Origin: an uncultured Verrucomicrobiota bacterium
GTDB lineage: Bacteria > Verrucomicrobiota > Verrucomicrobiia > Opitutales > Opitutaceae
Reading direction: 5' to 3'
Length of the DNA stretch: 53,733 nt
Assembly (NCBI GenBank): GCA_913058185.1
Contig: CAJXQX010000020.1
Span: forward strand, 1-53,733
The notes below the pieces were generated by a model. The model saw only the letters and a program-made list of their open reading frames with translations. It had not been told where the DNA came from and did not search any database. A program made the translations under genes and the position numbers. Positions 1 to 53,733 of this stretch are shown piece by piece. Each line of letters starts with the position of its first letter. Position 1 is the stretch's first letter.

Positions 1-526
1 TAGAGTCGCCTGGAGCGCGAGTCCGTTTTCCGTAATCTGAATGACCTCTACTCCTTCCGAATGGTTGCGGCCGCGGCATACTGGCCACCTTTTTCGTCGG
101 ACTTGGCCGCCGCATCGGCCTGAGCCGAGAAGTCCCATCCCTTCTCGATGAAGGCGTTCATTTTTTTGCGTCATGAAAAATGAAGATAGCCCGGAAATCT
201 TTGACGCCGAGACCTAAGCCAAGACCGGCCGACCCCATTTTCATAAAAGTGCGCTTGCCTCGATCGTCTTCAACCACTCCCGCGCCCCCAGCAAATGATG
301 CAAAAATAAGATTTACGCCGATGTTAGAAAACACGGCATATCCTTCGGCGTTGCGGATGGTTTTTTTGTAACGCGGGCTTTGTTCGTAAAGCGTCTCGAG
401 AACTTTGGCCCGCATTTGCATCATCTTATCGCGCTTCTTTTCCGCCTTGGTTTTTGCAAACACAACACCCGGCGCAACTAACAGGCCAATGGCTAAAAAT
501 AAGGGAAGACGAAGCTTAAGCATCAT
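1..526 (-). pseudogene. SYLF (YSC84-like) lipid-binding domain protein, frameshifted and cut by the window start
   Basis: The first 122 residues give a signal peptide (hydrophobic LPLFLAIGLLVAPGVVFA) and then a SYLF/YSC84-like domain with NAEGYAVFSNIGVN and a Gly-rich GLGLGLGVKDFRAIFIF stretch. The frame ends at a TGA at 158-160. The rest of the domain continues in a second frame from about 161 (MNAFIEKGWDFSAQADAAAK), then in a third frame from about 60 (EGVEVIQITENGLALQ) to the window edge. Each shift equals one missing base; the first lies in an A7 run (T7 at 161-167 on the plus strand). Family members are secreted proteins of about 200 residues with a lipid-binding fold and no settled role in bacteria. 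It lies 59 bases downstream of the phosphatase gene on the same strand. Confidence 0.75.
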
Positions 527-585
527 AGCCCGACCTTACGCCCCGTCCGGAGGAACTCAACTGGATTGCCGCTTTCCGGTCCGGA

Positions 586-2964
586 TCAAAACACCCGCAT
601 GAGCAGGAGCGTGCGGTCGTCGTGATTGGGCGCGAGCACACAGAAATTACGCACGTATCGATCAACTTTTTTGACCACGTCATCGAGGGAACTGTCGATG
701 TGACGCTGCAAAGACGTGGCTAGCCGCACGCGGTCAAATTCCTCACCTTGGGGGTTGGTCGCTTCGGTGATTCCGTCGGTGTAAAGCGCTAGTAAATCCC
801 CCGAGATCAGCTGCACTTCGTGCTCTTCGAGGATCTCGTCGAAAAGTTCGCCCTCGTCCAGCCCGACCGCGAGTCCACCGCCGGGTAACTGATCCACTTC
901 ACCCTCAGGGTGCAATAAGATCGGGGGTTCGTGGCCGGCGCGGCAGAAACGCATTTTCTTAGTCTTTAAATCTAGAATACCGTAAAAGAGCGCCACGAAC
1001 ATTCCCGGGCGCATGTCCGGTTGCAACACGCGGTTGACACGACGCAGCACGGCCGCGGGGCTGGTTTCACCTTCGGCGCAGAGTCGCATGGTCGCCCGGC
1101 ATTCCGTCATCACCAGCGCGGCGCCGGTCCCCTTGCCCGAAACGTCGGCAATCACAAATCCTAGGTGGTCGTCGTCGACTTTGAGGACATCGTAATAATC
1201 GCCGCCAATGAGCATCGATGGGTGGGACAAGGCTTCGATTTCAACCACATCGTTTTCCGGAAACTCTTGCGGTAAAAGGTGGGACTGGATCTCGGCCGCC
1301 GTGCGCATATCTCGTTCTCGCACCTCACGTTCGCGATCCTCGGATTCCTTGCGCTCGGTGATGTCCGTGATGAGACCTTCGTGGTGGGTGACGACGTCAT
1401 TTTCATCGCGGCGCACAACCGTATGGTCGGCCACCCAGCGAATGGATTTGTCACCGCATACGATGCGATACTCTTGATTGTATTCGTCGTGTCCGGCGGA
1501 AGCGTGAGCTTCGAGTTCGAGGGTCACGCGATTTGTATCGCCCGGATGGGTGATCGCGATAAATCCACGATTCGTGGCGGTAAAATACTCCGGCTCGTAG
1601 CCGTATTGGCGAACGCTGGCTGACACAAACTCCACCGGCCAGTTTTCTGCTGCCCGCCACAGCACCACTACTGATGGGGAGCGGTTAACGATACGTTCCA
1701 TCTCTTCCCGGCGAGCGAGTGCTGCCTTGAGTTTTTGTTCAGCTTCAAGCCGGGCGGTGATGTCTCGGCCCACTCCCAGAAATGCGGTGCGTCCGTTGCG
1801 ATCGGAGTAAGTCTTCGCGCTCATCGCGTGCCAAATCCACGACCCGTCGGCGTGCAAGACCCGGTATTCGATGAAGCCTGAACTGGAACCTTTGGTCAGG
1901 GTGTCTTGGAAAAAATGGGTCCACGCTTCGACGTGTTCCGGGTGGACAAAATCGATGTAACGCTCGCCCAGCAGGCTCTCGGTTTCGTAGCCGAGTTTGG
2001 TGGTGATGGCAGAGGAGACCCACTTCACCCGCCCCTCCGGAGTGATGGCGTGGAGAATCTCGCTAGCGGTGTTGAGGTAGGTGCGCCAACGCGACTCCTT
2101 GCTCTCGAGTTTATGGATCGCTTTTTTGCGCTCCGAAATATCCTGAAGCATGCCAAAGTGGTGCGTCACATAGCCGGTGTCATCGCGTAAAACCACAATC
2201 GTGAGATTGGTCCACACCATGGATCCATCGGGCTGCACATAACGCTTCTCCATCGAGAAGGTGTTTCGCTTCCCATTGTAAAGTTCGTCGGTGAGGAGCT
2301 CCTGTTTGGTCCGATCATCAGGGTGGGTGACGCGTAATACATTGTGCACGTCGGCCGCCTCTTCTTCGGTCAAACCAACGATGTCGCAGAAGCGTTGATT
2401 AACGTGATTGATGGACGGCTCGCCGTCGGCGTCGAACTCGCGCCACGTGATACCGATCGGCGCGTGATCGTAAAATGCGGCTAACTCCTCCTGCTTGGTG
2501 GCAAGCATTTTGACCTGCTTCTGCAGCTCAGAGTGTTCTTCGCGCAACTGGTTTTCCGTGTCTTTGACTCGGGTAACATCAGTGCGGAGCGCGAGGTAAT
2601 AGCGGGGCTTCCCATCATCTCCCAATAAGGGCGTGATCGTGCTGGAAACCCAATAATGACTGCCGTCCTTCGCCCGATTACAAAACGTGCCCCGCCACAC
2701 TTTGCCGGTATTTATGGTCTCCCACATGATGGCGAAAAACTCCGGCGGATGATACTCGCTGCGAATGATCCGGTGGGTTTGGCCAATCAGCTCGGAACGA
2801 TCATAGCCCGAGATTCGGCAAAAATGGTCGTTCACGTGGACGATGACCCCATCGGCATTCGTCACGGCCATGATGGCGTGTTCGTCGGCTGCATGTTGCA
2901 ACCAGCCGAGCAACTCGGGGTCGTTCAGGGGGAGATCTGCAAAAGAGGGAACCGGGGAGGACAT
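586..2964 (-). CDS. Multi-PAS PP2C-type (RsbU/SpoIIE-like) serine phosphatase
   Basis: This 792-residue protein has four PAS/PAC units (about residues 15-145, 160-285, 290-420 and 420-550), each ending in a DITERK- or DVTRVK-like PAC border. They are followed by a PP2C phosphatase domain with the RsbU-type entry QSHLLPQ, metal motifs GGDYYDV and ADVSGKG, and the late motif DGITEA and NHDDRT. No transmembrane segment is visible, so it is probably cytoplasmic. Family members dephosphorylate anti-sigma-factor antagonists in partner-switching pathways; the PAS units would sense redox state or a ligand, but no partner STAS or kinase gene is adjacent. An in-frame GTG at 2985 is an alternative start; I chose the ATG at 2964, and neither has a strong ribosome site. 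Confidence 0.9.
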   Translation of the reverse strand: MSSPVPSFADLPLNDPELLGWLQHAADEHAIMAVTNADGVIVHVNDHFCRISGYDRSELIGQTHRIIRSEYHPPEFFAIMWETINTGKVWRGTFCNRAKDGSHYWVSSTITPLLGDDGKPRYYLALRTDVTRVKDTENQLREEHSELQKQVKMLATKQEELAAFYDHAPIGITWREFDADGEPSINHVNQRFCDIVGLTEEEAADVHNVLRVTHPDDRTKQELLTDELYNGKRNTFSMEKRYVQPDGSMVWTNLTIVVLRDDTGYVTHHFGMLQDISERKKAIHKLESKESRWRTYLNTASEILHAITPEGRVKWVSSAITTKLGYETESLLGERYIDFVHPEHVEAWTHFFQDTLTKGSSSGFIEYRVLHADGSWIWHAMSAKTYSDRNGRTAFLGVGRDITARLEAEQKLKAALARREEMERIVNRSPSVVVLWRAAENWPVEFVSASVRQYGYEPEYFTATNRGFIAITHPGDTNRVTLELEAHASAGHDEYNQEYRIVCGDKSIRWVADHTVVRRDENDVVTHHEGLITDITERKESEDREREVRERDMRTAAEIQSHLLPQEFPENDVVEIEALSHPSMLIGGDYYDVLKVDDDHLGFVIADVSGKGTGAALVMTECRATMRLCAEGETSPAAVLRRVNRVLQPDMRPGMFVALFYGILDLKTKKMRFCRAGHEPPILLHPEGEVDQLPGGGLAVGLDEGELFDEILEEHEVQLISGDLLALYTDGITEATNPQGEEFDRVRLATSLQRHIDSSLDDVVKKVDRYVRNFCVLAPNHDDRTLLLMRVF

Positions 2965-3097
2965 GCGGAAGAGAAGTGGTGGCACCGCAATGGGTGCGGT
3001 GCGAGTCGTAACCCGACAAATTTGTCAGTGAATCGTTCACCCTGCTAAATGGCGCTCAGGCTCGCAATTTCTAGTCGGGTGCACATACTTTTCTAAC

Positions 3098-3352
3098 ATG
3101 GAAACCATTGCTGCTGTTGCCGAGATCGCCGAAGCCCAATTGATCCGCTCGGTGCTCGAGGGAAACGGGATCCAAGCGGACATTCCCAATGAGCGGACCG
3201 CCGAAATTGCCCCACCCTATTTGTGGGCCTCGGGTGGTATTGTGGTGCAAGTCGCCGAGGCCGATGTGGCGGCAGCCAAAGCGATTCTGGCCAGCACGTC
3301 TCAGGGCGCGGCCGAGGCCATCGATCGCGAACAAAACGAGAGCGACGCCTGA
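3098..3352 (+). CDS. DUF2007 family small protein
   Basis: This 84-residue protein matches the DUF2007 'putative signal transducing protein' pattern: an ACT-like fold beginning METIAAVAEIAEAQLIRSVL, a middle block NGIQADIPNE, and the ending GIVVQVAEADVAAAKAIL. The motif describes a protein that compares a sequence position across isoforms in family logos, but no biochemical role is established. It has no signal peptide or membrane segment. It is divergent from the phosphatase gene across 133 bases and lies 87 bases ahead of the MFS permease on the same strand. Confidence 0.75.
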   Translation: METIAAVAEIAEAQLIRSVLEGNGIQADIPNERTAEIAPPYLWASGGIVVQVAEADVAAAKAILASTSQGAAEAIDREQNESDA

Positions 3353-3439
3353 ATCCCGGCCATTCGGTCGCCGGGGATAGTGGCATAAGACGGGTTGCGT
3401 GGTCGCCCCGGAGCGGGCATGACCTGAGTTTCTCGATTC

Positions 3440-4726
3440 ATGGATTCCCCTGCTCCCTCATCTCGCCGCGCTTGGCGCTGGATTCCCAGCCTCTACTTCG
3501 CCCAAGGCATTCCCAATGTCGCGGTCGCCACCCTCGCGGTGGTGATGTATAAGAATCTCGGCGTCTCCAACACCGACGTCGCGCTCTACACCAGCTGGCT
3601 CTACCTGCCCTGGGTGATCAAGCCGCTCTGGTCGCCTTTCGTCGATCTACGCGGCACGAAACGGGCATGGATCGTGGGGCTGCAATTCGTGATCGGCGTC
3701 GCGCTCGGGTTGATCGCGCTCACGGTGCCCGCACCGTTCTATTTCCAAGCAACCTTGGCGGTGTTTTGGCTCATTGCCTTCAGTTCGGCGACCCATGACA
3801 TCGCGGCGGACGGGTTTTACCTGCTGGCGTTACCGAAGACCCAGCAGGCCGCATTCGTCGGCGTGCGCAGCACATTCTTTCGACTGTCGATGATCGCTGG
3901 ACAGGGCGGATTGGTTTTTCTGGCCGGTAGTTTAGCAACCTCCACGGGAGACATCGCGCATGCTTGGGCGGTGGTTTTCGGCCTGCTCGCCGGGTTCTTT
4001 TTTCTCGCTGGGTGGTATCACTCGCGCGCCCTACCTCGATTGAGCGAAGACGCACCGCCAACGGAGCGAGGAAATCCTTGGCAAGGCTGGTGGACGGTCT
4101 TCAGCGCATTTTTCCGCCGCCGCGACATCCTCACCGTGCTCGGATTCCTGATGCTATATCGTATCGCCGAAGCCCAACTACTGAAGCTGGTGATCCCCTT
4201 CATGCTGGATGAGCGGGAAGTCGGCGGACTGGCGCTCACCACCGAACAGATCGGTATTTTCTACGGCACGCTTGGGGTTGTCGCATTGACCGTCGGCGGA
4301 CTGGCCGGAGGCTGGTTGGTATCACGTTTTGGGCTGCGCAAAATGCTCTGGTGGATGGTCGCAGCGATACATGTGCCCAACGTCGTTTTCGTCGGTCTGG
4401 CCCTCACCCAACCCGAGAGTCTGACCGTCATCGGCGGAGCACTGGTGATGGAGCAACTCGGTTACGGCTTCGGTTTCACCGCCTACATGGTGTATATGAT
4501 GATGGTCGCCTCAGATGGTCCGCACAAAACCGCGCACTACGCCATCTGCACCGGATTCATGGCGCTGGGCGTCATGCTGCCGGGAATGTTCTCGGGTTGG
4601 ATCCAAGAACAGCTGGGCTACCAGAACTTCTTCATCTGGGTGGTCATCTGCGCCGTGCCTTCGATCGCCGCCTGCGCGTTTATCAAAATTCACCAAGATT
4701 TCGGGCGTCAGGAAACCACGGATTGA
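3440..4726 (+). CDS. AmpG-like MFS permease
   Basis: The 428-residue protein has about 12 hydrophobic segments and the MFS/PAT-family signature near the N-terminus: SLYFAQGIPNVAVATL, then SNTDVALYTSWLYLPWVIKP with the charged loop DLRGTKR. A second half begins near residue 225 with a cytoplasmic loop (FRRRDILTVLGFLMLYRI). AmpG carries anhydromuropeptides released from peptidoglycan into the cytoplasm; this relative could carry those or other substrates, since no recycling genes (ampD, nagZ) are close by. The length is typical and no stops interrupt it. The start has little upstream purine signal. It converges with the threonine dehydratase gene. Confidence 0.8.
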   Translation: MDSPAPSSRRAWRWIPSLYFAQGIPNVAVATLAVVMYKNLGVSNTDVALYTSWLYLPWVIKPLWSPFVDLRGTKRAWIVGLQFVIGVALGLIALTVPAPFYFQATLAVFWLIAFSSATHDIAADGFYLLALPKTQQAAFVGVRSTFFRLSMIAGQGGLVFLAGSLATSTGDIAHAWAVVFGLLAGFFFLAGWYHSRALPRLSEDAPPTERGNPWQGWWTVFSAFFRRRDILTVLGFLMLYRIAEAQLLKLVIPFMLDEREVGGLALTTEQIGIFYGTLGVVALTVGGLAGGWLVSRFGLRKMLWWMVAAIHVPNVVFVGLALTQPESLTVIGGALVMEQLGYGFGFTAYMVYMMMVASDGPHKTAHYAICTGFMALGVMLPGMFSGWIQEQLGYQNFFIWVVICAVPSIAACAFIKIHQDFGRQETTD

Positions 4727-4897
4727 GAGACGCTAAGCACCACGACTCCACGAGGTTTTAGCCATTAATGACTTAGCTACCGCTACGCGATGTTTTCATC
4801 AGGTTCTCCAGAGGCAATTCGGACGCTCCTTTAAGCCGCGCGGACTGCCCAGCGGTCCGTCCCTACCTCTCACGGGGCAAACGGGTGGAGATCCACC
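4727..4897. repeat. Convergent intergenic spacer with a short palindrome
   Basis: This 171-base gap lies between the converging permease and threonine dehydratase genes. At 4841-4859 it holds an imperfect hairpin (CGGACTGCCCAGCGGTCCG) next to CCCTACC. There is no U-rich tail on either strand, so it is not a clear intrinsic terminator. It resembles dispersed palindromic elements, but I see no second copy in this window. No open reading frame is credible here. Confidence 0.4.
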
Positions 4898-6118
4898 CTA
4901 GCGGCGGACGAGGCGGAAACCGGATTTGGTGAGGGCACGCTTCAGGGCGGAGACGTGGGCGTGGTCTCTGGTTTCCACCGTGCAAGAGGCGTGGACCGCA
5001 CTCACGTCGGGGCCGCTGAAGGCGCGATCGTGGGCGATGTCTTTGATGCTGGCCCCAGCTTTGGCGATGGTCTGGCTAAGCGCGGCGAGGCCGCCGGGAC
5101 GATCACTGATGGTCACGGTAAATCGACAAAGCCGACCATCGGCCACAAGGCCTTTTTCGATCACCCGACTCAGGACCGAAGGATAGATATTGCCGCCACA
5201 CACGGCTAATACTACGCGACGGTTTTTGAGGTGAGGTAATTTGCCGGCCAGCATCGCGGCCAGCGGCGCGGCGGCAGCGCCCTCGACGACCGTTTTTTCG
5301 AGTTCGACATAGCGGAGGATAGCGAGAGCAATCCATTTTTCGGATACCGTGACTACTTCGTCGACGAGGTCGCGGGCGTGAGCAAAGGCATTAGGTCCTA
5401 CGCACGAAACCGCGAGACCGTCAGCCAGGGTGGCGCGGGGCGGAATCGAGACGGGCGCACCTTTCTTGAGGGCCGCAACATAACTGCCGGTGGCGCTTGA
5501 TTCGACGCCGATAATCTTGATGCCCTAGCGGATTTTTTTTGCGGCAATCGCAAGGCCGGCGATGAGACCAGCTCCACCGATGGGTGCGACAATCGCATCA
5601 ACTTTAGGAACTTGTTTGAGGATCTCGAGTGCCATGGTGCCTTGGCCCGCGATAATAGCGTCGTCATCGAACCCGTGAATATAGGCGAGGTTGTCCCGTT
5701 CGGCCCGCGCGTCGGCTTCTTCTTTGGCCCCGGCGAAGTTTTCGCCGTGCAGCACGATCTTGGCCCCGAGACGACGGCAAGTCGTGACTTTGATCAGGGG
5801 GGCGGTCAGGGGCATCACTACCGTCACGGGAATTTTCAACAACTAACCGTGGTAGGCCAATCCGAGAGCGTGGTTTCCAGCCGAGGCTGCTATAACCCCG
5901 CGCCGACGTTGGGTAGGGGTGAGTTGGAGGAGCGCATTACGGGCGCCGCGCTCTTTGAAGGATCCCGTGCATTGCTCGTTGTCGAGTTTGCAGAATACCT
6001 GAGCACCGGTGAGTTCGGACAGGGGAATGGATTCGAGACAGGGGGTGAATACGACCCCACCTGCGATGCGGCGTGCGGCCGCGCGGATCGTCGCAAGGGT
6101 TACCGGCATATCCGCCAA
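4898..6118 (-). pseudogene. ilvA: Threonine ammonia-lyase (threonine dehydratase) with two in-frame TAG codons
   Basis: One continuous frame of 406 sense-length codons reads as a biosynthetic-like or catabolic threonine dehydratase of the ~400-residue ACT type. The PLP-lysine motif is CTGSFKERGARNAL, followed by SAGNHALG, the glycine loop PIGGAGLIAG and a C-terminal ACT domain (FTVTISDRPGGLAAL). TAG codons at 5843-5845 (after AYHG) and at 5525-5527 (after AAKKIR) stop it in frame; there is no frameshift. The enzyme would convert threonine to 2-oxobutanoate and ammonia for isoleucine synthesis. Both stops fall between conserved blocks that otherwise look functional, so the loss seems recent, unless the stops are read through or are sequence errors. 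It is the last gene before the convergent permease. Confidence 0.9.
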
Positions 6119-6145
6119 GCTAGCCCGTTATGTTCGCAAGTCGCC

Positions 6146-6181
6146 AAAAAAAGAGGCGGCCCCCGGAAACCGAGGACCGCC
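6146..6181 (-). terminator. Intrinsic terminator after the EF-hand gene
   Basis: On the minus strand a GC-rich stem with outer arms GGCGG and CCGCC, inner pairs CCtCGG and CCGgGG, and loop TTT is followed directly by TCTTTTTTT. It lies about 50 bases past the stop of the EF-hand gene and ahead of the threonine dehydratase start, so it should separate the two transcripts. Confidence 0.85.
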
Positions 6182-6230
6182 TACCTACCTATTGCCTACA
6201 CAAACCTACCATTTGTATGACAAAATTGGG

Positions 6231-6782
6231 TTACTCGCCGCGATTGCGGCGACCTTCGCCACCGCCACCTTCGCCACGCTCGCCACCACGGCCGCCGCGG
6301 CCACCTTGGCCCATGCGGTCACTCATGGCTTTGCTGGCCTTGCCCCATTCGGCGTCGCTCAGTTTACCGTCACCATCGGTGTCGAAACGCTTCATGGCTT
6401 GCTCGTTGTTTTGGATGCCCTCACGCATTGCGGCGCGTTCGGATTTATCGAGTTTGCCATCACTATTGGCATCAAATTCCGCCATCGGATTGGGTCCGCG
6501 ACCTTGGCCACCACGTCCGCCTTGTCCGCCCTGTCCGCTACGTCCTCCTTGACCGCCTTCACCACGACCACCGGCTTCGCCCCGCATGGATTCCATGTGT
6601 TTGCGAACGGCTTCGCGTTCGGTTTGATCGAGCTGACCGTCACCGTTAGCATCAAATTGTTTCATCATCGCTGCACGATCTGGGCCGGCAGGTTTCTTTT
6701 CATCGGCCGCTGAGACGAAGCTAGCGGTGCAAAAGGTGAGTGTGGCCAAGGCCATGGTGGTTTTGAGAAGGGAATTTTTCAT
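6231..6782 (-). CDS. Secreted EF-hand (calcium-binding) protein
   Basis: The ATG at 6782 gives 183 residues starting MKNSLLKTTMALATLTF, a signal peptide cleaved near SFVSAAD. Three EF-hand loops are visible: DANGDGQLD, DANSDGKLD and DTDGDGKLS. Between the first two and at the C-terminus lie Gly/Arg-rich stretches (GGQGGRSGQGGQGGRGG-like). Such proteins are common in Planctomycetes and Verrucomicrobia and probably bind calcium in the periplasm or outside the cell; the role is not known. The frame stays open upstream of 6782, but those residues contain no signal and overlap the opposite RelE-like gene. A clear terminator follows. Confidence 0.8.
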   Translation of the reverse strand: MKNSLLKTTMALATLTFCTASFVSAADEKKPAGPDRAAMMKQFDANGDGQLDQTEREAVRKHMESMRGEAGGRGEGGQGGRSGQGGQGGRGGQGRGPNPMAEFDANSDGKLDKSERAAMREGIQNNEQAMKRFDTDGDGKLSDAEWGKASKAMSDRMGQGGRGGRGGERGEGGGGEGRRNRGE

Positions 6783-6875
6783 TTTTTTAGAGGGTTGAGA
6801 TTCGTTACTTACTCGGACAAAGACGGTGGGATACCGGTGTAGGTTACACCGGCGTTTCTTTTTTTTTATTCCCCT

Positions 6876-7232
6876 ATGTTTCAAGTCACTTTCGCCGAGC
6901 AGGCCATGACCGAGCTCAATAAGCTGAATAAGTTGCTCCAACTCATAGCGTTGGATCCGGTGAGCTCTCTTCGGCAGACTGACCTGGAACACCCCCGAGA
7001 ACCGTTGGGAAAATTTGCCCGGGGCGGGAGCGATCTGTATCGCCTGCGGAGCGGTGACTTACGGTTCTACTTTGAATTGCGCGGCGAAGACACCTTACAC
7101 GTGCTCTATATCCTGCATGAACACTCGCTGGAGGACTTTTTGCTGCGCAATAAATTGCCCGTTTCCGAACAACAGTTGGTCGAACAACACTCGAAGTTTT
7201 GGAAATACCTTGAGGGTTTGACCAAACGCTAA
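6876..7232 (+). CDS. RelE/ParE-superfamily-like protein
   Basis: The 118 residues have the pattern of a small toxin-like fold: N-terminal helices MTELNKLNKLLQLI, then GGSDLYRLRSGDLRFYFEL, where basic residues precede a beta strand, and a final strand TLHVLYILH. That layout fits RelE-type translation-blocking proteins, but I cannot place the catalytic residues. No small antitoxin gene lies beside it: the upstream neighbour is the oppositely transcribed EF-hand gene and pssA follows after 23 bases. It may be a domesticated orphan or a phosphoserine-pathway-linked regulator; the toxin assignment is tentative. Confidence 0.5.
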   Translation: MFQVTFAEQAMTELNKLNKLLQLIALDPVSSLRQTDLEHPREPLGKFARGGSDLYRLRSGDLRFYFELRGEDTLHVLYILHEHSLEDFLLRNKLPVSEQQLVEQHSKFWKYLEGLTKR

Positions 7233-7255
7233 CCCGCTTTCGCTCGACCCACCCC

Positions 7256-8110
7256 ATGTCTGACGACTCTTCCCGCGATTTCGACGGTCCGTTCTCGATC
7301 GAGAACGCGAGCCGGATCTACTTTCTGCCAAACTTGATGACGGCGGGGAATCTGTTCTGTGGATTCGTGGCGGTGATCAAGTGTATCCAGGCTCACTACT
7401 TCATGAGGGAAGTGGACATGATCACGCCTGAGGCCAGTGAGTTGTTCACCCAGGCAGTCTGGTTGATTTTCGGGGCGATGGCATTCGACTCATTGGATGG
7501 ACGCCTTGCCCGCATGGGTGGTCGTGAATCGTTATTTGGGGGGGAGTTCGACTCTCTGACGGACATGGTTTCGTTCGGTTTGGCTCCGGCGTTAATGATG
7601 TTCTTCCTCATCCTATCGCCCACTCAAGGTTACCCGATTTTCCAAAAAATCGGCTGGTTCATCGGTTTCATCTATCTGCTATGTGCCGGGGTGCGACTGG
7701 CACGCTTCAATGTCATTAGCCACCCCTTGATCAACAGGGGAGAGAAACCGGACAATAAAGACTTTGTGGGTCTGCCGGTTCCAGCGGCGGCGGGCACCGT
7801 AGCGGCATTGGTGTTGTTTTTGCTAAACCTCGCCGAGCACGACCGGGAGCTGCAGCGCTGGGCACTCGCCCTGCCCCCTCTGTTGTTACTCATCGCAGTG
7901 ATTATGGTGAGCAAGATCCGCTATCCCTCGGGCAAACAGATCGATTTGCAGACAAAAACGCCGCTGCCGTCGTTCGTTATCTTCCTCGCCGTGGCTGGTG
8001 CCGTGGTCGTCTTCAAGGAAATCGGCATGCTCGTGGTGATGCTCAGCTACATTTTCTGGGGTATTTTTCGGGCGTTACGTAAACCATCAGCCGCATCGAA
8101 AAACCTGTGA
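7256..8110 (+). CDS. pssA: CDP-diacylglycerol--serine O-phosphatidyltransferase
   Basis: The 284-residue integral membrane protein carries the CDP-alcohol phosphotransferase signature DGxxAR(x)8G(x)3D(x)3D, seen as DGRLAR, then after eight residues GGEFDSLTD. Several hydrophobic segments follow. It makes phosphatidylserine from CDP-diacylglycerol and serine, the first step toward phosphatidylethanolamine, in the cytoplasmic membrane. The start ATG at 7256 follows the RelE-like gene by 23 bases. A psd partner is not in the window. The long N-terminus (DDSSRDFDGPFSIENASRIYFL) before the first membrane segment is usual for the PssA type of Gram-negative bacteria with the NLMTAGNLFCGF entry. Confidence 0.9.
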   Translation: MSDDSSRDFDGPFSIENASRIYFLPNLMTAGNLFCGFVAVIKCIQAHYFMREVDMITPEASELFTQAVWLIFGAMAFDSLDGRLARMGGRESLFGGEFDSLTDMVSFGLAPALMMFFLILSPTQGYPIFQKIGWFIGFIYLLCAGVRLARFNVISHPLINRGEKPDNKDFVGLPVPAAAGTVAALVLFLLNLAEHDRELQRWALALPPLLLLIAVIMVSKIRYPSGKQIDLQTKTPLPSFVIFLAVAGAVVVFKEIGMLVVMLSYIFWGIFRALRKPSAASKNL

Positions 8111-8361
8111 GGAAGTTGCGCATGACCCCCCAACAAGTTTTTGCCCGTGAATAACCTCCGGTTTATTCGCATTTCTTCGGAAGTTAGTCCCAAAGCTTAA
8201 CAATCGACATTTTTAGTGGTAAAAGAGCCGTTTGGGATGGGCTTATTACAGTTTTTCCTGAGCATAATATGACTGCTTTAATTACTTATTGAATCAGATA
8301 TCTTTTAGGCTTTGTTAACTTCTACAAGCCTGACCCCTTTTTTTAGCTCCCGCTCTACTCC
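8111..8361 (+). promoter_or_regulatory. AT-rich leader region ahead of dnaN
   Basis: This 251-base gap between pssA and dnaN is clearly richer in A and T than its neighbours from about 8150 onward, as expected for a promoter region. I see no credible reading frame. One 9-mer at 8163-8171 (TTATTCGCA) is one base away from the DnaA-box consensus, too little to call an origin. No clear -35/-10 pair stands out. Confidence 0.35.
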
Positions 8362-9486
8362 ATGAAACTCAACATCAACCGCGACCACTTTAGTAACGGA
8401 CTCGCCCAGGTTCTCAACGTCGTCGGCTCGAAAGCCACGATGCCCATTCTCAGCAACGTGCTGATCGAGGCCGAGGGAGATCACATCACCCTCACCACGA
8501 CTAATCTGGACCTCGGTATCCGTTGTAAGATCAAAGCGAACGTCAAAGAGGGCGGCTCTGTCACCCTTCCCGTCAAACGCCTGACTACGATCGTGCGAGA
8601 GCTCCCCAACGTGGATGTGAACCTGACCTCTTCGGCGAGTCATCAGGTCAAATTGACATCGGGCGGTTCAAACTTCCGCATTATGGGCATTGGCAAGGAC
8701 GAGTTCCCGCCATTGCCGGAGTTCGGTGATGATCGCACCTTCACCCTCGAGCAGAGTGAACTCACCGCGATGCTCAAGAGCGTGGCTTACGCCCAATCGA
8801 CCGATGAGACGCGTTACATCCTCAATGGCGTCTATTTCAACTTTAAGGACGGTAAACTATCGCTCGTTGCCACAGATGGTCGCCGTCTCGCGCTAACCTC
8901 CAAAGAGATGGAAGTGCCCGATGACGCCGCTGGAGCCATCATTCTGCCCGCTAAGACGGTCAGTGAGCTCCAACGTATGCTCGACAAGGGGGAGAAGCTA
9001 AAAGTGTCGTTTAACGAGCGCCGAGCCGCCTTTCAGATTTCGACCGATAAGGATTCCAGTGGTTTGGTCGATTCGATCTACCTCTATTCAAAGGTCGTCG
9101 AAGGTAATTATCCAAATTACCAACAGGTTATTCCCAAAGAGACTCACCAGCGTATCAAGCTGGAGCGGGAGCTTCTTCAACAGTGTATTCACCGGGCTGC
9201 GCTCGTTTGCAGTGAGAAGTCGAATTCTGTGAAATTGAAGCTCACGTCCAATTTACTCGAGATCACCGCACAGAGCCCCGATTTCGGTGAAGCCCATGAA
9301 TCAATGGCGATCAGTTACAGTGGACCAGATTTGCAAGTCGCTTTCAATCCACAATTTATGCTTGATCCGTTGAAGGCGTTGTCAAAAGACGAAATCTTCT
9401 TCGAGGTAAAAGACGAAGTGAGTCCAGGCGTGTTTAAGACCCTCGAGAGCTTCATCTGCGTGATCATGCCGGTGCGTCTCAGCTGA
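8362..9486 (+). CDS. dnaN: DNA polymerase III beta sliding clamp
   Basis: The 374 residues match the full-length bacterial clamp with three successive clamp folds (about 1-125, 126-255, 256-374). Recognisable blocks are [15 protein letters not shown], the family site [24 protein letters not shown] and the C-terminal strand ending CVIMPVRLS. The clamp encircles DNA and tethers the replicative polymerase and other partners. dnaA is not adjacent, so the usual dnaA-dnaN pair is split here. The start ATG is supported by alignment with the family N-terminus ([20 protein letters not shown]). A hairpin terminator follows. Confidence 0.97.
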
Positions 9487-9524
9487 AGTCTCAGCGCCTC
9501 TTTCTAGCGTCAAATTAGGTTTTG

Positions 9525-9552
9525 GCAGGCGGTGTTAACTGCCCTGCTTTTT
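9525..9552 (+). terminator. Likely intrinsic terminator after dnaN
   Basis: The arms GCAGG (9525-9529) and CCTGC (9543-9547) close a stem extended by partial pairing of GGT with ACT, and TTTTT follows at once. It lies 38 bases after the dnaN stop and just before the next gene, so read-through could still serve that gene. Confidence 0.6.
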
Positions 9553-9566
9553 CGCGACCCCGTCTC

Positions 9567-10445
9567 ATGGACCCTACTTATCCACTCGTTATTGCCATGC
9601 TGGTATCCTTGGTGCTTTTCCAAGTGAACCAACGGCAGGCCTCGCCGGTCTTGGCTATCTTCAACCGTTGGCTGCGGTGGTTAATTTTTGGGTTCGGACT
9701 CGCCAAGATTGTGATCGATTTAGGGCTGAGTGATCGGCCGTATTTCGCTTTGGCGGCGGTATTTTTGCTCACTTATGCGCTGATTGAGACGATTTATCGG
9801 TGGTTGGAAATCAACGCAGTGAGCATGAGCCCGATACCGCTCTTCCCGCGCTTTGCGCTGAATTCTAGTGGCGACGAGTGGCCGATTCAGCCGCGAGTGC
9901 TTAAGGAGCGGGATTGGTTGCGCAAAGAAGGTTTTAAGGCCGTGCAATCGCTGCGCGCTGAAATCGCGCCGAGTATTTATCTGCGTATGTCGATTTATCA
10001 CGACGCTTCAGATAAACTGCGGGTGCAGGTGCTATTCTTACCACAGCCCACCGGTAATATCGTGGTTTGCGCGAGTCTGGCCTCGCAGCGCACCGATGGC
10101 ACGCGGGTCGTCACCGACAATCTCTACCTACCCTTTGCAGGCTTCTACCCCGAGAACTGGTTGGTGGATCGCAGCCCCTGGCGCCGTAGTCTCAAAACTC
10201 TGGTTCAGCGTCATCGTAAACGCCTGAACCGGGATACGGAGCCGCTACAGATGTGGGAGATCGAACCTCTGGCGGACCTCAACGCTCAACAACACGCGTT
10301 GGAACAAGTGAATACAGAATTGGGATTTCTTTTTCCGCACCATGAGCGGGAAGAAAATGGCAAAATGACAACCGAAGCCCGATACCGGGTTTGGAAAGAA
10401 GCATGGTTGCTCAACTACTTCGGACGCAGCGCGCGTTATTTCTAG
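9567..10445 (+). CDS. Unrecognised membrane-anchored protein
   Basis: I do not recognise this 292-residue protein. The ATG at 9567 puts a hydrophobic segment immediately after the start (YPLVIAMLVSLVLFQV), followed by two more (WLIFGFGLAKIVIDLGL and YFALAAVFLLTYALIETIY). The remaining ~200 residues look soluble, with many charged residues and a strand-rich middle (LRVQVLFLPQPTGNIVVCAS) and a basic stretch VQRHRKRLNR. An earlier in-frame start at 9522 lies inside the dnaN terminator and is less likely. It is followed after about 110 bases by the hybrid kinase gene on the same strand. Confidence 0.7.
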   Translation: MDPTYPLVIAMLVSLVLFQVNQRQASPVLAIFNRWLRWLIFGFGLAKIVIDLGLSDRPYFALAAVFLLTYALIETIYRWLEINAVSMSPIPLFPRFALNSSGDEWPIQPRVLKERDWLRKEGFKAVQSLRAEIAPSIYLRMSIYHDASDKLRVQVLFLPQPTGNIVVCASLASQRTDGTRVVTDNLYLPFAGFYPENWLVDRSPWRRSLKTLVQRHRKRLNRDTEPLQMWEIEPLADLNAQQHALEQVNTELGFLFPHHEREENGKMTTEARYRVWKEAWLLNYFGRSARYF

Positions 10446-10555
10446 ATGACGGAACCGACACGGTAGAAGTCAGTATCAGCAGGCCGTTGCCACGCCCCTC
10501 GAAGTGACGCCTTTTGGAAGAGAGCGTGTCTACCCCCTACGACGACTCTGTTTGC

Positions 10556-13500
10556 ATGAACCCCACAAACTCTTCCCGGAACCGCGGAGACCCACCTAAG
10601 CCGGCGATGGAAACGCCCGCCCCCTCGAACCAGACACGTTTGGCCGTCTTAGTTGGTGTGGCTGCCGTAACGCTCACCCTCGTTTCGTTTGTTACCACGA
10701 AAATCGCCGCCAACACGGCTGACGAAACGCGCTTCCAAGCCCTGGCGGAGCAGTTGAGTTTTGATTTCAACGAACGTTTGCGTAGCACCGCGCGAGCCCT
10801 GCAAACCGGCGCGGTAATGGTCGCAAACAGCGATGATATGGATCGTCAGATGTGGGTCGATTTTCTCGCGGCGAGTGGGTTGCGATCGGAAAATGGCACC
10901 GCGGGGATAGGATATGTTGATCGGGTAGCTCGAGGTGACTTGGAAGCATTTGAGGCCGAGGTGCGGTCCAATGGCTTGCCTGATTATAAAGCGGAGCGTG
11001 CCGGCGATCATGATCCTCTTTATCTGGTCAAATACATCGAACATTTCGCCGATAACCAAGGGGCATTGGGTATTGATATTGCCAATGGTGTAACGCGACG
11101 ATCAGCCGCAGAGCTCGCGACCAAGGAAATCCGGGTTTCGATGTCGAAGCGGATCCGGGTCATTGTGGGCGAGACAGAAACACCCGGGTTTCTATTATTT
11201 TTTCCTGCGTTCAAACGCGGTTTGCCGATCGATACCGCGGAGGCTCGCGAAGAGAATTTGAAAGGCTGGGTGTATGGTGCCGTGCGGGTGGATGCACTAG
11301 TCGCTCCGTTGGAAGAACTCTACCTGAGTGAAATCGGATTTACGGTTCACGAAGGCGGGCGAGATGAACCGGGCCGGCCGCTGTGGAGTGGTGGCACGCC
11401 TTCCGGTTCGTTAAAATATATGGGCGTCGAAGAAGTGGATGTCTTTGGCCAGACATGGACGGTGCGCACGTTCCCTCGGGAGGAGCTCGTGCGCGACCCG
11501 GCTCACCGCTATGCTTGGCTCGCCCTCGCCTTTGGGCTGATCGGTTCGGGTGGTGCGGTGATGTTAACCTTGCGACTCACCGATAGCCGACTGCGGGCGA
11601 TGTTGGCCGCGGAACGCGCGTCCGAGGATGTTAAGATTCAAGAGTCGCGGTTACGTTCGGTTTTCGAGGCTTCGCCAGTTGGATTGGGTTTACGCGAGTA
11701 TGACCGCCAAGGAGAGCTGTTAGTGAATCCAGCCTATACCCGCCTGACGAGTATTACCGCCAAAGATTCTCATGATGAGACGGTCTTTCGCCAGACCCTT
11801 CACCCCGAAGATTTGAGCATCTGAGAAGAAGTGGTGAATTCGATTAACACGGGATCGGTCCAGCAACGTAAAGTGGAGTTTCGCTTCATTCACCCCGGAG
11901 GAAATATTGTCTGGGTCGAGTATCTCCATCGCCGCTTTAGTGACCCCACCACGGGCACCCGACAAGATGTGATGGCGATGGTCGACATCACCGCTCTCAA
12001 AGATCAGGCCGATGATCTTATCGAATCCAAGGAGTTGGCCGAGCAGGCAAATTTGGCGAAGAGTCATTTCCTCGCGATGATGAGCCATGAAATCCGCACG
12101 CCGATGAATGGCGTCATCGGCATGGCGTCACTCTTGCTCGAAACCGGTCTCAATAGAGAACAAAAAGAGTGTGCTGAAACCATCGCCAAAAGCGGCGGGG
12201 ATCTCGTCACGATCATCAATGATATCCTCGACTTCAGCAAAGTTGAAGCCGACCAACTTGATATCGAATCCACCGAATTTGGACTCGTGCAATGTATCGA
12301 GAGTGCGATCGATCTCAATACAGTGCGCGCGGCCGAGACCGGTCTGGAACTCCTGTTGGATAGTGATGTAGGGCTGCCCGAAATCGTGACAGGCGATTCC
12401 ACCCGACTGAGCCAAGTCTTGATCAACCTCATCTCCAACGGCGTCAAATTCACCGATTCGGGAGAGGTACTACTTACGGTGAGAGTGACGGCGCATATGG
12501 ATTAGAGAGTGGTGATCCGGTTCGAAGTGAGTGATACCGGAATTGGTATTGAACAAAAAGATATCGACCGCTTATTCGAGTCGTTCACCCAGGCGGACGC
12601 ATCGATCAGCCGGCGATTTGGTGGCACCGGGTTGGGGCTGGCGATCAGTAAGCGGTTAGTCGAGCTCATGGGCGGCGACCTGACTTGCGAAAGCACCCTG
12701 GGCGAAGGCACCATGTTTGGCTTTAGTTTAAGCCTAGAAACTCCGCCCGATATGGAGCCTGTGCTCAAGCCCTTGCCCGCCGCGCGGGTGTTGGTTTTGG
12801 GCGAACCAAGTAACGGCACGAGAATCTTGGCGAACATCTGTCGGAGTTACAATATGCAGACCCGCGAGTGTGCGAATGAAGCGGAAGCACTGGAAGCCGC
12901 AGACGAAATCGAACAAGTGGATTTTGTGCTCGTCAATATAGCGGACGGCGCGGGGGCCGGGGTCGAGGTGGCGCTTCGGCTGGCGGTCGAACCGCAGTTG
13001 GAAGGTGCTAGGTTTATCGTGACCGTTCCGGCCAACCAAGCGCCCCAGAGTGAAACGGATTCAACCGTCGTGGCGATGTTGCGCAAACCCGTGCGTCACT
13101 CTTCGGTCCGATCAATTCTGGCGAGACAGCTGAAAGTAAGCGACTCGCGATCATCGTTAGAAATCTCGAAAGAGCCCCAAAACCCCCTAGCTCCGGTTGA
13201 AGAGGAAACCCCGTTGCAGATTCTGGTCGCTGAAGATAACGCGGTGAACCAACGAATATTTGCCCAAATGTTGGGGTTATTGAAAAAGGAATTCAGACTG
13301 GTTTCCGATGGTTCCCAAGTGGTCCCAGCGCTCCACGAACGACCGGCGGACATCATCCTGATGGACGTGCAAATGCCGGTGTTAGATGGGCTCGATGCTA
13401 CCCGCGCGGTGCGCGAAGCGTTTGGTGATTTGGCTCGCCCTTGGATCATTGCGGTGACGGCGAACGCGATGCACGGAGACGAACAAAAGTGCCTCGAAGC

Positions 13501-13609
13501 AGGCATGAACGACTATATATCCAAACCCCTAAAAGTGGAGCAAGTAGCCGCCGCCATCGAGTGTGGTCGCACGGCCCTACGCAGTCAGACCATTCCGCCG
13601 ACGAGCTGA
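10556..13609 (+). pseudogene. CHASE-PAS hybrid sensor histidine kinase cut by in-frame TGA and TAG
   Basis: One unbroken frame of 1017 codon length encodes a membrane hybrid kinase. In order: membrane segment (LVGVAAVTLTLVSFVTT), periplasmic CHASE domain (to about residue 300), second membrane segment (YAWLALAFGLIGSGGAVML), PAS, HisKA with the phospho-acceptor [11 protein letters not shown], HATPase with DTGIGI and GTGLGLAIS, a degenerate receiver, and a C-terminal receiver with VAEDN, LMDVQMP and the late lysine SKP. TGA at 11822-11824 cuts inside the PAS and TAG at 12503-12505 cuts inside the ATPase domain just before the Gly-rich box. As sequenced, no fragment holds a full kinase. An earlier in-frame TTG at 10514 is a less likely start. 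Confidence 0.9.
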
Positions 13610-13616
13610 ATCACTT

Positions 13617-15002
13617 TCACGCCTTCACCAAAGTCACCACGCATTCGAGATGGCGGGTTTGAGGAAACAGGTCGAAGGGTTGCACATCATTGATGCTATA
13701 GTTCGCCGTTTTGAAGTGCACCAAATCGCGCATTTGAGTGGCGGGGTCACAGCTGATGTAGATCACTGCTTTCGGTCCGAACTCGAAGAGCTGATTCAAA
13801 AACACCTCGTCGCAGCCTTTGCGGGGCGGATCGATCACGATGACCGTGTTCGTCGGATTGAACTCCAGGCCGGCGAATATAGCGGAGGCGTCACCGGCGC
13901 GGAACGTGGCGTTGGTGATGCCATTGGCTTTGGCATTCTCAGTGGCAAACTTCACCGAGGTTTCGCTGATCTCTACGCCCGTCACTTGCTCGAATTCTCG
14001 AGCCAAGGATAAGGCGAACAGTCCACTCCCACAATAGGCATCGACCAGGTGGGTGGCGCCCGTGGCGACGGCGCGTTGACGCACGTAGTCAGTGAAGGTC
14101 GGGAGGATAAAGGGATTATTTTGGAAGAAGTCTCTCGCGAGAAAATGCAGGCGTAGCGGATCGTGCCCCTCCCCTTGTTCCACCACTTCGTGGATCACGG
14201 CGTCGTGCTGGGTGACCACACCTTCTTCAGCATCACGCAGCAACAGAGTCGCGCCTTTCTTGAATTCGCTTCTGGCCAAACGCTCCCGGGTTTCGTCCCG
14301 GACCTCGGTGAGCTTGGCATTGATGGCTGGTGTCGCGATCGGACATTGCGGCAGATCGATAATGGTTGAACGGGTGCCCTGTTTTAAAAAGCCAATCGGG
14401 TAAGATTTTTGGCCACCAGCATCGACCCAAGGCTGCGTCTGAAAATGCGGAGTGATTTTGGAGCGGTAGGCGAATTGTTCGGGCGAGCCGATTACGGGGT
14501 TCACGGGATGCTCGATCTCCGCCATGTGGAGGAGGAGTTCTACGACTTGTTGGCGTTTCCAGGTCAATTGGCCGTCGTAACTCAAGTGTTGATACTGACA
14601 GCCGCCGCATTGACCGAACAGGTCACACTGAGGTTTAACGCGATCCGGTGATGGGGTCAGGACTTCGACCAGATCGGCTTCGGAGAAGTTCTTTTGGTTT
14701 CGAAATATGCGAGCGCGCACGCGCTCCCCGGGAAGGCAGAACGGAATCATCACGACCCACCCTCCGTCGCTCGACTCTGTCGAGCTTTGGCGGGCAAGCG
14801 CGGTCGAGGCAGTGGCCTCGATCGAAGAATCAAGCTCACCAGTATCAAGTATCAAGGGGTCGGACTCAGGGGCAGGCTCTGGGAGCGGCACCCGACCGAG
14901 GCCAACGCCGCGATTGGTCAGCGTTGTAATGGTGAGCTCGATCTCCGTGTGATACGGAAACGGGAAGTCTCGGGGTGCGCGGTCTTTCTTTCTTCGGCCC
15001 AT
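13617..15002 (-). CDS. RlmD/TrmA-type 23S rRNA or tRNA (uracil-5) methyltransferase
   Basis: This 461-residue protein is an SAM-dependent m5U methyltransferase of the RumA family. It has an N-terminal TRAM-like domain, an iron-sulfur cysteine set (PQCDLFGQCGGCQY plus the earlier/later Cys), the SAM site DAYCGSGLFALSLA, DPPRKGCDE, and the catalytic cysteine in YISCDPATQMRDL. Target is most likely U1939 or U747 of 23S rRNA, but the sequence does not decide. The TRAM domain is split by a ~45-residue low-complexity insertion (14750-14885) holding a palindromic element and a 7-base repeat. I start at the ATG at 15002 (MGRRKKDRAP); the frame opens further upstream to 15134, over the divergent gene's leader. 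Confidence 0.9.
   Translation of the reverse strand: MGRRKKDRAPRDFPFPYHTEIELTITTLTNRGVGLGRVPLPEPAPESDPLILDTGELDSSIEATASTALARQSSTESSDGGWVVMIPFCLPGERVRARIFRNQKNFSEADLVEVLTPSPDRVKPQCDLFGQCGGCQYQHLSYDGQLTWKRQQVVELLLHMAEIEHPVNPVIGSPEQFAYRSKITPHFQTQPWVDAGGQKSYPIGFLKQGTRSTIIDLPQCPIATPAINAKLTEVRDETRERLARSEFKKGATLLLRDAEEGVVTQHDAVIHEVVEQGEGHDPLRLHFLARDFFQNNPFILPTFTDYVRQRAVATGATHLVDAYCGSGLFALSLAREFEQVTGVEISETSVKFATENAKANGITNATFRAGDASAIFAGLEFNPTNTVIVIDPPRKGCDEVFLNQLFEFGPKAVIYISCDPATQMRDLVHFKTANYSINDVQPFDLFPQTRHLECVVTLVKA
14761..14798. repeat. Dispersed palindromic element, copy A, inside the methyltransferase gene
   Basis: A 38-base element with ends CCTCCGTCGC and GGCGGGCAAG around a perfect inner hairpin GCTCGAC-TCT-GTCGAGC. 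Copy B at 20896-20924 shares both ends with a different inner loop. It is read in frame within the RlmD-like gene, coding part of the LARQSSTESSDGG stretch. Confidence 0.55.
14841..14856. repeat. Heptad repeat (AGTATCA unit) inside the methyltransferase gene
   Basis: Two tandem AGTATCA units followed by AG. The same unit forms a four-copy array in oleC at 19537-19564. On the coding strand both are read as LILDT, inside insertions at poorly conserved places. Confidence 0.6.
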
Positions 15003-15086
15003 GGGACTCACGAGAAGACACGATTCGACGGAAAAGCAGAGTTTTCTTTTCGTGCTATTTTCGATGTATCGTGGGCTGATCACGTC

Positions 15087-15893
15087 ATGGAGCCCGAAGT
15101 CATCACCAGTCTGCAGAACCCGCGGGTAAAACAATTGGTCAAATTACGAGACCGACGTCCGCGTGATACCGCCCAACAGTTTTTGGTTGAAGGCTACCGT
15201 CAAATCCGACGTGCGCTGGATAAGGGGTTCCCACCTACGGAGCTCTATATCTGCATCGAGTGGTATCCGGGTGAGCAGGGCAACGAGGCGTCGTTGGTTG
15301 CTGAAGCGGAGGAGGCCGGTGCGCAGGTCTTTATGCTCAATAAGCCCGCATTCTCCAAGGTCGCGTATCGTGAGCGTCCCGACGGCCTGTTGGCGGTGTT
15401 ACCACAATGGCGCAATGAGCTCGAAGATCTTAAGCTTTCCCCGACTCCACTTTTATTGGTGGTCGAGGCGATCGAGAAGCCGGGCAACTTGGGCACGATT
15501 CTGCGCAGTGCCGATGCGGCGGGCGTTGATGGGTTGATCGTGTGTGATCCGGTGACGGATTTGTTTAATCCCAACGTGGTGCGGGCTTCGACGGGCGTTT
15601 TGTTTTCGGTGCCGGTAGTCATCGCCGATAGCGAAGCCGTGCGGGCATGGTTGGGTTCAAAAAAGATTCGATCCGTTGCCACGACTCCGGCGGCCACCGA
15701 CCTCTACACCGAAGTGGATTTGAATGGCCCGCTCGCGATCGTGATGGGCAGCGAACAATACGGTTTGAGCGACGCTTGGTTGGCGGAAGCGGACCAGACG
15801 GTGCGCATTCCGATGGCCGGTCAGGCCGATTCGTTGAACGTCGCGATGGCTACGATCATCACCCTGTTCGAAGCGGTGCGCCAGCGGAGTTAA
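15087..15893 (+). CDS. TrmH/SpoU-family RNA 2'-O-methyltransferase
   Basis: The 268-residue protein has the SpoU fold: an N-terminal substrate-binding part (SLQNPRVKQLVKLRDRR, FLVEGYRQIRRALD), then the knotted methyltransferase domain with motif 1 EAIEKPGNLGTILRSADAAG, motif 2 IVMGSEQYGLSD and motif 3 IPMAGQADSLNVAMA. It is expected to 2'-O-methylate a ribose in rRNA or tRNA using SAM; the closest functional names are RlmB- or TsnR-like, and the sequence does not decide. The ATG at 15087 matches the family N-terminus; the open frame upstream to 14694 overlaps the divergent methyltransferase gene. Two RNA methyltransferase genes thus share one 84-base divergent leader. Confidence 0.9.
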   Translation: MEPEVITSLQNPRVKQLVKLRDRRPRDTAQQFLVEGYRQIRRALDKGFPPTELYICIEWYPGEQGNEASLVAEAEEAGAQVFMLNKPAFSKVAYRERPDGLLAVLPQWRNELEDLKLSPTPLLLVVEAIEKPGNLGTILRSADAAGVDGLIVCDPVTDLFNPNVVRASTGVLFSVPVVIADSEAVRAWLGSKKIRSVATTPAATDLYTEVDLNGPLAIVMGSEQYGLSDAWLAEADQTVRIPMAGQADSLNVAMATIITLFEAVRQRS

Positions 15894-15929
15894 ATTGATA
15901 CGTAAAACCGCGCCTTGCGCCGATCCGGA

Positions 15930-15938
15930 GGGGGGGGG
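15930..15938 (+). repeat. G9 tract in the leader of the S9 peptidase gene
   Basis: Nine consecutive G residues, followed by CAG, end 11 bases before the peptidase ATG, next to the ribosome site GGAGG at 15944-15948. Length change here would move the upstream purine-rich region relative to the start. The same G9-CAG string recurs inside the gene at 16370-16378. Confidence 0.6.
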
Positions 15939-15949
15939 CAGTCGGAGGC

Positions 15950-17991
15950 ATGTTCACACTTCAACGACTGCTTGTCGCCATTCTGGCGGCGGTAGCTGGC
16001 GCTTCGCTATACGCTCAAACCGACTGGCTCGAAGCCGCCAAATCCGCCCGCCAACTTCCAACTGAAACCTTCATTGGTTCACCGGATGTGAGGCAACCTC
16101 GGCTCTCACCCGACGGCTCCAAAATCGCGCTCCTCTTTCCTCACGAAGGCAAGATGGCGTTGGGTCTGTTTGATCGAAAAAAAGGGTCAGCCGAGATGAT
16201 CCTACAGGCCACAGATGAGAGCCTGTTTTCCTTTTTCTGGAAAGGTAACGAACGGCTGGTGTTTACCGCTGATTACCAAGGCAATGAATCGTTCTTCGTA
16301 GGCTCTACCGACCTAAAAGGAAAGCGAGTCATCCGTATTGTGGAGACACAGCGTTATGAACGACTGACTGGGGGGGGGCAGGTGGTATTCAGAGTAGTCT
16401 GCGGCACGATGAAGATCGTATCCTGGTATCGGGGGCCTTTCGTTCGACCGGTCTTTTTGATCGGTCTTCCCTCCCAGATGGTGCCGTGGTGGCCCGGGTC
16501 AATGTGCGCAATCGCGGGATTTCACCGATCTATAGAATTGATAGGCGAGTGCGTCACTCGAACCTGATAACCGATCAACAAGGGCGCCTTCGCTTCCGAG
16601 TTATTTTCGGAAAAATGGAGGGCGCTATGGTAAACACCTGGCAGCACCGGCCAGACGACAAGAGTGGTTGGGCCCACGTGGCTCAATTCCCGATGAATCC
16701 CTATGCTGAGATGTGGACGCCCCTCTTTTTCAATCGAGATGGTAGGTTTCTTTATGTCCTCTCCCGCGAAGAGAACGACCGTGGGGCTGTTCACGTGTTC
16801 GATACCGACACGCTCACGTTAGGCCCTGCCCTATTTGTGCCTCCGGAGGGCGAGGTGGTAAGTGTAATCGCATCAAGAGACGGCTACACCGTGCGCGGGG
16901 TGGTTTATGAGTCCGACAAAGCTCACTATCACTGGTTTGAAGAAGGGGCAGATCGGGCAAAATTACAGGCCAGTATTGAAGCCGCATTCCCGGGCATGGA
17001 GATCACCTTTGTGAGTTTTTCGGATGATGAAAAAGTAGCCCTGATTCACGTAGGCTCCGATCGCGAAGCAGGGGTGTATTTTGTGTTGGATCGCAGCGCC
17101 GGCTCATTGGTTCAATTTAAACGCGTGCGCGAAGTGCCGACCCCGTTGATGCGGCCGATGGAGCCCATCCAGTTTATCTCGCGTGACGGACTTACCATCC
17201 ACGGTTACCTCACGCGACCTTGGACCGCTGAGTCCGGCCAACCTGTGCCGATGATCGTCAATCCACATGGTGGACCCTTTGGGGTGCGCGACAGCTGGGG
17301 CTTTAATTCCGAGGTGCAATTTCTCGCCTCGCGTGGCTATGCAGTGCTGCAGATCAATTATCGTGGATCGGGCGGTTATGGTCAGGATTATGTGGAAAAA
17401 GGAGCCCGACAATGGGGGCGTGAAATGCAGCATGATCTGACCGACGGAGTGAAGTGGGCGATTGCTGAAGGCATTGCAGATGAGGATCGCGTGGCGATTT
17501 ACGGAGCGAGTTATGGTGGTTATGCGACGCTCGCGGGTCTCACTCTCACGCCTGAACTTTATGCCTGCGGCATCAATTATGTCGGCGCTTCAGATTTGGA
17601 GATTACGTTCAAGAACCGAGGAGCAGACGCGTTCATGAATTCCAAGGATTATGATGGTCGTGATATTTGGGTAGGAGCGACTCAGGAATATCGTGATGCA
17701 ACCTCACCGGTTAACCTTGTGGCGAACATTCAGGTGCCCTCGTTTCATGCTTATGGACAAAAGGACCCTCGTGTCGTGATCGATCATTGGGAACGCCTTG
17801 AGCCGGAGCTGAAGAAGCATGGCAAAATATACGAATCGATGGTAGAAAAGAAGCAGGGTCACGGATTCCGCGACGCGGAAACCTCAGTCGGTTTCTACGG
17901 TCGAGTTGAGCCCTTTTTCGCCAAATACCTGACTCCTGAAGTCGACATCCAAATTGGCGAAAGTGAAGTGATGCAAATGCCAGCCAGGTAG
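15950..17991 (+). pseudogene. S9-family prolyl oligopeptidase/dipeptidyl peptidase, frameshifted at a G9 tract
   Basis: A signal peptide (LLVAILAAVAGASLYAQ) leads a beta-propeller and a C-terminal S9 catalytic domain with oxyanion/entry block NPHGGPFGVRDSW, nucleophile GASYGGYA, and later Asp (DPRVVIDHWE) and His (QGHGF). The ATG at 15950 has a good ribosome site (GGAGG). The start frame runs to 16378, where a G9 run (16370-16378) shifts it into a dead frame; the good sequence resumes one base earlier with AGGIQSSLRHDEDRIL and continues without a break to 17991. A G10 or G7 tract would restore one 680-residue enzyme. Substrates would be proline-containing or other short peptides in the periplasm. 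Could be phase variable, decayed, or mis-sequenced at the run. Confidence 0.85.
16370..16378 (+). repeat. G9 tract at the frameshift inside the S9 peptidase gene
   Basis: Nine G residues followed by CAG at the exact point where the peptidase frame breaks. Adding one G or removing two restores the full-length frame, the behaviour expected of a slipped-strand contingency tract. Confidence 0.7.
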
Positions 17992-17998
17992 AAGGAAG

Positions 17999-19081
17999 TT
18001 AGGCCTTCGCCGCCTTGAGCTCTTCGATGAGTTCGGCGGTGCCCTGCTCCATCGTGACCTTTGGCGTGTAGTCGAGGTCGCGTTTGGCGGCAGTGAGGTC
18101 GAACCAATGATCTTTGGCGAGCTCAGCGGCGATGAAGCGCGTCATGGGTGGTTCACCGTTTAGGCGCAACGTTTTCCAGACCGTCTCGGCGATCGCGCCG
18201 AGGCGTGATGCGGTTTTCAGCGAAATGGATTTGGTGAGCGGTGGCTCACCCAGCGAAGTCAGGAGGGTATTGATCCAGTCCCACAAATTCACGGGTTCAT
18301 TATTGGTGATGAAATAGGCCTGCCCCGCCGGTGATTTCCTCCCCAAATCAGAGTGGTCTTCCCGTTTACCATCAGCAGTTTCTGAGGAACTATAACCAAT
18401 ATGGTTAAAGTCAGCCAGGGCCTGTTCGGCGTCGAGGTGCGCTTGGGTGGCGTTGGTGATGTGCACCATGTCTACGCGGTTCTTTCCCTCTCCTACGATG
18501 CGGAGGCGACCAGCGCGTGCTCTCGCCAAAATGCGGGGCACGAGGTGCGGGTCCCCGGTTCCCCAAATGAGATGCGGGCGGAGCGCGGTGGTGAGAAACC
18601 CTTCACGATTGGCGGCAATCACCGCCGCTTCTGCTTGGGCTTTGGTGAGCGGGTAAGGACTGGGGCAATCAGTGGTAAGGGGAAGTGATTCATTGGCGTC
18701 AGCAAGGTCATGGCCGTTGTAGACTACGCTCGGAGTGCTGGTGTGCACGAAGCGTTCCGCCCCACCTGCTTGAGCGGCCTTTAGTAGGGTTTCGGTCGCC
18801 ACCACATTATCGCGATGAAAGTCGGCGTAGCGACCCCAGACGCCAACTCGGGCGGCGACGTGGAAAACAGTAGCAGCTCCCACCACGGCTTCTTCGCATA
18901 CGGAGGGTTTATGTAGTGGGCCTACCACTACGCGGATGCCTCGAGCGACGAGTTGCGGTTGGGGGGAGCGTGATACGACCGTCACGGGACGTCCGGCCTC
19001 GAGGAGGCGGGCGACGAGATGTGAGCCGAGAAAACCGGTGCCGCCGGTAACCAATACGGAGGATGTCGGATCAACTCTCAT
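17999..19081 (-). CDS. oleD: OleD-like 2-alkyl-3-oxoalkanoate reductase (NAD-dependent epimerase/3-beta-HSD fold)
   Basis: The 360-residue protein has an extended SDR fold: nucleotide loop VTGGTGFLGSHLVARLL near residue 12, RFVHTSTPSVVYNGHDL, the active-site YPLTKAQAE, and the OleD-like blocks LRPHLIWGTGDPHLVPRIL and NRVDMVHITNATQAH. OleD reduces the beta-keto acid made by OleA to a 2-alkyl-3-hydroxy acid in long-chain olefin synthesis. It overlaps oleC by four bases, so the two are co-translated. A ~22-residue Ser/Arg/Asp-rich insertion (about 18330-18400) precedes GQAYFITNNEPVNLW, where relatives are shorter. It converges with the S9 peptidase gene after 7 bases. Confidence 0.85.
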   Translation of the reverse strand: MRVDPTSSVLVTGGTGFLGSHLVARLLEAGRPVTVVSRSPQPQLVARGIRVVVGPLHKPSVCEEAVVGAATVFHVAARVGVWGRYADFHRDNVVATETLLKAAQAGGAERFVHTSTPSVVYNGHDLADANESLPLTTDCPSPYPLTKAQAEAAVIAANREGFLTTALRPHLIWGTGDPHLVPRILARARAGRLRIVGEGKNRVDMVHITNATQAHLDAEQALADFNHIGYSSSETADGKREDHSDLGRKSPAGQAYFITNNEPVNLWDWINTLLTSLGEPPLTKSISLKTASRLGAIAETVWKTLRLNGEPPMTRFIAAELAKDHWFDLTAAKRDLDYTPKVTMEQGTAELIEELKAAKA

Positions 19082-20847
19082 CGCTTGGGATCGACTTCAA
19101 ATCCAACCCCTTTGGTTTCTGCCCATGCGGTGAGCGTGAGGCGGTGGATCTTAGCGTTGTGGCGCACGTCGACCGGGAAACCGGGATGGAAATAGAACAG
19201 ATTAATCCGACCTGCGAGGGGGTGCGTGCGCGTTTGGGTGCGAAGGAGTCGGCCGAGGGCCCGGCATTTCGAACTGTTGTTTACGACGCTCGGATCGACC
19301 GGTTCGATCACGAGGGCGGCGCGTTGATTGGGGTATTTGCCGTGACCGATCAACGCGGTGCGGATGACTTCGGGGTGATCATTGAAGATCGGCTCCACCT
19401 GTTCGGAGTAGAGGGTCCTCGATTTGGTTTCAACGCGTTCGGCGGCGCGGCCACAGAACCAGAGACGTCCTTGGTCATCGAGATAACCGCAGTCTCCCAT
19501 GCGGTGCCAGACCGTCGCTGCTGCGGCAGCGACGGAAGTATCAAGTATCAAGTTACAAGTATCAGGTGACGGACTCCCGGCGGACTCCGCGGGAGTAATA
19601 CTAGATGTTGTTTTATCCGCTATTTTGGCTTGGGCGGTGGCTTTGGGCAGGGCGTCGTAAGTTTTGGTGACCGTGGGGCCTTGCACGATGATCTCGCCAA
19701 TCTCTCTGGTTGGGAGTTCCTCAACGTCATAGATTGAGGCGATGGCTCGGTCGCTTAGACGAATAATTTTTACTTCGTTGGGCGAGATGACTTGGCCGAC
19801 GCAGGTGCCTTCTCCTTGTAGGGTTTGGGCTGCCGTTTCAGTCAAAACGGTCGAGGCCGAAACCGCGCTGACGGGTAACACTTCGGTCGCACCGTAGGGG
19901 CTGTGTAATTCGCCGGAACTGAGAATGGGCGTCATCAGTTCCCAGAGTGCGGGGGGCACGGGTGCTCCGGCGGAGAGCACGCGCTGCATGGAAGGCAGTT
20001 CAATTTTTTCGCGGGTGCAGTGTTGGGCGATTTTTAGCCAGAGCGTGGGTGAGCCGAAGGAATTGGTTATGCGCTCCTGCGTGATCGCCTGCACAATCTT
20101 GGCGGGATCGACCATGGCGGGTTTGCTGGGGTCGATTTCGGGCACGACGGTGGTCATGCCGAGGGCGGGATTGAATAGCGCGAAGATCGGCAACATGGGC
20201 AGATCGATTTCTCCGGGTTTAATGCCGAAGGTTTCGCGAATGAGCTCAACCTGGGCGCTGAACATGCCGTGTTCGTAGCAGACGCCTTTTGGTGCTCCGG
20301 TGGAGCCCGAGGTAAACAAAATGGCCGCGAGCTCATCGGTCGCCGAGTCGGCCACCGTGAGCTTGATGGGGGTGGTTGCGTTCGTGGGACAGCGGGCGGT
20401 CGAACTGCTACTCGCGCCGACTCGGATACTGACCGAGGAAAAGGCGCGGCGAAACACGTGACTGAATATCCGGGCGAGCGGGATGCCGAGGAGTGCCTTG
20501 GGTTGCGAACGTTCAACGCACTTGAGGAAGGTCTTCCGGCCCATGCCGGGATCGATCACGACGGGAACGGCCCCGATAGCGAAGAGGGCAAATACGCTGG
20601 CGATTAGCGGCAGGCCTTGGCGCACCATGACAAGAACGCGGTCTCCGCGTTGCACCCCGGCGGTGGTTAGACGGTGTTGCCAAGCCGCGGCTTCAGCTTC
20701 GAGCTCCGCGAAATTCAGCGTGAGGTAGTGGATGTCCCCGGTGGAGGTGCGACCGCGGGGAACCTTGAGCGCCGCCGTCTCAGCTTGCACCGCCGCCATC
20801 AAAGGCAGGTGCTGCGCGATGTTGGCGGATAGGGAATCGGAACTCAT
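19078..20847 (-). CDS. oleC: OleC-like beta-lactone synthetase (AMP-dependent ligase)
   Basis: The 589-residue ligase carries the ANL-superfamily P-loop LFTSGSTGAPKG, the A5-like SPYGATE and the later MGDCGYLDDQGRLWFCGR. The OleC-specific blocks are clear: VVIDPGMGRKTFLKCVE near residue 95 and FHPGFPVDVRHNAKIHR near the end. OleC converts 2-alkyl-3-hydroxy acids with ATP to beta-lactones, which OleB turns into olefins. It starts at the ATG at 20847 and its stop overlaps the oleD start by four bases. A ~30-residue insertion after KATAQAKIAD holds a four-unit 7-base repeat (19537-19564). oleA and oleB are not in the window. Confidence 0.88.
   Translation of the reverse strand: MSSDSLSANIAQHLPLMAAVQAETAALKVPRGRTSTGDIHYLTLNFAELEAEAAAWQHRLTTAGVQRGDRVLVMVRQGLPLIASVFALFAIGAVPVVIDPGMGRKTFLKCVERSQPKALLGIPLARIFSHVFRRAFSSVSIRVGASSSSTARCPTNATTPIKLTVADSATDELAAILFTSGSTGAPKGVCYEHGMFSAQVELIRETFGIKPGEIDLPMLPIFALFNPALGMTTVVPEIDPSKPAMVDPAKIVQAITQERITNSFGSPTLWLKIAQHCTREKIELPSMQRVLSAGAPVPPALWELMTPILSSGELHSPYGATEVLPVSAVSASTVLTETAAQTLQGEGTCVGQVISPNEVKIIRLSDRAIASIYDVEELPTREIGEIIVQGPTVTKTYDALPKATAQAKIADKTTSSITPAESAGSPSPDTCNLILDTSVAAAAATVWHRMGDCGYLDDQGRLWFCGRAAERVETKSRTLYSEQVEPIFNDHPEVIRTALIGHGKYPNQRAALVIEPVDPSVVNNSSKCRALGRLLRTQTRTHPLAGRINLFYFHPGFPVDVRHNAKIHRLTLTAWAETKGVGFEVDPKR
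19537..19564. repeat. Heptad array, four AGTATCA-type units, inside oleC
   Basis: Four consecutive 7-base units: AGTATCA, AGTATCA, AGTTACA, AGTATCA. They encode part of an in-frame insertion (DTCNLILDT) absent from the conserved OleC blocks on either side. The same unit occurs twice in the RlmD-like gene at 14841. Confidence 0.75.
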
Positions 20848-20895
20848 CGGCCGGTGGTGGTGTTCGCCAATAAACAGAATTCGATGGCGGGCGTT

Positions 20896-20924
20896 CCTCC
20901 TTCGCCGAGGCTTCGGCGGACAAG
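20896..20924. repeat. Dispersed palindromic element, copy B, between rnd and oleC
   Basis: Ends CCTCCTTCGC and TTCGGCGGACAAG frame a short hairpin (CGCCGAGGCTTCGGCG). It shares its ends with copy A at 14761-14798 and lies in the 129-base spacer ahead of oleC, where it could affect transcription from rnd into oleCD. Nothing else is recognisable in that spacer. Confidence 0.5.
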
Positions 20925-20976
20925 AAAGCCCGACCCACTTGGGGGGAGGGTTATATCCACGGGGTCCCCATTGGAC

Positions 20977-22161
20977 TTAGGTGGTGTCCGCTCCGTTTTT
21001 GTAGGCGGGCAGCGACTCGATCAGTTCACATTGCCAAGGCAAGAGGAGCTCACTGAGCGTCTCGGGGCTGTGGGCGATTTGCGCGAGCTGCGCTCGGTTG
21101 GCGATGAGCGTGGCCTCGAGTTTGAGTTTCGCGGACAGGACGTCGCGATCAGCTTTGAGGCGATCTTGAAATTTGAGTTCACGCGGCGAGAGCGACCGGT
21201 GTTCACGGTTGCGCACCCGGCGGGGCAGCGTGGTGGGATCGGTCTCGAGTCCCGTTGCGACGGCCTTAGTAAGCGAAGGAGCGAGTCGAGGGTGACGGCG
21301 GCCGAGGTTGACGCTGGCCACGATGGCGTTGGCGTCATTGTTCTCCTCGGCGTTAGCGGCCATTCTAAGGAGGAGCGAGTTGTTGCAGACCTTGAACGGA
21401 GGGGTGTCGAGGCGTTCGGCTTGGGCTTCGCGCCAGTGCCAGATGGATTGGAGGACGCTGAGACAACGGCCGCGCAGTTTCTCGGACTTGCCGATGCGCC
21501 AGGCGTTTTCGTCACCGGAAGGGAAACCCACGAGGCCGGCTTCGATTTGGCGGCGGCATTGTTGGTCAAGCCAATCCACGCGTCCGAGCTTCTTGAGCTC
21601 CTTGTTGAGCAGATCGCGCAGCTCGAAGAGATGCCAAACGTCGAGGGAGGCGTAATCGAGGAGCTTTTTGGTGAGCGGGCGCCGGGACCAGTTGGCCTTT
21701 TGGGACTCTTTGGACATCACGAGGCCGAAGTAGTCCTCCATGAGGCCGGCCAGACCTACCTTCTTCCGATTGAGGAGTTGGGCGGCGAGCATCGTATCGA
21801 ACATGCTCTTGGCTTCGAATTTGTTCAGGTCGTGCATCAGCCGCAGATCGAAGTCACTCCCGTGCATCAGGAGGTGTTTGTCGGCGAGCTTGGCGTAAAG
21901 TGGGGCGAAATCTATGGGCGCGAGGGCATCGACGAGGAACACCTTACCATCCACCAGAAATTGCAGGAGGCAGATCTTGGTGCGGTAGCAGTTCATGTTG
22001 TCCGCTTCGGTATCCAGCGCGACTTCGTCAACGCGGTCGAGGGCTTCGAGCAAGGGAGTGAGTGATCCGGGCTGGTCAAGCAGCTTGTAGGTAGGCGGTT
22101 CGGGCTTCACTTTGACACCGAGCAAACGACGAGCAACTGGCGGAAGAAAACGTTTAATCAT
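20977..22161 (-). CDS. rnd: Ribonuclease D-like 3'-5' exonuclease with HRDC domain
   Basis: The 394-residue protein shows the DEDD exonuclease motifs: Exo I VALDTEADN (D..E), Exo II LLMHGSDFDLRLM and Exo III LLDYASLDVWHLFEL (YxxxD form, DEDDy type). An HRDC-like helical region follows (about residues 205-290, LRGRCLSVLQSIWHWRE). RNase D trims the 3' ends of tRNA precursors and other small RNAs in the cytoplasm. Its start overlaps the stop of the HDAC-like gene by four bases (22158-22161), implying translational coupling. The C-terminal ~100 residues are basic and carry little conserved sequence. Confidence 0.88.
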   Translation of the reverse strand: MIKRFLPPVARRLLGVKVKPEPPTYKLLDQPGSLTPLLEALDRVDEVALDTEADNMNCYRTKICLLQFLVDGKVFLVDALAPIDFAPLYAKLADKHLLMHGSDFDLRLMHDLNKFEAKSMFDTMLAAQLLNRKKVGLAGLMEDYFGLVMSKESQKANWSRRPLTKKLLDYASLDVWHLFELRDLLNKELKKLGRVDWLDQQCRRQIEAGLVGFPSGDENAWRIGKSEKLRGRCLSVLQSIWHWREAQAERLDTPPFKVCNNSLLLRMAANAEENNDANAIVASVNLGRRHPRLAPSLTKAVATGLETDPTTLPRRVRNREHRSLSPRELKFQDRLKADRDVLSAKLKLEATLIANRAQLAQIAHSPETLSELLLPWQCELIESLPAYKNGADTT

Positions 22162-23033
22162 GCGCGTGGACTCCCGTCAGCCCAGGCGGTCAAAAACGTA
22201 TCGATCAGATCGGGTAGTTTGGTGCTGTAGCCGCCTTCTAGGACGGCGGCGGTGGGTCGACCGAGTTCCGGCAACCATGTGCCGAGCGTAGTGAAATCCT
22301 GTTTTTCCAATGTCATCTCAGTAATAGGATCGCCGTAAAAGGCGTCGAATCCGGCAGAGACGAGCACAAGGTCAGGGTTGAAGGCAATCACACGATCAAA
22401 CGATTTACGCTGAACCGCGAGGTGTTCGGTCCGCGGAGTGTGCGGCGGCACGGGCCAATTGGCGCAATTTCCGAAGCTCGTCAGCCCGGTGCCAGGGTAG
22501 CCGGGAGACTGGTGCACCGAGGAAAACAGGATGCCTTCGCGCCCAGCGAGGATCGCTTCGGTGCCATTACCGTGGTGAGCGTCGAAGTCCCACACGGCGA
22601 CCCGGTTGATTCCGGGCTGCATCTGGGCGTGAAGCGCAGCGATGGCGATGTGGTTGAGGTAGCAGAAGCCCATCGCCTGGTCGCTGGTCGCATGATGGCC
22701 GGGGGGGCGCATGAGAGAAATGGCTGGACCCCTGCCCGCGATCGCCGCCTCGGCGGCCGCGATCGCGCAACCGGCAGCGCGGTAGGCGTGTCGGGCAATG
22801 TCCTCGAATCCAGGTGTGTCGGCGTCGAAATCACCCGGCTGCTCGAGGCGATAGAGGTGCGTATTATCATGGGCAAGAGCTGCTTGAGCAGATGTCGCGG
22901 CCTCCGGTTGCTCCCAAACCCACTCGGGATGTCGCGAGCGCAGCAGTGGCGTGGCGAGGCGCAACCGATCGGGTTGTTCGGGGCGAGCGGAGGAGCCGTA
23001 TTCGAGACAGCGGGAGTCGTGAAATAGGACCAT
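22158..23033 (-). CDS. Histone-deacetylase-family hydrolase
   Basis: The 291-residue zinc hydrolase shows the class II HDAC/acetylpolyamine hydrolase motifs: SLMRPPGHHA with paired His, GFCYLNHIAIAA, the metal set DFDAHHGNGT, SVHQSPGYPGTG and VSAGFDAFYGDP, then the late EGGYS. It should remove acetyl groups from proteins, polyamines or other amides. I choose the ATG at 23033 (MVLFHDSRCLEYGS), which matches the family start; the frame is open to 23138 but overlaps the opposite gene. It is the first gene of the rnd-oleC-oleD strand run. Confidence 0.9.
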   Translation of the reverse strand: MVLFHDSRCLEYGSSARPEQPDRLRLATPLLRSRHPEWVWEQPEAATSAQAALAHDNTHLYRLEQPGDFDADTPGFEDIARHAYRAAGCAIAAAEAAIAGRGPAISLMRPPGHHATSDQAMGFCYLNHIAIAALHAQMQPGINRVAVWDFDAHHGNGTEAILAGREGILFSSVHQSPGYPGTGLTSFGNCANWPVPPHTPRTEHLAVQRKSFDRVIAFNPDLVLVSAGFDAFYGDPITEMTLEKQDFTTLGTWLPELGRPTAAVLEGGYSTKLPDLIDTFLTAWADGSPRA

Positions 23034-23126
23034 GAGCACGAAAGACTGGATGGGCAGAGGTGCGCCGCAATATTTCGGATAAAAACTCAGGTGCCGCTGG
23101 AGAGAACCGCCGGGTTCGTCTAGAAT

Positions 23127-23576
23127 ATGGCCGTGCAATGGGGTTTTGAATCAATCGATACGTGGTGGTGGTGGGCCCAATGCGCCACGACTTGGGCCCT
23201 GGTGGGCTTAATGTGGGTGGTCCAGGTGGTGATTTATCCCCAAATGGCCCGGATGGTGCCGGAGGGGTTCGCCTCGTGGCATCACGCCTATGCGGGCCGG
23301 ATCAGTCGGGTTGTCGTGCCGTTGATGGGGGCCGAGGCGATACTGGTGGCCGTATGGGTCTATGCGTCGCCCACGATTTTGATGGGATGGATTTCGGCCG
23401 TTCTTGTGCTTATTATCTGGTTATCAACAATATGCATTCAGATTCCGCTCCATCGGCGATTAGCTTCGGGATGGAATGTAGCGACGATCGAGCGACTTGT
23501 GGCGACGAATTGGATTCGCACCCTGGCTTGGACGCTGCGAGGCGGGATCGTCTTGGCAGCGACGATCATCGGGTAA
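23127..23576 (+). CDS. Unrecognised four-helix membrane protein
   Basis: I cannot name this 149-residue protein. It has about four hydrophobic helices: WALVGLMWVVQVVIYPQ, VVVPLMGAEAILVAVWVY, GWISAVLVLIIWLSTIC and TLAWTLRGGIVLAATII. Conserved-looking polar sites are IYPQM, HHAYAGRIS near the second helix and IPLHRRL after the third, a layout seen in small DUF1772-like membrane proteins. It is divergent from the HDAC-like gene and followed after 83 bases by the large carboxykinase-like gene. Confidence 0.65.
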   Translation: MAVQWGFESIDTWWWWAQCATTWALVGLMWVVQVVIYPQMARMVPEGFASWHHAYAGRISRVVVPLMGAEAILVAVWVYASPTILMGWISAVLVLIIWLSTICIQIPLHRRLASGWNVATIERLVATNWIRTLAWTLRGGIVLAATIIG

Positions 23577-23659
23577 TTTGAGGGCCGTGGCTATATACTG
23601 AACGTTTTTTGCAATCCGTGCATTGTCCCGGCGCAGGTAATGCTTCACGATAGCCCTGT

Positions 23660-26600
23660 ATGACTTCTGCTAAGCGCCCGCCTTCTCCCGAAGAGTTACG
23701 TCAAGCCATCTCCCTGCGATTGGAGTTGATCGGTTGTCCCTCGAGTTCGGGGGCTGGAGTTGGAGGCCTTACCTCCTTGGCCAATCCAATTTTCTCCCGG
23801 CATCGGGAAATGACCCGCCAGATGGTCGAGCGGTATGCACCGGTTGATGGTCGGATTCAGCATTTTCTTACCCAATATCTCGCGAAGATTGGTCCTGCCG
23901 CGAACCTGCCACTTCGCACGCTGGTGCTCGATCAACCCGGTCTTGCTCGCGAACTCTCGCTGCCGTCCAGCGGAGATGCGGCCGAATCCCCTCTCCTCAA
24001 GAGCTACCGGTTGCGCAATGGCGTCCTACATAACCCGCGCAGTGATCGCCGGACGACCAAGGGCGTATTTCACATCGCTGAAGGCGGTCTGCCCGTGCCC
24101 GACGACAAGAAGGCGGTGCCCGTCGAGGCCTATGGCAAGCTGCTCGAGATCGCGATGCAGCCGCCCGAAGATCTGACTCGCCTCCCTTATTCGGCGGATT
24201 GGTCGGAGCCCGCCCATAGCATGGTTTCCTTACTCCTGCGGCCGATGGTCGTGCCAGAGGTTCCCGGAGTCACCCCATCGAAGTCGCTCGAAATTCGGTT
24301 TTTTGCCCCCGGTTCGTTGGTCGCTAATCTCGATTTTGTAGAGTCGATTTTCGGCAATGCTGGCGATCCCTACCTGCCAGAGAACGATGCCGCATTCGAT
24401 ATCGACGGATGGACCGGACACACCGGTTGCGTGATCTTGGCCCCGCATCTCGTGAACGTCTCCAAGGTGGCCCTCGGCTTGCCCCACTGGGATCTCGCGA
24501 CGCCTCGCCAACGCCGCGACGGCATGTGCTGGAAGTCAGAAGATGAAATCTACAACGAAGGCTCGGCCTTCAAGATTTGCGCCCGCGATGCTCGCGGTGT
24601 GGTGGTGACTCTCATCGCCGACAACTATTTCGGCTACTGCAAGAAAGAGGTGAAAACGCAGATCGGTTATGCCGCCAACCTGTTTGGTATAGCAGAAGAA
24701 GAACACGCCGGTGGCGCCCGCGTTTACCCATCTTACGATTTGGGAGAGGAGTTTGCAGGCAACCTGCACGTGCAGTCGCGCGGTCACACCTTTGTCGAAG
24801 TGAAAGAGCGCTACGGTGATCTCATCGAGGTGCAGCCGGAGGGTTACGCGATCGATAAGAAGTATCCGACAATTTACTACGTTCCGGAGGATGTGGCCTT
24901 CGATCTCGCGGTCCAAACCGTTCGATGGAAGACGGGCGACCAGGAGCAGCTCCTACCCCTGCGGGCGGGAATCACTTACGTGCGACCGTCTGGCTATCGG
25001 GTTCACCTAGATCGCCCACCCGCACACAACAGTTGGAACCTCGTCGGCACGGTCGCTGAAGGCACCTTGTGCCATAAACCATCTACCGTGTCGGGTGGAG
25101 GTAAGTCTGAGATCTCAAAGGCGATCTCGGATGCGATTTTGCCGGGTCCTGTTTTCGTAGCGGATTTCGAGCGCGACATGACTCGCGTGCAGGAGCTGTT
25201 CGACCATCCCTACTCTGAGCGATTCGCTGATGTTTCGCGACGCGGCGCGGATAAGCGTCCCCTGCTCAGCTACGAGCGATCACTCGGTTCGGTGATCAAA
25301 CTCCTCACGCCCTCATCGGAATTCTCCGACGAGTTTAACGACTGGCTTCGTGTCATCCCGCAATACCTCAAGGAAATCGTTTTTGTGGTGAAACGCCACT
25401 TCCGCTCTGATTGGGGCGACGATTGGCGCAATCATTTCTCGGTTGATATCATTAATGGCACCCCGGGCAACGAACTGAAGTGTGACACGCGCAAACTCAC
25501 CGCGAGTTACTTGCGGGTTGGGTTCCGCGACGACGGGTCTTGGCGGGTGTTTGGCCTCCGCGAGGATTTCCATCCGGCGGCCAAGATTCAGATGGAAGAC
25601 GATATCACCGCATCGGTGGTGGTCCCATCCAATCAACTCTCGGGATTGCGCGCCGGAGATGATCGCGCGTCGCAGAAATTCGTAGCGAATTGCGAAACCC
25701 GCCTGTTCCAGCGTCCCGATGATGCGATTCATCGCGGTTATGATAAACAGGCCGAGCGCGACCTCGCGGGTCCCGGCAATTTCATCTCCAACTTTGAAGC
25801 CCTTAGTCGCCAAGATGCGCAGGAGTTGGTGGCCGATGCAGTCGGTTTCGATAAGTGGACGGAACCGGTCCAGACGTTGATCAAACAGTCTGCTGCGGCC
25901 CCAGACGGGATATCTTATTTCGTTTCGCCGGCCCACCCTCGGATCGTTGATGGCAAGCCCACCAAGAATCCGCGCTATCTGCAGATGCGTCCGGATCTGG
26001 AAGATCCTCGTGGGGTTTATCTCGCGGAAATGGCGACCCGGTTGCACCGGCGCCTTGAGGCCGATGCGCCCGTATACACTCCGGTCGATGCCGTCGTTCC
26101 CGGCCGCCGCAACAACCCGCCGGAACCAGAGTCTGGTGTCCGCTCCCTCGCGGTGTTTAACCCGATTCACTATTTCGAACTACCCGAGTTGTTTATCGAG
26201 TATATCAGTTCGATGACCGGTAAGTCGCCTTCCACGACCGGTGCGGGATCTGAAGGTGCCCTGACCAAGGGCCCGTTCAATTGCCTGCCTGCCGTTTATG
26301 ACCTCAATGCGGCGCTCGTCTCGATGCTGCTGACTGAGCACCCGGCTTTCGTTTCGGCTGCGGGATATGTTGGGCCCAAAGTGCGGACCGATCACGATGT
26401 GAGTCTACTCGTGCCCGAGGTTTGGTGTCGCATGAAACCGGAAGAACGTGACCCCCAAGCCATGATCGAAAACGGCCTCCTTGAGCGTTGCCGTGATTTC
26501 GACTTCGAAGGCAAGACGGTGCTCGCCAGCCGGTTGGGCTATCGGATCACCCGCAAGTTTGCCCGCACCTTCTTTGGCCGGGTCTTTAACCACCCGCACG

Positions 26601-27076
26601 TCGTATTTACGGACGAAATGCTCAGTCCCGAAAAACAAGGCATGGAGCTCTTTGTCGAAGGCATGGACAACATCGTCGCGACTCACGAGCGCGTGGCGCA
26701 GGCCTACTTCGACGACGGCACGATCAGTGAAGCCTGTCCTCCGCTCGAGGCGCTCCTTCACATCATGGCCAAGGGTGACTGGAACGGTCACGGGCTTGAT
26801 GCCCCAGAAGTGCGTGAGATGTTCAGCCGCGACGCTCTGATCGCGAGTGATTGGTATAAGGCGCGAGTCGCCGCCAAGCAGGAGTGGGATATCGGCCTGT
26901 GGAATCGGCACATCAAGTCGCTCCAACTCACGCTCGAAAACCCGACGGCCGAAGACCTTTCGAAACGCCTCGGTTTGGCGGATCGATTGAAGAAGGCAAA
27001 GGCCGAACGCGAACGCGTAGGCAGTGTTGAATACGGCGAATCGTTGGTCGGCACGCTTGGTCGTCAGCCCGTTTAA
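23660..27076 (+). CDS. Candidate PPi-type phosphoenolpyruvate carboxykinase
   Basis: The 1138-residue soluble protein has the unusual length of diphosphate-dependent PEP carboxykinases (about 1100-1150 residues, known from Entamoeba and Propionibacterium). Likely motifs are RRTTKGVFHIAEGGLPVPD near residue 130, NYFGYCKKEVKTQIGYAANL near 335 and a P-loop-like TVSGGGKSEISKAI near 480, the last resembling the PEPCK kinase loop. That enzyme converts oxaloacetate and PPi to PEP, CO2 and phosphate. There is no signal peptide and no stop or shift over 3.4 kb. The name comes from length and remembered family blocks, not from a search; if wrong, it is a large conserved cytosolic protein. No pathway gene is adjacent. 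Confidence 0.55.
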   Translation: MTSAKRPPSPEELRQAISLRLELIGCPSSSGAGVGGLTSLANPIFSRHREMTRQMVERYAPVDGRIQHFLTQYLAKIGPAANLPLRTLVLDQPGLARELSLPSSGDAAESPLLKSYRLRNGVLHNPRSDRRTTKGVFHIAEGGLPVPDDKKAVPVEAYGKLLEIAMQPPEDLTRLPYSADWSEPAHSMVSLLLRPMVVPEVPGVTPSKSLEIRFFAPGSLVANLDFVESIFGNAGDPYLPENDAAFDIDGWTGHTGCVILAPHLVNVSKVALGLPHWDLATPRQRRDGMCWKSEDEIYNEGSAFKICARDARGVVVTLIADNYFGYCKKEVKTQIGYAANLFGIAEEEHAGGARVYPSYDLGEEFAGNLHVQSRGHTFVEVKERYGDLIEVQPEGYAIDKKYPTIYYVPEDVAFDLAVQTVRWKTGDQEQLLPLRAGITYVRPSGYRVHLDRPPAHNSWNLVGTVAEGTLCHKPSTVSGGGKSEISKAISDAILPGPVFVADFERDMTRVQELFDHPYSERFADVSRRGADKRPLLSYERSLGSVIKLLTPSSEFSDEFNDWLRVIPQYLKEIVFVVKRHFRSDWGDDWRNHFSVDIINGTPGNELKCDTRKLTASYLRVGFRDDGSWRVFGLREDFHPAAKIQMEDDITASVVVPSNQLSGLRAGDDRASQKFVANCETRLFQRPDDAIHRGYDKQAERDLAGPGNFISNFEALSRQDAQELVADAVGFDKWTEPVQTLIKQSAAAPDGISYFVSPAHPRIVDGKPTKNPRYLQMRPDLEDPRGVYLAEMATRLHRRLEADAPVYTPVDAVVPGRRNNPPEPESGVRSLAVFNPIHYFELPELFIEYISSMTGKSPSTTGAGSEGALTKGPFNCLPAVYDLNAALVSMLLTEHPAFVSAAGYVGPKVRTDHDVSLLVPEVWCRMKPEERDPQAMIENGLLERCRDFDFEGKTVLASRLGYRITRKFARTFFGRVFNHPHVVFTDEMLSPEKQGMELFVEGMDNIVATHERVAQAYFDDGTISEACPPLEALLHIMAKGDWNGHGLDAPEVREMFSRDALIASDWYKARVAAKQEWDIGLWNRHIKSLQLTLENPTAEDLSKRLGLADRLKKAKAERERVGSVEYGESLVGTLGRQPV

Positions 27077-27104
27077 GTTTGGCTCCAAAGTTCAGCTGCT
27101 TCTC

Positions 27105-28069
27105 ATGCGATTTGTTCGAACATTCCTAGTCGTTACTGGTTTGGTGTCGTTCCTGAATGCGGGGCCGCGTGGCGTGTTGGAATTCGAGGACGGCAACCGA
27201 GTAACAGGGGAATTGTCGAAAACGACAGCAGACCACTGGGTCTTTCAATCCGCTCGTTTTGAGGAACTGCGGCCAGCGCGGGCGGATGCAGTATTTCGTC
27301 CGGAGCATGCCACGGCGGCGATACCCCAGGAAGCGACGCCGGTCCTTCACAGTCAAACGGTCAAGGACTCGAAAAAATCGTCCGATCCTACTCACTCCTG
27401 GTGGCGACCCCATTCTCTGCGTGGCAATATCTACGGTCTAATCTCGAGTGACGCTGGTGATTCGAAGGAAGAGGGTGGGCTGGAGTTGCGTGCCGTCTGG
27501 GCCCCACTTGGCTATGACGAGTTTCGGCTTGATGCTCGCTGGCTCGACAAGAGGAAAAATGATACGCAGGGGGATTTACGCACCTCCTTGGATGCCTATT
27601 GGCGGGTTGATGTTGAAGAACACTGGTTTACTTACTTGGGCAGTGATTTGGAGTGGGATGATTTCAAAGTCGCAGGGTTAAAACCACGATACTTTCTTCA
27701 ACGATATCAGGTTGGATTTGGTTACAATCTGGTTAAGTCAGACCGAGTAATGTCGCGCGTGGGAGCGACGTGGAATTTTTTCCGTTTCGAGTCTGACGCG
27801 ATTGGTGTTCAGTTTAACACGGATGCCCCGTCACTTTTGATCGAGAACGAAATCGATCTGCCCGAGGGCTTCAAACTTCACCAAATCGGACAAATCTACT
27901 TTTGGGCTGATTCAGGAGCGGGTTGGGGGCGGACAACGAAATCGAAGTTACGAAAGCGATAGGCTCCTATTGGCATGTTGGCACGCGCCACGAATGGCGA
28001 AAGAACGGGACGGACGTTACCGAGTTTCCCTTTTCTAAATGGCGCCTTTTTCTCGGTCTGAGTTACTAG
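27105..28069 (+). pseudogene. Secreted outer-membrane-barrel-like protein (DUF481-like), frameshifted near its C-terminus
   Basis: The ATG at 27105 gives a signal peptide (MRFVRTFLVVTGLVSFLNA) and then an N-terminal segment LEFEDGNRVTGELSKTTADH, typical of proteins that pair a small beta domain with a DUF481-like barrel. Alternating aromatic strands follow (EHWFTYLGSDLEWDDF, KPRYFLQRYQVGFGYNL). The frame breaks at a G5 run (27925-27929): the continuing frame yields ADNEIEVTKAIGSYWHVG and ends LFLGLSY, an aromatic C-terminus usual for outer-membrane barrels, at a TAG at 28067. One more G would restore 321 residues. Function unknown. Confidence 0.75.
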
Positions 28070-28088
28070 CGCCCCACCTGCCCGACGT

Positions 28089-29996
28089 TCAGTTATCTCC
28101 GTCGTCGTTCTTTTTGTTTTGATCGACGAAGATGCGGACCTCCGCGTCGCGACGGCCCAAGATCTTGGTTGCTCGCATCAAAGCGTCGCGGGTGGAGAGC
28201 GTCGGATTGGACAGGATCTCACGGAAAAAATTCTCTTCACCGACGAGCTCAATGGTGCCGGCATTTTCCAGCACTCGGGTGACTTCGCGACCCGCGCCGG
28301 AGATGACGAGGTGCCGTCCAGATTTTTGCAGAAAGCCGTGTAGTTCGCTGATGGCGGCCGCTGCGGTGGCATCGAGGTTACGCGCATTTTTTAGGCGCAG
28401 GATGATCACCTTCAGGCTCGGATCACGAATGATCTGACGGATCTGCTGATCGAAGATATCGGTGGATCCGAAGAACAGATCACCCTCGGCGTGCATGATC
28501 GAAATGCCTGGCACGGACCGTCGCGCTCGTGTTCCCAGTTCGGCGAGATGCCCATCGTCGTTGAAATTGTATTCCACCAGCTCAGGTGAACCGGCCTTGC
28601 GGAGAAAGAGGATGATCGAAGTAAATGCGCCGAGGTAGATGGCGAGGTCGATCTGCAGGAGGAGGGCCGACCCACAGGTCACCAAAAACACGATAGTATC
28701 CGAACGCGTTGTGCGCAGCGCCATCTTGATGTTGTGGCGATTGAAGAGCGAGTAAGCGATGCCCATGACCACGATGGCTAGTGCGGCGGTGGGGATGTAT
28801 TGGATACCACGGCCGACGGTGAACATCAGCACGAGAACGAAGAGGCCGGCAAATACACTGGCGAGTGGTGATCGGGCGCCGGACGAGTCGCTGAGCACGG
28901 ACCGAGTTAATGAGCCGGAGGAGTTCATGCCGCCGAAGACGGCGGCAGCGACATTGGAGATGCCCATCGCATACATCTCTTGATTTACGTCGATACGACG
29001 ACCGGATTTGGAAGCGAGGGTTTTACCGATGGACGTGCCCTCGAGGACCGAGACAAACGCGAGCGCGAGGGCGGGCCCGGCCAGAGCACCGATCAGGTCG
29101 AAGTCGAACTCACCGCGCATGAATCCGAGGTCACCCAGCGAAAACCCGCTGAGGTATACCAAGTGCCAGCCCATGTATTCGAATCCGAATCCGAGAGCTA
29201 CACCCACGAGCAGAGTCATAACCACATTCGGCAATTTGGGAAACCACTTCAGGATGGCCCAATTGGCGAGTAGGGTTCCTACCGCGATGCCGACTTCCGG
29301 TAGGTGGGTTTGCCCCAGCGCCTTCGCGGTTCCGGTTACGATACCCAAAAAGGTGGAGGCAGTGCCGATATTAAAACCGAGAACGTTCTGGATCTGGTTG
29401 ACGAAAATCAGGGCGGCCGCGGCGGTGATGTATCCGGTGACGACGGTGCGCGAGATGTAGTTGATCAGCAGCGAAGCGCGGAGGAGAGAGCCGATCAACA
29501 TGAAGAAACCAACCATCAACACGAAAAGTGGCACGGCGGCCATGCGTTGATCCGGAGGCAGCCCGGTGGCGGCGAGTCCGGTGAGCATGAGGATCGCAGT
29601 GGCGTTGGTGGGGCCCAACACGATGAAACGAGAACCGCTGAAAAAGGGTCCGGTGGCAGAGCCGATGGCGCTACTCATCAAACCAAACTGCGGAGGCAAC
29701 CCAGCGATCAGGGAGTAGGCGATGCTCTGGGGAAAGGCGAGGAGCGCGACGTTTACGCCGGCCTTGGCATCGGCCGCGAGCGTGGCCTTGGGCGGCTTGC
29801 GCAGGAAACGTCGACCCGGGAACCAATCGAGGGTGATGGCGCGGACCACTCCCCTACTCCAGTAACGCAGAATCCGTCCCCAATGCCGCTTGCGCTTCGG
29901 CGGCTCGGTTGAGTCCGGAAGGTTTGAAGGATTCTGTTTATCGGTATCGGTCACTGGCTGAAACTGACCGTGTCGCGAAATGCCTGTCCACGTCAA
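28089..29996 (-). CDS. SulP-family anion transporter with STAS domain
   Basis: The 635-residue protein has the SulP transmembrane domain of about 12 segments (residues ~70-470), with NVALLAFPQSIAYSLIAGLPPQFGLMSS and VLGPTNATAILM matching the family, and a C-terminal STAS domain (ISIMHAEGDLFFGSTDIF; NLDATAAAAISELHGFL). Family members carry sulfate, bicarbonate or dicarboxylates; the substrate is not shown here. The N-terminal ~60 residues are hydrophilic and basic. It converges with the barrel-like gene after 19 bases, with no clear terminator between. Confidence 0.9.
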   Translation of the reverse strand: MTWTGISRHGQFQPVTDTDKQNPSNLPDSTEPPKRKRHWGRILRYWSRGVVRAITLDWFPGRRFLRKPPKATLAADAKAGVNVALLAFPQSIAYSLIAGLPPQFGLMSSAIGSATGPFFSGSRFIVLGPTNATAILMLTGLAATGLPPDQRMAAVPLFVLMVGFFMLIGSLLRASLLINYISRTVVTGYITAAAALIFVNQIQNVLGFNIGTASTFLGIVTGTAKALGQTHLPEVGIAVGTLLANWAILKWFPKLPNVVMTLLVGVALGFGFEYMGWHLVYLSGFSLGDLGFMRGEFDFDLIGALAGPALALAFVSVLEGTSIGKTLASKSGRRIDVNQEMYAMGISNVAAAVFGGMNSSGSLTRSVLSDSSGARSPLASVFAGLFVLVLMFTVGRGIQYIPTAALAIVVMGIAYSLFNRHNIKMALRTTRSDTIVFLVTCGSALLLQIDLAIYLGAFTSIILFLRKAGSPELVEYNFNDDGHLAELGTRARRSVPGISIMHAEGDLFFGSTDIFDQQIRQIIRDPSLKVIILRLKNARNLDATAAAAISELHGFLQKSGRHLVISGAGREVTRVLENAGTIELVGEENFFREILSNPTLSTRDALMRATKILGRRDAEVRIFVDQNKKNDDGDN

Positions 29997-30106
29997 CGCA
30001 CGTGCACCGTAAACCGTTTAGTGATGTAGGATTTATAAGATCTTTAAATCTATGAGTGGTCGAATGTTGGGTTGTGCTAACGCAAACCGACTTCTATTTC
30101 TACGCT

Positions 30107-31024
30107 ATGATTCAACGAGTTGGATGCGTAGTGCTGCTGGTTTTCGGGGTGATAGCGGGAAGCCTTCGCGCCCAGAACGGTAACCCATTGGATATTCCGG
30201 CAGAGTGGGCGGAGAAGTATCCGGGGATTAAGTGATCGGCCGAATTGAAAAACAAACCGCGGCTGGAGCGAAGAGACCACCCGCCCTACCCGGACGAATT
30301 GCGCCAGCGTGGCATCAAAGGCGTGGTGAGAGTGGCGGTTGTGGTCTCGCCCAAAGGGAAAGAGGAGGAGGTTCGCGTGATAGAGGCAGACCACCCGGAT
30401 TTGGTCGACCTAGCGGTTAGTTCTATCCATGCATCCAGATTCACCGCTGGACGAGAAAATGGACGGGCCATTTATTCTCAACTCGCGACGCGAGTGAATG
30501 TCGGAGGAAACGACGAATACGAGGTGGCGCCGAAAGTTCGATCACAGGTCAAGCCCGAATATCCTTATTACTTAAGAAGGGCCGGGCTGAGCGGGCGTGT
30601 GAAGGTGGAGTTTATCGTTAATACCGAGGGCAGAGTTGAAGCGGCGTATGCCGTTGAAACCAGCCATCCAGCATTCCGATAAGCTGCCATCGATGCCGTT
30701 GAGCGATGGCGATTCGAACCCGGAACGGTTGAGGGAAAGCCGGTCAATGTCCGTCTGGATGTCCCGATGATTTTTTCCAAACAGCCCGTTATTCCGACGG
30801 TGCACCGAAACTCCACGGAAGATACTCTTGTTCGAGCAGAAGTGATTGTGGGCCGAAGAGGCACCGTTGAGCTGACTCGTGTGCTTGAACAAACGGCGCC
30901 GGAGTATGGTTATGCGGCAACTCAAGCCCTGTCCGAATGGCAATTTGAACCCCCTCGAAGCGAAGGCAAAGTTGTGGATACGCGGTTGATCATTCCTTTG
31001 GTTTTCAAAGGCACCGGCGGTTAG
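30107..31024 (+). pseudogene. Secreted protein with repeated TonB C-terminal domains, cut by TGA and TAA
   Basis: One frame of 305 codon length begins with a signal peptide (MIQRVGCVVLLVFGVIAGSLRAQ). After an in-frame TGA (30233-30235) come three TonB_C-like units: PPYPDELRQRGIKGVVRVAV, PEYPYYLRRAGLSGRVKVEF and a degenerate third (DTLVRAEVIVGRRGTVEL...LSEWQFEPP). A TAA at 30680-30682 lies in the second, exactly where relatives read FRxAAIDAVxxWRFEP; it is consistent with CAA to TAA. TonB domains pass energy to outer-membrane receptors, but there is no N-terminal proline-rich region or clear membrane anchor after the signal, so the role here is open. Converges with an amidohydrolase. Confidence 0.8.
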
Positions 31025-31045
31025 TTTTTAAAGCGATCTAACTCC

Positions 31046-32284
31046 TCACAAATGATCTGTTTCGCCGGGATAGAAAATTCCGTCGATGAGGGTGCCGATA
31101 CAGTGGGTGGTGTATTCGAAGGGGTCGCCGTTATAGAGGGCGAGGTCGGCGTCTTTGCCGGGTTCGATGGTGCCGATGCGATCGGAGAGGCCTAGAATCT
31201 TCGCCGGTGTGGTGGTGATGCTCGCCATGGCTTGTTCCCAGGTCAGTCCGCGGGCGACGAGCACGGCGGCCTCAAAGAGGACATTGCGGCTTTTCGGCGC
31301 GTAGGCTTCGTAGCCGGTCTGAATGGCGAAGGGGATGCCGGCGGCTTGGAGCTTCGAGGCGGTGGCCATGCTGGCATTTTCCATTTCGCCGGCGGCGCGG
31401 GCCATCGTGGGGTGAAGGATTACGGGAAACCCACTTGCTTTGATCTCATCGAGCACGAGATGGGCTTCGGCGCCGCCATCGAGCACGACATCGAGTTCAA
31501 ACTCTCGGGCGATGCGGAGTGCGCCCAGAATGTCGACGGCGCGCTGCGCGTTGATTAGGAGGCGTTGTTCGCCGGAGAGCGCGCGGGTGAGTGCTTCGAG
31601 GTGGAGATTACGGCCGGGTTTTTTGTCTGCTTCGGCTGTCGCGCGTTTGGCGGTGTATTCCTGCGCCTTGATCAGGTCGGCGCGCAACATGGCGAGAGCT
31701 TTAGGTCGGGTGCCGGGCGCTTTACCCTTGGTCGCGTTGTCACTGGGGATGCCGGATTGGCCGAGCGTGACGGTCACCATTTTTTGCGGTGCGATCACGT
31801 CTTGGTCTGCCGTGCGGGCGTGGAGTTTGGCGACCATGGTGGTGCCGGAAATGAGAGCGCGGGGGGCGTGGCCGGTGTTGATCGTAGTGATGCCGAGCGA
31901 ACGGGTGAATGGCACGAGTGGCTCACGGGCGTTGTAGGCATCGATGGCGCGTAGGTCGGCTTGAAGGGGCGCCGACTTGTCGAGTTGGTCTTGGTCGTGG
32001 GGCTGGTTGAGTTGGCCGGAGAGGCCGAGCACGGAGTGGGCATCGATCAGTCCGGGCGTGACCACGGCGGCTTTGATGATGCGACCGATGCGGGGCGCGA
32101 TGGTGGAGTCGGCGGGACCGACGCGCACGATTTTGCCATCCGAGATCACGATGATGGCATCCTTGATCGGAGGTCCTGCCATGGTGTGCAGGGTGTCGGC
32201 GCGCACGAGCAGGGTTTGCCCCGAGAGGCTCAGGACAGAGCTGGCGAAGAGCGCGAGGAAAAGAGAGCGGATAAAAGAGATCAT
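31046..32284 (-). CDS. Amidohydrolase-superfamily secreted protein lacking metal ligands
   Basis: The 412-residue protein has a signal peptide (FIRSLFLALFASSVLSLSGQ) and the composite amidohydrolase fold: N-terminal strand block (VISDGKIVRVGPADS), TPGLIDAHSVLG and the C-terminal GTIEPGKDADLALYNGDPFE. The first metal motif HxH is HSV here, and the late Asp region reads QTGYEAY where the neighbour has FHTDDY. Together these suggest a catalytically weak or inactive paralogue. It starts 11 bases after the stop of the active-looking amidohydrolase on the same strand, so the two are probably one operon and may act as a pair in the periplasm. Confidence 0.8.
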   Translation of the reverse strand: MISFIRSLFLALFASSVLSLSGQTLLVRADTLHTMAGPPIKDAIIVISDGKIVRVGPADSTIAPRIGRIIKAAVVTPGLIDAHSVLGLSGQLNQPHDQDQLDKSAPLQADLRAIDAYNAREPLVPFTRSLGITTINTGHAPRALISGTTMVAKLHARTADQDVIAPQKMVTVTLGQSGIPSDNATKGKAPGTRPKALAMLRADLIKAQEYTAKRATAEADKKPGRNLHLEALTRALSGEQRLLINAQRAVDILGALRIAREFELDVVLDGGAEAHLVLDEIKASGFPVILHPTMARAAGEMENASMATASKLQAAGIPFAIQTGYEAYAPKSRNVLFEAAVLVARGLTWEQAMASITTTPAKILGLSDRIGTIEPGKDADLALYNGDPFEYTTHCIGTLIDGIFYPGETDHL

Positions 32285-32295
32285 GGGGAAAGGGC

Positions 32296-33627
32296 TCAGT
32301 GGTTATGCGCGAAGTCGATCTGCGTGGTGTAGCAGCAGAGGTAGGGCTGGGTGGGAGCGCTGGCACCGAGTCCGCCAACGGCGAAGAGGTGATCATCCGG
32401 GGCTGTGAGGTCGAAGACCTGTTGGCCTTCGATGAACGTCTGCTCGACGACGGTGTAGACGCTGAGGGGGTCGCCGTTGAGGATAATGAAGTCGGCGTCT
32501 TTGCCGGGTTCGAGCGAGCCGATGCGGTCGTCGAGTTCGAGGATCTTGGCGTTGTTGAGTGTGAGGGCTTTGAGCGCACCCTCGCGGGTCATGCCGCCGC
32601 GGACAGCGAGGGCGGCGGTCCGCAGAAAGAAACGAGAGTCGGTGATGTAATCGTCGGTATGGAAGCCAACGAGCACGCCGGCTTTTTCGAGCACGGCTCC
32701 CGTGCGCCAGGCGACGTCCCGGGCTTCGAGTTTGCTACCGGGGCTGTCGAGCACGATGAGGGAACAGGCGACACCGGCCGCGGCGATTTCATCGGCGACC
32801 TTCCAGCCATCGCTCACGTGTTGCAGCACAACGTTAAAGCCGAATTCACGTTTGAGTCGAAGGACGGTGAGAATGTCGTCGTGGCGATGGGTGTGGTGTT
32901 GAATGGTGCGGCGGCCGGCGAGGATTTCCCCGAGGGTCTCGAGACCGAGGTCACGGGCGGGCAGTTTTTCTGGATCATCTCCGGCGGCGGCGATCTTTTT
33001 TTGGTATTCCTGCGCGGCGATGAAGGCTTCGCGCACGAGAGCGGCGGACTTGGCGCGGCTGCCAGGGAACTTGGCATACTTGGCTTGTTTGAGCGCGTTG
33101 GTGCCGTTGGCCATTTTGACTCCGCCGGCCATGCGGCCGTCAGGAAGGGTGATCAGCATGCCTTCGACCGTGTTGGTATCACGGAGTTTGGCGTAGACGG
33201 TTTGGCCGGAGATGAGGTGACCAGAGCCCGGCATGAGGTTGGCGGTGGTGATGCCGCCGGCTTGAGCTCGCTGGATGGTGGCGTCGCGGGCGTCGATGCC
33301 GTCGAGAGCACGCAGCCCAGGTTGAATGGGTTCGGAGTTGTCCGCGTTGAAGCCGGGCCAGCCGCCGATGTGGGAATGGGAATCGACGAGGCCGGGCATG
33401 ATTGTTTTGCCGGTCACGTCGACCTGGGTCGCGTTGATTGGGATCGAAACATCTGTGGTGGATCCGATTGCGGTTATTCGGCCATCTTCGACGACGAGAA
33501 TTCCTTCGGGAATCGGATCGCCCGTGATGGGGATCAACTTTGCGCCGACGTAGGCGGTGGGTTCGCCGAGGGCGGAGGCAGCACAGAGCAGGCTGCCAAG
33601 CAGATAGCCAAATCGAGGGGTTAGCAT
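32296..33627 (-). CDS. Secreted amidohydrolase with intact metal motif
   Basis: The ATG at 33627 gives 443 residues with a signal peptide (MLTPRFGYLLGSLLCAASALG). The metal site is intact: VDSHSHIGG, the later HTHRHDD and LQHVSDGWK, and FHTDDYITDSR. The C-terminus has IGSLEPGKDADFIILNGDPL. Substrate is not shown; relatives include imidazolonepropionase-like and dipeptidase-like enzymes. The frame is open to 33801 over the start of the divergent VOC gene, but the signal peptide fixes the start. The final ~45 residues extend past the usual end and read partly as low-complexity sequence. Confidence 0.85.
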   Translation of the reverse strand: MLTPRFGYLLGSLLCAASALGEPTAYVGAKLIPITGDPIPEGILVVEDGRITAIGSTTDVSIPINATQVDVTGKTIMPGLVDSHSHIGGWPGFNADNSEPIQPGLRALDGIDARDATIQRAQAGGITTANLMPGSGHLISGQTVYAKLRDTNTVEGMLITLPDGRMAGGVKMANGTNALKQAKYAKFPGSRAKSAALVREAFIAAQEYQKKIAAAGDDPEKLPARDLGLETLGEILAGRRTIQHHTHRHDDILTVLRLKREFGFNVVLQHVSDGWKVADEIAAAGVACSLIVLDSPGSKLEARDVAWRTGAVLEKAGVLVGFHTDDYITDSRFFLRTAALAVRGGMTREGALKALTLNNAKILELDDRIGSLEPGKDADFIILNGDPLSVYTVVEQTFIEGQQVFDLTAPDDHLFAVGGLGASAPTQPYLCCYTTQIDFAHNH

Positions 33628-33727
33628 GGGGCGGACTTTAGGGTTTGGCGGAGCCGAAGCAATTCGATGTGCGATTAAATCGATCATGGATGGTGGTCGA
33701 ATTCTCGACGTCGGGTGCGGGGATCGT

Positions 33728-34141
33728 ATGGTGTCACTCATGCCTGATATCCCTGCCCCACCCTCGCTTGGCCAAGTCGCGATTACGGTGAGTGATGTCA
33801 CGGCGGCGAAGACATTTTATAAGGACATTCTGGGACTAGAATTTTTGTTCGATGCGGGGCCGAACTTGGCGTTTCTCCAAGCGGGAGACGTGCGGGTGAT
33901 GTTGACGATACCGCAGGGTCACGGAGAGCCCGGCAAAAACTCCGTGTTGTATTTCAAGGTAGCCGGGATTGCAGATCGGTATGCGGCGATAATCTCGGCC
34001 GGGGCGACGGCGGAGCGGGAGCCAGGACTGACCGCGAAAATGCCGGACCATGATTTGTGGATGGGGTTTGTGCGGGATCCCGATGGGAATCTGGTGGGCT
34101 TGATGGAAGAGGTGCGTCCGCCGGCCGCATCAACGGAGTAA
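33728..34141 (+). CDS. VOC-family (glyoxalase-like) protein
   Basis: This 137-residue protein has the vicinal-oxygen-chelate double beta-alpha-beta-beta-beta layout: LGQVAITVSDVTAAKTFYKDILGLEFLFD, then NSVLYFKVAGIADRYAAIIS and the ending MGFVRDPDGNLVGLMEE. Possible metal ligands are near the start of the first strand (no His there, Gln instead), a central residue in VLYFKV and the Glu of LMEE, so it may not be a true glyoxalase I. I start at ATG 33728; a second ATG at 33740 is also possible. It overlaps the divergent leader of the amidohydrolase gene and precedes the FKBP gene by 4 bases. Confidence 0.75.
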   Translation: MVSLMPDIPAPPSLGQVAITVSDVTAAKTFYKDILGLEFLFDAGPNLAFLQAGDVRVMLTIPQGHGEPGKNSVLYFKVAGIADRYAAIISAGATAEREPGLTAKMPDHDLWMGFVRDPDGNLVGLMEEVRPPAASTE

Positions 34142-34145
34142 CCCC

Positions 34146-34646
34146 ATGAAGAGTATTTTAATCACGATCTTGGTACTCGGTTCCGCGGTGGTGGGACTTT
34201 GGTGGTATGCCGATAAACGCACCGCAGAGATCGAAGCGCAGAAAGAGACGCGTCGGGTGGCGGAGGAAAATGCGGTGCGTGAGGAGCGTCTGGAGCTGTT
34301 TGGCGAGGCGGCGTTGAATCCGGAGATCGTATGGTCCGAGCTGAGTGGCCTGGGCATTTTGATCTTGGAGGAAGGCACGGGGGCGAAGCCGTTGCCGGGT
34401 GCAGAGGTGACGTTTAGCTACAAGGTGACGCTCAAGGATGGCACTGAGGTGGATCGCACGGGAGAGCCGACCGATGCGCGCATCGGGCAGATGATTTCCG
34501 GGGTCTCGGCGGGTTTGATGAAGACCAAGGGAGGTGGCCGTTCCTTGCTTTTTATCCCCGCCAAGCTCGCTTACGGACGGCAAGCGTATGGACCGATTCC
34601 GAAGAACTCGGCGCTCCTTTTCGAGATTGAGCTGATGAAGCCTTAG
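34146..34646 (+). CDS. Membrane-anchored FKBP-type peptidyl-prolyl isomerase
   Basis: The 166-residue protein begins with a membrane anchor (ILITILVLGSAVVGLWWY), a charged helix (KRTAEIEAQKETRRVAEE) and an FKBP domain with VTFSYKVTLKDGTEVDRT, MKTKGGGRSLLFIPAKLAYG and NSALLFEIELM. It should catalyse proline isomerisation of exported proteins on the outer face of the membrane. It follows the VOC gene closely on the same strand. A hairpin about 85 bases downstream may terminate the transcript. Confidence 0.85.
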   Translation: MKSILITILVLGSAVVGLWWYADKRTAEIEAQKETRRVAEENAVREERLELFGEAALNPEIVWSELSGLGILILEEGTGAKPLPGAEVTFSYKVTLKDGTEVDRTGEPTDARIGQMISGVSAGLMKTKGGGRSLLFIPAKLAYGRQAYGPIPKNSALLFEIELMKP

Positions 34647-34731
34647 GGCGTTGAGACGGCGCGCTCGGCGAGCACTCCCTACCCCGCCTTCCTGTCTACT
34701 ATTTCTCCGACTGCTACACGATAGTGGTAGG

Positions 34732-34754
34732 GCGCTTTCGCCGAAAGCGCTGTT
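34732..34754 (+). terminator. Perfect-stem hairpin with short T run, possible terminator
   Basis: The arms GCGCTTTCG and CGAAAGCGC pair fully with almost no loop, so the real loop opens to four or five bases; TGTTTT follows. It lies downstream of the FKBP gene and upstream of the converging repeat protein, so it can serve as a terminator for the plus-strand transcript. The 180-base gap holds no other credible feature. Confidence 0.5.
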
Positions 34755-34828
34755 TTAACCTTGGGGTGTCGGACGGGAATCTCGACCCACGTCAATCCGC
34801 TTTATTGAAGGGGTATTGGGGACTCGCT

Positions 34829-37239
34829 CTAAGTGCGGCGGCGGCGGGATCGCCAGATGAGAAAACACCCGCCGAGGGCGAAGAGCGACCAAGTTCCGGG
34901 TTCCGGCACGGGTTGGAAATTTGAAAGCGTGACGCTCAAGCTGTTGTAGGTGACGTTGAAGGAACCGAGTCCGTCCGTGGTCCAAAACCGGGTGCCACTG
35001 GTGGCATTGCTGGTGAGTCCCAGCATGTTGACCCCGAGCTGGCCGCCGCCTTCGAGGTTGAGGCCGTCGAGGATGAGCTTGTTGCTGGCGGCGGCGCCGT
35101 AGACGCGGTTGCGGGAATTATTGTCGAGGACGACTTTGCCGGAGCCTTTGAGCGTAACGTTGCCGCCGGAGTCTACCGTGAGCGTGCCATCGATGGTGTA
35201 GGTGCCGGAGGAAAGCAGAGAGAGGTTGGTGTTGTTGTTGAGCGTGAGGCTGCTGGCCCCAGAGACGAGGTTGAGGGTGCCTCCGAGGGTATTACTGCCA
35301 GCGGTTGTGTTGATGGTGGAGCCGGTGGCGGTCGTAAGACTGCCGGAGTTGAAGGAGCCGGCGGCGAGTTGAAGCGTGGCGTTGGGGCCGACGTCGAGGG
35401 TGCCTTGGGTCACGGAAGTGCTTCCGGAGAGCCGAACGGTGGAGCCGGTCTGGGCTTGGATGGTGCCGCCGTTATTGTTGAACGATCCGGTGGTAAGCAC
35501 GAGAATTCCGCCATTCACCGCGCGGTAGTTTCCGGTGTTTCTGAATGCGATGGCAGCCGGGTCGAGGGTGAGCGTGGCGTTATTTAGGTTGGCCTCAACG
35601 GTGCCTTGGTTGGTGAAGGCTAGGGAGTTGGAGCCCAACAGGCCGGAGCCTCGAATCGTATTGTCGGTGTTGGTTAGGTGATTGGACGGAGACACACCGT
35701 AGATGCGATTGTTGACGTGGTTGGACAACTCGATCACCCCGCCACCCGTCAAGGTGGCGGCGCTCGCGTTGATGATGATGTCGGTGACATTTCCGACTGA
35801 TTGCACCTTGAACGTGCCGGCATTGTTAATCGTATTGGCGAGAGAGCCGTTGCTCGCGTTAGGCACGCGGAATTCGGTTCCAGAGGAAAGAGTGAGCCCA
35901 TCGAGTGTAGATGCCGTGCGGCTTTCGAAGAATCCCGTGCCGGTGGAAGTCAGGGTGCCGCCGATGATTTTTGCGACGCTGAGTAATTCGATTTCGCTCC
36001 CGGTAGCGGCCGAGATGGTTCCCCCGGTGTTGGTGAAGGTGCCATTGCCGAGCTGAAGTAGTCCGCCGGTCGCAGCGTTTAACGTGCCGGTATTGGTGAG
36101 CCCACCTGATCCGGGATCGAGCTTGAGGGCATTGCTGTATAGGGCGGTGATAGTTCCCTGATTGTTTATGGTCGCGGAATTCACCCCGATCTGACCGGCG
36201 CCCTCGATCGTGATCTTGTTAACGAGGGTATTGGTGGTGGGTGAACCGTAGATGCGGTTGTTAGTATTGTTGGAAATAGAGATTTTACCCGAACCGTCGA
36301 ACGTGGTGGTGGCTGAGTTGATAATAAGATTGGTGGTGTTGCCGACGGAATTCAGGTGGAGGGTTCCGTTTACCGTGAGCGTGTCCGCAACCTGGAGGGA
36401 GACCGCGTTGTTTAGGGTGACGTTGGAGCCGGTATCAATGGTGACGCCGCCGGACAAGATGGTTGTGCCGGTGGCCTTGATCGTGCCCGTGCCGGTGGTT
36501 TTGAGGGTGCCGTCTTTGATCGTGATGCCGCTGAGTTGGACCTGTCCGCCGGTGTCGGCGAGGATGGTGCCGCTGCTGTTGTTGATGGCGCCGTTGATGA
36601 GTTGGAGGAGACCGCCGTTCGCGGCCTTGAGGGTGCCGCTGTTAATGGAGTCGGCGCTGGCCGGAAGGATCAAAAGTCAGGGCGTTGAAATAGAGGGCGG
36701 AAATCGTGCCCTGGTTGTTTACGATCAGGCTATTGTTGGAAAGTTTACCGGCGCCTTGGATGGTGGTTTGGTTGATGAAAGTAGCCGCACCCGAACCGGT
36801 GATCCGATTGTTTGAATTGTTACCCAGATCGATCGAGCCCGTGCCGCTCGCCGTGGTGGTGCCGTCGGTGAACTGTAAGCTCGTGGTGTTGCCGACGGAA
36901 TTAAGGGCGAGGGAGGATCCCGCATTGAGCACGATCGAAGCGGTAGCGCTTTGGGCGTCCAGGCTGAGGCTCTGGTTGTTGGCGATGGAGACCGTGTCGT
37001 TGGTACCGATGGTGAGATCGAGCGGTAGCGGCTACATCTACACTGACGGTTACAGTAGACGCGTTGAGCGGATCGATTTGGACGTGGTTATTTCCGCCGG
37101 GCAGACTGTCGGTGTCCCAATTGCCGGAAGTGCTCCAAGTGCCCGATCCACCGAGCCACTTAATATCCAAGGTTACGGCGGAAACCGAAGGCACCGTCGC
37201 AAGTGCTAGGCAAATCGCCGTAACTTTGCGAAACGTCAT
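34829..37239 (-). pseudogene. PEP-CTERM-anchored repeat protein (autotransporter-like passenger), two frameshifts
   Basis: The protein would be about 802 residues: a signal peptide (MTFRKVTAICLALATVPSVSAVTL), the block WLGGSGTWSTSGNWD typical of autotransporter-associated beta-strand repeats, then many Gly/Asn/Thr-rich strands of the form ...GTLNAATGGLLQLGNG..., and a C-terminal PEP-CTERM sorting signal (PVPEPGTWSLFALGGCFLIW plus RSRRRR). As sequenced, the frame shifts by one extra base near 37021-37026 (after VSVDVAATA) and again near 36665-36675 (after ALTFDP), so only the last 614 codons are contiguous. Such proteins are exported and processed by an exosortase, probably into a surface or exopolysaccharide-linked layer; no exosortase gene is in the window. 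Confidence 0.8.
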
Positions 37240-37352
37240 GGGGAGAAACGCGACCCACGACAGCGGGTCACAGACAAAAACTATCTGCGATTTGGTAGCC
37301 GGGTCAATGCGATGTCCGAACCTACTTGTTCGGAACGGGTTTCACTCCTCGA
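37240..37352. other. Short spacer, nothing recognised
   Basis: The gap between the repeat protein start and the Cys-rich small gene. It holds no convincing terminator or promoter, and a plus-strand frame across it is a shadow of the genes on the other strand. Confidence 0.4.
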
Positions 37353-37520
37353 TCAGGAGGTGGGCTTCCCCGAAATCTTGGTTGAAGGGCAGGCGCACTC
37401 CCCTGCTCCACCGCAGCCTTGGCTCGTGCGGTGGCGGTTCTTCCACCAACGCCTCGCTAGATAGCCGACGGCGGCGATGACCACGAGGATGGCGGCGAGA
37501 GATTGGATGTCGGAGTTCAT
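37353..37520 (-). CDS. FeoB-associated Cys-rich membrane protein
   Basis: This 55-residue gene is too short for most gene callers. It begins MNSDIQSLAAILVVIAAVGY, one membrane helix, followed by a basic turn (LARRWWKNRHR) and a C-terminal cluster of three Cys (CGGAGECAC). That layout matches the FeoB_associated family of tiny proteins that follow feoB. Its start is 13 bases beyond the feoB stop on the same strand. It probably helps ferrous iron uptake, for example by handling iron or redox state at the inner face; the mechanism is not established. Confidence 0.8.
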   Translation of the reverse strand: MNSDIQSLAAILVVIAAVGYLARRWWKNRHRTSQGCGGAGECACPSTKISGKPTS

Positions 37521-37533
37521 CGGAGTGGTTGGG

Positions 37534-39648
37534 CTAGAATCCGAGAGCGGTGCCCGCTTGGTAAATGATCAGGCAGAGCAGCCAGGCGAAGCCGGTTTGA
37601 TAACCGACCTGAAAAAGAGGCCAACGCCATGAGTTGGTTTCGCGTTTTACGACGGCGAGCGTGCTCACACATTGCATGGCGAAAACATAGAAGATCATCA
37701 GGGTAAGGCAAACCAGCGGGGTAAAGAGTGGCCGACCATCGGGCCAGGTGGCGGTGCGCAGGGCCTGGAGCAGCGGCTCGGTGTCCGCGTCGTCTTCCTC
37801 CACGTTGAAGACCACACTGGTGGCACTCACAAAAACTTCGCGGGCGGCGAAGGAACTGATGAGACCGATACCAATTTCCCAATTAAAGCCGAGTGGTTTG
37901 ATGACCGGTTCGATCAGTTTGCCTGCTTGGCCAGCGTAACTTTGAGCGACCTGTTCAGCGGCGCTTGTAGCGTCGTCAGACTTTGGATACGTAGTCAGGG
38001 CCCACAATACGATCGAGATGGCGAGGATGATGGTGCCTGCCCGTTTTAGAAACAGGCCACCCCGTTGCATCATTTGCAGCGCGACGTCTTTCACTCCTGG
38101 GCGGCGATACGGCGGCAGCTCCATGATCATGAGCGGTGGTTCACCCTTAAGGAGGGTGCGCTTAAACAGCCACGCGAAGCCGAATGCCCCACCCGTGCCT
38201 AAGCCATACATGAGGATCATGAGACCAACCTTGGTGATCAACGGCACTTCGCCAGTCGGCAGTAACGCGGCAATCATGAGCAGATAGACCGGCAGACGGG
38301 CTGAGCAGCTCATGAAGGGGGCCACGAGGATGGTGACCAAACGATCCTTGGGGTCCTCGATGGTGCGCGTCGCCATGATGCCGGGGATGGCACAGGCGTA
38401 GGAGCTTAGGAGAGGGATGAACGATTTTCCGTTCAAACCCACGCGACTCATCAATCGATCCATGATGAAGGCAGCTCGGGCCATGTAGCCGGTGCTTTCC
38501 AGCAACCCGATGAAGAAAAACAGAATGAGAATCTGGGGGAGAAAGATGACCACGCCTCCTACTCCCGCGATGATTCCATCCGTGATCAGATCGCGCAGGT
38601 CTCCCGCGGGCATGGCACCTTTGACTCCGTCCGCCAGAGCCGTGGTGGCGGACTCGATTAACCCCATGGGATATTCGGCCAAGGTGAAGATACTCAGGAA
38701 GAGCGCCGTCATGATGCCGCCGAGGACAGCCCAGCCCCAGAAGCCATGGGTCACCACTGCATCGATTTTGTCGGAGGTGCTTTGATCGACGGTTTGATCG
38801 GAAGACTGCACGCAGTCCTGCACCAATTTCCCAATAGCGTCGTAGCGGGCTCCCACGAGGGTTCCAGACCAGTCGGTGTTCTCGTCGCTCCAGCGTTTTT
38901 TCCAGCTCTCCAGGATGGAGGAGGTGCGCGGGCTGAGAGGTTGTGATCCGGCGACCCTAAGTTGGTCTTGGTCGGTAAGGAGTAAAAGTGCCTCGGCTCG
39001 GGCGATGAGGGGGGGCCGTTGGTCGTTGTCCTGCAGGGAGGCCTGAATTTCGGCGACAGCTGACGAAATGGCGGCGGGAACGTCCCAACGGTGGTGGGGT
39101 AATGGCAGGTCCGTCCGGCTCATGGCGAGTTTCAGCTCGATGAGCCCCTTTCCTCGCGATGCTTCTGCCGCGATAACGGGGATCCCGAGTTCCTGCTCGA
39201 GTTGACCGGTGCGGACTTTGAGTCCGGCTTTGTCGGCCAAGTCCATCATATTGACGACTAGGATGACGGGGCGGCCGAGATCGAGAATTTGGTGAACGAG
39301 GTAGAGGTTTCGTTCGAGATTTGAACCATCTACGATGCACACGATGCGATCGGGCATCTCGGTGTCGTTGGTGCGGCGACCGAGGAGGACGTCACGGGTC
39401 ACGGCTTCGTCGGGAGATCGAGCGGCGAGGGAGTAGGCCCCCGGCAGATCAATCACGGTCATGGGCTGACCGTGTTGGGAGTAGGCGGTGCCGATCTTCC
39501 GCTCGACGGTTACACCGGGGTAATTTCCGACCTTCTGCTTTAGGCCCGTGAGCGCGTTAAAGAGGGTAGATTTTCCGCAATTGGGATTACCAACAAAAGC
39601 ATACACCGGATTTTTCTTCCCGGGGACGACATGAGACGGAAGGCTCAC
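37534..39648 (-). CDS. feoB: Ferrous iron transporter FeoB
   Basis: The 704-residue protein opens with a G domain: G1 GNPNCGKST, G2 PGVTVER, G3 DLPGAYSL, G4 NMMD. A helical guanine-nucleotide dissociation region follows and then the membrane core (from about residue 300) with the two Gate blocks GVGGVVIFLPQILILFFF and SYACAIPGIMATRTI. It moves Fe2+ into the cytoplasm. Its start overlaps the feoA stop by four bases (39645-39648), and the Cys-rich gene follows, giving feoA-feoA-feoB-Cys. The G1 Cys (NCGKST) is the usual FeoB form. Confidence 0.97.
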   Translation of the reverse strand: MSLPSHVVPGKKNPVYAFVGNPNCGKSTLFNALTGLKQKVGNYPGVTVERKIGTAYSQHGQPMTVIDLPGAYSLAARSPDEAVTRDVLLGRRTNDTEMPDRIVCIVDGSNLERNLYLVHQILDLGRPVILVVNMMDLADKAGLKVRTGQLEQELGIPVIAAEASRGKGLIELKLAMSRTDLPLPHHRWDVPAAISSAVAEIQASLQDNDQRPPLIARAEALLLLTDQDQLRVAGSQPLSPRTSSILESWKKRWSDENTDWSGTLVGARYDAIGKLVQDCVQSSDQTVDQSTSDKIDAVVTHGFWGWAVLGGIMTALFLSIFTLAEYPMGLIESATTALADGVKGAMPAGDLRDLITDGIIAGVGGVVIFLPQILILFFFIGLLESTGYMARAAFIMDRLMSRVGLNGKSFIPLLSSYACAIPGIMATRTIEDPKDRLVTILVAPFMSCSARLPVYLLMIAALLPTGEVPLITKVGLMILMYGLGTGGAFGFAWLFKRTLLKGEPPLMIMELPPYRRPGVKDVALQMMQRGGLFLKRAGTIILAISIVLWALTTYPKSDDATSAAEQVAQSYAGQAGKLIEPVIKPLGFNWEIGIGLISSFAAREVFVSATSVVFNVEEDDADTEPLLQALRTATWPDGRPLFTPLVCLTLMIFYVFAMQCVSTLAVVKRETNSWRWPLFQVGYQTGFAWLLCLIIYQAGTALGF

Positions 39649-39890
39649 GACGTTGGGATCGGCTCAACCATGATGTGGTCGGCTTCCGATTTGCGGAGGG
39701 TGAGATTGTAACCGCGCACCTTGATCTCGAGCGGGTCACCCATGGGAGCGGTGCGTAGGAGCTTCAGGGATGTTCCGGGTAGGAGCCCCATCTCGCGGAG
39801 GCGTAGAAACGCCGAGCCGGAGTGCGGGAATTCAACCAATTTGGCGGAGGAGCCGATCGGCAGGACCGACAATGCGATGGGTTCAGCCAT
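39645..39890 (-). CDS. feoA: FeoA domain protein (proximal copy)
   Basis: The 81-residue SH3-like FeoA protein ends in overlap with feoB. Typical blocks are LREMGLLPGTSLKLLRTAPMGDP and EIKVRGYNLTLRKSEADHIMV. FeoA is thought to assist FeoB on the cytoplasmic side. It is the second of two tandem feoA genes, 29 bases downstream of the other. Confidence 0.92.
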   Translation of the reverse strand: MAEPIALSVLPIGSSAKLVEFPHSGSAFLRLREMGLLPGTSLKLLRTAPMGDPLEIKVRGYNLTLRKSEADHIMVEPIPTS

Positions 39891-39919
39891 GGCAGGGTGT
39901 GAACGGGGGCTCGATGGCC

Positions 39920-40180
39920 TCAGGCGGAGACCGGTGGGTGGCTGGGGCGCACCATAATCTGGCGAGCCGCGTCGTGGCTGAGGGCGATGCGGGTGCCATT
40001 CACCTGGCAGATGATGGTGGATTTTCCGGAAACTTTTTTTACCGCGGTGGATTCACCAAAACCGAGCTCACGCACGCGCTGGCGGAAGGTGCCCTCTCCT
40101 TTGAGTTCAACGACCATACCCATGGCTCCAGCGTTTAGCTGGCAAAGCGGAAGGAGAGAATTGGGAATTGAATCTGGCAC
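39920..40180 (-). CDS. feoA: FeoA domain protein (distal copy)
   Basis: A second FeoA-type domain: LPLCQLNAGAMGMVVELKGEG, VRELGFGESTAVKKVSGKST and a final GTRIALSHDAARQIMV. Starting at GTG 40180 gives 86 residues and puts the start just below the promoter described at 40193-40221; the frame also opens back to a TTG at 40237, which would place the promoter inside the gene. Neither start has a clear ribosome site, so a near-leaderless message is possible. It is the first gene of the feo operon; the two FeoA copies are quite divergent. Confidence 0.75.
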   Translation of the reverse strand: MPDSIPNSLLPLCQLNAGAMGMVVELKGEGTFRQRVRELGFGESTAVKKVSGKSTIICQVNGTRIALSHDAARQIMVRPSHPPVSA

Positions 40181-40192
40181 GAGCGGAGGGAG

Positions 40193-40221
40193 ATTCGATT
40201 GAGACTCAGTTTCAATGTCAA
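40193..40221 (-). promoter_or_regulatory. Candidate iron-responsive feo promoter with 19-bp palindromic operator
   Basis: On the minus strand a perfect -35 box TTGACA (40221-40216) is followed after 17 bases by TCGAAT (40198-40193), four of six to the -10 consensus. A 19-base palindrome at 40198-40216 (plus strand ATTGAGACTCAGTTTCAAT) fills the spacer: arms ATTGAgACT and AGTtTCAAT match at all but one pair around a central C. That size and place fit a Fur- or DtxR-type operator blocking RNA polymerase. The regulator is inferred, not seen. Confidence 0.5.
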
Positions 40222-40245
40222 TGCCCTCTCGTCTCAACTGGACAC

Positions 40246-40275
40246 AAAAAAACGCTCCCTCTAAGGGATGCGTTT
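40246..40275 (-). terminator. Terminator after the Ala-rich repeat gene
   Basis: On the minus strand ACGC-A-TCCCT, loop TAG, AGGGA-GCGT forms a stem with one bulged A, followed by a run of seven T. It lies about 20 bases past the stop of the Ala-rich gene and ahead of the feo promoter, insulating the two. Confidence 0.8.
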
Positions 40276-40296
40276 TGGAAAATGGAGGAATAGCTC

Positions 40297-41425
40297 TTAA
40301 GAAGAAGGGCTAACCGTGATTACGTTACCGGGGACACTTACCACTACCGAACCTTGTAGGCCGTCGATGGCGGCTTTAATTAGTGCAAGTTCGACAGCAG
40401 ATAAGGAGCGATTTAGGTTATTGCCCAAAGCGACGTTAGGAAGGGTCAGATCGGTTAGGGCACCACCATTACTGGAGATTACCGCACCGATGCTGGTTCC
40501 GGTTCCGGCGCCTTGTGTAGCTACGATGGCTGGCTGTCCCGGGCCGGAAATGCTACCGTTCGTGACCGAGAAGGTCACGGTTCCGTAGGACAACTGGATG
40601 GTAAAAGAGGTGGTGGTGATAACATCTGTTTCTACTGTCTCTGTAACTGGATCTACCACTACTTCTCCCTGTGTTTCTACCACAGCAACAGCCGCTACTT
40701 CTGCTGTCACTATTGCCACTTCGGCAGCTACGGTTGAGGCGGCTTCGACTGCAACAGTGTTAGCGGTAACAGCATTGCCAGCGGCAGTAGCAACAATAGC
40801 ACCGGCAGTGGCTCCAGAAGAAGACCCTGTCGATGTGGCGGCGGTTACAGCGGCGACGGCCAAAACAATGGTCGGGTTAGTGGATGCGGTGACAGCGGCG
40901 ACAGCACCGGTCGATGATCCACTCGCAGAGGCTACGGCTACGGCTTGAACGACGGCTTGAACGTTGGCTACGCCGGAGGCGGCCGCGGTGGCGACTGCGC
41001 CAGAAGCTGAACCGGACGATGCGGATTGAGCGACAGCTGCGACGGATTCAGCAGTGGCTCCAGGCGCGGAAGCAGCAGCAGCCACAGCACCTGAAGAGGC
41101 ACCGGTAGATGCTGAAGTGGCGGCAGCTTCAACGGCAGCGGCGACGACAACTACTGCTTGAGTAGCGGCTTGTGAGACGGCTGCAACATCAGCGGTTGGG
41201 GTTTTGTGCGACGATGATCGACACGGCTTGTTGAACGGCTTGGGTATCATTAATAGATACACCGGCATTTGTTAGCGCTGCAATAATAGCGGCCGGACTA
41301 TCGCCTCAAGCTATCGCGTCGTTAAGAATAGTTTCTTGGGCTGGGGTTAATTCAGCACCGTAAACGGTGGTGCTGATGAGCAACCCGGATAATAAAACCG
41401 CGGTAAGTTTGCTGAGGAATTTCAT
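40297..41425 (-). pseudogene. Secreted Ala/Ser/Gly/Val-rich repeat protein with in-frame TGA and one frameshift
   Basis: The ATG at 41425 gives a signal peptide (MKFLSKLTAVLLSGLLISTT, then VYGAE). A TGA at 41306-41308 falls in the stretch read as NDAIA-stop-GDSPAAI, so CGA to TGA is the simplest reading. A shift of one extra base near 41195-41205 (a C4 run, after VAQNP) is needed to reach ADVAAVSQAATQ. About four ~31-residue units follow, each with a core like SASSGSASGAVA, then a non-repeated C-terminal domain (TSFTIQLSYGTVTFSVTNGS and AALIKAAIDGLQGSVVV). It looks like an exported fibre or surface protein; no known family is claimed. It is close upstream of the feo operon but has its own terminator. 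Confidence 0.7.
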
Positions 41426-41607
41426 AGTGATCAGGATTGGAAAATTGGAGAACTAACAGAAGTGGTTGAAGAGATAATTTGAGGTAAGCACATCTTTCGA
41501 AAGGGATTTGCAATAATATTTTTTGCAGTGCCAGAATGTAAAGAAGAGGAAAAGCAAATACCCAGCCATACAGGTGGCTAGATTACTTGTTTTGGCCCAG
41601 CTGGCGG
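41426..41607. other. 182-base spacer between the Ala-rich gene and atpC
   Basis: The sequence is AT-rich in its middle and probably holds the promoter of the Ala-rich gene. A short inverted pair AGCCA/TGGCT at 41562-41577 may end the atp transcript, but it lacks a T run. No credible gene is present. Confidence 0.35.
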
Positions 41608-42018
41608 TTATCGCCGCTTCTTTTTGATGAGCAGTTGGGCGACGGAGAAGCGAACTACGCTTTCTAGTCTTTCGATCTCAGCAGGGTCGATTTTGGAGTT
41701 CTTGGCGTCTTGTAGCTCGGCTTGGGCGCTTTGCATCGCCTCCTCGACCGCATTTTCGTCGATGGAGTTCTCTTCGATGGCGTGTTCGGCCAGCACGGAG
41801 ACCTTGTCGCCTTGCACTTGGACGAAGCCGTCGCCGATGACGAGAGTCTCGATAACGGAGCCTTTGGCTACTCGAAGTTCGCCGTCCGTGACTTGGGAAA
41901 GCAGCGGAAGGTGACCCGGCAGCACGCCAATTTCACCTTCGACGGTGGGAATCACCACGTTGTCGACGGTGTCCGAGTAGACCCGGGCTTCAGGAGTGAC
42001 GATTTCGAGAGTGAGCAT
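41608..42018 (-). CDS. atpC: ATP synthase epsilon subunit
   Basis: The 136 residues match the F1 epsilon subunit: an N-terminal beta sandwich (MLTLEIVTPEARVYSDTVDNVVIPT; EIGVLPGHLPLLSQV) and a C-terminal helical hairpin rich in Glu/Ala/Gln. It is the last gene of the operon and connects the central stalk. Immediately upstream lies a heptad array instead of an ordinary leader, and no purine-rich ribosome site precedes the ATG at 42018. Confidence 0.95.
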   Translation of the reverse strand: MLTLEIVTPEARVYSDTVDNVVIPTVEGEIGVLPGHLPLLSQVTDGELRVAKGSVIETLVIGDGFVQVQGDKVSVLAEHAIEENSIDENAVEEAMQSAQAELQDAKNSKIDPAEIERLESVVRFSVAQLLIKKKRR

Positions 42019-42021
42019 TTC

Positions 42022-42133
42022 AGTAGCGAGTAGTGGGTAGCGAGTAGTGGGTAGTGAGTAGTGAGTAGCGGGTAGGTGCTTAAAGCTTCAAGGTGTTGAG
42101 ATGCTCGCTACTCGCTACTCGATGGTCGCTACT
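42022..42133. repeat. Inverted heptad array between atpD and atpC
   Basis: Eight contiguous 7-base units of the form RGTAGYG fill 42022-42077 (for example AGTAGCG, AGTAGTG, GGTAGCG). A second arm at 42106-42133 has four units of CGCTACT type, the reverse complement. Between them lies an imperfect palindrome CTTAAAGCTTCAAG. In the atp transcript the arms can fold into a long stem with G-U pairs, leaving the atpC start just outside it. Confidence 0.8.
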
Positions 42134-42141
42134 TCAAACAA

Positions 42142-43590
<1,449 letters not shown>

Positions 43591-43599
43591 TTAAAAAGG

Positions 43600-44475
43600 T
43601 TAAGCGGCCTGTCCGGCTGCAATTTCGAGAATTTCCTGCGTGATGGCGGCCTGACGGGCTTTGTTGTATTCGAGGGTCAGGTCGTCGAGCAGGCTGTTGG
43701 CGTTGTCCTTGGCGGTCTTCATCGCGACCATACGGGCGCTGTGTTCAGAGGCCTTGGCGGACAAGGAAAGTTGGTAGAGGAAGCGGTTCACGTAGAACGG
43801 CAGCAACGCCTCGAGCACGGTTTGGGCGTCGGGCTCGAAGATCATCAGACGATCATCGACGGCCTTGCGGGGGGACTCATCGGCATTGTCGTCAGCAAGG
43901 TTGGCCACGAATTCGACCAAGTTGTTCAGCGGCAGAATTGGACGGTGCACGGACTCTTGGATGAGCGTGTTTTTAAACTGCGGATAGATGACCTCGATGG
44001 TGTCGATTTCGCCCTTGAGGAATTGATCCATCATGAAGTCGCCGACGACTTTGATTTCCTTGAAAGGCACTTTGTCGTGCACCCCAAAATTGGCGACAAC
44101 GTTGCGGCCGGAGCGGGCGAGGAATTGCGCGCCCTTTCTGCCGATGACGACAAACTTGGCGTCGTCTTTGATCGCGGCCGCCAGCTTGAACAGATTCGCG
44201 TTGAGTGGTCCGCAGAGACCCTTGTCGGTTGTGACTAACAGGATGCCGCGGGTCTTCACTTCGCGGGGCTGCAGAAACGGGTGCAGGGTGCCGTCGACCT
44301 TGGGGGCCAAGGCAGCGAGCATGTCGGACAAGAGTTCAGCGTAGGGGCGACCCGCGAGAGCGGAGGCCTGCGCCTTCTTCATCTTGGACGCAGCGACCAG
44401 CTCCATCGCCTTGGTGATTTGGCGAGTGTTTTTGACCGACTTGATGCGTCGGCGGATGTCGCGGGTGGAAGCCAT
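43600..44475 (-). CDS. atpG: ATP synthase gamma subunit
   Basis: The 291 residues have the conserved ends of the rotor shaft: MASTRDIRRRIKSVKNTRQITKAM and MKTAKDNANSLLDDLTLEYNKARQAAITQEI. It couples F0 rotation to catalytic turnover. Its leader carries a heptad array and no clear ribosome site. Confidence 0.97.
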   Translation of the reverse strand: MASTRDIRRRIKSVKNTRQITKAMELVAASKMKKAQASALAGRPYAELLSDMLAALAPKVDGTLHPFLQPREVKTRGILLVTTDKGLCGPLNANLFKLAAAIKDDAKFVVIGRKGAQFLARSGRNVVANFGVHDKVPFKEIKVVGDFMMDQFLKGEIDTIEVIYPQFKNTLIQESVHRPILPLNNLVEFVANLADDNADESPRKAVDDRLMIFEPDAQTVLEALLPFYVNRFLYQLSLSAKASEHSARMVAMKTAKDNANSLLDDLTLEYNKARQAAITQEILEIAAGQAA

Positions 44476-44479
44476 TTGG

Positions 44480-44555
44480 ATTTACGAGGTCAGATTTACG
44501 AATTCAGATTTAGTCAGCGGATTTGATTCAAATCGTAATTCGTAAATCGTAATTC
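44480..44555. repeat. Inverted heptad array between atpA and atpG
   Basis: One arm at 44480-44514 holds five 7-base units (ATTTACG, AGGTCAG, ATTTACG, AATTCAG, ATTTAGT). The other at 44534-44554 holds three (CGTAATT, CGTAAAT, CGTAATT). The arms are reverse complements over about 19 bases, with the minor palindrome GATTTGAATCAAATC near the turn. The whole 90-base spacer is this structure. Confidence 0.75.
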
Positions 44556-44565
44556 TAAAATTGAA

Positions 44566-46089
44566 TTAGCTTTGCGCGGAGGCCCACTCATCGCAGGCGG
44601 TCTTCAGCTCGGCTTCGATTTCGTCGGTGACTTTGGCAGTCTCGCGAATCTTCACGAGGAGGTCAGCCTTACGGGTCACGAGGAATTCGCGGAGGTTGGC
44701 GGCGGATGCGGTCACTTTCTCGGTGTCGATCGTCGCGTAATAGTCTTTCTGGAGGGCCCAGAGTGTGGCCACCTGTTCCTCGATCGGAATCGGGTTGAAG
44801 GCGGGTTGCTTGAAGAGCTCCACGATGCGGTTACCGCGATCGAGTTGAGCTTTGGTCTTGGCATCGAGGTCGGAACCGAACTGGGCGAAGGCTGCGAGCT
44901 CACGGAACTGGGCGAGCTCACCTTTGAGTTTACCACCGACTTGTTTGGTCGCCTTGATCTGAGCGGCCGAACCCACGCGGGAAACGGACAGTCCCACCGA
45001 AACGGCTGGTCGAATGCCTTGATTGAAGAGATCGGTCTCGAGGAAGATCTGACCGTCGGTGATCGAAATCACGTTGGTTGGAATGTAGGCCGATACGTCA
45101 CCCGCTTGAGTTTCGATGATTGGCAGAGCGGTCAACGAACCCTTGCCGTCGAGACGAGCGGAGCGCTCGAGCAGGCGGCTGTGCAGGTAGAAAACGTCTC
45201 CCGGATAAGCCTCACGACCGGAAGGACGCTTGAGGATGAGGGAGATTTGGCGGTACGCCACGGCGTGTTTGGAGAGATCATCATAAACGATGAGGGCATC
45301 CATGCCGTTTTCCATGAACCACTCGCCGATCGCTGCACCGGAGAACGGAGCGAGGTATTGATTGGCGGGATTGTCGGCCGCAGGAGCGGCGACGATCACG
45401 GTGTATTCGAGGGCGCCGGCTTCTTCCAAAGCAGCGAGCGTGCGCACGATGTTGGAGTTCTTTTGGCCGACCGCGACGTAGATGGAGTAAACCGGACGGA
45501 AGTCTTTGTTACCTGATTCCAAGCCGACCTTGTTGATCTTGGCTTGGTTGATGATCGTATCGATCGCGATGGTGGTCTTACCGGTGCCGCGGTCACCAAT
45601 GATGAGCTCACGTTGGCCACGACCGATTGGAATCATGGAGTCGATCGCCATGATGCCGGTGAGGAGTGGTTGGGAAACCGACTTACGGGCGATGATACCA
45701 GGAGCGATTCGCTCAACCGGGTAAGTTTCCTTTGAGTCGATCGGGCCTTTGCCGTCGACCGGATTACCGAGCGCGTCGAGGGTGCGACCGAGGAGCGCCT
45801 TGCCGACGGGAACGGATAACAGTCTGCCGGTGGTGAGGACTTCGTCACCCTCACGGAGCTCCGAGACATCACCGAGGACCACGCAACCGACTTCGTCTTC
45901 CTCAAGATTGAGGGCGATGCCGATCGTGCCGCCGGGAAATTGGACCATCTCGTTATACATGACGTCCGAGAGGCCGTCGATTTTGGCAACACCGTCAGCG
46001 ACGGTGCGGATGGTGCCGGTGTTCTTTTTGACCGCCTTATTGGAAAGGTTGGCGATCTGAGATTCGATTTGTTCGAGGACGGTGCTCAT
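44566..46089 (-). CDS. atpA: ATP synthase alpha subunit
   Basis: The 507-residue non-catalytic subunit carries the P-loop [15 protein letters not shown], the noncatalytic Gln region VAVGQKNSN and the alpha signature [18 protein letters not shown]-terminal [15 protein letters not shown] is the usual opener. It alternates with beta in the F1 hexamer. Confidence 0.98.
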
Positions 46090-46143
46090 GGCGGTGTTGG
46101 TCGCGAGAGGGTTGAAGGAGGCGGTTAGTTAAAGGGAGAAAAC

Positions 46144-46542
46144 TCAGAGTGAGTTTGCGAGGGAGTCGAGTTGGCCGGCGACGGTTGATTCGTAGACGTC
46201 ATCGGCGATGCGCACGCGCAGACCAGCGATGAGCGAATCATTCTGACGGGCGATGGCGGCGATCGGACGGTGGTATTTTTGCGAGAGGGCTCCTGCAATG
46301 GAACCGAGAATCGTGTCGGAAATGCTGCCGGCGTGTTCTACCACGGCGTTGAATTTGGCCAACTCGATGCTGATGCGACGGTGGTAAGCCTTGAGCATTC
46401 CCATCGGTGAAGCGGGAGGATGCTTCTCGAGGTAGGCCAGCACTCCGGCGACTTTCTCGCCATCGACGGCGCCGTCAGCATCAAGGCTGAGGGCGGTGAG
46501 CTGTTTGACGAGCTGTTGGTCGGATTTAGTGAGAGTGGCCAC
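46144..46542 (-). CDS. atpH: ATP synthase delta subunit
   Basis: The 132-residue protein is shorter than the usual ~175-180 residues of delta but lies in the right place between atpF and atpA and keeps the C-terminal OSCP-like pattern (IAGLRVRIADDVYESTVAGQLDSL). The reduced N-terminal helical domain suggests a compact form, as in some other Verrucomicrobia and Bacteroidetes; I did not find a shift that would restore more. It links F1 to the peripheral stalk. Confidence 0.8.
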   Translation of the reverse strand: MATLTKSDQQLVKQLTALSLDADGAVDGEKVAGVLAYLEKHPPASPMGMLKAYHRRISIELAKFNAVVEHAGSISDTILGSIAGALSQKYHRPIAAIARQNDSLIAGLRVRIADDVYESTVAGQLDSLANSL

Positions 46543-46553
46543 TGTTATGAAAA

Positions 46554-46588
46554 AGCTGAAACGCTGAAAATTAGAAAACTGAAATCAG
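46554..46588. repeat. Weak period-7 sequence between atpH and atpF
   Basis: Five 7-base blocks can be laid out (AGCTGAA, ACGCTGA, AAATTAG, AAAACTG, AAATCAG), with CTGAA recurring. No clear inverted arm is present. Weaker than the other two atp spacers; included because it sits in an equivalent place. Confidence 0.35.
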
Positions 46589-46595
46589 GATGCAG

Positions 46596-47156
46596 TTAGG
46601 CGACGGTGAGTTGTTTGGCGGCCGCGTCGTTGTAGCGGGCGCGCTCTTCGTCGGTGAGTTCATTAGCGAGAACTTGGCGGGTGGTGTCGACCACAAGGCG
46701 GGCAATCTCACCGCGAGCTTCGGCGATCATCTTGCGATGCTCGAGCTCGGTGGAGTGCTGGGCCTTGGTGATGAGGTCCTGCGCTTTGACGGTGGCTTCC
46801 TGAGTTTGTTTTTCGAGGAAGGCTTTGGCGGAAATGCGAGCCTCGTCGATGAGCTTGGTGGCATCACCTTGGGCGACCTTGATGATGGCGGCGCTTTCTA
46901 CAGCGGCGGCATCGAGCTTCAACTTCATCTCTTCGGCGTGCTTGATGCCGGCGTCGATCTTGGCTTGGCGTTCTTCCATCGCGCCGGTGACCGGTTTGAT
47001 GAGTTTGAAGTAAACGACAGCGAAGAAGATCAGAAAACCGACCAGCTGGAAGAGGATGTAACGTCCTTCGATGCCGAAGTCACCCAGGCCGAATTTCTCC
47101 AGCGTGCTTTGGGCTACTTGAGCGTCGGCGGCGGCGAGGATGAGATTGGTCATCAT
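46596..47156 (-). CDS. atpF: ATP synthase b subunit
   Basis: The 186-residue peripheral-stalk subunit has one N-terminal membrane helix (YILFQLVGFLIFFAVVYF) and then a long Ala/Glu/Lys/Arg-rich coiled coil (EERQAKIDAGIKHAEEMKLK onward). A single b gene implies a homodimer stalk. Confidence 0.95.
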   Translation of the reverse strand: MMTNLILAAADAQVAQSTLEKFGLGDFGIEGRYILFQLVGFLIFFAVVYFKLIKPVTGAMEERQAKIDAGIKHAEEMKLKLDAAAVESAAIIKVAQGDATKLIDEARISAKAFLEKQTQEATVKAQDLITKAQHSTELEHRKMIAEARGEIARLVVDTTRQVLANELTDEERARYNDAAAKQLTVA

Positions 47157-47241
47157 AACGAAAGGAAGTTGAAGAAACTTAAAAGAGGGGGAGCCACGCC
47201 GATCGATCTAGGAACGATCGGCGGAGCAAAGTAAAAACTGC

Positions 47242-47454
<213 letters not shown>

Positions 47455-47517
47455 TTATTTGATGTGGTTGCAGTAACCGTCGTGCACGCTCTGGGCATGC
47501 TCCCGACGGAAAAGTGA

Positions 47518-48387
47518 TTAGTGCGCTTCGGCGGCACCTTCCTCGTGTTCATGGTCGTCGCCATGGTTGCAGATCAGGCCGATGTAGACGGCGCTGAGTA
47601 GGGTGAACACGGTGGCCTGAATCAGGCCTACGAGCATCTCCATGAAGTAGAAGACGAAAAAGAAGTAGGTGCCGTGCAGGAGGTTTTCACCGCCAAAGAC
47701 ATTACCGAAGAGGCGCACGGAAAGCGTGAAGGGCCGGATCATGATCGAGAAGACTTCGATGCAGCCAACGACGAGGAAGACCAGCGTCAGAATTGGGTAA
47801 AGCCATCCGGGGGTTTCGCCCTTATCGGCTTTGTTGCCGAAGAGATCGAGAAAGAGAACCTTGGGTCCGGCGAATTTGAAAACGATGATGAACCAGGCAC
47901 CGAAGGAAAGCAGGGCCAGTGCGATGGTGCCGTTGAAGTCCGAGGTGAAGGGGCGAATCAGCGGAGTGAAATGGTCTCCGCCGTGACCGTCCGTGCCGTG
48001 CCAGCCGATCGTGCCAACGCCAGGGATGAGCCCCATCCAGTTGTTCAGCAGAATGAAAATGAACATCGTAGCCAACAGCGGGAACGCGGCGGGGAATGCC
48101 TTCTTGCCCACGATGGGTTCGAAGAGTTCACGCAGAGCTTCGAGAAGGGTCTCGATCAGCGCCTGTCCCTTGGTCGGGTTGACCGAAGGTTTGCCGACCA
48201 TCCAGATCAGCACGACTAACATCAGGCCCGAAAACACCCAACCGGTGAGGATGGAGTTCGTGACGGCATTGTTCAGGAACAAAGGCTCGGCCCGCGGTGA
48301 TACACCGCCCCCGTCACCAGCAGCGAACGCCGAGGTGGCAATCGCGAAAAGCGGTAGAAATTGGAGGAGTTTTGTAACGCGGGACAT
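47518..48387 (-). CDS. atpB: ATP synthase a subunit
   Basis: The 289-residue membrane subunit has an N-terminal signal-like segment (LLQFLPLFAIATSAFA), about five more hydrophobic stretches, and the stator Arg in PFTLSVRLFGNVFGGENLL. The late helix with VGLIQATVFTLLSAVYIGL is typical. It forms the proton half-channels against the c ring. It is the first gene of the operon; no atpI precedes it. Confidence 0.96.
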   Translation of the reverse strand: MSRVTKLLQFLPLFAIATSAFAAGDGGGVSPRAEPLFLNNAVTNSILTGWVFSGLMLVVLIWMVGKPSVNPTKGQALIETLLEALRELFEPIVGKKAFPAAFPLLATMFIFILLNNWMGLIPGVGTIGWHGTDGHGGDHFTPLIRPFTSDFNGTIALALLSFGAWFIIVFKFAGPKVLFLDLFGNKADKGETPGWLYPILTLVFLVVGCIEVFSIMIRPFTLSVRLFGNVFGGENLLHGTYFFFVFYFMEMLVGLIQATVFTLLSAVYIGLICNHGDDHEHEEGAAEAH

Positions 48388-48569
48388 GAAGACGCAGTGA
48401 TACTTATGAAGACTGGAAAGGAAGTTCGTAGGGCACCGCTCTCTCCCCCGTCAACCTTTGAAAACTAATCTCAGCTGGGTGGGCGCATTCATTAGCTTTC
48501 AGAGCTCAGGCCACAGTCTGTGCTAATCCCATCTTATGGGTGCCGTGACCGGCCTCAATTAATGATTAT
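48388..48569. other. Spacer between trmB and atpB
   Basis: The 182 bases should hold the main promoter of the atp operon, but I cannot pick a convincing -35/-10 pair. No terminator for the trmB transcript is obvious and no small gene is credible. Confidence 0.35.
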
Positions 48570-49160
48570 TCAGGCTCGGCGAGCTATCCAAGATTGGTGG
48601 CTGTCGGCGCGCGCTTCGAAAACGGTCCGTTGCTCGAAGGGCCACTCAGCGTCAGGGGTGACGTTCCATTCCGGGTGGTCGGATACGACGGCCAGCGCTT
48701 CGGCAAAGTATGGGTCGTGATCCGTGCGGAAGCAGAGCTCCGTCCCAGTCCTGGTAAACGTGGCCAGGGCGTGCAGGAAATCGGGTTTGATGAGGCGGTT
48801 CTTTCCATGCTTCCGCTTCGGCCAAGGGTCGGGGAAAAGGATGAAGATACGGCCGTTGAAGCGAACCTCGGAGGGTAACGCTTCGAAAAAGTGCTCCGCC
48901 GAGGCCCTGAGCCAACTCACGTTCGTTACCCCGGCGCGATCGGTTTTTCGGGCGGCCTTTTCGAGCCGTTCTTTGATGATATCGATCGCGATACTGTGCT
49001 CTGCAGGGTTCTTTTCGGCGTAAGCGGCGAGGTAATGGCCGTGCCCGCAACCGATTTCGAGAGTCAGTTGCGGATGATCGAGGGGCAAATCCGCCAATGT
49101 TACGCGTAGTTCAGCGATACGTTGGGCGTTGATGGCTTGAGCCTCTTCAATTGGCGGCAT
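48570..49160 (-). CDS. trmB: tRNA (guanine-N7)-methyltransferase
   Basis: The 196-residue protein has the TrmB Rossmann motif LEIGCGHGHYLAAYA, the second strand EHSIAIDI, ILFPDPWPKRKHGKNRLIKP and FRTDHDPYFAEAL. It methylates G46 in the tRNA variable loop using SAM. It lies between the phoR gene and the atp operon on the same strand; the gap to phoR is 85 bases. Confidence 0.93.
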   Translation of the reverse strand: MPPIEEAQAINAQRIAELRVTLADLPLDHPQLTLEIGCGHGHYLAAYAEKNPAEHSIAIDIIKERLEKAARKTDRAGVTNVSWLRASAEHFFEALPSEVRFNGRIFILFPDPWPKRKHGKNRLIKPDFLHALATFTRTGTELCFRTDHDPYFAEALAVVSDHPEWNVTPDAEWPFEQRTVFEARADSHQSWIARRA

Positions 49161-49245
49161 GTTTGGCGGAAAAAAGCGCCGTGGCGCTACGACGCAAGCT
49201 CAACTCGAACCCAGCACGAGGCCAGCTGGGCCCGATCCGATGCTC

Positions 49246-50517
49246 TTAGGCCGATGGACCCGTTGGCAGTGACAGCACAAAACAGGCCCCCTGCCCCGGC
49301 TGGCTCTCGACGCTCACCTGACCGCCGTGGAGCTGCACAATGTGTTTCACAATGCTCAAACCGAGACCGGTGCCTCCCTTTTCGCGCGAGCGTCCTTTTT
49401 CCACCCGGTAAAATCGTTCGAAGATATGAGGCAGATCCACCGCCGGGATGCCCGGGCCGTCGTCGGAGACTCGGATTTGAATTTCGGTTTGCTGCAAATG
49501 GGCGCTAATTTCGATGGTCGACCCTGCCGTCGTATACTTTAAAGCATTTTCAATCAGATTGTTGAGGACCTGAGAGATCTTTAGGGGGTCGACCACGACG
49601 GTGGTGATGGTCTCGTCGATACTGAACTTGAGGTGATGTAATTCTGCGTTGGGTCGGCTTTTAAAGTCCTCCAGCACCGTCTCGATCAATGGTCTCAGTT
49701 CGATCGATTCCTGCTTCAGCCCGGGACTTGCTGATTCAAGCCGCGAGAGGGTCAAAAGATCATCCAGGAGGGAATTAAGTCGCTCGGTGTGCCGCTGCGC
49801 TGTCTTGAGGAAATTGAGGCGGTCCTTTTCGTCCATCGTTTCGTGGTCATCCACGAGGGTCTCGATATAGCCCTTGATCACGGCGAGCGGGGTGCGGAGC
49901 TCGTGGGAGACGTTGGCGACGAATTCTTGGCGAACGCGTTCGAGGGCTTTTTGGCGCGTTACGTCGTGCAAAACGAACAACGCCCACTTCCCATCACCGC
50001 CGTCGAGCGCCAAGGTGGTTGTCCCCGTGACCTCCACCCAGCGCGTTTCGTTCGATTCGACAAACTCCACTTCAAAACGGGGCTCCGCCCCCCCTGCTCT
50101 CACGCGTTCCACGTAGTTCAAAAACTCCACGCTGTGTAATACGACCTCAAGACGCTGCTCCAATATATCCGTCGCTTCAGGAAATATTTCCTGCAAGGAC
50201 TTATTTGCCAACATGATATGATTGTGACCATCTACGATTAGCACCGCCTCTTTGAGACTCCCCAGGGTGGCTTCGAGCTGAGCCAACTGGGAGACCTGCG
50301 TTTTTTCCAATGAACTAACTTCGGTGATTAAGCCGTTGGCTGCGGTGCAAAATTCATCCCAGTCCCGACCCGATGCGCCCGGATGCTCATGACGCAAAAA
50401 GGGTTGGCGATGCTCCAGGGCATTTTTGACCGTGCGCAGCGCCTTATGATGGCCCGCCAGCTTGGAGCGCATGACCACGAGGGCCACGATCAGAATAAAG
50501 ATGAGAGTCTCCAGCAT
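49246..50517 (-). CDS. phoR: PhoR-like sensor histidine kinase
   Basis: The 423-residue kinase starts with one membrane helix (TLIFILIVALVVMRS), then a PAS domain (LGSLKEAVLIVDGHNHIMLAN), HisKA with NVSHELRTPLAVIKGY and HATPase with NLIENALKY, DDGPGIP and GGTGLGLSIVKH. A short periplasmic loop or none fits the PhoR type, which senses phosphate through the Pst system. It is downstream of the response regulator gene, 39 bases apart, in the usual phoB-phoR order. No pst or phoU genes are in the window. Confidence 0.88.
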   Translation of the reverse strand: MLETLIFILIVALVVMRSKLAGHHKALRTVKNALEHRQPFLRHEHPGASGRDWDEFCTAANGLITEVSSLEKTQVSQLAQLEATLGSLKEAVLIVDGHNHIMLANKSLQEIFPEATDILEQRLEVVLHSVEFLNYVERVRAGGAEPRFEVEFVESNETRWVEVTGTTTLALDGGDGKWALFVLHDVTRQKALERVRQEFVANVSHELRTPLAVIKGYIETLVDDHETMDEKDRLNFLKTAQRHTERLNSLLDDLLTLSRLESASPGLKQESIELRPLIETVLEDFKSRPNAELHHLKFSIDETITTVVVDPLKISQVLNNLIENALKYTTAGSTIEISAHLQQTEIQIRVSDDGPGIPAVDLPHIFERFYRVEKGRSREKGGTGLGLSIVKHIVQLHGGQVSVESQPGQGACFVLSLPTGPSA

Positions 50518-50556
50518 GTTTAAGGGCGAACACTACGTCAGACTCGAAGCCGACAA

Positions 50557-51276
50557 CTATGTTGTCGACTCGTGGACCCTGCGTTCGGCCATTCGATACC
50601 CTACCCCTCGAATCGTTTCAATCCATTCGGCTTCCCCGCCGAGTTTTTCTCGTAAACGCCGCACGTGAGTATCGACCGTTCGGGTCTCTATCTCGGTCTC
50701 GTAGTTCCACACGTTCAGCAACAGATGCTCCCGCGTTTGCACCCGCCCCCGTCGCTCCATCAAAAGGTGCAGCAGCTTAAATTCGGTGGCCGTGAGGTCG
50801 ACAATTTCTCCTCCGATTTGAACCTCGTGGCGGTCGACATCCAGTTCGATTGATCCTACGATTAGCTTCACCGCCTTTGATTCGGTCTTTTCGGAGGTGC
50901 GTCGCAATATATTCTGAACTCGAAGAACTAACTCTTTTGTGCTAAATGGTTTACATATATAGTCGTCTGCTCCAGACTCCAGACCTTGAACTCGATCGTT
51001 CTCCTCAACCTTAGCAGTGAGAAAAATCACCGGGACGTGTTTCAGCGCAGGATCCGCCCGCAGCAGACGACAGATTTGGATCCCATTAATCTCCGGCATC
51101 ATCACGTCGAGAATCACCAGATCAGGCATCATGGAACGGGCCGCCCCAATACTCTGGGTGGGATCGTTTACGGTCTCTGTATCAAACCCTTTGGTTTTCA
51201 GATGATAGGCCACCAAATCGGCGACGTCGGACTCATCATCAACAACGAGAATTTTCTTTCGTGAGCTGTCTGCCAT
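50557..51276 (-). CDS. phoB: PhoB-like OmpR-family response regulator
   Basis: The 239-residue regulator has a receiver with VVDDESD, the phospho-acceptor VILDVMMP and late KPFS, then a winged-helix DNA-binding domain (VDTHVRRLREKL; GVGYRM). I start at the ATG at 51276 (MADSSRKKILVVDD), since earlier in-frame starts to 51318 add no known sequence. Pairs with the adjacent phoR. Confidence 0.9.
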   Translation of the reverse strand: MADSSRKKILVVDDESDVADLVAYHLKTKGFDTETVNDPTQSIGAARSMMPDLVILDVMMPEINGIQICRLLRADPALKHVPVIFLTAKVEENDRVQGLESGADDYICKPFSTKELVLRVQNILRRTSEKTESKAVKLIVGSIELDVDRHEVQIGGEIVDLTATEFKLLHLLMERRGRVQTREHLLLNVWNYETEIETRTVDTHVRRLREKLGGEAEWIETIRGVGYRMAERRVHESTT

Positions 51277-51370
51277 TTGCCAAACCGTAGCCATTGCTTC
51301 GCCGTCATGACAGGCCAAACTGTAGCCGTTTCACAATTGTTACAGTGAGCGCAAACCTGCTGCGTTAAAA

Positions 51371-53266
51371 TTACGAAGAGGTTGACTTGGCGCGACGTGC
51401 TGCCTCGATATATATCAGTAAGATGCTGATATCAGACGGGTTAACTCCACTTATCCGACTCGCTTGGCCAAGGTTTATGGGCAAAGTCTCGGAGAGCTTT
51501 GTCGCGCTCTCTGTCCGCAATCCCTTGATTTCCTGGTAGTTCAATCCCGACGGGATCTTCACTTTTTCGATGTGCTTGAGCTTCTCGACCTGGCGTTGTT
51601 CGCGCTCCAAATAACCGCGATAGTTCACTCGATATTCGATCTCTTGTTGGGTCTCAATGGGGAGTCCAATGTAGTCGTCCGGCATGGTTGGAGTAGCCCC
51701 TTTTCCCTGGGAGGCACGTCGGAAATGATCGCCGTAAGTCCCCTGCTCTCCCCCGGGTCGCTTGGCTTCAATCCACTCAATCCATTTGGTCGTTTCGGTT
51801 ACCTTAGCCTGCATGCGGGTGAGCCGCTCAGGACCCACTAAACCGTGAGTAGCCGCGTGACGAAGTAGCCGGTTTTCGGCGCTACCGTGATTAAACAGCA
51901 ACCGATGCTCCGCCCGGCTGGTAAACATACGATAGGGCTCCTTGGTGCCCTTGGTCACCAGATCGTCGATGAGCACTCCGATATAGGCTTCGTGACGTCC
52001 AATAATCATAGGTTCGTTGCCTCGGGCCTTATTTACGGCGTTTACCCCCGCTACAAGACCTTGGGCCGCGGCTTCTTCATATCCGGAGGTGCCGTTGATT
52101 TGGCCGGCGAAAAACAGATTTTCTGCCTTTTTTGACTCCAAGGACGGAAATAACTGCGTCGGAGGCGCAAAATCATATTCGACGGCGTAAGCGGGTCGCA
52201 GCAGCTCAGCCCGCTCGAGCCCGGGAATTGAGCGCACCATGGCAATCTGCACATCAAACGGTAGCGACGTCGAAAGTCCGTTGATGTAGTATTCGTTGGT
52301 CGTTCGTCCCTCGGGCTCTAAAAACAGCAGATGGCGCGGTTTATCGGCGAACCGCACGAATTTGTCCTCGATACTTGGGCAGTAGCGCGGACCGGTGCTT
52401 TTAATCTCACCCGAATACATGGGAGATTTCGTGAGGTTCTGTTTCACGATTTCTGCCGTTTCGGACGTGGTGTAGGTCATCCAGCAAGAGACTTGATTGG
52501 TGCCGGGCTCCCAGCCGAGCCGTTCCTCGCCGGATTGTTCCACGTGGAACAACGCCGAATCTTGGCGGGTTTCATGGAATGCAAAGCGGGTAGGATTTTC
52601 GTCGCCGCGCTGTTCCTTCATGACCGAGAAGTCTATACTGCGGCCGAGTAGGCGAGGGGGCGTGCCGGTTTTGAGGCGTTCCAGCTCGATACCAACTTCC
52701 TCGAAACTGGCTGATAGAGTCTTGGCGGTGAAGTCACCCATGCGTCCGCCTTCGTTCTTGTTTTGTCCGATGTGCATCAACGCACGAAGGAATGTGCCCG
52801 TGGTGACGACCACCGTGGTGCCGGCAAATTCGATATCCAGATTGGTCCGGACTCCGGTGACTTTGCCGTCCTCGAAGATCAAGCCCGTGACGGTGGCTTG
52901 AAACAACTGCAGGTTGGGCTGCAGCTCTAGCGTGTGCTTCATCCGGTATTGGTAAGCCTTCTTGTCGGACTGCACGCGAGGGGCTTGGACGGCGAGTCCC
53001 TTGGACTCATTGAGGAGTCGGAACTGGATTCCGGTCACGTCGGCATTGATCGCCATCTCGCCTCCAAGAGCATCAATCTCCCTGACAATGTGACCCTTGG
53101 CTTGGCCCCCGATCGCAGGATTACAGCTCATGGCAGCCACCGTATCAATGTTGCCCGTGAGGAGTAGGGTAGAGGCACCCATGCGGGCCGACGCAAGCGC
53201 GGCTTCGCAGCCCGCATGCCCTGCGCCGCAAATGATCACATCGTATGGTAAAGTGTTGAATAACAT
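51371..53266 (-). CDS. mnmG: tRNA uridine-5-carboxymethylaminomethyl modification enzyme MnmG
   Basis: The 631-residue FAD protein shows the Rossmann motif IICGAGHAGCEAALASARMG, SCNPAIGGQAKGHIVREIDALGG, GTFLRALMHIGQN and FAGQINGTSGYEEAAAQGL. With MnmE it installs the 5-aminomethyl-type group on wobble U34 of tRNAs. Its ATG follows the mnmE stop with no gap. The C-terminus (GVNPSDISILLIYIEAARR) is the normal GidA-associated helical domain. Confidence 0.96.
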   Translation of the reverse strand: MLFNTLPYDVIICGAGHAGCEAALASARMGASTLLLTGNIDTVAAMSCNPAIGGQAKGHIVREIDALGGEMAINADVTGIQFRLLNESKGLAVQAPRVQSDKKAYQYRMKHTLELQPNLQLFQATVTGLIFEDGKVTGVRTNLDIEFAGTTVVVTTGTFLRALMHIGQNKNEGGRMGDFTAKTLSASFEEVGIELERLKTGTPPRLLGRSIDFSVMKEQRGDENPTRFAFHETRQDSALFHVEQSGEERLGWEPGTNQVSCWMTYTTSETAEIVKQNLTKSPMYSGEIKSTGPRYCPSIEDKFVRFADKPRHLLFLEPEGRTTNEYYINGLSTSLPFDVQIAMVRSIPGLERAELLRPAYAVEYDFAPPTQLFPSLESKKAENLFFAGQINGTSGYEEAAAQGLVAGVNAVNKARGNEPMIIGRHEAYIGVLIDDLVTKGTKEPYRMFTSRAEHRLLFNHGSAENRLLRHAATHGLVGPERLTRMQAKVTETTKWIEWIEAKRPGGEQGTYGDHFRRASQGKGATPTMPDDYIGLPIETQQEIEYRVNYRGYLEREQRQVEKLKHIEKVKIPSGLNYQEIKGLRTESATKLSETLPINLGQASRISGVNPSDISILLIYIEAARRAKSTSS

Positions 53267-53685
53267 TTATTTACCTATACAAAATGTGGAAAAAAGTCGA
53301 TCAAGCATGGCCTCGTTGTCGATGCGCCCACCAATCTCGCCAAAGGCATCGAGAGTGGCCCGGAGGTCGCTGGCCAGGAGCTCCATTGGCCCGTAATGAG
53401 TGAGGTGCTGAATGGCAGATTCCAGGGCACTGGTGGCGCGACGTAGGGCATCCGCGTGGCGGGCGTTGATTGCGATTTGATCGCTGGAATCGGCGGCGGA
53501 AAAGTTGTCGGCTAATGTGATCACTCGCTTATCGAGATTGGCCATACCGTCGTGGGTGAGGGCTGAGATGGAGATCGTATCAAAGCCGGCAGCTATCGCT
53601 CGCGGTGAGTTGTTGGCTAATAGGTCTACCTTGTTGAGCACCACTAACGTTGTCGCCGGATCGAGCTGTGCAGATACTTCGGGGG
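53267..53685 (-). CDS. mnmE: tRNA modification GTPase MnmE, 3' part only
   Basis: The last ~139 codons of MnmE: the G4 motif NKVDLL, the G5 region SISALTHDG and the C-terminal helical domain with the characteristic end RLFSTFCIGK, where the final Cys is in the conserved CIGK. It abuts mnmG directly. The upstream rest is missing because the contig ends; the sequence from 53686 on is adapter, so nothing beyond should be translated. Confidence 0.92.
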
Positions 53686-53733
53686 CTGTCTCTTATACAC
53701 ATCTGACGCTGCCGACGACTCCTTACGTGTAGA
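53686..53733 (+). other. Nextera adapter read-through (sequencing artefact)
   Basis: The sequence from 53686 begins CTGTCTCTTATACACATCTG, the Tn5 mosaic end, continues with the Read 1-side Nextera adapter, then CTCCTTAC, the reverse complement of i5 index GTAAGGAG (the S505 code), and GTGTAGA, the start of the flow-cell adapter. This is library sequence kept at a contig end, not genome. Confidence 0.98.

Follow-up and report, generated by a model that had tools for sequence, protein, structure and literature searches.

We have analyzed an array of heptanucleotide units, RGTAGYG, that lies between atpD and atpC in a stretch of 53,733 nucleotides (hereafter the window) from an uncultured member of the Opitutaceae. 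This array is probably one copy of a dispersed, strand-polar intercistronic element that is carried on operon mRNA and occupies co-transcribed gaps in this family. As part of the same reading, the element is best described as a dispersed inverted heptad within the wider class of intergenic heptamer repeats. Its convergent arms adjoin the stop codon of the upstream gene and the start of the downstream gene. Intergenic heptamers, convergent heptamer pairs, arrays at start codons and the GTAG-tagged REPs of O. terrae are already known, according to the accessible portions of three papers (PMC4692102, PMC4679880, PMC3733652). New here are the fixed convergent facing of the arms, the GAGCAT motif on the stop side and the preference for co-directional gaps. 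Searches of the open-licence literature yielded no publication on an RGTAGYG inverted element or on intercistronic REPs, and no account of a strand-polar core, a co-directional-gap preference or unit exchange at one gap; a stretch of sequence brought up two listings, an aptamer paper and a cotton paper.

The features of the array are summarized in Table 1. The atpD-atpC gap is 123 nt long and is mostly filled by the two arms. Read on the plus strand, the start-side arm contains seven exact RGTAGYG units (starting at 42022, 42029, 42036, 42043, 42050, 42057 and 42064) and a degenerate eighth, GGTAGGT (42071-42077). The inverted arm has exact minus-strand units at 42106, 42113 and 42127 and a degenerate one at 42120-42126. 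The initial annotation had counted eight RGTAGYG and four CGCTACT units; the array stands, with the exact counts corrected to 7+1 and 3+1, and so does the proposal of a unit that keeps its length of 7 while its sequence drifts. Tandem Repeats Finder (TRF) scored the array at 85 for period 14 and at 66 for period 7. None of 200 dinucleotide shuffles of the gap reached its period-7 score, and none of 100 reached its inverted-arm score.

Table 1. Features of the atpD-atpC gap and the flanking cistrons (window coordinates)
Feature	Position	Strand	Remarks
atpC, ATP synthase epsilon, downstream cistron	41608..42018	-	Pfam PF02823
Start-side arm	42022..42077	-	mRNA 3' arm, reads CRCUACY; atpC AUG 3 nt beyond arm end
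Spacer separating arms	42078..42100	-	
GAGCAT motif (minus strand)	42101..42106	-	inner end of stop-side arm
Stop-side arm	42106..42133	-	mRNA 5' arm; four units, one of them degenerate; begins 8 nt past atpD stop codon
atpD, ATP synthase beta, upstream cistron	42142..43560	-	Pfam PF00006

Other parts of the atp region are also of note. The atpA-atpG gap (44476-44565) holds a different inverted period-7 repeat, with unit GATTTACGA / TCGTAAT, and both its period 7 and its inverted arms exceed all shuffles. A further gap of the operon (46543-46595) contains GCTGAAA-like units with period 8; these resemble the repeat that replaces RGTAGYG at the nuoI-nuoJ gap in two related genomes (G003 and G005). 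An ORF of 323 aa with a high content of Ala, Val, Ser and Thr (40297-41268) lies downstream of atpC and has no Pfam match.

The array is not confined to the atp operon. A three-unit pattern matched the own genome 31 times, compared with no matches for the same pattern read backwards; a two-unit pattern gave 71 matches and its backwards-read control 3. A script placed the two-unit arms at 29 sites, of which 28 lie outside called genes. The array is thus of a dispersed heptanucleotide type, which supports the initial annotation where it compared the array with a mobile repeat type like the STRRs of cyanobacteria. Gene calls were our own, based on ORFs and hexamers. In NCBIfam, ten flanking proteins matched best to cysS, thrS, a ClC-type channel, nuoJ, nuoL, gatA, pgk, gapA, lpdA and sucB; the matches to cysS and thrS are partial, and those to thrS, the ClC-type channel, nuoJ and pgk score under the curated cut-offs. 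The partner genes nuoI, nuoK, gatB, tpiA and tdk were assigned by reading translations. Since dispersed copies lie beside cysS, nuoJ, nuoL, gatA, gapA, pgk, sucB and lpdA, the atpC gap is one site among many. Measured between outermost strict matches, the element spans 59-176 nt (median 84.5). The spacers of ten own paired elements show no mutual similarity (blastn-short, E 0.01). The own loci share about 73-79% DNA identity with contigs titled Opitutaceae, Opitutia or Opitutae, and one locus of an Opitutia contig shares 71%; this similarity points to Opitutaceae as the family.

The facing of the arms is constant. Paired arms are convergent in all 34 cases: the 9 strict pairs of the own genome, 15 at same-genus loci and 10 in a set of 80 named loci. 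Among 387 genomes of the phylum the convergent search pattern occurs in 18, of which 17 are among the 37 genomes of the own family, and the divergent pattern occurs in none. A family set of 200 genomes contained the convergent pattern in 76. The inner ends of the arms are unlike, in that one arm terminates in GAGCAT. We pooled 100 unique elements, leaving aside loci L375-L384, which repeat places already included; two of the 100, from genome G223, belong to another family of the class. On one side, 11 of these elements have no called neighbour within 150 nt, and analyses of neighbouring genes therefore cover 89.

With respect to transcription, all 64 one-sided elements between unidirectional genes have GAGCAT on the arm next to the stop codon. 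When orthologous sites are collapsed into 49 groups, the same is true of all 31 informative groups. The narrow regular expression leaves 19 of the 83 unidirectional elements without a motif. A wider one finds it in sense orientation in 67, three of which carry it in antisense as well; none is antisense-only and 16 have no motif. Between divergent genes the motif faces a start in two of five elements with the wider expression, the other three being without it (four of five with the narrow one). Four loci (L421-L424, among 200 genomes) that have GAGCAT on both arms were examined separately, and all four lie between co-directional genes. A universal purine-rich 5' arm was considered and rejected, as a period-6 GAGAAC family has, by eye, the opposite polarity. 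This family, with pyrimidine-rich 5' arms, is seen at L306:1294-1437 and 11591-11825, where it is inverted, and at about 1340-1400 of L073.

The elements are also selective in where they lie. Among the 89 with both neighbours called, the flanking genes are co-directional in 83, divergent in 5 and convergent in 1; the corresponding counts for 165 unselected gaps, 50-260 nt long, are 113, 31 and 21. The excess in co-directional gaps (p = 3e-6) and the depletion in convergent-gene gaps (p = 8e-4) are both significant. The median distance is 10 nt from the stop codon to the element and 12 nt from the element to the start.

These placements bear on an alternative that we judge possible but somewhat doubtful, namely that the repeat is a neutral heptamer satellite, originating by slippage and spreading without function, from which selection purges those orientations that place an AUG in the leader of the downstream gene. 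A GAGCAT on the start-side arm would read AUG just ahead of the true start, which provides a cheap alternative cause of the polarity; avoidance of upstream AUGs may thus explain the polarity without any function. The spacers, counted outside the motif, contain 18 sense ATG and 76 CAT, while ordinary leaders have a weaker bias (53 and 82). The lack of arm co-variation and the existence of relatives without the element at several gaps (see below) are likewise as this alternative would have it. However, an AUG filter alone leaves unexplained why convergent-gene gaps, where there is nothing to disturb, are avoided, and both-sided elements that do place an AUG in the leader occur (4 of 200 genomes; 3 of 83 elements). 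Nor does a purely neutral origin offer a cause for 34 of 34 convergent arm pairs.

The initial annotation further claimed that the array could fold into a transcript stem, and folding predictions agree: the transcript strand of the array has a predicted energy of -35.3 kcal/mol (z = -2.24). Across 83 sense leaders the predicted z score is below -2 in 76, and the start region has a median predicted unpaired probability of 0.72. Pairing between the arms is predicted at above 0.5 for only 54 of the 83. For the sense leader of the window element itself the predicted values are weaker: z = -2.8, 0.43 for arm-to-arm pairing and 0.59 for the unpaired start region. Within elements, the sites that vary in one arm are not matched by those of the other (24 elements, p = 0.34), so that there is no sign of compensatory change. 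As to a cis-acting RNA element, compensatory change was thus not found in these 24 elements, and no Rfam family matched anywhere in the window at the gathering score.

The absence of a ribosome site before atpC, noted in the initial annotation, was confirmed, although it is not peculiar to this gene. Shine-Dalgarno 4-mers precede 7.9% of 228 ATG starts in a genome sample and 6.2% in shuffles, and among the called genes of the window such a site is found upstream of only 1 of 48. Their absence at atpC is therefore ordinary, since this genome hardly uses Shine-Dalgarno sites. The predicted combination of a strongly structured leader and an open start would fit an intercistronic stem in a genome of this kind.

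The atpD-atpC gap was compared in 30 genomes, including the own genome (G000, which carries the array), 21 of them from the family and 9 from outside it. In 16 of the 30 the gap is short (6-42 nt), including two species of the own genus, G001 (16 nt) and G006 (21 nt). In the 14 longer gaps inverted arms are found at p <=0.02 in 11, the exceptions being G020, G012 and G021, where the arms are not significant; period 7 scores best in 10 of the longer gaps and reaches significance (<=0.02) in 8. RGTAGYG arms at this gap are restricted to G000, G005 and G003 among the 30 genomes. Two species of the same genus, G002 and G007, have other heptads here, and other units were recognized by eye in G021, G010, G017, G009, G008, G012 and G022. 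The start-side arm has 7 units in G000 and 5 in G005, a variation in 7-nt steps that is seen at this one gap only.

These comparisons leave little room for a leader device dedicated to atpC and controlling the ratio of epsilon to beta, as the initial annotation had envisaged; we regard this as very improbable. The element does end 3 nt ahead of the atpC AUG, and a gap of at least 54 nt is found in 13 of 21 family genomes and in only 1 of 9 outside the family (p = 0.017). But the gap is below 50 nt in 8 of the 21 family genomes, two of them of the own genus, other units occupy it in further species of that genus, and the element is present at 28 other own sites, so the proposed role in setting the ratio is not borne out. 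The initial annotation had also named, as evidence against its proposal, the absence of the array from other strains with an unchanged atpC leader. Relatives without the array do exist, but their leader is not unchanged.

Three further gaps on one own contig were compared across species, with units other than RGTAGYG assigned by eye. At nuoI-nuoJ, RGTAGYG is present in G000, G004 and G007 and decayed in G002, while the gap is short in G001; G003 and G005 have a GCTGAAA-like inverted repeat, and G006 is similar on one side. At nuoK-nuoL, RGTAGYG is found in G000 and G005, and the gap is about 5 nt in G003, G004 and G007. A small ORF takes the place of either state at this gap in G001 and G002 (L365, L367). 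The third gap has RGTAGYG in G000 and a decayed form of it in G002; it is short in G003, and in G001 it is occupied by an ACACGAA-like inverted repeat. One and the same gap may thus be short, hold an RGTAGYG element or hold an inverted repeat of another unit.

Period 7 as the sole dominant period of gaps was rejected in a survey of the 165 unselected gaps. Against an expectation of 3.3 gaps, it is significant in 10 and period 6 in 12, and each period from 8 to 12 is so in 7 to 9. Autocorrelation in these gaps had a z score of 4.7 for lag 7, compared with 5.2 for lag 6 and 5.1 for lag 9; missed coding DNA may contribute to these signals.

Cyanobacterial STRRs, like RGTAGYG, are tandem 7-nt units located in gaps. 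They are not known to have inverted pairs or a polar core, and the distinction is made here by description. GTAGYGR arrays of at least 5 units are also found in Bacteroidota, Rhizobiales, Vibrio, Nostoc and others, among the matches listed, and some of the listed arrays from outside the family have inverted partners. Opitutaceae are thus not alone in having the unit, a situation that the accessible text of PMC4679880 noted for TAACTGA. Heptamer repeats are over-represented in bacterial genomes, and their origin and use are described as little understood in the accessible text of PMC4692102 and PMC4679880; the former also mentions three heptanucleotide repeats in Calothrix. The present element shares with such intergenic heptamer repeats tandem 7-nt units above chance, intergenic dispersal and, at one gap, length steps of 7 nt.

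The accessible text on the GGGAATC heptamers of Xanthomonas (Rehm et al. 2015, PMC4692102) describes dispersed intergenic heptamers with variable positions, orthologous sites that vary in repeat number and close convergent site pairs (70 in Xcc and 75 in Xac), all of which resemble what we see. Unlike RGTAGYG, that unit is G-rich and is discussed as a G-quadruplex, and the accessible text mentions no polar inner motif, no stop-to-start placement and no exchange of one unit for another within a gap. As far as the corresponding text goes, the TAACTGA repeats of Beggiatoaceae (MacGregor 2015, PMC4679880) are also similar, being heptamers just upstream of starts that have no ribosome site, with a gene-fixed orientation in most sets, a patchy distribution across phyla and relatives with shorter gaps that have no repeats. 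They differ, in the same text, in being direct repeats, with one inverted set of 170 and neither convergent arms nor a stop-side arm.

There is also a resemblance to the GTAG-tagged REPs (Di Nocera et al. 2013, PMC3733652), which in the accessible text have GTAG at their outer ends, form head-to-head dimers 20-100 nt apart, are intergenic and near the flanking ORFs, and occur in O. terrae. Such a repeat, or a BIME-like element mobilised by a RAYT (Y1 transposase), is in our judgement an improbable source of the array. In keeping with it, both arms carry GTAG at the outer 5' end, the pairs are head-to-head at the same spacing, O. terrae is a verrucomicrobial relative that the same text describes as rich in GTAG repeats, and the own genome has six Y1_Tnp genes, one of them about 240 nt from an array. 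However, the REP unit in that text is a single palindrome of 20-40 bp, whereas the RGTAGYG arm consists of tandem heptads that have no stem of their own: a single 55-nt arm has a predicted DNA fold of -0.5 kcal/mol (z = 0.32) and is not a hairpin alone, so that the arm lacks the single palindromic unit of a GTAG REP. In 37 genomes the number of arrays shows no clear correlation with the number of Y1 genes (rho 0.32, p = 0.055); two of these genomes have arrays and no Y1 gene, and 15 have Y1 genes and no arrays. Four other Y1 genes have no two-unit array within 1.5 kb on either side. REPs are also described, in the text seen, as favouring unidirectional and convergent gaps, and the latter are avoided by the RGTAGYG elements. 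Mobilisation by a RAYT, assessed by family search and counts, was not supported. The Y1_Tnp gene located about 240 nt from the GTAG array (L073:842-1171) contains an in-frame TGA.

If the array is a copy of a strand-polar intercistronic element, as we favour, it would be transcribed within the operon mRNA, where an imperfect stem may form between the two cistrons and leave the AUG mostly outside. The length of the arms would shift by slippage in 7-nt steps. Their orientation would be fixed by selection on the mRNA, a likely cause of the facing, which may remove AUGs from the sense leader or else favour cistron separation or mRNA stability. The close relatives that have no element at the same gap are a point against function. 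A broader version, which we put forward only tentatively and consider rather unlikely, is that the architecture (a stop-side arm ending in GAGCAT, a spacer and a start-side arm at the AUG) is kept while the heptad alphabet is swapped between species, that it serves as a general cistron separator in genomes with low Shine-Dalgarno use, and that its spread senses the direction of transcription.

These elements follow a sharp rule: a fixed facing with respect to transcription, a location in co-directional gaps and a span from stop to start. Sister species supply natural short and swapped sites for comparison, which makes it testable whether heptamer repeats are filtered junk or RNA elements and in what way cistrons are kept apart in bacteria that make little use of Shine-Dalgarno sites.
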